NCBI GenBank assembly: GCA_028291505.1
Contig: JAQGHW010000097.1
Span: forward strand, 1-33,623
Direction of reading: 5' to 3'
From: Rhodopila sp.
GTDB lineage: Bacteria; Pseudomonadota; Alphaproteobacteria; Acetobacterales; Acetobacteraceae
Length of the DNA stretch: 33,623 nt
In this document: piece by piece, positions 1-33,623 of the stretch
Numbering within the stretch: position 1 is the first letter of the stretch
Layout of the letters: every line of letters starts with the position of its first letter
Notes under the pieces: generated by a model
Told to the model about the DNA's origin: nothing
Database searches by the model: none
Seen by the model: the letters and a program-made list of their open reading frames with translations, nothing else
Position numbers and translations under genes: made by a program

Positions 1-876
1 CTCCCCGATGTGGAAACGGCGGACCGGTTGGTGGCGCACGCGCGGGGTATCGGTGCAACCCTGGTGTTCGATCTCGATGATGATCTCTTGAACATCCCGC
101 GCAATCATCCCGAGGCGCAGGTGCTTCGCCCCCGTGCCAAGGTCGTGCGCAGGATGCTGGATGTCGCTGACGTCCTCTGGCTGTCCACGCCTGCTCTGGC
201 TGAGCGCCTGTCATCGATCCGTGCTGACGCCGAGGTGGTGGCGAATGGACTGGACGAACGCATCTGGACGCCGTCGACCGTACCCTCACAGGATCAACCG
301 GTGCGCATCCTGTGCATGGGAACAACCACGCACGAACGCGATTTCGCGATGATAGAGCCCGCACTTTCCCGGTTGAAGGCCGAATATGACAACCGGGTCG
401 TCATCGATATCGTCGGTATGACCACACGGAACGATCTTCCACCGGGTCTGAATCGAATTGGTCCGCCGGCCAACGCCTGGCGGTCCTATCCGGGTTTCGT
501 GAACTGGCTGACGTCGGTGACCCCGCCGTGGCATATCGGGCTCGCACCTTTACTGGATACGCCGTTCAATTTGTGCAAGTCGCCGATCAAGGCGATGGAC
601 TATGCCGCGATGGGCCTGGTCGTTCTGGCGTCCGATACGCCGGTCTATCGCGGGTCTATCGCTGACGGGCCGGCAGGGCAGCTTGTGGCGAACAGCCCGG
701 CTGCGTGGTATGCGGCACTGACGTGGCTGTTGCGCAACTGGGATTCGCGCCGAACCGTCGCAGCCCGATCGCGTGATGCATTTGTTGCGCAGGCCAGTTT
801 GGCCAGTCAGGCAGATGGACGGCATAATGCCTTGACGCGCATTCTCGAGGGCTGGAAAACAAATGCAGCCGCCTGA
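1..876 (+). CDS. Glycosyltransferase C-terminal part, 5'-truncated by the window edge
   Basis: The frame is open from base 1 (LPDVETADRLVAHARG...), aligning with IPDLDTANRLADHARR in the next gene. The whole product is strongly similar to the C-terminal ~280 aa of the downstream ORF (FDLDDDLLNIP, YPGFVNWLTS, WHIGLAPLLDTPFN, KAMDYAAMGL.VLASDTP.YRGSIADGPAGQLVAN). Confidence 0.85.
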   Translation, partial: LPDVETADRLVAHARGIGATLVFDLDDDLLNIPRNHPEAQVLRPRAKVVRRMLDVADVLWLSTPALAERLSSIRADAEVVANGLDERIWTPSTVPSQDQPVRILCMGTTTHERDFAMIEPALSRLKAEYDNRVVIDIVGMTTRNDLPPGLNRIGPPANAWRSYPGFVNWLTSVTPPWHIGLAPLLDTPFNLCKSPIKAMDYAAMGLVVLASDTPVYRGSIADGPAGQLVANSPAAWYAALTWLLRNWDSRRTVAARSRDAFVAQASLASQADGRHNALTRILEGWKTNAAA

Positions 877-3800
877 GAGCCATCCTCCCCAGGACAACTT
901 GCCTCAATCCCCGTTGGCTCGTCTGGGTGAATTTCTCGATGCCGATTGGTATCAGAAACAGAATCCGGACATCCTGCGCGGAACGCTTGATCCATACCAA
1001 CATTTCATTCGCTACGGCGCGGCCGAAAAGCGCGATCCAAACCGTTTCTTCGACAGTGCCTGGTATATTGAACACAATCCCGACGTCGCCGCGAGCGGCC
1101 TCAACCCACTGCTGCATTACGCGCAAGCCGGCGCGGCGGAGTTGCGCAGCCCGCATCCTCGATTCGATGCGGTTTACTACGTCGAGCAGCATCCGGAAGC
1201 GGCGAGCAACCCCCTGCTCTATCACCTTCGGGTCGGCATGGCGCGGGGCTACCCGACCGAGAGGTCGGTCAATGTCCGCGACTACCTGCTGTCTGAAAAA
1301 CCAGCTTTGCCGATTCCCCGCGGGGTTTTCGCCGACGTCGTCATCTGGGCCTGCCATGGATTTGCCGACACCACGCGATGCGTCCGCTCGGTTTTGGCGG
1401 ACCACGCTTTCCCGCTGGCCCGAATCATCGTTGTCGATGATCGCTCGCCGGAGCCGGAACTGGGCGAATGGTTGCTCAATTTGGCTGATGAAGGCCAGAT
1501 CCACCTGATCCGCAACCGCCGCCGCCTGGGCTTCGCCGCCTCGGCCAAGCTTGGCGTGGATGCCGCCGAAGGGCACGACGTCGTGTTCCTGAGCGGCGAT
1601 ACCGAAGTCCCTGCCGGCTGGCTGCGCCGGATGATCGCCCATGCTTATGCCCAGCCGAATATCGCGACAGTTTCGCCACTCTGGGATTATGCCGCGATCA
1701 GCGGCTACCCAGATGACGCGGGCGCCCCGATCCTGCCCGGGGACACACCCGCGCGGATCGACGAGATTTGCCAGACGGTCAATGTGGGCCGGTCCGCTGC
1801 GATACCGGTATCGGCGGACCATTGTTGCTACATCCGCCGGGCAGCTTTGCTGGCGGCCGGCGCCTTCAGTGCCGCGGACGGCGATTTCTGTGACCGCGCC
1901 ACGACTGCCGGTTGGCGGCACCGCCTGGCCTGCGACACATTTGTCTACCGCAACGGACCCGCGGACCCGCGGTACGCCAGCTTGCCGGACGTCATACCAT
2001 TCCAGTTCGCCGTGACGGCGGCGCTGTTCCGAGACTCTGGACTGCCGGTCATCCTGATGATCACCCACAATTTCGGCGGCGGAGTCAGGCGGCATATCGA
2101 CAGTCTGGTGCAACGCTATCGCGACACCGCTCGGGTGCTCCTGCTGGAGGGAAGCGATCGCGGCGCGGCCTTGTCGGTCCCATCGCTACCCGATCATCCG
2201 GTGCTGACGCTGCCCGCGGACCGGCTCGACGACCTGATTACCGTGCTTCAGGCGGCCGGCCTTGCGCGGATTCACATCCACCATCTGCTGCAGATGGATA
2301 TGGACATTCGCGCTCTGATCCACCGACTGGGCGTGCCGTTCGATGTCACCGTGCATGACTACTACGCCCTCTGCCCGCAGATAAACCTGTTGCGTTGGGA
2401 AGAAGGAATTTACTGCGGTGAACCGGGCCCCGCCGCCTGCAACGCCTGCATCGCCGAGCAAAGCTCGCACGGTGCCAGGGACATCGTTTCCTGGCGCCGT
2501 GACTGGGCGTGGCAATTCATGGATGCGGATCGGGTGATCTGCCCGAGCGCGGATGTGAAGACGCGGCTGGATCGTCATGGGGTGGGTAAACGCGCGATTC
2601 TCGTTCCTCATGAACAACAGACGGAATCAACTTGGACGACCCGCCTGCCGGAATTTCTCGGGCCTCCGTTGCGGATCGTGTTGCTTGGGGTCCTGGCCAA
2701 CCATAAGGGCGCCCGATCCGTCGCCGAAGTCGCAGAGGCTGTTGCTCCCGGAACGATCGAGATCCATTTGATTGGCCATCTGGAGGCCAGGTTTCCGCAA
2801 CCCGCCCGGAAACTGATCAAGGCAACAGGGCGATATCAAGACCGCGATCTGCCGGCGCTTCTGCAACGGATCGACCCGCACGTTTTCTGGTTTCCGTCCT
2901 CGGCGGCGGAAACCTACAGCTACACACTGAGTACCGCGATCGCCACAGGGCTGCCGATCGTGGCGACCGATCTTGGATCGTTCACCGAACGTCTTACCGG
3001 ACGCCCGCATACCTGGCTGGTGGATCATCGGGCCTCATCAAACGACTGGCTGACGGTTTTCGATGAAGTGCGGACGATCCTGCGCGACCGAGTGCCCCCC
3101 CCACACACACCGCGCCCGCCTGCGATCTCGAATTTTTACACCGATCGGTATCTGTCGCGGTCGGTTCGGTCGGCACAGCCCACCAAAGCGGACGCCCGCC
3201 CGGGTCAACGGCCCAGGATCGCCATTGTACCGGAACGATATGCCTCCGGTGGTTTGACGCCATGCGGCTATATCCGGCTCTTGCAGCCGCTGGATCATCC
3301 GGCGATCGGCGGCGAATTCGACATCATTTTGGCCGATGCCGAAACGATATTCGACTATGACGCGGACATCATCGTCACCCAGCGATACGCCATCCCCGAC
3401 CTGGACACGGCCAACCGGCTGGCGGATCACGCCCGCCGCACCGGGGCGAAACTGCTATTCGATCTCGACGACGACCTGCTGAATATCCCCCACCACCACC
3501 CGGACGCGGCGACGCTTCGGCCATACGCGAAGGTGGTCCGCCGGATGTTGACCGTCGCGGACGCTGTCTGGGTCTCAACTGCCGGCCTCGCTGAACGCCT
3601 GGCGCCGATCCGGCCGGATGCGACCGTTATCGAGAACCGGCTGGACGAACGCATCTGGATCCACAGCCCTGCCCCCCCTGCACCGCTTTGGGACGATCCA
3701 GTCCGCATCCTGTGCACCGGAACCAGCACGCACGACAGCGATTTCGCGATGATCGAGCCGGCCTTGCTGCGGCTGAAGGCCGAATACGGCGACCGGATCG

Positions 3801-4366
3801 TCATCGACGTGCTAGGGATGACCAGCCGCAGCGAGCTTCCGCCCGAGCTGAACCGGATCGGTCCATCCACCCATGCCTCGCGATCGTATCCGGGGTTCGT
3901 CAACTGGCTGACGTCGATGCAGCCACGCTGGCATATCGGACTGGCGCCGCTGCTGGATACGCCGTTCAACCGGAGCAAGTCGTCGATCAAGGCAATGGAT
4001 TACGCCGCGATGGGCCTGGCCGTGCTGGCGTCCGATACACCGATGTATCGCGGATCGATCGCCGATGGGCCGGCCGGACAGCTTGTCGCGAATGATCATC
4101 GCACCTGGCACGCCGCGCTGGACTGGCTGATCCGCAATCAGCATCTTCGTGCCTCCACCGCGATGCGGGCGCGTGAGGCGTTCCTGTCCCAGGCCACGCT
4201 GGCCAGCCATGCCGAGACAAGGCTGGCGGCCTGGATGCGGTTGTTGCCGAACCGGACCATTGACCACCGTGCCGGCTTGCGAGACGCCCCGGCCGCGCTA
4301 ACTATACCGAATGGTGCAACTGACCCCGTTACCCGAAAGAGGCGTTATGGCGGTGGAGGGCGATGA
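863..4366 (+). CDS. Multidomain glycosyltransferase: N-terminal NPDV/HY-type repeats, GT2-like domain, GT4-like domain, third GT domain
   Basis: 1167-aa ORF. Repeats FLDADWYQKQNPDI / FFDSAWYIEHNPDV / FDAVYYVEQHPE; GT2-like IIVVDDRSPEPE...; GT4-like ITHNFGGGVRRHIDSL and SSAAETYSYTLSTAIATGLPIVATDLGS; C-terminal module paralogous to the upstream ORF. Start overlaps the upstream stop by 14 nt. Confidence 0.85.
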   Translation: MQPPESHPPQDNLPQSPLARLGEFLDADWYQKQNPDILRGTLDPYQHFIRYGAAEKRDPNRFFDSAWYIEHNPDVAASGLNPLLHYAQAGAAELRSPHPRFDAVYYVEQHPEAASNPLLYHLRVGMARGYPTERSVNVRDYLLSEKPALPIPRGVFADVVIWACHGFADTTRCVRSVLADHAFPLARIIVVDDRSPEPELGEWLLNLADEGQIHLIRNRRRLGFAASAKLGVDAAEGHDVVFLSGDTEVPAGWLRRMIAHAYAQPNIATVSPLWDYAAISGYPDDAGAPILPGDTPARIDEICQTVNVGRSAAIPVSADHCCYIRRAALLAAGAFSAADGDFCDRATTAGWRHRLACDTFVYRNGPADPRYASLPDVIPFQFAVTAALFRDSGLPVILMITHNFGGGVRRHIDSLVQRYRDTARVLLLEGSDRGAALSVPSLPDHPVLTLPADRLDDLITVLQAAGLARIHIHHLLQMDMDIRALIHRLGVPFDVTVHDYYALCPQINLLRWEEGIYCGEPGPAACNACIAEQSSHGARDIVSWRRDWAWQFMDADRVICPSADVKTRLDRHGVGKRAILVPHEQQTESTWTTRLPEFLGPPLRIVLLGVLANHKGARSVAEVAEAVAPGTIEIHLIGHLEARFPQPARKLIKATGRYQDRDLPALLQRIDPHVFWFPSSAAETYSYTLSTAIATGLPIVATDLGSFTERLTGRPHTWLVDHRASSNDWLTVFDEVRTILRDRVPPPHTPRPPAISNFYTDRYLSRSVRSAQPTKADARPGQRPRIAIVPERYASGGLTPCGYIRLLQPLDHPAIGGEFDIILADAETIFDYDADIIVTQRYAIPDLDTANRLADHARRTGAKLLFDLDDDLLNIPHHHPDAATLRPYAKVVRRMLTVADAVWVSTAGLAERLAPIRPDATVIENRLDERIWIHSPAPPAPLWDDPVRILCTGTSTHDSDFAMIEPALLRLKAEYGDRIVIDVLGMTSRSELPPELNRIGPSTHASRSYPGFVNWLTSMQPRWHIGLAPLLDTPFNRSKSSIKAMDYAAMGLAVLASDTPMYRGSIADGPAGQLVANDHRTWHAALDWLIRNQHLRASTAMRAREAFLSQATLASHAETRLAAWMRLLPNRTIDHRAGLRDAPAALTIPNGATDPVTRKRRYGGGGR

Positions 4367-5129
4367 CCGCGTCGCCTTCCTCCAAGGCCTGGTGTCCAAC
4401 GATATCGAAGCTGTTCGGTTCGGCCACGCCGTCTGGACAGCGCTACTGACGGCGCAGGGCAAGTGGCTGGCGGACTTCTTCGTGTTTGCCCATGCCGACG
4501 CGCTGTGGCTGGACTGTGAGGCCGAACAGATACCGATGCTCATCCAGCGCCTGTCGCGCTACCGGCTGCGAATGAAGGCCAGCGTGCGCGCGGAACCGGC
4601 GCTCCACGTCCATGTCGCCTGGGACGGGCGACCTGATGTGGACGGCATCATCGCCCCCGACCCAAGACTGCCCGATTTCGCCTGGCGTGTGCTCGCCCCG
4701 GAACCCCTTGCCGCCAACGCGACGCCGGAGGACTGGGACCGCTATCGTCTGGCCGCAGGCCTGCCGGACGGCTCGAAGGACATGGAGTCGGATCGCAGCG
4801 TCCTGCTGGAAGCTGGCTTCGATGAATTGGACGGCGTGTCGTGGTCGAAAGGCTGCTATATGGGCCAGGAATTGACCGCACGGACAAAGTATCGCGGCCT
4901 GGTCAAGCGGCGGCTGGTGCCGGTGGCTGTTGACGGGCCGATGCCGCCGCCCGGAAGCCCGGTGCTGCGCGATGGCATTGAGGTGGGTACGATGCGATCC
5001 GGTCGCGACGGAATTGGTCTCGCGTCGGTGCGGCTGGACGCCATGGGGGCGAAACTGCGCTGCGCAGACGCAACACTGGTCCCGGCGGTCCCCGGATGGA
5101 TGCGGCTGCCCGCAACAGCCGGGACGTAG
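4311..5129 (+). CDS. ygfZ: YgfZ/GcvT-like folate-binding protein (Fe-S cluster assembly/repair factor)
   Basis: Signature KGCYMGQELTARTKYRG; N-terminal DRVAFLQGLVSNDI. Alternative ATG at 4347 would reduce the overlap with the upstream ORF. Confidence 0.88.
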   Translation: MVQLTPLPERGVMAVEGDDRVAFLQGLVSNDIEAVRFGHAVWTALLTAQGKWLADFFVFAHADALWLDCEAEQIPMLIQRLSRYRLRMKASVRAEPALHVHVAWDGRPDVDGIIAPDPRLPDFAWRVLAPEPLAANATPEDWDRYRLAAGLPDGSKDMESDRSVLLEAGFDELDGVSWSKGCYMGQELTARTKYRGLVKRRLVPVAVDGPMPPPGSPVLRDGIEVGTMRSGRDGIGLASVRLDAMGAKLRCADATLVPAVPGWMRLPATAGT

Positions 5130-5140
5130 GTCGGTGGGCG

Positions 5141-6685
5141 CTAATCCATCGCCGCGTGGGCTGCGACCGGAGCGGCCGAGTTAAACCGGGGGCGGCGCAA
5201 CAGGAAGAGCAGCGCCAGCGACGGCAACGTTGTGAAGATCATCATCCAGTAATCGTCGATATAGGCGATGATTTGCGCTTGCTGGTTGACCATCTGGTCC
5301 ATCACCGCCGCACCATGCGCGTGCATCGGATTCCATGCCCTGCTTATCATCCCGCCGCCCTGAAGGGCTCGGTTGAACGGTGTCACCGACGCACCGATCG
5401 ACTCGTGCAGCACCTGCGTGTTGCGCGCCAGCATGGTCGACGTCACCGATACACCAACCGCCGCGCCGATATTGCGGAACAGGCTGAATAACGAGGCACC
5501 GTCAGTTCGGTATTGCGGCGGCAAGGTTGCGAACGCCAGCACCTGCAGCGGCAGGAACACGAACCCCAGCCCGGCGCCCTGCACCATGATCGTCACGATG
5601 ATCGTCCATTGCGAAACGTCCGGGGTCCACGCCGTCATCTCCCACATCGACCAGGCGAGCATCAAGATACCACCGGCCATAAGCTTGCGCGGGTCGATCA
5701 GGCTGGACAGACGACCGCCTGTCATCATCGCCGTCATCGTGCCGATGCCGCGCGGCGCCATGATCAGACCGGCGGTTTCCACCGGATAGTTCGCCAGATT
5801 CTGCAACCACGGCGCCATCAGGGACGAACTCGACACCAGGATTGTCCCCGTCCCCAACATCAGCAGCAGCCCGGCCGAGAAATTCCGGTCCTTGAACAGA
5901 ACGATTGGGATGAATGGCTTCTTCGCCGTGATCATGTGGACGACGAACAGGTAGACGCCAAGGCCACCGATAATCGCCTCCGCGATTACCTCGGTGGAGG
6001 TGAACCAGTCCTGGTCCTGGCCCCGGTCGAGCATCATCTGTACCCCGCCGATCCCGAGCGACAGCACGGCGAAACCGATCCAGTCGAAGCGCAGATTGAA
6101 GTTGCCGAACGACCGCGGCATGAAGAATATCAGGCCCAGGGTTGCCAGGATGCCGAACGGCAGGTTGATGTAGAAGACGTACCGCCAGTTGTACATCTCC
6201 GTCAGGTAACCGCCGAGGGTCGGACCCAGGATCGGTCCGACCATCACGCCGACGCCCCAGATCGCCATTGCCTTGCCGCGCTGTTCGGGCGGGTAGATGT
6301 CCATCATCGTGGACTGCGAGAGCGGCACCAGTGCGGCACCGAAGACGCCCTGCAGCAAACGGAAGACGACCATCTGCGGGAGCGACTGTGCCGCCCCGCA
6401 CATCATCGAGGTGACGGTGAAGCCAATCAGGCAGGTAACGAACAGGTATTTGCGGCCGAACCGCGACGCCAGCCACCCGACGGGCGCTGTCATGATCGCC
6501 GCGGCTGTGATGTAGGACGTCAGGACCCAGGTGATCTCGTCAAAGGTCGCCGACAGGCTGCCCTGCATGTACGGCAGCGCGACATTCGCGATGGTCTGGT
6601 CCAATGCCTGCATCAACGTCGCACCGACAGTGCACAAGGTGATGATCAGCCGATGTGGAACGCGTTCCTGAGGCGCCGAAGCCAT
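5141..6685 (-). CDS. emrB: DHA2-family MFS drug efflux transporter (EmrB/QacA type)
   Basis: 514 aa, many hydrophobic helices; LDQTIANVALPYMQGSLSAT, WVLTSYITAAAIMTAPVGWLASRFGRK, GPTLGGYLTEMYNWRYVFYINLPFG are DHA2 motifs. Confidence 0.9.
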   Translation of the reverse strand: MASAPQERVPHRLIITLCTVGATLMQALDQTIANVALPYMQGSLSATFDEITWVLTSYITAAAIMTAPVGWLASRFGRKYLFVTCLIGFTVTSMMCGAAQSLPQMVVFRLLQGVFGAALVPLSQSTMMDIYPPEQRGKAMAIWGVGVMVGPILGPTLGGYLTEMYNWRYVFYINLPFGILATLGLIFFMPRSFGNFNLRFDWIGFAVLSLGIGGVQMMLDRGQDQDWFTSTEVIAEAIIGGLGVYLFVVHMITAKKPFIPIVLFKDRNFSAGLLLMLGTGTILVSSSSLMAPWLQNLANYPVETAGLIMAPRGIGTMTAMMTGGRLSSLIDPRKLMAGGILMLAWSMWEMTAWTPDVSQWTIIVTIMVQGAGLGFVFLPLQVLAFATLPPQYRTDGASLFSLFRNIGAAVGVSVTSTMLARNTQVLHESIGASVTPFNRALQGGGMISRAWNPMHAHGAAVMDQMVNQQAQIIAYIDDYWMMIFTTLPSLALLFLLRRPRFNSAAPVAAHAAMD

Positions 6686-6832
6686 GGCCTATTTGGTTCC
6701 CGCGTCATCAAGCGCCCGCACGTGCGATCCACCGCTTCCAGCATGGCGCGGGAACCGCTGGCCCAAACCGACCGTGTCATGACCAAATGGATTTGTGGGG
6801 CCGTGACGAACAGGATTGGCACGCGCCATCGA

Positions 6833-7924
6833 CTAGAACAGGTCCCGCCAGCTTCGCGTGTGGCCGGTGTCGATTTCGGTCACCACGCTCATGCCGGCGC
6901 GCAGCTCCGGATCGCCGTCCTTGTGCTCGACCTTGACGCGCACCGGGATGCGCTGCACAACTTTGACCCAGTTGCCGGAGGTGTTCTGTGCCGGCAGCAC
7001 GGAAAACTCCGACCCGCTGTTCGGCGCGATCGCTTCGACTTCGCCTTTCCAGGTCCGGCCGGGGTAGGTGTCGACCGTCACATCAACCGGATTGCCCAGC
7101 TTCACGAAAGTCAGCTCGGTCTCTTTTGGATTGGCCTCGATCCAGACGTTGTCTGTCGAAACCAGCCCGAATGCCGCCGTCGCCGCCGCCAGATACATGC
7201 CGGGCTGCACCGTCTCCACCTGGGTCGCGATGCCGCTGAACGCCGCGTAGATCACAGTATGATCCAGTTGGCGCTGCGCTTCGTCGACCCGTGCCTGCGC
7301 CTGCAGGTAGTCATTCATGGTCTTCACATCGACCTCGGGATCGCCGCCGAGACGAGCGAGTTGCACGCCCGCGGTAACCTTCAGCGCCTCGACGGCCTGC
7401 TTGTCCGCCATCAGCAGGAAGCGGGCGTTGTCATACTCGGCGCGTGTGACGCCGCCGCCTTTTACCAAACCCGCGAAACGATCGTAACTTGCCTGGTCAG
7501 ATTCAAGCTGCGCCTGCTTCACATCGACCTCTCGCAGCATGCGCTTGTAGTCGAGCTTCATCGCATTCAGCGTCGAGACCATGCCATTGCGGTTGGCGGT
7601 CGCTCCCGCCAATGCGATCTCGAACGGCCGCGGGTCCAGCCGCAACAGGACCTCGCCCTTCTTCACCCGCTGGCCTTCGTGCACGGGCACCGCCGCAACG
7701 ATGCCCGACACGTCGGTGGAGATCACTTCCTTTGCAGCGCGCACGTAAGCGTCGTCGATCGACACATGGCGTCCACCGGTCAGCCAATAATAGCCCACAG
7801 CCACGATTACGACGGCGATACCGCCCAGCATCAGGATTGGACGAACCGCCGCGCGTCCAATGCGCCGGCGGGCGGGCGCGTCGGTCACCCGCGGTGCCGG
7901 CCCGGACATCGTTGCCTGGGACAT
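6833..7924 (-). CDS. emrA: HlyD/EmrA-family periplasmic adaptor
   Basis: 363 aa; one N-terminal TM, DVSGIVAAVPVHEGQRVKKGEVLLRLDPRPFEIAL, coiled-coil region, C-terminal barrel. Upstream of emrB on the same strand. Confidence 0.88.
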   Translation of the reverse strand: MSQATMSGPAPRVTDAPARRRIGRAAVRPILMLGGIAVVIVAVGYYWLTGGRHVSIDDAYVRAAKEVISTDVSGIVAAVPVHEGQRVKKGEVLLRLDPRPFEIALAGATANRNGMVSTLNAMKLDYKRMLREVDVKQAQLESDQASYDRFAGLVKGGGVTRAEYDNARFLLMADKQAVEALKVTAGVQLARLGGDPEVDVKTMNDYLQAQARVDEAQRQLDHTVIYAAFSGIATQVETVQPGMYLAAATAAFGLVSTDNVWIEANPKETELTFVKLGNPVDVTVDTYPGRTWKGEVEAIAPNSGSEFSVLPAQNTSGNWVKVVQRIPVRVKVEHKDGDPELRAGMSVVTEIDTGHTRSWRDLF

Positions 7925-8409
7925 CAGACGACCTCTCGCGCTTCGGTTTCGGCGGGATCGGCCCCTCGGCGCGACGCGTGAGCTTCTTGGGTCAAGGTCG
8001 ATTTCATCCGCACCAGTGTCTCGGTCATGATTTCTATCGAGTCGTCGTCGATCCCCGCGGTCACGATGCGCGTCATGTCGGCGCGCTGCTCATCGATTTC
8101 GTGCAGCACGTCGCGAGCCGGCCGCAGCAGGTGCAAGCGCCAGATCCGGCGGTCTCGCGGGTCCGGGCGGCGCTCGACCATGCCGCGCGCTTCCAGCCGG
8201 TCGATCAGGCGGGCGACGGTGATCGGCTCGACTTCGAGCAATTCGGACAGTTCTTTCTGGGAGATGCCGGGCTGGCGGTCGAGCCGGATCAGGATTGCCC
8301 ACTGCGCCCGCGTCATGCCATGCAACCGCGCTCGCTTGTCCGCTTCGACGCGAAGCAAGCGCGCGACGTCGTTCAGCAGAAACAGCAGATCGCGGTGAAA
8401 TTCGTTCAA
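7924..8409 (-). CDS. MarR-family transcriptional regulator
   Basis: RLDRQPGISQKELSELLEVEPITVARLIDRLEARGMVERRPDPRDRRIWRLHLL is a MarR winged helix. Probable TTG start at 8409. Stop/start overlap (TGATG) with the HlyD gene. The 261-aa ORF extension is unlikely to be coding. Confidence 0.85.
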   Translation of the reverse strand: MNEFHRDLLFLLNDVARLLRVEADKRARLHGMTRAQWAILIRLDRQPGISQKELSELLEVEPITVARLIDRLEARGMVERRPDPRDRRIWRLHLLRPARDVLHEIDEQRADMTRIVTAGIDDDSIEIMTETLVRMKSTLTQEAHASRRGADPAETEAREVV

Positions 8410-8434
8410 TGACGAGTCCTCTGGGTTGCGCTCA

Positions 8435-8452
8435 TCATAAGCGACGTTATCA
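8435..8452. promoter_or_regulatory. Candidate operator palindrome upstream of the MarR gene
   Basis: TCATAA-GCGACG-TTATCA, arms matching at 5/6 positions, 26 nt upstream of the proposed MarR start and inside the divergent MarR/crcB intergenic region. Confidence 0.4.
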
Positions 8453-8517
8453 TATGGATGCGAGTCCGGTTGCCATGCGTGCGGTGCAACACCGGTAGAA
8501 CTTTGTTGGGGAGATGC

Positions 8518-8895
8518 ATGGGGCCTTGGGTCGCGGTCGCCGTCGGCGGCGCAATCGGCAGCGTGGCTCGATTCTGGCTGGCGGGGGCCATGACGGCACT
8601 GACCGGACCGAGATTCCCGTGGGGAACCCTGCTGATCAACGTGCTCGGGTCGTTCGTCATCGGACTGGTGGCCGGGATCACCCTGACGCCGGCGCGGGTC
8701 GGGATGCATCCCGACGTCCGCATCTTCCTGATGACGGGCGTGTGCGGCGGCTTCACGACGTTCTCGGCGTTCAGCCTGCAGACGCTGGAACTGATGCAGA
8801 CCGGCGACGTCGTGCCGGCATTCGCCTATACCGTCGGCTCGGTCGTGTTTTGCGTCCTCGCCACCTATTGCGGCTGGCGGCTCGGGCGGGTCTGA
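8518..8895 (+). CDS. crcB: CrcB/FluC fluoride channel
   Basis: GGAIGSVARFWL, FPWGTLLINVLGSFVIGL, GVCGGFTTFSAFSLQTLEL are diagnostic. ATG at 8518 preceded by GGGGAG. Confidence 0.93.
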   Translation: MGPWVAVAVGGAIGSVARFWLAGAMTALTGPRFPWGTLLINVLGSFVIGLVAGITLTPARVGMHPDVRIFLMTGVCGGFTTFSAFSLQTLELMQTGDVVPAFAYTVGSVVFCVLATYCGWRLGRV

Positions 8896-9026
8896 GGCTT
8901 TACAATTGGTGCGCTGGGCTGGCAGGCTTTGGCGTGGCCGGGGCGGAATATGGCGACGATCTTCCAGATCGCCGGCCGGCTCACGGCGTTCCTCGCAATG
9001 ATAATTGGCTTCGTAAAGGGCGTGGC

Positions 9027-10244
9027 ATGGACCTGATTATCCGCAACGCACGTTTGTTTGGTGGTGCGCCGACCGATATCGGTGTCGCGGGCGGCAAGAT
9101 CGTTGCGATCGAGGCCGGGCTTGCCGCGGCCGCGCTTGAGTACAACGCCGGCGGTCATCTCGTTTGCGCCGGACTGGTCGAGACTCACATTCACCTGGAC
9201 AAGACCCGCATCATCGACCGCTGTCCCCCCGAGGATGGCCGCAACGCCAATGCGGTTCCGCGCGTCGCCGCAGTCAAGAATACGTTTACCGAGGAAGACG
9301 TCTACCAGCGCGCCAGTACCACACTGGAAAACTGCATCAAGCACGGTACGACGCGAATGCGGACCCATGTCGAGCTGGATGCCGGGGTGGAGATGCGAAG
9401 CTTCGATGCGCTGCAGAAATTGTGCCGCGACTATGCCTGGGCGATCGATATTGAATTGTGCGTATTCCCGCAGGAGGGCCTGACCAACAATCCGCGCTCC
9501 GACGAACTGCTGGTGCAGGCGCTGAAGCGTGGTGCCCGTGTGATTGGCGCGGCGCCCAACTACGATCCCGACAGGAGTGGGCAAATACATCGGATTTTTG
9601 ACCTGGCCCGCGAGTATGACGCGGATATCGACATGCATCTGGATACCGGTAGCAACTCGGCGGACATGGATATTCATCTGGTTTGCTCGTTGACCCGGCA
9701 ATACGCCATGGGCGGGCGCGTCGCGGTCGGACACGGGTGCAAATATTCGGCTTTGCCGCCGGCCGATTTGCGTGCGCTGGCGGCCGAGATAGCCGATGCC
9801 GGCGTCGCGGTTACGGTGCTTCCCGCGACCGACCTTTACATGATGGGCCGCGACCAGGACCATAACGTCCGCCGCGGTGTCGCGGATGCGAACGTTCTGG
9901 TGGAGAATGGGGTCAACTGCTCGATCTCTTCGAACAACATTCTGAACCCGTTTACACCGTTGGGCGACGGTAACCTGATCCGCATCGCCAACATCCAGGC
10001 CAATGTTTGCCAAATCGGCGAATCGCACCGGCTGCGCGAATGCTTCTCCATGCTGACAGATCGTTCCGCCCGCTTGATGAATCTGCAGGACTACGGAGTA
10101 GCCGTCGGCAACCCAGCGGATCTCGTGGTTTTCGACGCAAGGACGCCAGAGGAAGTAATCGCCGAAGTCCGTGGACCGTTGGTCGCGTTCAAGCGCGGGG
10201 TGCGGACGGTGACGCGGCCACGCGCGGAGTTGCATCGGCCATGA
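9027..10244 (+). CDS. Amidohydrolase-superfamily protein, cytosine deaminase (CodA)-like subgroup
   Basis: N-terminal MDLIIRNARLFGG, HIHLDKT, AVGHGCKYS, NPFTPLGDGNLIRIANI; C-terminal GNPADLVVFDA. Confidence 0.83.
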   Translation: MDLIIRNARLFGGAPTDIGVAGGKIVAIEAGLAAAALEYNAGGHLVCAGLVETHIHLDKTRIIDRCPPEDGRNANAVPRVAAVKNTFTEEDVYQRASTTLENCIKHGTTRMRTHVELDAGVEMRSFDALQKLCRDYAWAIDIELCVFPQEGLTNNPRSDELLVQALKRGARVIGAAPNYDPDRSGQIHRIFDLAREYDADIDMHLDTGSNSADMDIHLVCSLTRQYAMGGRVAVGHGCKYSALPPADLRALAAEIADAGVAVTVLPATDLYMMGRDQDHNVRRGVADANVLVENGVNCSISSNNILNPFTPLGDGNLIRIANIQANVCQIGESHRLRECFSMLTDRSARLMNLQDYGVAVGNPADLVVFDARTPEEVIAEVRGPLVAFKRGVRTVTRPRAELHRP

Positions 10245-10543
10245 AACTATCCGACATCGCCCAAGTGATCCGCAGCAAGAATGCGGGTCCCCGGCGACTG
10301 ACATTGGATATCATGTTCGGTTCGGACGCGGACTATCAGCGCGTCGCCCAGTCACCCGCACTTGGCGCTGAAAACATCGGCCGCTTGTATCGCGTGCCGG
10401 CCGATCAGGTGACCATTATCCCCTACCCGGTCGGCCGAGCGATCAAGATCGTGATGGCGCGGGCGATCATGGCGGGCGATCCGGGGGATTACGACGTTTA
10501 CGGGGCGCAACAACATGCGCCGCTCCTGGCGATCGAGGTATGA
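10241..10543 (+). CDS. DUF4387 domain protein
   Basis: ~100 aa; RSKNAGPRRLTLDIMFGSDADYQRV, GRAIKIVMARAIMAGDPGDYDVYGAQQHAPLL. ATGA overlap with the preceding gene. Confidence 0.8.
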   Translation: MKLSDIAQVIRSKNAGPRRLTLDIMFGSDADYQRVAQSPALGAENIGRLYRVPADQVTIIPYPVGRAIKIVMARAIMAGDPGDYDVYGAQQHAPLLAIEV

Positions 10544-11934
10544 GCGCCTCCGGTCGCGTCATCGCGGAATTTCGTCGAACCCCACGTCCGATCCGGTTGC
10601 TTGGTGCGTCCGGTCAACTCGGTTATGGCATCCCCGCGGCGTCGTTCAAAGCCGGCCTTGAGCGCCAACCCGACCTGATCGGGTGCGATATGGGATCGAT
10701 CGACATCGGCCCCACCTACCTGGGCAAGGGCGAGATGGCGACCTCCCCCGAGGCAACGCGCCGCGACCTTCGCCGCGTGCTGAACGCCGCGCGAGGCCTG
10801 GACGTTCCGCTGGTGATTGGAACCGCGGGATCGGCCGGCGCTGCCCCGCATCTCGACGCCACCCTCGCGATGTTGCGCGAAATCGCCCATGCAGACGGGC
10901 TGCGCTTCCGGATGGCGATGATGCGGGCCGATATCCCCCGGCCGTTTCTGGTCGAAGCTGTTCGTTCCGCTAAGATCAGCAGCTTCGACGGCATGCCGGC
11001 ACTGACCGAGGAAGACGTCGTCGAGGCGGCCCATATCGTTGGCCAGATGGGAATGGCGCCATTTCGGAAAGCGCTTGAAGCGGACGTCGACGTGATCGTA
11101 GCCGGGCGAGCCTGCGATACGGCGATCTTCGCATCGCTGCCGGTCGTCCTGGGGTTTCCGGTCGGGCTCGCCATGCACATGGCCAAGATTATCGAATGCG
11201 GGTCGCTGTGCTGCGTTCCAGGCGGCCGCGATCCGATTCTCGCGGAGCTGGATCATGATGGGTTCACACTCGAAAGCATGAACCCGGAACGGCGCGCCAC
11301 ACCGACCTCGGTCGCCGCCCATAGCCTATACGAGCAGTCTGATCCATTCACCATGCAGGAGCCTGACGGCACGTTGGATCTGACCCACGCTCGGTATGAG
11401 GCGGTGGATGATCGCCGCACCCGGGTCAGTGGCGCGACCTGGCGCGACACCATCCTACCGACCATCAAACTCGAAGGCGCACGCAAGATCGGTGAGCGCG
11501 CGGTGCTGTTGTGCGGGTCGGCGGATCCCCGGTTTATCGCGCAGTGCAAGACGCTGCTGCCGAAGGTCGCGGAACTCGTGCAGAGCCTGGTCTGCGAAGA
11601 ACAGAATATGGATTATACATTGCACTTCCGCGTCTATGGCATCGACGGCGTGCGCATGGTGGTACCGGAGAATGAGCCACCGCCCGGCGAGGTGTTCATC
11701 ATGGGTGAATGCATCGCGCCGACCCAACAGCGCGCTTCGGAAGTCGTGCGCACCTGCAAGCAGTTTCTGTTGCATTTCGGCTATCCCGGGCGTCTCTCCA
11801 CGGCCGGGAATGTTGCGTTCCCGTTCACCCCGCCCGAGGTCTCGCTAGGCCCGGCGTATCGGTTCAATGTGTATCATCTGCTGCATGTCGACGATGCCGA
11901 CGCGCTGTTTCCGGTAGAAGTCGAGGCTGTCTGA
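10540..11934 (+). CDS. Acyclic terpene utilisation AtuA-like (DUF1446) family protein
   Basis: 464 aa; IRLLGASGQLGYGIP, DLIGCDMGSIDIGPTYLGKGE, VIGTAGSAGAAPHLD. Adjacent to DUF4387 with ATGA overlap, a common pairing for these families. Confidence 0.78.
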   Translation: MSASGRVIAEFRRTPRPIRLLGASGQLGYGIPAASFKAGLERQPDLIGCDMGSIDIGPTYLGKGEMATSPEATRRDLRRVLNAARGLDVPLVIGTAGSAGAAPHLDATLAMLREIAHADGLRFRMAMMRADIPRPFLVEAVRSAKISSFDGMPALTEEDVVEAAHIVGQMGMAPFRKALEADVDVIVAGRACDTAIFASLPVVLGFPVGLAMHMAKIIECGSLCCVPGGRDPILAELDHDGFTLESMNPERRATPTSVAAHSLYEQSDPFTMQEPDGTLDLTHARYEAVDDRRTRVSGATWRDTILPTIKLEGARKIGERAVLLCGSADPRFIAQCKTLLPKVAELVQSLVCEEQNMDYTLHFRVYGIDGVRMVVPENEPPPGEVFIMGECIAPTQQRASEVVRTCKQFLLHFGYPGRLSTAGNVAFPFTPPEVSLGPAYRFNVYHLLHVDDADALFPVEVEAV

Positions 11935-11984
11935 CCATCGCGGCGCTCCCAATGTCGGCTTACGCTCCGCCCAATGAAAGAACC

Positions 11985-13571
11985 TCACTTCACCTGCACG
12001 AAGCGGTATGGGAAAAAATTATCCGCTGGCTGAGCCAACTGAATGTTCGTCTTTGCCGCCCACACGATCACCTGTTGGTGCAACGGAACGGTCGGCACGT
12101 TCTGCTGCAGCATTTCGATCGATTGGTGGATCATCGACGACCGCTTCGCCGGATCCGTTTCGATGCCGATCTTATCGGTCAGTTCGTCGAGTGCGGGATT
12201 GGAATAGCCGCCGTTATTTACCTCGCCGCGCTTGCCATTACGGGTGTTTAACAGCGTGTACAAGACATTATGCGCGTCATAGGTCGCCGGGGTCCAACCC
12301 AGCAGGTAAAAATCCGTATCGTAGTTCGGTGCATTGATCTTGGTAAAGAATTTCGACTTGGTCTGCGCGATCAGATCGACCTTGATGCCGACGCGAGCCA
12401 GCATTGAAACGATGGCGGTGCAGATCTGCTCATCCATCACATAGCGGTCGGTGGGACAGTCCAGCGCAACCTGAAAGCCATTCGGATATCCCGCATCGGC
12501 CAGCAATTGCTTCGACTTGGCAGGATCGACTTTCGGCCGCACATCCAGCGCCGCATCGTAGCCATTGACACCCGGACCCCACATCTCCCAGGTCGGATGC
12601 CCCAGCCCCAGCATCACGCGGGTCGCAATCGCCGGCTCATCGATCGCCAATGCGACCGCCTCGCGCACCTTCTCATCCTTGAACGGGTTCTTCCCCTTCA
12701 CGTTGGAGCTTGGCAGTTCAGCGCGGGTCTGGTTGAAGCCCAGGTAGATCGTCCGGAGCTCCGGTGTCTGCAGTATTTTCAGTCCCTCGGTCTGCTTGAT
12801 CCGGGCGATATCCTGCGGTGGCACGGTGTAGATCATATCCATCTCGCCCGACAGCAGCGCTGCCACTCGGGTCGGCGCGGAGGCGATCACGTTGAACTCG
12901 ACCCGGTCGAGATTATGCTCCGGCTTATCCCACCACAGCGGGTTCTTCTCCACCACCGTCTTGCGGTCAGGCTCCCGCGAGACCAGGGTGAATGGCCCGG
13001 TCCCCATGGCGTTGTGCAGCGCGTAGTTGTCTTCCTTGCCGATCGTCACCGGTTCGGTCGCGTTATGCGCCTCGCACCAGGCCTTCGACATGATCAGCAG
13101 GTTGGTCTGCTCCTGCAGGAAGATCGGGTCGGGCACGAAGGTCTCAAAGTCGACGGTCAGGTCATCGATCTTGCGCGCCTCCTTCACCGGCGACATCGGG
13201 GCGCGCATCTGCGAATTCGGTGCCTCGACCCGCTTCACGGTGAACACCACATCGTCGGCGGTGAATGGCGAGCCATCCTGCCATTTCACACCAGGCCGCA
13301 GATGGAAGCGCCAGACGGTCGGCGACGTCTGCTCCCACGACGTCGCCAAGGCGGGATCCAGCCCGAGGTCACGATTGCGGCGCACCAGCGGTTCATAAAT
13401 ATTGGCCAGGAAACTAAGCTGCACCGTTTCCTGCCGCGTCGCGGGGTCCATGGCGTTGACATCCCCGTCATTTGCCCAGCGCAAGGTGGCGGCCTGGGCC
13501 GTCGATAGTGCAAATGGTGATGCCGTCAAAGCGGCCAGCAGCGCCATCGTGGGAAGCGGGAAACGCAGCAT
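11985..13571 (-). CDS. ABC transporter family-5 (peptide/opine/nickel type) solute-binding protein
   Basis: 528 aa with signal peptide (LLAALTASPFALSTAQA); ALATSWEQTSPTVWRFHLRPGVKWQDGSPFTADDVVFTV is an SBP_bac_5 hallmark. Confidence 0.92.
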   Translation of the reverse strand: MLRFPLPTMALLAALTASPFALSTAQAATLRWANDGDVNAMDPATRQETVQLSFLANIYEPLVRRNRDLGLDPALATSWEQTSPTVWRFHLRPGVKWQDGSPFTADDVVFTVKRVEAPNSQMRAPMSPVKEARKIDDLTVDFETFVPDPIFLQEQTNLLIMSKAWCEAHNATEPVTIGKEDNYALHNAMGTGPFTLVSREPDRKTVVEKNPLWWDKPEHNLDRVEFNVIASAPTRVAALLSGEMDMIYTVPPQDIARIKQTEGLKILQTPELRTIYLGFNQTRAELPSSNVKGKNPFKDEKVREAVALAIDEPAIATRVMLGLGHPTWEMWGPGVNGYDAALDVRPKVDPAKSKQLLADAGYPNGFQVALDCPTDRYVMDEQICTAIVSMLARVGIKVDLIAQTKSKFFTKINAPNYDTDFYLLGWTPATYDAHNVLYTLLNTRNGKRGEVNNGGYSNPALDELTDKIGIETDPAKRSSMIHQSIEMLQQNVPTVPLHQQVIVWAAKTNIQLAQPADNFFPYRFVQVK

Positions 13572-13788
13572 AAATTTTTGCCCCTGGTGTGCTAACTCTT
13601 CGTTGGGTCGCGTGATTCACGTGCCCCCGCCTTCGCAGGGACAAGCTTTGAGCGTTCCGCCCCCCGTTTTGTTGGCGTCAGCCAAGGCTAACCGAAACGC
13701 TTGGCCGCTCAACGCGATCATGGCCCGGTCCGACCCAACCAGATGAAACTAAACCGGGTCGGCGATCCTGAACAGAGAGAGAATGCAC

Positions 13789-14433
13789 ATGCAAATCGAT
13801 AATCGGACCGATATCCTTGGTCTGGTCGACGTCCAGCCTACCTTCATGCCGAATGGGGAACTGCCGGTGGCGGACGGTGACGCCATCATTCCGGTCGTCA
13901 ACAAACTGCTGCGTCGCTTCGACCACGCCTTCGCGACCCAGGACTGGCACCCGAATGGTCACGCCTCCTTCGCCAGTGCACATCCGCGCAAGCGACCCTA
14001 TGACGCCATAGGAATGACTTATGGCAATCAAGTCCTTTGGCCCGATCATGCCATCGCCGGCACGCCAACCGCCGCGATTCACCCCGCCATCGACCAGACC
14101 AGGATCGAAGTAATCATCCGCAAGGGATTTCGCTCGTCATTGGATAGCTACTCGGCGTTTTTCGAGAATGACCGGCAGACACCGACTGGCCTGGAGGCGT
14201 GGCTCCGTCAGCGTGGCTTTTCCCGCATCTTTCTGTGCGGTCTCGCCACCGATTTCTGTGTTGCATGGTCAGCCGAGGATGCGGTTCGGCTGGGCTTTAC
14301 AGTTGTCGTGGTCGAAGATGCCTGCCGTGGGATCGGCCTGCCTGCACCAGACGGCCGTAGCACGATTGAGACGACACGCGACGCACTAATCGCTGGTGGC
14401 GTGCGGTTCGTCGACAGTGCCGTGCTGCGCTAG
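13789..14433 (+). CDS. pncA: Nicotinamidase/pyrazinamidase
   Basis: DVQPTFMPNGELPVADGD, ATQDWHPNGHASFAS, QVLWPDHAIAGT, RKGFRSSLDSYSAFFEND, GLATDFCVAWSAEDA. Confidence 0.92.
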   Translation: MQIDNRTDILGLVDVQPTFMPNGELPVADGDAIIPVVNKLLRRFDHAFATQDWHPNGHASFASAHPRKRPYDAIGMTYGNQVLWPDHAIAGTPTAAIHPAIDQTRIEVIIRKGFRSSLDSYSAFFENDRQTPTGLEAWLRQRGFSRIFLCGLATDFCVAWSAEDAVRLGFTVVVVEDACRGIGLPAPDGRSTIETTRDALIAGGVRFVDSAVLR

Positions 14434-14504
14434 TACCCTGCCCCCGAAGTCCGTCGCATCTTGCGGCGCACGCAGGGGACCAGCAGGCTACTGAAAACAA
14501 AGAG

Positions 14505-14562
14505 CTAGTGTCGCGAATTCTGAGGTTCGCCACTATGGCGGACTTCAGATTCGGGACACTAG
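14505..14562. repeat. 58-bp near-perfect palindrome with CTAG ends; MITE/REP-like or solo transposon ends
   Basis: Left arm CTAGTGTCGCGAATTCTGAGGTTCGCCA matches the reverse complement of the right arm, CTAGTGTCCCGAATCTGAAGTCCGCCA, with few mismatches/indels and a short CTA centre. Confidence 0.75.
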
Positions 14563-14765
14563 TACCCGATCGCAGAGAGGCATGAGTCGCAAAGTGACCA
14601 CGATTCGCCGCATCAATAATATCGACACCGAAGGGTTTTCATGAGATTCTGCTCGTTCCTCTTGCACACACTGGAACCCTGTCGCCGGTACCGAGGGGCA
14701 CACGTGCGTCATCCCTGACCGGATCGGTGATTGGATCAATCACACACCGCTTGGTATGAGACGAC

Positions 14766-15257
14766 ATGACCAGATTGTTCGCGAGTGTCCTTTTTCTGCT
14801 ATCGGCATCGGAAGCTCATGCCAGCCCCAACCTGCTCGGCTCGTGGCTCACCCAGGGCCACGACGGCGTCATCGTCATCTCCTCCTGTGGCGATGGTGTC
14901 TGCGCCCGGATCGCGGGCGTCTTCCTCGACCGCCCGAACGACCCGATGCCGGTTGACTACCGGGGTGTTTCGCAATGCGAGTTGCCGCTGATTACCGACG
15001 CCGCACAGATTCGGCCCAATCTGTGGAAAGGCCACATCACCGACCCGCGCAACGGCAGCGTTTATGGCGTAGAACTCCACCTCGACCCGCACGGCGATCT
15101 CGCGCTGCACGGCTTCCTCGGCATTCCCCTGCTCGGTCGCACCCAGACCTGGACCCGTTACACCGGTAAAGTGCCCTCCGACTGCCGCATCCAACCGGCC
15201 AATACCGTCACCAGCCACACCCAATCCCTGCCGAACCGCCCCAGACCGGGACCTTAA
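14766..15257 (+). CDS. DUF2147 family secreted protein
   Basis: Signal peptide; GSWLTQGHDGVIVISSCGDGVCARIAG, LWKGHITDPRNGSVYGVELHL, GRTQTWTRYTG. Confidence 0.8.
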   Translation: MTRLFASVLFLLSASEAHASPNLLGSWLTQGHDGVIVISSCGDGVCARIAGVFLDRPNDPMPVDYRGVSQCELPLITDAAQIRPNLWKGHITDPRNGSVYGVELHLDPHGDLALHGFLGIPLLGRTQTWTRYTGKVPSDCRIQPANTVTSHTQSLPNRPRPGP

Positions 15258-15310
15258 GCATGAACATTCCAGGCTGACCGGCCAGCATGGCCAATCACGC
15301 AATCGACCAA

Positions 15311-15350
15311 AGACCATTTCCAGGCTGCACGGTCAGCCCGGAAATGGTCT
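15311..15350. terminator. Strong hairpin between the DUF2147 and ADH genes (terminator-like or regulatory)
   Basis: AGACCATTTCCAGGCTG-CACGGT-CAGCCCGGAAATGGTCT: 17-nt arms, one mismatch, 6-nt loop. No clear U-tract. Confidence 0.5.
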
Positions 15351-15377
15351 AATCAGGCGCCGTTGAGGGCAAAGAGC

Positions 15378-16508
15378 ATGAAAATGAAGGCCGCCGTGCT
15401 GCGAGAACAGGGCAAACCTCGCCCATATGCCGTCAGCCAACCAATGACGATCGAAAACGTCGATCTCGACCCACCCGGCCCCGGCGAGGTCCTGTACAAG
15501 ATTATCGGAGCCGGCCTTTGCCACTCCGACCTTTCCACGATCGAAAACCTGCGTCCGCGCAAGCTTCCCACCATCCCGGGCCACGAGGCCGCCGGAATCG
15601 TCGAGGAAGTGGGTCCCGGCGTCACCAACCTGAAACCCGGCGACCATGTCATCAGCGTCTTCGTCACCAGCTGCAACGACTGTCGCTACTGCAACGGCGG
15701 CCGCCCGAACCTGTGCCAGAGTTCCAACACGTCGCGCACCAATGGCACGCTGATCTCCGGCGCACGACGCCTGTCGCTGAATGGCGAGCCGATCTGGCAC
15801 TACAGCGGGCTGTCGGTGTTCGCGCAGTACGCGGTGGTCTCACAGAACGCGTTGATAAAGATCCCCCGGGACGTGCCGCTTGCTGATGCCAGCATCTTCG
15901 GCTGTGCCGTCGTCACTGGTGTGGGTGCCGTATTGAACACGGCGCAGGTGCCCCCGGGTGGCCAGATGGCGGTGGTGGGCCTTGGCGGCGTCGGTATGAA
16001 CGCGCTGCTGGGCGGGGTCATCGCGGGCGCCGAACGCATCGTCGCAGTCGATCTGAATGCCGACAAACTGCGGTTGGCGCGGGAACTCGGTGCCACCGAC
16101 ACGTTCCTTGCCGGCAACGCCGATGTGGTGGAGGAAATCCGCCAGGCGACCAACGGCGGTCTGGACTACGTGATCGAGACCGCCGGCTCGATCCCGGCAA
16201 TGAACCTGGCCTATGCGATCGCGGCCCGCGGCGGGTGCGTCGTCAGCGCCGGCCTGCCGGCTTCCGCCGCCACCTTCTCCTATCTCCACTCCGCGTTGGT
16301 GAGCGACGGAAAGAGCATCATGGGGTCCTATATGGGCGGGTGCGTGCCCAAGCGGGACATTCCGCGCTTCATCGCGCTCTACCAACGTGGCAAACTGCCG
16401 GTGCAAAAACTGCGCACGGGAACCATTACCTTTGACGACATCAACCAGGGCTTCGACCGGCTGTCCGACGGGTCGGTGTTGCGCCAGGTCCTCCAACCGT
16501 TCGAGTGA
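15378..16508 (+). CDS. Zinc-dependent alcohol dehydrogenase family protein
   Basis: [44 protein letters not shown] structural-zinc cysteines, [13 protein letters not shown] Rossmann motif. Confidence 0.9.
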
Positions 16509-16652
16509 TATCGCGACAGCAGGACCACCGCTCGTGGTGATTCAACCTGTCCGGGCTCACCGTGCCCACGCCTCTGCCGCGAGGCGGAAACCGGGCAGGC
16601 CTTGTCCAATTCGGACAGTGCGGCTATCGCAGCGCGACCGAGGGCTACGAAC

Positions 16653-17585
16653 ATGAGCACATTCCTGGTCACTGGCGGAGCCGGCTTTATCGGCTCCCAC
16701 CTCTGCGACGCACTCGTTGCCGCGGGCGACCGGGTCCGCGTGCTGGATGATCTGTCCACTGGTCGCCGCTCCAACCTGCCGGCCGCCGCGACCCTGATCG
16801 AGGGCGATGTCGCGAACCCGGCCGTGGTGGCGGAGGCCATGGACGGCGTCGATGGCTGCTTCCATCTCGCAGCCATTGCCTCGGTCGAAAAAGGCGTCAC
16901 CGACTGGCTCGGTACCCACCGCACCAATATCACGGGCACCATCACCGTGCTCGACGCCATCCGCCGCCTCGGCACCAGGATCCCAGTCGTGTATGCGTCC
17001 TCGGCGGCTGTTTATGGTGACGCCGCCACGGTCCCCATCGCGGAAACCGAGCCTTGTGTGCCGCTGTCCGCTTACGGCGCTGACAAATACGGCTGCGAGT
17101 TGCATGCCCGGGTAGCCGGCCACGTGCATGGCATTCCCACTGTCGGATTGCGCTTCTTCAACGTTTATGGACCGCGCCAGGATCCAAAGTCGCCTTACTC
17201 GGGCGTGATCTCGGTGTTTTGCGAGCGCATCGCGACGGGCAGGCCGATTGCCATATTCGGCGACGGCCAGCAGACCCGGGACTTCGTCCATGTCAGCGAC
17301 GTGGTCCGCGCGCTGCTTGCCGGCATGGCACTGCGGCCGGCCGACGCTCCGGTTTTCAATGTCTGTACCGGAATCGCGACGTCCGTGCAGGCATTGGCGC
17401 GGCTGATCGCCGACTTGGCCGGCAAGGACCTCCACGCCCAGAACCAGCCGCCACGCGCGGGGGAGATCAGGCACTCGCTCGGCGTGCCGGGGTTGGCCGA
17501 TCGCGTTCTGGGACGCTCGGAACAGGTGCCGCTGCATGCCGGCCTGCGTGGGGTTCTGGCGTGGATGACCGACCAGGCCAGGTAA
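16653..17585 (+). CDS. NAD-dependent epimerase/dehydratase (UDP-glucose 4-epimerase-like SDR)
   Basis: FLVTGGAGFIGSHL, YASSAAVYG, YGADK catalytic pair, RFFNVYGPRQDP, FGDGQQTRDFVHVSDV. Confidence 0.9.
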   Translation: MSTFLVTGGAGFIGSHLCDALVAAGDRVRVLDDLSTGRRSNLPAAATLIEGDVANPAVVAEAMDGVDGCFHLAAIASVEKGVTDWLGTHRTNITGTITVLDAIRRLGTRIPVVYASSAAVYGDAATVPIAETEPCVPLSAYGADKYGCELHARVAGHVHGIPTVGLRFFNVYGPRQDPKSPYSGVISVFCERIATGRPIAIFGDGQQTRDFVHVSDVVRALLAGMALRPADAPVFNVCTGIATSVQALARLIADLAGKDLHAQNQPPRAGEIRHSLGVPGLADRVLGRSEQVPLHAGLRGVLAWMTDQAR

Positions 17586-17592
17586 GCGCACC

Positions 17593-18324
17593 ATGCGAGG
17601 GCTCATTCTGACGCTGGTGATGCCGCCAACCGGCTTCGTCGTGCTGATCCTGATCGGGCTGCTTTTGGGCGGACGGCGGCGTCTCGGCCGCCGCCTGACA
17701 TGGATTTCGCTGATCGCACTGATCCTGTTCGGAATGCCCGTCGTCTCCTACAGCATGCTCCTGGCGCTCGAATCTGGCTTGCCGCTGACACCGCCGCCCG
17801 ATCATCCGCCGCAGGCCATCGTGGTGCTCGGCGCGGAGGTCATCCGAACGCATCAGGAAAAGCTCGGTATTCGACCTGGCCTGCTGACATTGGACCGGCT
17901 GCGCACCGCCGCGGCACTGCACCGGCGCACCGGCCTGCCGATCCTGGTGACTGGCGGCACCACCCAGCCGGACACGCCGGCCGTCGGCCTTGTGATGGAG
18001 CAAAGCCTGAAGGACGATTTCCAGGCGCCGCCACGCTGGGTCGAATCGAAATCCATCGACACGTGGGAAAATGCCCGGTTCAGCGCGGACATCTTGCGCG
18101 CCGAGGGCATCACCTCGGTCTATGTCGTGACCCATTCATGGCACATGCGGCGGGCCGTGCTGGCGTTCCAAGGCACCGGCCTCACGGTGACGGCCGCGCC
18201 AACCTCTTTCGACGACCCGTTGGGGCCAGACCTGGATGACTTCCTGCCGCGCGCCTCCGGCTGGCAGACCGGCTACTTTGCGATACACGAATGGATCGGC
18301 TATGCGTGGTACAAGCTGCGCTGA
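17593..18324 (+). CDS. YdcF/ElyC-family (DUF218) membrane protein
   Basis: AIVVLGAEV, LTLDRLRTAAALHRRTGLPILVTGG, SIDTWENARFSADILRAEGITSVYVVTHSWHMRRAV; two N-terminal TM helices. Confidence 0.87.
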   Translation: MRGLILTLVMPPTGFVVLILIGLLLGGRRRLGRRLTWISLIALILFGMPVVSYSMLLALESGLPLTPPPDHPPQAIVVLGAEVIRTHQEKLGIRPGLLTLDRLRTAAALHRRTGLPILVTGGTTQPDTPAVGLVMEQSLKDDFQAPPRWVESKSIDTWENARFSADILRAEGITSVYVVTHSWHMRRAVLAFQGTGLTVTAAPTSFDDPLGPDLDDFLPRASGWQTGYFAIHEWIGYAWYKLR

Positions 18325-19369
18325 AACCGTTGCCTCGGTCGAGCCGTTGCCTCCACAGGCATTGTCGCCCGACGCCTTGGCGCTGCTTGACGAAGCTCCC
18401 GGACTCTTTGCGGGACGTGCATGGTGGGATGTGGTGCTGGCACATGCGATGCCGGCCGGCGCCGAGGCATCGTTCGTAGCGATCCGATGGGCGGGACGGG
18501 TCGCGGCGCTGCTGCCGATGATGCGCATCGGCGGGCGGCTGAACAGCCTGTCCACACCTTATACCTGTGAGTATGTGCCGCTGTTCGCCGCCGGGCTGAA
18601 CGCAGCGGCGCGCCTGGCAATCATGGCCGCGTTCTGCCGATTCTGCCGTTCGTCGGGGATCGTGCGGCTCGATGCGCTGCCAGCCGAATGGGACGGTTTG
18701 GCCGATCTCGAGACCGGCGCTCGTCAGGCCGGCATGCATGTTCTGCACTTCGACCATTTCGGGAACTGGATTGAGGATGTCGGAGGCCTCGACTGGTCCG
18801 CCTACCTGCTCGGCCGAGCAGGTGCCCTACGGGAAACGATCAGGCGCCGAATGCGGCGGGCCGAGAACCTGGCGGACGCACGGTTCGATCTGCTCACCCG
18901 GTCGGATCAGATGGATCAGGCGGCGGAGGCGTTCGAATCCGTCTACCGGCGAAGCTGGAAGGACGCCGAACCCTTTCCAACATTCAACGTGGCGCTGATG
19001 CGGGTGATGGCCCCGCTCGGTCTGCTGCGCTTCGGTGTCTGGTCGATCGGGGCAGAACCGGTCGCCGTGCAGATCTGGGTGGTGAAGGATGGCCACGCCA
19101 TCGTGCTGAAGCTGGCGCATGACGAAGCATTCAAGGCGCACTCTCCCGGGACGGTACTGACCGCCTTGATGCTGCGGCATTTGTTGGATCAGGAGCACGT
19201 CACCCAGATCGATTTTGGCCGTGGGGATGATGCCTACAAGCAGGGCTGGGCAACCGGGCGCCGCCAGCGCATCGGGATACTGCTGGTCAATCCGTGGCGA
19301 GGGTCCGGGATGGCAGCACTTCTACGGCATGTCGCCGGACGGCTTCGGAACAGAGCAACATCAGCCTGA
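18302..19369 (+). CDS. GNAT-type acetyltransferase of the CelD/BcsL (Acetyltransf_6) family
   Basis: FDHFGNWIEDVGGLDWSAYL...RETIRRRMRRAENL; HDEAFKAHSPGTVLTALMLRHLLDQEHVTQIDFGRGDDAYKQGWATGRRQRIGILL. Start overlaps the YdcF stop. Confidence 0.78.
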   Translation: MRGTSCAETVASVEPLPPQALSPDALALLDEAPGLFAGRAWWDVVLAHAMPAGAEASFVAIRWAGRVAALLPMMRIGGRLNSLSTPYTCEYVPLFAAGLNAAARLAIMAAFCRFCRSSGIVRLDALPAEWDGLADLETGARQAGMHVLHFDHFGNWIEDVGGLDWSAYLLGRAGALRETIRRRMRRAENLADARFDLLTRSDQMDQAAEAFESVYRRSWKDAEPFPTFNVALMRVMAPLGLLRFGVWSIGAEPVAVQIWVVKDGHAIVLKLAHDEAFKAHSPGTVLTALMLRHLLDQEHVTQIDFGRGDDAYKQGWATGRRQRIGILLVNPWRGSGMAALLRHVAGRLRNRATSA

Positions 19370-19481
19370 CTGGAACAGTCCGGCTGATAAAGTTGCTCGT
19401 GAAAACAATGGTCTAGAGCAAGCCCGTCGATGACACAAGTCGGTGCGTCAGGGTTGCGTTTCCAGTCAGCGTGGACGCGCT

Positions 19482-20318
19482 CTAAAACCGCTCAAGCGCG
19501 ATGCGGAGGCTCACCGCCTCGGGCCCGGCGATCAGTCCCTGCCGGATGAACAGATCGATCAGCACCAGGTTCACGTTGAACTTGAAGTCGTCGGTGTCGC
19601 GCACCGCCTCAGCCGCACGCGCCAGCGGCCACAGCTCGAACGCCTCCACCTCGCCGTCCGCCGCAAGCGGGGTGAAACCCTCCGGCAGCGTCAGGTCGTA
19701 GCAGTACAGCCGGTCGCGGCGCAGCCCCTCCGCCCGCTCCATGACGTAACCAATGGACCCGACCTGGACCGCACTGGACGCCATTTCCGGCGGGATCGCC
19801 GCTTCCTCGCCGGCTTCCTTCACCAGCGTCTCGGCCGGCCCTAACCCCGCCGGCACGCCGCCCGCGACGATGTGATCCAGCTTTCCCGGGTCCAGCAGCT
19901 TGTCCATCGCTCGGCGAGCGACCCAAAGATGCAGGCCGGTGGTGCGACGGACCAGGCCGTTGATATGAACGCCAACTGCCTGGATGCCGAACGACGGGAT
20001 CGCACCGCGGTCGATCTGGGTAAGCACCGGCCCATCCGGCTGCGCCCGCACATCGAACGCCTCACCGCGCCACCGGTACAGGCCCTGCTCCGAAAGGGCG
20101 CGTCCAATGCCCGGCAGCGCCGCCGGATCGATCAAAGTCACCCGATCGGGCGTACGGCGGATCACCGCCATCCCCTCCAGTGCCGAGGCGATCCGATCCT
20201 GAACCCATCCGACCGGCTGACCGCCAACAAGGAACGGAACGCGTGCCCCGGGCAGCTCGGTGTTGTTGCAGGCGCGCACATGGCGCTCAAAACCGGTGTG
20301 GTTCGTGTCCTGAAGCAA
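19482..20318 (-). CDS. NUDIX hydrolase, DUF4743-type N-terminus
   Basis: Nudix box region GGVPAGLGPAETLVKEAGEEAAIP; upstream GIQAVGVHINGLVRRTTGLHLWVARRA. Confidence 0.82.
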   Translation of the reverse strand: MLQDTNHTGFERHVRACNNTELPGARVPFLVGGQPVGWVQDRIASALEGMAVIRRTPDRVTLIDPAALPGIGRALSEQGLYRWRGEAFDVRAQPDGPVLTQIDRGAIPSFGIQAVGVHINGLVRRTTGLHLWVARRAMDKLLDPGKLDHIVAGGVPAGLGPAETLVKEAGEEAAIPPEMASSAVQVGSIGYVMERAEGLRRDRLYCYDLTLPEGFTPLAADGEVEAFELWPLARAAEAVRDTDDFKFNVNLVLIDLFIRQGLIAGPEAVSLRIALERF

Positions 20319-20361
20319 GCGGTTCGCCTTTCAAACGACACCCCATTATGCCACATGCCCA

Positions 20362-20402
20362 ACATGAGACGAAGCGTCCAACATAAGACAAACGTATGAG
20401 AC
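20362..20402. repeat. Short direct repeats in the NUDIX/ABC divergent intergenic region
   Basis: CCAACATGAGACGAAGCGT followed by CCAACATAAGACAAACGT (19-bp period), then ATGAGACGAAGC at the ABC start codon. Confidence 0.6.
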
Positions 20403-22252
20403 GAAGCAGCCACCCTCCGCCGCAGGCGGACTTGCCGTCTTCCCTGCGGGTGCAGCGTTCCACCTTCCAGACCATGGTCTCGCTGCTGCCCTATCTGTGG
20501 CCGGTCGGAAACACCGGCGCGCGCATCCGGGTCGTGGTGGCGCTGATGTTCATGGTGCTGTCCAAGGTGGCCGCCGTCTACGTCCCCGTGCTGTACGGCC
20601 GCATCGTCGACTCGCTGGCACCGAAAGATGCCGAGCTGGCCGCATTGACCGTCCCCGTGGCCTTGATCCTGGCCTACGGCCTCGTCCGCGTCGGCGCCGC
20701 CGGCTTCGGCGAAATCCGCGATGCCCTGTTCGCCTCGGTCCAGCAGCGAGCCGTCCGCCTGCTCGCGCTCCGCACCTTTCGCCATCTGCATGCCGTCAGC
20801 CTGCGCTTCCACCTCGAGCGGCAGACCGGCGGCCTCTCCCGAGTCATCGATCGCGGCGTCCTCGGCATGCAGTCGGTGCTGCGCCTCGCCGTCTTCAACG
20901 TTGTCCCCACGGCGCTGGAACTGCTGATGGTCACCGCCATCATCTGGCACATGTTCGACTGGCGCTACGCGGTCGTTACGTTCGTCGCGGTGATCGTCTA
21001 TGTCGGCTTTACTGCGGTCCTCGCCGGCCGCCGCGGGCGCTACCGCCGGACGATGAACGACACCGACAACGATGCCTCGACCAAGTCGCTGGACAGCCTG
21101 ATCAACTACGAAACGGTGAAGTATTTTGGCAATGAGGCGCATGAGGCGCAGCGCTACGACCACGCCCTCGCCCGTTACGAACGCGCCGCGGTTCGGGTCC
21201 AGGTTTCACTCAATATTCTGAACCTCGGCCAGGCGGCGATCATCGCGATCGGATTGACCCTGATCATGCTGCTGGCGGCGTCCGGCATGCGCGACGGCAC
21301 CATGACGGTCGGCAAATTCGTTGTCGTTAACACGTATCTCATACAGCTCTACCAGCCGTTGAATTTCCTCGGCGTGGTTTACATGAGCATCAAGCAGGGT
21401 CTGGTGGATATGGAGCAGATGTTCACCTTGCTGCGGGTCCCGCGTGAAATCGCCGACAAGCCCGATGCCGTGGCGCTGACCGGGCACCTTTCGGAAGGGG
21501 CCCCCGGCGAAGTAATCTTCGAAAACGTCCGTTTCGGCTATCAGTCCAATCGAACGATACTGAAGGGCATCGACTTCATCATCCCCGCCGGTAGTAAACT
21601 GGCGATCGTCGGCCCCACCGGCGCCGGCAAATCCACCGTCAGCCGCCTGCTGTTCCGCTTCTACGACGTGACCGCCGGCCGCATCCTGATCGACGGCCAG
21701 GACATCCGTGACGTGACCCAGGACAGCCTGCGCGCCGCCATCGGGGTCGTGCCGCAGGACACCGTGCTGTTCAACGACACCATCCGCTACAACATCGGTT
21801 ACGGTCGCCCGGATGCTTCTCAGGCGGAAATCGAGCAGGCTGCCAAAAGCGCTCAGGTGCACGACTTCGTCCTGAAACTGCCCGAGGGCTACGACACCAA
21901 GGTCGGCGAGCGCGGCCTGAAGCTGTCCGGAGGCGAAAAACAGCGGGTCGCCATCGCCCGCACCATCCTGAAAGACCCGCGCATCCTGATCCTGGACGAA
22001 GCCACCAGCGCCCTCGACAGCCGCACCGAACAGGACATCCAGGCGGCCCTGCGCGCGGTCGCGAACCGCCGTACCACGCTCGTGATCGCCCACCGCCTGT
22101 CCACCGTCGTTGATGCCGATGAGATCATTGTTCTGCAAGACGGCGAAGTGGCCGAACGAGGCAGCCACGTCGCACTGCTGGCCAAGGGCGGCTTGTATGC
22201 CAGGATGTGGACGCTGCAAGCCGCCGAACACGACCTGGAACCCGCCGACTAG
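20396..22252 (+). CDS. ABC exporter (fused permease-ATPase) of the Atm1/heavy-metal-tolerance type
   Basis: Walker A GPTGAGKST, signature LSGGEKQRVAIARTILKDPRILILDEATSALD, VPQDTVLFNDTIRYNIGYGRP, typical of Atm1-like proteins. Confidence 0.88.
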   Translation: MRRSSHPPPQADLPSSLRVQRSTFQTMVSLLPYLWPVGNTGARIRVVVALMFMVLSKVAAVYVPVLYGRIVDSLAPKDAELAALTVPVALILAYGLVRVGAAGFGEIRDALFASVQQRAVRLLALRTFRHLHAVSLRFHLERQTGGLSRVIDRGVLGMQSVLRLAVFNVVPTALELLMVTAIIWHMFDWRYAVVTFVAVIVYVGFTAVLAGRRGRYRRTMNDTDNDASTKSLDSLINYETVKYFGNEAHEAQRYDHALARYERAAVRVQVSLNILNLGQAAIIAIGLTLIMLLAASGMRDGTMTVGKFVVVNTYLIQLYQPLNFLGVVYMSIKQGLVDMEQMFTLLRVPREIADKPDAVALTGHLSEGAPGEVIFENVRFGYQSNRTILKGIDFIIPAGSKLAIVGPTGAGKSTVSRLLFRFYDVTAGRILIDGQDIRDVTQDSLRAAIGVVPQDTVLFNDTIRYNIGYGRPDASQAEIEQAAKSAQVHDFVLKLPEGYDTKVGERGLKLSGGEKQRVAIARTILKDPRILILDEATSALDSRTEQDIQAALRAVANRRTTLVIAHRLSTVVDADEIIVLQDGEVAERGSHVALLAKGGLYARMWTLQAAEHDLEPAD

Positions 22253-22304
22253 AGCATGACCGCGAAACTGGGACGTAAACCGCCCGCCGAATAAGGAACA
22301 CGCC

Positions 22305-22547
22305 ATGCCCGACGATCCAAACGAATCCCCCGCCCATCTCAGCCACGCCGGAGCGGTGGTCGATAAGGCGATCGAGTATATGATAAGTCAGAACCTCAGT
22401 TCCCTGGCAATCGCCTCCGCCCTTCTCGGTGGATCGATGGCCCTGCTTTCGCGTTCCATGTCGGACGATGCCATCATCGGCATCCTGACGAACGCGATCG
22501 GCAGCGTCCGATCCGGCGAATTGCGCGAGCATCAGGACCCATCCTGA
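22305..22547 (+). CDS. Small hypothetical protein (80 aa)
   Basis: ORF with a good upstream purine-rich site (AAGGAA) and an amphipathic/hydrophobic middle segment; no family recognised. Confidence 0.45.
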   Translation: MPDDPNESPAHLSHAGAVVDKAIEYMISQNLSSLAIASALLGGSMALLSRSMSDDAIIGILTNAIGSVRSGELREHQDPS

Positions 22548-22663
22548 CCGGCGCCGCGCCACGCCATGAAGTCGCCGCGCAAGCTCCGAAGAATACAACA
22601 TACCCGGCCAAAAATCTGCCGAACAGCAGGCCCAGACCGGGATCAGCCGTTAGGGGACGTTGC

Positions 22664-23123
22664 GTGCACGACAATTACGATCGCTTCGAGCCTCGCGCCG
22701 GATTGCTGGTGCACGCCTGGAAGGCCCTGACCCGGCAGGATCATGGCCATTTGGCGTGCCATCCTGATCTGCCATGTGCCACTCAACGGGTTCACCATCG
22801 ATATCGGCGCCCATGGCGGTCAATTCACCAGGCTGCTGTCGGGCCTCACTCCCGGCGGTCTCGTTGTGGCGGTTGAGCCAAGCAGTTATGCGCGTTCGAT
22901 CCTGCGGATGGCGCTTTGGCTGCGAGGGGCGCGAAATGTCATCGTCGTGGCCGCCGGCCTTGGCGACAAAGCCGGTACGGCCATGATCCGGACCCCGATC
23001 AAGCGGCGAGGTGATATGGGCTATGGGCTGGCAACCCTCTTCGCACTGACACGCGAAGCGGTGGCTGACCCCGTCGATGGCGACATCGTCTGGCTCTCCA
23101 ACCAAGCCGCCAATTCTGCATGA
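22664..23123 (+). pseudogene. FkbM-family methyltransferase remnant (frameshifted and C-terminally truncated)
   Basis: Frame 1: DNYDRFEPRAGLLVHAWKALTRQDHG; then a different frame: WRAILICHVPLNGFTIDIGAHGGQFTRLLSGLTPGGLVVAVEPSSYARSIL...GDMGYGLATLF. Ends abruptly before the rest of the SAM-binding fold. Confidence 0.65.
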
Positions 23124-23213
23124 TCGACGAATCATGCCCGGACTTCCTTGACGCGGATCGCTTGTGTCGCCATAACCCGCGCCTTCCGATCTGTACCGAG
23201 GGAATTAAGTGCG

Positions 23214-23519
23214 ATGTCGCGTCGCTGTGAAATCACGGGTAAGGGCGTTCTCAGTGGCAACAACGTCAGCCATGCCAACAACAAGACCCGTCGCCGTTTC
23301 CTGCCCAACCTGCAGGTGACGTCGCTGCTGTCTGATATATTAGGTCACGAGGTCCGCATGCGGATGTCCACCCGTGCCATCCGCACGGTTGAGCACAACG
23401 GCGGTATCGATGCATTTCTGCTGGGCACGCCGAATACCAAGCTGACCATCGAAGGCAAGACGCTGAAGCGCCGGATCGAGAAGGCTCAGGTCAAACGCGC
23501 CGCCTCCGCAGCTGCCTGA
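23214..23519 (+). CDS. rpmB: 50S ribosomal protein L28
   Basis: [34 protein letters not shown]...; canonical L28. Confidence 0.96.
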
Positions 23520-23755
23520 TCGGGTGATCGGCCCGATGGTGCCATCGCTCCGTCCGCGAAGCCCTTAGACGTCCCGATAGGCCGGGATACGCGGCAGGAT
23601 CCCGTCGAGACTCCCTGATCGGCATCCGCATCGGTGCTCGGGACGCAGAGGAAAAGCGCATCTACTGTCCGACAGCCGGCCTGAAATATCTTGGTCTGGT
23701 CGGCAAGAATACGTTCCGCTCTCTGTGTCGTGATCGCGGTGGATGCCGAATCATC

Positions 23756-23777
23756 CCTATTCTGCAAACAGAATAGG
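23756..23777 (+). promoter_or_regulatory. Hairpin overlapping the PilZ gene Shine-Dalgarno
   Basis: CCTATTCTG-CAAA-CAGAATAGG: perfect 9-bp stem, 4-nt loop. The 3' arm ends inside the AGGAGG (23775-23780) that precedes the TTG start at 23786. Confidence 0.6.
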
Positions 23778-23785
23778 AGGCCGGT

Positions 23786-24253
23786 TTGGACGCCACCCAC
23801 TTCAGGCAAAGTGCGGCTCGCGCGCGGGAGATGGCTCAGTCCGGAGATGATATGCAACTTTCAAGAATGCTGCTTGAGGTTGCAATCGACCTGGACGCCG
23901 AGGCCGAAGCGATGGAATCCAGCAGTGCGACCGACCGGCGCGGCTTTCAGCGCGTGGCTGGGTCGGGGATCTACGGGGCCCTGCTGCACCTGGTCGGCTC
24001 AGGTGCGGACCCGAAGCCGGTTGAGCTCATCGATCTGTCAATGAGCGGCGCGAGATTTCGCATCGACCGCACCCAGACGCCGGGAGCTAAAGTAATCCTC
24101 GAACTACCGGACCAGGCGCTGCGCCTTGGCGGAACGATCGTGCGGGCTAGTGGCACGGAAGCCGTCATGGTGTTTGAAGCGGCCCGCAGCGCCGATCCCG
24201 CGCTCAGGCGGCTGGTGCGCTCCGAATGGCGGACGGAACGGGTTCGCGCCTGA
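23786..24253 (+). CDS. PilZ domain protein (predicted c-di-GMP binder)
   Basis: RGFQR (RxxxR) and DLSMSG ([D/N]xSxxG), both PilZ c-di-GMP-binding motifs. AGGAGG SD 5 nt before a TTG start. Confidence 0.8.
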   Translation: MDATHFRQSAARAREMAQSGDDMQLSRMLLEVAIDLDAEAEAMESSSATDRRGFQRVAGSGIYGALLHLVGSGADPKPVELIDLSMSGARFRIDRTQTPGAKVILELPDQALRLGGTIVRASGTEAVMVFEAARSADPALRRLVRSEWRTERVRA

Positions 24254-24288
24254 ACCCCGCCCCAAACCCCGTCCCAAACCCCGCCAGG
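24253..24288. repeat. Three 12-bp tandem units (AACCCCGYCCCA); G-quadruplex-type motif on the minus strand
   Basis: AACCCCGCCCCA AACCCCGTCCCA AACCCCGCCAGG. Minus strand: GGGGTTTGGGACGGGGTTTGGGGCGGGG. Confidence 0.7.
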
Positions 24289-24330
24289 GCATGTCGGTGG
24301 GAAGCGAGACGCCGCCCCCTGCCCTTCCTC

Positions 24331-25260
24331 CTAGGCCTGGCTCCGAACCGCCGCGGCGCGGCCGGATTCGAACAACTCCTCCAGAAAGGCTTCCTCGCCG
24401 CTAAGCTTGGAGGAGATCGGCAGGTCCAACAGGGCCTCGTCAGCGTGATACGTGCGTAGTTTCACCGATGCTGGCAACGCCGCCAGCTCAGCCGTCAGCA
24501 CGTTCTGGCAGGCGATCTCGTTCAGGCGGTTGGTGATTTCGGTCGGCGTCGTCGGCACGCCGAACCGGTGAGCCGCCTGGGCCCTGACCAGGATCAGTTC
24601 GGCCGGCGGATGTGGGCGCAGCAGCGGCCCCAGCGGCGGATTGCCGGCATACCCGCCATCCCAATAGGCTCGGCCGTTGATCTCCACCGCCGGAAAGACG
24701 AACGGCAGACAGGCCGAGGCGCACAGCACATCCACGTCGATCGAGGCGTTATCGAAGAACGCCGCCTGCCCGGTCACCACGTCGGTAGCCGCGACGGTCA
24801 GCCGTGGTGCGGCGGGATCGGTCAGCAGATGGGGCTCGATCAGATCCTCCAGCAGCGCGCGCATCGGGTTATGGCCGAACGGGTTGATCTGCGCCGGGCT
24901 GAACATTCGCATCGCCATTTCCATGCCCTGCCAGAGCACCGAGTTGGACAGGTCCCAGCCGCCCCAGAGCCAGCGCTCAAGCGGTGCGGCCTGCAGTGGA
25001 CTCAGCGAGTGGGCTTGCGCGACCCGCTGCCAGAGCCGCCGCATGTCGGCTCGTGCCCCGGCGGGGCCGCCCCGCACCAGGCCTTGCGTCACCATCACGC
25101 CGATCATCGCACCGGACGAAACGCCGCAGATCGCGTCGATCCTCTGGCCGTCCTCCAGCAGCCGGTCCACCACGCCCCAGGTGAAGGCGCCGTGGGAGCC
25201 GCCGCCTTGCAGGGCAAGTGCAACTCGATTGTTGGCTGGTTCCGATGGTTTCGCGTTCAT
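24331..25260 (-). CDS. Patatin-like phospholipase
   Basis: VALALQGGGSHGAFTWGVVDRLL (oxyanion loop), GVSSGAM (GxSxG nucleophile), DGGYAGNPPL (catalytic Asp DGG). Confidence 0.92.
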   Translation of the reverse strand: MNAKPSEPANNRVALALQGGGSHGAFTWGVVDRLLEDGQRIDAICGVSSGAMIGVMVTQGLVRGGPAGARADMRRLWQRVAQAHSLSPLQAAPLERWLWGGWDLSNSVLWQGMEMAMRMFSPAQINPFGHNPMRALLEDLIEPHLLTDPAAPRLTVAATDVVTGQAAFFDNASIDVDVLCASACLPFVFPAVEINGRAYWDGGYAGNPPLGPLLRPHPPAELILVRAQAAHRFGVPTTPTEITNRLNEIACQNVLTAELAALPASVKLRTYHADEALLDLPISSKLSGEEAFLEELFESGRAAAVRSQA

Positions 25261-25286
25261 GGCGGAACGCTGGGCGAAGGCCGGCG

Positions 25287-26699
25287 TCAAGGCAACCGGG
25301 ACAGAAAGCGAACCAGCGCCTTGGTGCGTGCCGAAAAAAGCCGTGGCGCGAAGAAGCTGGCCGCGGCGCGTTTGGCGGCCTCCGAGCGGGTCGGGTACGG
25401 CACGATCAGCCCGGCGAGTGCGGACAGCCTGGCGCGCTGAGCAATGGCAAGGGACCAGTGACTGATCATCTCGCCGGCATGTGGTGCCAGGATGCCGGCG
25501 CCCACGACTCGGTTTCGGCAGACCACCAGCTTGACCAGACCTGCGGTGTCCCGTTCGGCGATGGCGCGGTCGTTGTCGGCCAGTGGCCAGCGCAGTACTT
25601 GCACCGTCAGTCCGGCGGCGACCGCCTCGGCTTCGGTCAGCCCGGTCTGCGCCAGTTCCGGATCGGTGTAGGTGACCCGGGGCAATGCTGCATAATCGAC
25701 CCGGGCCGGCAGCCGGAACAGCACCCGCCGGATGACGACGCCGGCATGATACGATCCGACATGGGTGAACGCCCGTGGCCCGATCCCGGCTGGATCGGCG
25801 ATATCCCCTACGGCGAAGACGCGCTTGTTGGTCAGGCTGCGCAGGCCCCGGTCGGTGGCGATCCCCGCCGGCCCCGCCTGGATGTTGCCGGCCGGCAGGT
25901 CGAGCGCGGCCAGATTGGGTGTCCGACCGGCCGCCACCAGCAGATGCGAGCCCTCGACCCGGGTGCCATCCGCCAGCAACAGGGCCGGTCCTGGTTCGGC
26001 GGCGGTCACCTTGATCCCTTCGCGAAAGACCACGCCCCGAGCGGCCAGGGCCCCGCGAAGCCCTGCGGCCAGCTCCGGGTCTTCCTTTCCGGCGATCCGG
26101 CCGGCCTCGACGACGGTGACCTGGCAGCCCAGACCGGAGAATACGTCCGCCATCTCCAGCCCGATCGGCCCTCCCCCCAGGATCACCAGGTGGTCCGGCC
26201 TTTGTGATAGATCGAATAGGGAATCGTTGGTCCAATAATCCACTCGGTCGAGGCCGGTGATCGCGGGTACCGCCGCCTGGCTGCCGGCGGCGATGACGAA
26301 TCGGCGGGCAGTGATGACGCGCCCATCGACGGAGATGGTGGCCGGATCGGTGAAGCGGGCCTCCCCCCGTAGGACGGTCGCGCCCAGGGCGCGGAAACGC
26401 TGCTCCGAATCGACCGGTGCGAGGGCGGCGATTACCCCTTGCACATGCGACCGCAGCCGATCCCAGTCGATCACCGGATCGTCCGCGATGATGCCGAACC
26501 GCGCGGCCTCACGTATTGCCCGAGCCGTGTGCGCGGCAGCCAAGAGGGCCTTGCTGGGGACGCAGCCGGTGTTCAGGCAGTCGCCGCCCATGCGCCCGCG
26601 CTCGATCAGCGCCACGGAGGCACCAAGCTGGGCCGCCCCGGCCGCGACAGACAGCCCGGCGGCGCCGGCTCCGATGACCGCGACGTCGAAATCAGGCAT
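25287..26699 (-). CDS. FAD-dependent pyridine nucleotide-disulfide oxidoreductase (MerA/Lpd-like)
   Basis: GAGAAGLSVAAGAAQLG, GGDCLNTGCVPSKALL redox CxxxxC, LGGGPIGLEMADVF, VFAVGDIAD. No HMA domain and no C-terminal vicinal cysteines. Confidence 0.88.
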   Translation of the reverse strand: MPDFDVAVIGAGAAGLSVAAGAAQLGASVALIERGRMGGDCLNTGCVPSKALLAAAHTARAIREAARFGIIADDPVIDWDRLRSHVQGVIAALAPVDSEQRFRALGATVLRGEARFTDPATISVDGRVITARRFVIAAGSQAAVPAITGLDRVDYWTNDSLFDLSQRPDHLVILGGGPIGLEMADVFSGLGCQVTVVEAGRIAGKEDPELAAGLRGALAARGVVFREGIKVTAAEPGPALLLADGTRVEGSHLLVAAGRTPNLAALDLPAGNIQAGPAGIATDRGLRSLTNKRVFAVGDIADPAGIGPRAFTHVGSYHAGVVIRRVLFRLPARVDYAALPRVTYTDPELAQTGLTEAEAVAAGLTVQVLRWPLADNDRAIAERDTAGLVKLVVCRNRVVGAGILAPHAGEMISHWSLAIAQRARLSALAGLIVPYPTRSEAAKRAAASFFAPRLFSARTKALVRFLSRLP

Positions 26700-27375
26700 G
26701 GGCCCCCGGTCTGCGGCGCAACAGCGCGGGCAGCAGGGACAGGATGGCCAAACCGATCAGGGGCAGCAGAATTCGCGCCGAGAACAGCACCGAAAGGTCG
26801 GGCGTGCGACCCTGGGCCAGGATGGTGCCTACGCCGGCGCCGATCGAGCTCAGCACGAAGCTGGCAGGGGCGATGCCCAGCAATGTCGCGGGCACGAACA
26901 CAGCCAGACGGATGCCGGCCACCGCGGCGGCGAGGTTGACAACCCAGAACGGGAACAGCGGCAACAGCCGGAGCGCCAGCAGATAACTGAACCCATCGCG
27001 ACTCAGTCGGGTCTGGATTTGCTCGGGGATGCGGTGGCGATGCCGGTCCAGGGTCTGCCCGAAAGCTGAGCGGACAATGACCAGCAGGATCGATGCGCCG
27101 ATGGTGGCCCCGGTCACCGTCAGGGCGCATCCGAGAACCGAACCGAACAGCAACCCGCCGGCAACGGTCAGCAGCGCCCCCTGGGGCAAGGACAAGGCCG
27201 CCGTCGCGATATAGGCGGCCACGAACAGCAGGGCCGATCCGACCGGGTGGACGCCGATCCAGTCGGCCAGCTGACCCTGGTGGCGCGCCAGGCTGTCCCA
27301 ACTGAGCCCGCGCAACAGGATGAACCCCGCCGCGGCAAGAACGACGAGGACCAAAAAAGGCAGCAAACGACGCAT
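26692..27375 (-). CDS. TVP38/TMEM64 (VTT/DedA superfamily) membrane protein
   Basis: ALLFVAAYIATAALSLPQGALLTVAGGLLFG, LLALRLLPLFPFWVVNLAAAVAGI; typical TVP38 motif pattern. Confidence 0.85.
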   Translation of the reverse strand: MRRLLPFLVLVVLAAAGFILLRGLSWDSLARHQGQLADWIGVHPVGSALLFVAAYIATAALSLPQGALLTVAGGLLFGSVLGCALTVTGATIGASILLVIVRSAFGQTLDRHRHRIPEQIQTRLSRDGFSYLLALRLLPLFPFWVVNLAAAVAGIRLAVFVPATLLGIAPASFVLSSIGAGVGTILAQGRTPDLSVLFSARILLPLIGLAILSLLPALLRRRPGAHA

Positions 27376-27479
27376 AGCAGGACAATGGGGCCGCGCCGTC
27401 CCGTTGTCGCGTGAAAATCCGCCGAATTATGCCATTGACGCAGGCATTTGTAATCGCGGGATGTTGGGCCGGGCTGGCG

Positions 27480-27500
27480 ATGGCCGATCGGTTCGGCCAT
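27480..27500. promoter_or_regulatory. Palindromic hairpin upstream of the aldo/keto reductase gene
   Basis: ATGGCCGA-TCGGT-TCGGCCAT: perfect 8-bp arms in the divergent intergenic region. Confidence 0.35.
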
Positions 27501-27568
27501 TCCTCGGGGTCTGGACCATTCCCTGGTGACCTGCGAATGATCGGAAAAATGACGCTGGAGGTCGCCCC

Positions 27569-28537
27569 ATGAAGCTGCACAAATTCGGCTCGCTGTTTCC
27601 GGTGTCGACGCTGACCCTCGGAGGCGGTGGTCTCGGCATGCTTTGGGGCCAGACGACCTTCGAGGAATGTGTCGCCACCGTCCATGCCGCCGTGGCGGCC
27701 GGGATCAATCTGCTGGACCTCGCCCCTCGGTATGGCGACGGCAAGGCGGAACGGGTGGTCGGCGAAGCGTTCGGCGGGCGCCTGCCGCAAGGCGTGCGCA
27801 TCACCAGCAAGTGCAATCTTGGGAACCCGGATGCGGACCGGGTGGAGCGCGTGCTACGCCAGTCCATCGAAGCCAGCCTGCGGCTGCTGCAACGGGACAA
27901 ACTGGATATTTTCTTCCTGCACTCCAACCTGGTGCCGGACGGGCACCCGATGTGGAACGCGGCGGATGTCAGCCGGTTGACCGCCCTTTCCCTGTTCCGC
28001 TCGCACGTGCGGCCGGCATTCGAGAAGCTGAAGGCCGAGGGGATGATCGGGGCCTGGGGCCTGACCGGAATCGGGCACCCCGACGCGATCATCGAGGTGC
28101 TGGCTGAGGACCCGAAGCCGGCGGCGGTGCAGTGCATCGCCAATCTGCTGGACTCACCCGGTGGGCTGAAATTCTATGACGGACCGGCGAAGCCTCGCGA
28201 CGTCATGGCGGCGGCGCGGGCCAATGGCGTCGGGGTAATGGGCATTCGGGCGGTTCAGGCCGGAGCGCTTACGGCCGCCATCGATCGGGACCTGCCGGCG
28301 GATCATCCCGAGGTCCGCGATTACGGGCTTGCCGCGGGTTTCCGAACACTGTGCGCGGAAATTGGCGAGGACCCGGCGATCGTCGCGCACCGATATGCGC
28401 TGGGTTTGCCGATCGACACGCTGGTTCTGGGGGTCAAGAACCGGGAGGAACTGGCCGGCTGCGTCGCAGCGGCGGAAGCAGGACCGCTGCCCGCCGATCT
28501 GGTTGCCCGCATCGACGCGCGCGTTGATGGAGGGTGA
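27569..28537 (+). CDS. Aldo/keto reductase
   Basis: NLLDLAPRYGDGKAERVVGEAF, ITSKC, IFFLHSN supply the Asp-Tyr-Lys-His tetrad. Preceded by a GGAGG SD. Confidence 0.9.
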   Translation: MKLHKFGSLFPVSTLTLGGGGLGMLWGQTTFEECVATVHAAVAAGINLLDLAPRYGDGKAERVVGEAFGGRLPQGVRITSKCNLGNPDADRVERVLRQSIEASLRLLQRDKLDIFFLHSNLVPDGHPMWNAADVSRLTALSLFRSHVRPAFEKLKAEGMIGAWGLTGIGHPDAIIEVLAEDPKPAAVQCIANLLDSPGGLKFYDGPAKPRDVMAAARANGVGVMGIRAVQAGALTAAIDRDLPADHPEVRDYGLAAGFRTLCAEIGEDPAIVAHRYALGLPIDTLVLGVKNREELAGCVAAAEAGPLPADLVARIDARVDGG

Positions 28538-28539
28538 CG

Positions 28540-28572
28540 ACCCACGGGCTTGCGTCGAAGCAAGCCCCGGGT
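28540..28572. terminator. Hairpin between convergent AKR and PPOX genes; putative bidirectional terminator
   Basis: GGGCTTGC-GTCGAA-GCAAGCCC (perfect 8-bp stem), extended by flanking ACCC/GGGT. Confidence 0.55.
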
Positions 28573-28636
28573 GGCCGGGGTGCCCCTGTAGGACGGCGCG
28601 CGTTCAACCGAGCCGGGTGCAACGAAAGGGACCGAG

Positions 28637-29035
28637 TTATCCCATTCCGTGGGCACCGGATGGAGTGATCTCGTAGATCACTCGCTTGTCCTTTTCGTTG
28701 TGCCAGGGATAGACGTCCTTGCCGAGATACTTCTTCGCCAGGCTGTTGATATGCGCGTCGGCACCTTCGGTGGTTTCGCCGGTAACCGTGCCGCGGATCT
28801 GAATGTAGCGATACGCGTTGTCCGGATCGAGGATCGACACCGCCACCTTTGAACCAACCGACATGTTTCGCGCCTTCACCCGGCCCTTTGCCGTGTTCAC
28901 GCGGAGGCGGTCGTTGGTGTAGTCGAACCACACCGGCGTGACCTGCGGCGAGCCATCCGGCTGCAAGGTCGCGAGATGGGCGAAGGCTTTCTTCTCTGTC
29001 AGCAGATCGAGAAAGCCCGCGGGAATGTCAGCCAT
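28637..29035 (-). CDS. PPOX-class pyridoxamine 5'-phosphate oxidase-like / F420-dependent-type FMN-binding protein
   Basis: FAHLATLQPDGSPQVTPVWFDYTNDRLRVNTAKGRVKARNM...VAVSILDPDNAYRYIQIRGTV. Confidence 0.87.
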   Translation of the reverse strand: MADIPAGFLDLLTEKKAFAHLATLQPDGSPQVTPVWFDYTNDRLRVNTAKGRVKARNMSVGSKVAVSILDPDNAYRYIQIRGTVTGETTEGADAHINSLAKKYLGKDVYPWHNEKDKRVIYEITPSGAHGMG

Positions 29036-29110
29036 GCCGGTTGTCCTTATCCTGTTGGCGGACCGTGTACGTGGGTGTGCTCGGCGGTTCGGCAAGCGCC
29101 GATCGGGACG

Positions 29111-30253
29111 TTATCCCAGGGCTCGTTTGGCGACCGACGCGAGATAGCCCGCGGCGGCCGGCAGGATCGCGTCGTTGAAGTCGTAGTTGGCGTTGTGCAG
29201 TTCCCGGCCGCCGTCCGTCGGGCCGTTGCCGATCCATACGAAGGCGCCGGGCCGCTGTTGCAGGTACCAGGCGAAATCCTCGCCGGTCATTGCCGGTGCC
29301 ATGTCGCGGCGCACCGGCAGACCGGCGGCGGCGACTGCCTCGGCTGCCAGGTCGCGTTCGGCGGGGGCGTTCTCGGTCACCGGATTGCCGCGCGGGATCT
29401 GCACATCGATCGAGACGTCGAAGCTGCGCGCGACGCCCTCCGCGATGCGGTGGATCGCCTGCTCGACGTGATCGCGCACTTCGTTGCGCAGCGTGCGCAT
29501 GGTGCCGCGCATGACCGCGTGGCTGGCGATCTGGTTCGCGGCTGACCCGGCCTGCATCGTGGCCATGGTGACCACCGCACTGTCCAGCGGATCGACGGAG
29601 CGGGAGACGATCGACTGGAGGGCGAGCAGCAGATGGGCGGAGGCGATCATCGGGTCGCGGGTCAAATGGGGCAGCGCGGCATGCCCGGCATGGCCGGTGA
29701 TGGTGAAGAAGATCCGGTTGCCGGCGGCCATCACCGGACCGTCGTGGACGGCGACGGTGCCGGCTTCGAGGCCGGGCCAGTTGTGGTAGCCGAAGATGCG
29801 CTCCATCGGGAAACGCTCGAACAATCCGTCGGCGATCATGCTTTTGGCGCCGCCACCGCCTTCCTCGGCTGGCTGGAAGACGAACTGGACGGTGCCGGAC
29901 CAACCCGTGTCGTCGTTCAGGAGGGCGGCGGCACCGAGCAGGGAGGCGGTGTGGCCGTCGTGGCCGCAGGCGTGCATGACGTTCGGGACGGTGGAGGCGT
30001 GGGGGACGCCGCTGGTTTCCAGGATCGGCAGTGCGTCCATGTCGGCCCTCAGGCCGACCGAGCGGTTGGATTGGCCGCGGGTGAGGGTCGCGACGACGCC
30101 GTGGCCGCCGATGTTGGCGGTGAAGGGGATTTTCAGCTCAGTGAGACAGGCCTGGACGAAGGCGGCGGTTTCGCGTTCGTGGAGGGTGAGTTCGGGGTTG
30201 GCGTGCAGGTGGCGGCGCCATCCGGTCAGCCTGTCGTGCAGCGTCTTGTCCAT
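29111..30253 (-). CDS. M20-family amidohydrolase (hippurate hydrolase/IAA-amino acid hydrolase-like)
   Basis: RRHLHANPELTLHE, GLRADMDALPI, HACGHDGHTASLLGAA, FVFQPAEEGGGGAKSMIADGLFE, MTGEDFAWYLQQRPGAFVWIGNG. Confidence 0.93.
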   Translation of the reverse strand: MDKTLHDRLTGWRRHLHANPELTLHERETAAFVQACLTELKIPFTANIGGHGVVATLTRGQSNRSVGLRADMDALPILETSGVPHASTVPNVMHACGHDGHTASLLGAAALLNDDTGWSGTVQFVFQPAEEGGGGAKSMIADGLFERFPMERIFGYHNWPGLEAGTVAVHDGPVMAAGNRIFFTITGHAGHAALPHLTRDPMIASAHLLLALQSIVSRSVDPLDSAVVTMATMQAGSAANQIASHAVMRGTMRTLRNEVRDHVEQAIHRIAEGVARSFDVSIDVQIPRGNPVTENAPAERDLAAEAVAAAGLPVRRDMAPAMTGEDFAWYLQQRPGAFVWIGNGPTDGGRELHNANYDFNDAILPAAAGYLASVAKRALG

Positions 30254-30378
30254 GTTGGTTCCGGTCCGTCGCGGGGAGTCTATTGGGTAGCGGGTCGCGG
30301 CGGTCGGGGCAATCGTGGCGACTGAACGTCAAAAGTCACGCAATATCTTCGGCAGGTCTCGCGGGGTGTGAGCACGCG

Positions 30379-30996
30379 TCAGGCGCTGGCTTGGGCGGGC
30401 GTTCGGCTTTGATGGTCCGCGAGGGGTTGGATCGCGGCGATGGCCTGGGCGGCGATCCGGGCTTCGGCGCGTTTGAGGCTGGCGGCGATGCGGATGTCGC
30501 GCTGGCGCTGCTCGTGGGCCTGGGTCCAGGTCAGGTTGTTGGCCTTGGCGGCCGCGGCGACTTTGCGGGTGTCCTGGATCAGGGCGAGGGCTTTATCGAT
30601 TCTCGGTTCGGATTGGTCGGGCTCGGCTTGCTGGGCTTGGATGGGCTGTTGGGGGGCGGTCTGGAGTTGGCCGAGGCGGCGTTCGGCTTTGGCGGATTCC
30701 CGGCTGAGGCTGACGGCGCTGCCTCGGAGGCGGAGGATGCGCGTTAACGACATGTCCGGCGTGGCAGCCTGGGCGAGGGCTTCGAGCGCCTGGAAGCTGA
30801 AGCCGATGATGGCGGCGGCGAGGCGGAGTTCATTGGTGGTTTGCGGATGGTAGGCAGCGAGCATCTGGGCCGCTGCGTGGCGGGCGGCGTTCGTGTTGCC
30901 GTCGGCGCCGGTGAGGAAGAGTGCGGCGAGGCGGGTCAGGACGGTTTCGAGGATGGCGGGTGGGAGGGTTGTTGGAAGGGTTTCGGGATGGGACAT
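30379..30996 (-). CDS. Hypothetical protein, Ala/Gln-rich, predicted mostly helical
   Basis: 205-aa ORF with consistent codon usage and a plausible sigma70-like promoter upstream (TTGCAT-17-TATACC on the minus strand). No family recognised. Confidence 0.65.
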   Translation of the reverse strand: MSHPETLPTTLPPAILETVLTRLAALFLTGADGNTNAARHAAAQMLAAYHPQTTNELRLAAAIIGFSFQALEALAQAATPDMSLTRILRLRGSAVSLSRESAKAERRLGQLQTAPQQPIQAQQAEPDQSEPRIDKALALIQDTRKVAAAAKANNLTWTQAHEQRQRDIRIAASLKRAEARIAAQAIAAIQPLADHQSRTPAQASA

Positions 30997-31036
30997 GGGG
31001 TTGGCCTTGGGGTGGTGTTCGACGTTTGTTCGATGG

Positions 31037-31065
31037 GGTATAGGGGACTATTCCTTGGAATGCAA
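31037..31065 (-). promoter_or_regulatory. Candidate sigma70-type promoter for the 30379..30996 gene
   Basis: Minus strand TTGCAT, 17-bp spacer, TATACC, about 40 bp upstream of the ATG. The spacer contains palindrome TTCCAAGGAA. Confidence 0.45.
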
Positions 31066-31276
31066 GAATAATTTCTTTTGATGCATTGATGGCTGGGACG
31101 GTCCTGCGGCCAGGAGCCGGTAACGATTGGCAAGCAAAGGGGGAATATCTCTCTCTCATTACGAATCCGCGTAGCCCCTTCGCCCCCAAGCGCAAAAGGC
31201 CTGCGGCCTCACGAGATCGGATCGCTGGCACTATAAAGATCGCCGAATGTCGGTTCCGGCATTTGCGTGCGCCGCT

Positions 31277-31360
31277 TTACTGACGGCGAATTCTAGTGGC
31301 AACGAGGCCGGGGATCACCGCCGCGACGACGGCCGGTCGGATGAGAGAGGTCAGGTCCAT
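31277..31360 (-). CDS. Candidate micropeptide, 27 aa, single predicted TM helix
   Basis: ATG...TAA encodes MDLTSLIRPAVVAAVIPGLVATRIRRQ. Preceded by GAGAAAGG, a plausible SD, 7 nt upstream. Below the length cutoff of the supplied ORF track. Confidence 0.4.
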   Translation of the reverse strand: MDLTSLIRPAVVAAVIPGLVATRIRRQ

Positions 31361-31387
31361 GCGCGACCCTTTCTCAAGCTGTGATCT

Positions 31388-31410
31388 AGTTCATATCGTG
31401 AATGTGAACT
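31388..31410. promoter_or_regulatory. Candidate operator dyad upstream of the peroxidase
   Basis: AGTTCA-TATCGTGAATG-TGAACT; perfect 6-bp arms in an AT-richer intergenic stretch. Confidence 0.35.
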
Positions 31411-31513
31411 TTGGGTAATGCTCCTGTAGTCATTAGCTGATGCGCTCGTTAGGTGTGATTTGGCAAAGTGTCAGGAACGGAGCGCAAATCAGCGCACGAT
31501 GGGGGAAGAAATC

Positions 31514-33046
31514 ATGGCTGGTGTTCATGGCACGCCGCCGCGCGGGCTGGCGGCAACGCGTTCGCCGCTTTTCCAGGGCCGCTTTGGCCGGATGTTCAGA
31601 AATTTGCCCGCCGCCCGGTTCGGATCGACCGAAGGCGACAATATTGCGAATCTGGCTGCATTAGCGGACGCAATGACCGCTACGTTCGACAAGCCGACCG
31701 ATGGACCTGATCCTGAAGAAAGCGGGATCCCGGCGCTCTATACCTATCTCGGGCAATTTATCGACCACGACATTACGTTCGATCCGGTAAGCATGCTGAC
31801 CAAGATGCAAGACCCCGACGGGCTTGTCGATTTTCGTAGTCCCGCTTTGGATCTTGATAACATCTACGGCCGCGGGCCGAACGACCAGCCCTACATGTAC
31901 GACGGCCTCAAGTTCCGGCTGGGAGATGCACTGATTGGTCAAGGCGTTCCCGACGCCAATGACCTTCCAAGATTTGCCGGACGCGCACTGATTGGCGACC
32001 CGCGCAATGACGAGAACAGCATCGTTTCCCAACTGCAAGGGCTATTCCATAGATTTCATAACCGCATGATCGACGACAATGCTGGCCTCGACTTCGAGGC
32101 GGCGCAACAGCGGGTACGATTCCACTATCAGTATATGATACTGAATGACTTTCTGCCGCGCATCATCAACAGCGCGGTGCTCGATGATCTAAAAACGGCC
32201 GGACATTACGATCGGGGCAAGATAAAATATTTCCATTGGAAGAACCTGCCGTTTATGCCTGTCGAATTCTCGGTGGCTGCGTATCGTCTCGGCCACTCGA
32301 TGATACGGCCCGGATACCGCCTGAATGCGGCTGATGACATGCTCTTGCCGATTTTCCCCAAGCCGGATCAAGGCTTTCCGGTCGGGCTGACCGGTTTCCA
32401 GACAATGGCAGCCGGGCGTGCGATTGATTGGGGTCGTTTCATTGACGTGGATGTTCGCGGCTATGGAGCCGATGGGCAGGACGTTGTGAACAAGCAGCGA
32501 CTTCAATTTGCATATCGTATCGATCCGTCACTGGTAAATCCGCTGGCAACCCTGCCGCCCAGCGTTGTGTCCGATCCGCCGCCATCCCTGGGGCAGCGCA
32601 ACCTGGAGCGTGGCTGGCGTTTGGGATTGCCGTCCGGTCAGTCAGTCGCGAAGGCGATGCGGATTGCGCCGCTCAACGACGATCAGATACTGATCGGCAA
32701 GGCGGTGGATCAACAAGATCCTGGCGTTAACCCGGTTAGCATCGACCAGATCGCCAACGGCGTCTTCGCCAACAACTGCCCGCTGTGGACTTACATCCTT
32801 GCGGAGGCGGTTCAGCATAAGACGCCTGTCACGGTACCGGTTACGGACGGCCCGGGTACGATCACCACACCCCAACTGGGACCTGTGGGCGGCCGCATTG
32901 TCGCCGAGGTGATCCTGGGCCTGATGTTCGGAGACGGGTCGTCGATGCTGTCATTGGATCCGCAGTTCATTCCTGTAACTGGTGCTGGGTTCGCGCTGAA
33001 GAATTTCGTTTCCTACAGTTTGGGGCAAGGGCCTGCGTTGCATTGA
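31514..33046 (+). CDS. Animal-type (peroxidase-cyclooxygenase superfamily) heme peroxidase
   Basis: LGQFIDHDITFDP (distal His/Ca-binding Asp motif), QLQGLFHRFHNRMIDD, AYRLGHSMI (proximal His region). Start chosen after GGGGGAAG. Confidence 0.88.
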   Translation: MAGVHGTPPRGLAATRSPLFQGRFGRMFRNLPAARFGSTEGDNIANLAALADAMTATFDKPTDGPDPEESGIPALYTYLGQFIDHDITFDPVSMLTKMQDPDGLVDFRSPALDLDNIYGRGPNDQPYMYDGLKFRLGDALIGQGVPDANDLPRFAGRALIGDPRNDENSIVSQLQGLFHRFHNRMIDDNAGLDFEAAQQRVRFHYQYMILNDFLPRIINSAVLDDLKTAGHYDRGKIKYFHWKNLPFMPVEFSVAAYRLGHSMIRPGYRLNAADDMLLPIFPKPDQGFPVGLTGFQTMAAGRAIDWGRFIDVDVRGYGADGQDVVNKQRLQFAYRIDPSLVNPLATLPPSVVSDPPPSLGQRNLERGWRLGLPSGQSVAKAMRIAPLNDDQILIGKAVDQQDPGVNPVSIDQIANGVFANNCPLWTYILAEAVQHKTPVTVPVTDGPGTITTPQLGPVGGRIVAEVILGLMFGDGSSMLSLDPQFIPVTGAGFALKNFVSYSLGQGPALH

Positions 33047-33093
33047 GGCCGGGTTTTCGTGATGACGATCCTCAATCGATAGGAGACTGATCG

Positions 33094-33561
33094 ATGGATG
33101 CTTTGTCCTGGGCGCTGTCAAACGATAGTTTAATCGTTGCGGGCGCGCTTTCGACGGTCGTTCCGGTGCGACACATCGTTCCGCTGGTCGCACTGTTCGG
33201 GATTTGCGATGCGGCCGGGTCCATGCTTGGCCCGTTGCCGGGGATCCAGATCGCGATATTGTACTGGCTCGCGCCGGTTCTTCTCGTCGTCTGGGGGATT
33301 GCGATCCTGCGGAATCCGATGTCCCTCGCGTGGCGATCGCGGCTTTTGCACTGTGTCTACCTGCTGCCGCCACTGATGGCCATCGACAATCTGCTGGTGC
33401 CCACCCAGTCGCCGGTCGAAGCCGGTTGTATCAGTAGCGCAATGGCGGCGCTGGGCTTCGCACTCGGCTTCGGTCTGTTGCGCCGGGTTGAACGCCATGC
33501 GCTGGAGCCACGACTGCCCGGTGCATTACTGGTTACCGCCGGATTGTTGCTCGCCGCTTGA
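33094..33561 (+). CDS. Small polytopic membrane protein, possibly MntP/LysE-superfamily-like
   Basis: 155 aa, several TM segments. Duplicated acidic-residue helices (ALSNDSLIVAGAL, LPPLMAIDNLLV) resemble the MntP arrangement, but the match is weak by eye. Confidence 0.45.
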   Translation: MDALSWALSNDSLIVAGALSTVVPVRHIVPLVALFGICDAAGSMLGPLPGIQIAILYWLAPVLLVVWGIAILRNPMSLAWRSRLLHCVYLLPPLMAIDNLLVPTQSPVEAGCISSAMAALGFALGFGLLRRVERHALEPRLPGALLVTAGLLLAA

Positions 33562-33573
33562 GGAACCAGACCC

Positions 33574-33623
33574 ATGGCCCCTTCCGTCACCACACGCAGT
33601 TACGATAATGCCCGAACGGGTGC
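33574..33623 (+). CDS. 5' end of a probable PQQ/BamB-like beta-propeller protein, truncated by the window edge
   Basis: MAPSVTTRSYDNARTGA...; the 'YDNARTGAN' N-terminus recurs in bacterial beta-propeller proteins. Only 17 aa visible. Confidence 0.4.
   Translation, partial: MAPSVTTRSYDNARTG

Follow-up and report, generated by a model that had tools for sequence, protein, structure and literature searches.

The stretch of DNA analyzed here (the window; 33,623 nucleotides) is a single contig of a 7.06 Mb Rhodopila draft genome, and its AtuA protein shares 85% identity with its counterpart in Rhodopila globiformis DSM 161 and 89–90% with proteins of Rhodopila MAGs. On the forward strand lie three overlapping genes that form a real operon, encoding a CodA/AtzC-like amidohydrolase of 405 residues (9027..10244; Pfam Amidohydro_3, E = 4.8e-30), a DUF4387 protein of 100 residues (10241..10543; Pfam, 3.7e-31), and an AtuA/DUF1446 protein of 464 residues (10540..11934; Pfam AtuA, 1e-16). 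Both junctions, read in the sequence itself, are ATGA overlaps, the amidohydrolase stop meeting the DUF4387 start at 10241..10244 and the DUF4387 stop meeting the AtuA start at 10540..10543. The three reading frames, both overlaps, the family names, and a convergent gene for a family-5 ABC solute-binding protein (SBP5) 50 bp away had been described in a sequence-only reading, and the sequence and Pfam matches bear them out; its further claim, that the overlaps imply stoichiometric production, goes too far, since 4-nt overlaps are common in bacterial operons and point to translational coupling only. The −4 overlap recurs between DUF4387 and AtuA at 56 of 75 loci and between amidohydrolase and DUF4387 at 9 of the 15 loci with the full trio. 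Several Rhodopila loci (L105, L106, L108, L109, L112, and L141) have an insert of ~31–430 bp at the DUF4387–AtuA junction that abolishes the −4 overlap; it spans 6296–6722 in L112 and 5744–5840 in L108, where it contains a REP-like 37-nt inverted repeat.

The gene directly upstream of the trio (8458..8895, + strand) encodes a CrcB-family protein, is conserved across the window's subclade, and stands outside the trio. Downstream, the SBP5 gene (11985..13571, − strand; Pfam SBP_bac_5, 1.8e-91) lies 50 bp past the AtuA stop and is accompanied by a gene for a nicotinamidase-type isochorismatase-fold protein (13783..14433, + strand; above the NCBIfam cut-off), also outside the trio. These two genes follow the trio solely in the nearest Rhodopila relatives, and in relatives keeping SBP5 it is about 1.0–2.1 kb away, with an SDR gene intervening in at least one. 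No importer permease or ATPase gene was found beside SBP5 among the window ORFs scanned. SBP5 is probably a separate unit, and we set aside a single uptake/catabolic unit that includes it because of the opposite strand, the unconserved spacing, and the lack of a permease gene among the scanned ORFs. Of the uptake/catabolic pathway proposed earlier, a catabolic role of the trio is likely, but the SBP5 link to uptake is weak, being kept in the closest relatives only. An Rfam scan of the window gave zero matches, hence no catalogued riboswitch, and promoter and terminator scans gave results no better than chance. Elsewhere, the window encodes a protein of 1167 residues that carries glycosyltransferase domains of family 2 and group 1/4 (863–4366) and an animal heme peroxidase-like protein (31460–33046; Pfam, 5.4e-12).

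A sequence search of the PDB identified chains A and B of entries 9ERQ and 9EVF as the sole relatives of the AtuA and DUF4387 proteins (5.9e-107 and 4.8e-26, respectively). These chains are deposited under the name citramalate lyase subunits A and B (CmlA and CmlB), 9EVF bearing the title “Citramalate lyase - ADP - pyruvate complex”, so the earlier view of a pair without a settled role is outdated. Our text searches of the literature retrieved no paper on 9ERQ/9EVF or on the biochemistry of the DUF4387/AtuA pair, and the citramalate lyase name therefore rests on the PDB deposit. The window AtuA as modeled by AlphaFold (pLDDT 91.7) matches 9EVF chain A with TM scores of 0.91/0.93 and an rmsd of 2.0, and a structure search with this model returned nothing besides 9EVF at E ≤ 0.001. 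Among 105 AtuA positions that are invariant in 38 proteins of the window's clade, 78 are identical in CmlA (30 of them polar), and all 17 DUF4387 positions invariant among 27 proteins are identical in CmlB (9ERQ chain B); the shared invariants include R190, D193, H213, K216, and E219. The window pair and CmlA/CmlB thus have two families and a near-identical fold in common, but their identity is ~40% for AtuA and 54% for DUF4387, their gene order is reversed, and the window's AtuA clade carries its own substitutions (in CmlA terms, C192>Y, S222>A, C225>A, R230>S, and P255>E), so that the substrate may differ from that of CmlA. Judged by its sequence, the pair represents an already known type of lyase, with DUF4387 as the CmlB-type small subunit and AtuA as the CmlA-type large subunit.

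CmlA shares 94% and CmlB 92% identity with the products of AtuA–DUF4387 genes on a Salmonella plasmid. There, the two genes come immediately after the one for methylaspartate ammonia-lyase, and their cluster also includes methylaspartate mutase and class I fumarase; a DUF1446 gene after a methylaspartate ammonia-lyase gene has been described without an assigned function (PMC4682846). We found no convincing methylaspartate ammonia-lyase in the eight Rhodopila genomes tested and none on the window contig, the MAAL_C matches in Rhodopila being only weak and of a kind that also arises in 11 of 14 control genomes. With this marker lacking in the genomes tested, a methylaspartate pathway in the host is unsupported, and the substrate may be something other than citramalate itself; the family assignment is unaffected. 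The window protein also shares the Pfam AtuA family with AtuA of the acyclic terpene utilization cluster. Many family members in our class sample are ~600 aa long with a C-terminal ferredoxin-fold domain, unlike the window AtuA, and a profile comparison of DUF4387 with this domain did not show homology (probability 0.6%).

DUF4387 is present in 24 of 241 genomes of the class-wide sample, with AtuA adjacent at every locus except one that has little flanking sequence. Likewise, in a named set of 80 loci that carry a window-type AtuA, DUF4387 is directly upstream in nearly all, the exceptions being contig ends and R. globiformis. The recurrent pairing of DUF4387 with AtuA that had been noted therefore holds at nearly every locus examined. 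The pair occurs in two gene orders, with the window falling in the DUF4387-first clade, and is present in 1,099 of 5,426 complete E. coli genomes. We tallied 89 neighboring proteins at loci beyond the core Acetobacteraceae set, calling genes with a simple script and without a background control, and found TctC (12), D-2-hydroxyacid dehydrogenase (7), ABC ATPase (6), PEP mutase (4), Ldh_2, ICL, and isochorismatase (3 each), and DctQ and DctM (2 each). The usual surroundings of the pair are thus tricarboxylate uptake (TctC), TRAP transporters, hydroxyacid enzymes, and the PEP-mutase/ICL family, with PrpD-, PrpF-, and tricarballylate-dehydrogenase-like genes near some pairs (judged by eye from sequence). 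The Amidohydro family is absent among the 25 families listed for these neighbors.

The solved proteins nearest to the amidohydrolase in a PDB sequence search are E. coli cytosine deaminase CodA (E = 3.8e-53) and then AtzC (N-isopropylammelide isopropylaminohydrolase). Across 50 sequences of its family, the HxH, FPQEG, HLD, and GH motifs are nearly constant, and the window protein retains them, with the first extending to HxHxxK. The family keeps the metal histidines and Q156 of CodA, but E217 and D313 are substituted almost throughout: the E217 position is Glu in 0 of 50 sequences (T in the window protein), and 47 of 50 have Asn where CodA has D313, the window protein among them. From AtzC, it retains HxHxxK, Lys65, the FPQEG Gln, and the Asn304 equivalent; the His/His/His/Asp zinc site differs by Asn in place of Asp303, and the His219 position holds Ser, Phe, Val, Thr, or other residues. 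By alignment, then, an Asn sits at a usually conserved catalytic position. Losing the Asp need not abolish activity, since AtzC D303N is active on ammelide, with a k_cat of 90 vs. 26 per s (PMC4577212). Outside Rhodopila, the 76 neighboring proteins of the amidohydrolase include branched-chain/urea-type ABC permeases (8), amidases (6), gamma-glutamyltranspeptidases (6), urease subunits (2), and Asp/Glu/hydantoin racemases (2), and in M. currus hydantoinase A/B and an M20 hydrolase are close by. A urease alpha gene abuts the amidohydrolase gene in two related genomes (L240, 7862–9574; L244, 3092–4804), a lead towards a urea-releasing substrate.

An amidohydrolase orthologue with at least 62% identity is found by coordinates in 29 of 32 other members of the genus (split in two pieces in one, G257), and in about half of these 32 it lies <1 kb from DUF4387. 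In the named set, leaving out loci with too little upstream sequence, the amidohydrolase is upstream of the pair at 15 of 28 informative Acetobacteraceae loci. The sequence-only reading had called the pair “locked” to the amidohydrolase and named as its refutation a neighborhood analysis in which the amidohydrolase is not conserved with the pair, which is the outcome outside the lineage. The three genes are coupled in the window, but the lock does not hold: the amidohydrolase is beside the pair at 0 of 43 informative loci outside Acetobacteraceae and, beyond the lineage, at 0 of 20 extended class loci, and within Rhodopila-type Acetobacteraceae it has repeatedly been lost or separated. In one Rhodopila locus (L112, 5690–5993), the amidohydrolase core is lost in frame and the pair retained, leaving a remnant of about 97 codons that comprises the N- and C-terminal ends only and still runs into DUF4387; a natural deletion and a MAG misassembly are both possible origins. 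Another (L216) has lost the pair and kept an amidohydrolase with intact motifs. In R. globiformis (L227, L228), amidohydrolase and DUF4387 are on one scaffold and AtuA, with its frame intact, lies inside another, so that the genes for the two lyase subunits are separated. In the tree, members with the trio occur in both main Rhodopila subclades, interspersed with members without it, a pattern consistent with a single joining of the amidohydrolase followed by several separations. The amidohydrolase is therefore a lineage-limited, loosely held partner of the pair in Rhodopila and close relatives.

Three Rhodopila genomes (G246, G248, and G264) are without any DUF4387 or AtuA match, and their amidohydrolases (L214, L215, and L218) are the only 3 of 50 in which the D313 position holds a residue other than Asn. 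In L214 and L218, metal-binding histidines are missing as well (TRIHLD for THIHLD; the His of HLD), and these two proteins may be inactive. The three genomes form one clade, so the altered enzymes count as one event. The change resembles decay of the amidohydrolase after loss of the lyase, a hint of a shared pathway.

This evidence can be read in other ways. That the operon serves pyrimidine salvage, with the amidohydrolase an ordinary cytosine/pyrimidine deaminase, is suggested by the closeness of CodA among solved structures, but cytosine deamination is unlikely with E217 never Glu and D313 mostly Asn, and the scores fall far below the NCBIfam cut-offs; we regard this reading as highly improbable and set it aside. 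Appreciably stronger, though still short of an even chance, is a reading in which the pair is of citramalate-lyase type and the amidohydrolase a passenger, an independent nitrogen-scavenging hydrolase with no common substrate. The two are never together at the loci examined outside the lineage, each has been lost while the other was kept (L112 and L216) or, for the R. globiformis AtuA, placed on another contig, and their usual neighbors differ, the hydrolase occurring with amidases, ABC permeases, and urease and the pair with carboxylate genes. Against a passenger stand the trio adjacency itself, which spans both main Rhodopila subclades at protein identities of about 70–90% and often with the −4 overlap, and the altered active sites in the pair-less genomes.

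The pair could also have diverged to another reaction, for example by hydrating or isomerizing its substrate or by cleaving a different branched acid, as the name AtuA, taken from terpene catabolism, might suggest. The ~40% identity to CmlA, the clade-specific substitutions close to conserved motifs, and the varied neighborhoods with PrpD-, PrpF-, and tricarballylate-dehydrogenase-like genes would fit such a change; however, most invariant polar residues are common to CmlA, the fold is nearly identical, and the neighborhoods remain centered on hydroxy- and tricarboxylates, and we consider this divergence unlikely.

We instead favor, as reasonably probable, a 2-hydroxy acid lyase of the citramalate-lyase type that a ring-opening hydrolase joined once in the lineage. 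DUF4387 and AtuA would form one two-subunit carbon–carbon lyase whose substrate is a branched 2-hydroxy-carboxylate, such as citramalate. Its retro-aldol cleavage would yield a short carboxylate and a 2-oxo acid (pyruvate), with ATP perhaps being used to activate the acid product, as the ADP in the solved 9EVF complex suggests. The upstream gene would encode a mononuclear-metal amidohydrolase with a pocket closer to that of AtzC than that of CodA, most likely opening a cyclic amide or imide or cleaving a C–N bond; in the Rhodopila lineage, the lyase operon would have acquired this gene a single time, and the hydrolase product probably feeds the lyase. We infer the chemistry shared with citramalate lyase, the substrate class, and the use of ATP; the pathway shared with the hydrolase is hinted at mainly by operon position, in one lineage in which either partner can be lost. 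More tentatively, and on balance doubtfully, the Rhodopila lineage may possess a catabolic route in which a nitrogen-containing compound is opened by an atypical amidohydrolase, naturally devoid of the usual catalytic Asp, and the branched 2-hydroxy acid that this provides goes on to an enzyme of citramalate-lyase type with a new specificity.

The trio does not amount to a novel type of system; its family assignment is useful and its hydrolase is odd. DUF4387 and AtuA/DUF1446 are widespread and still labeled unknown or terpene-related, and the lyase link gives testable chemistry for many unexplained loci, while substrate discovery gains a compact target in the amidohydrolase family, which has Asn at a usually conserved catalytic position.
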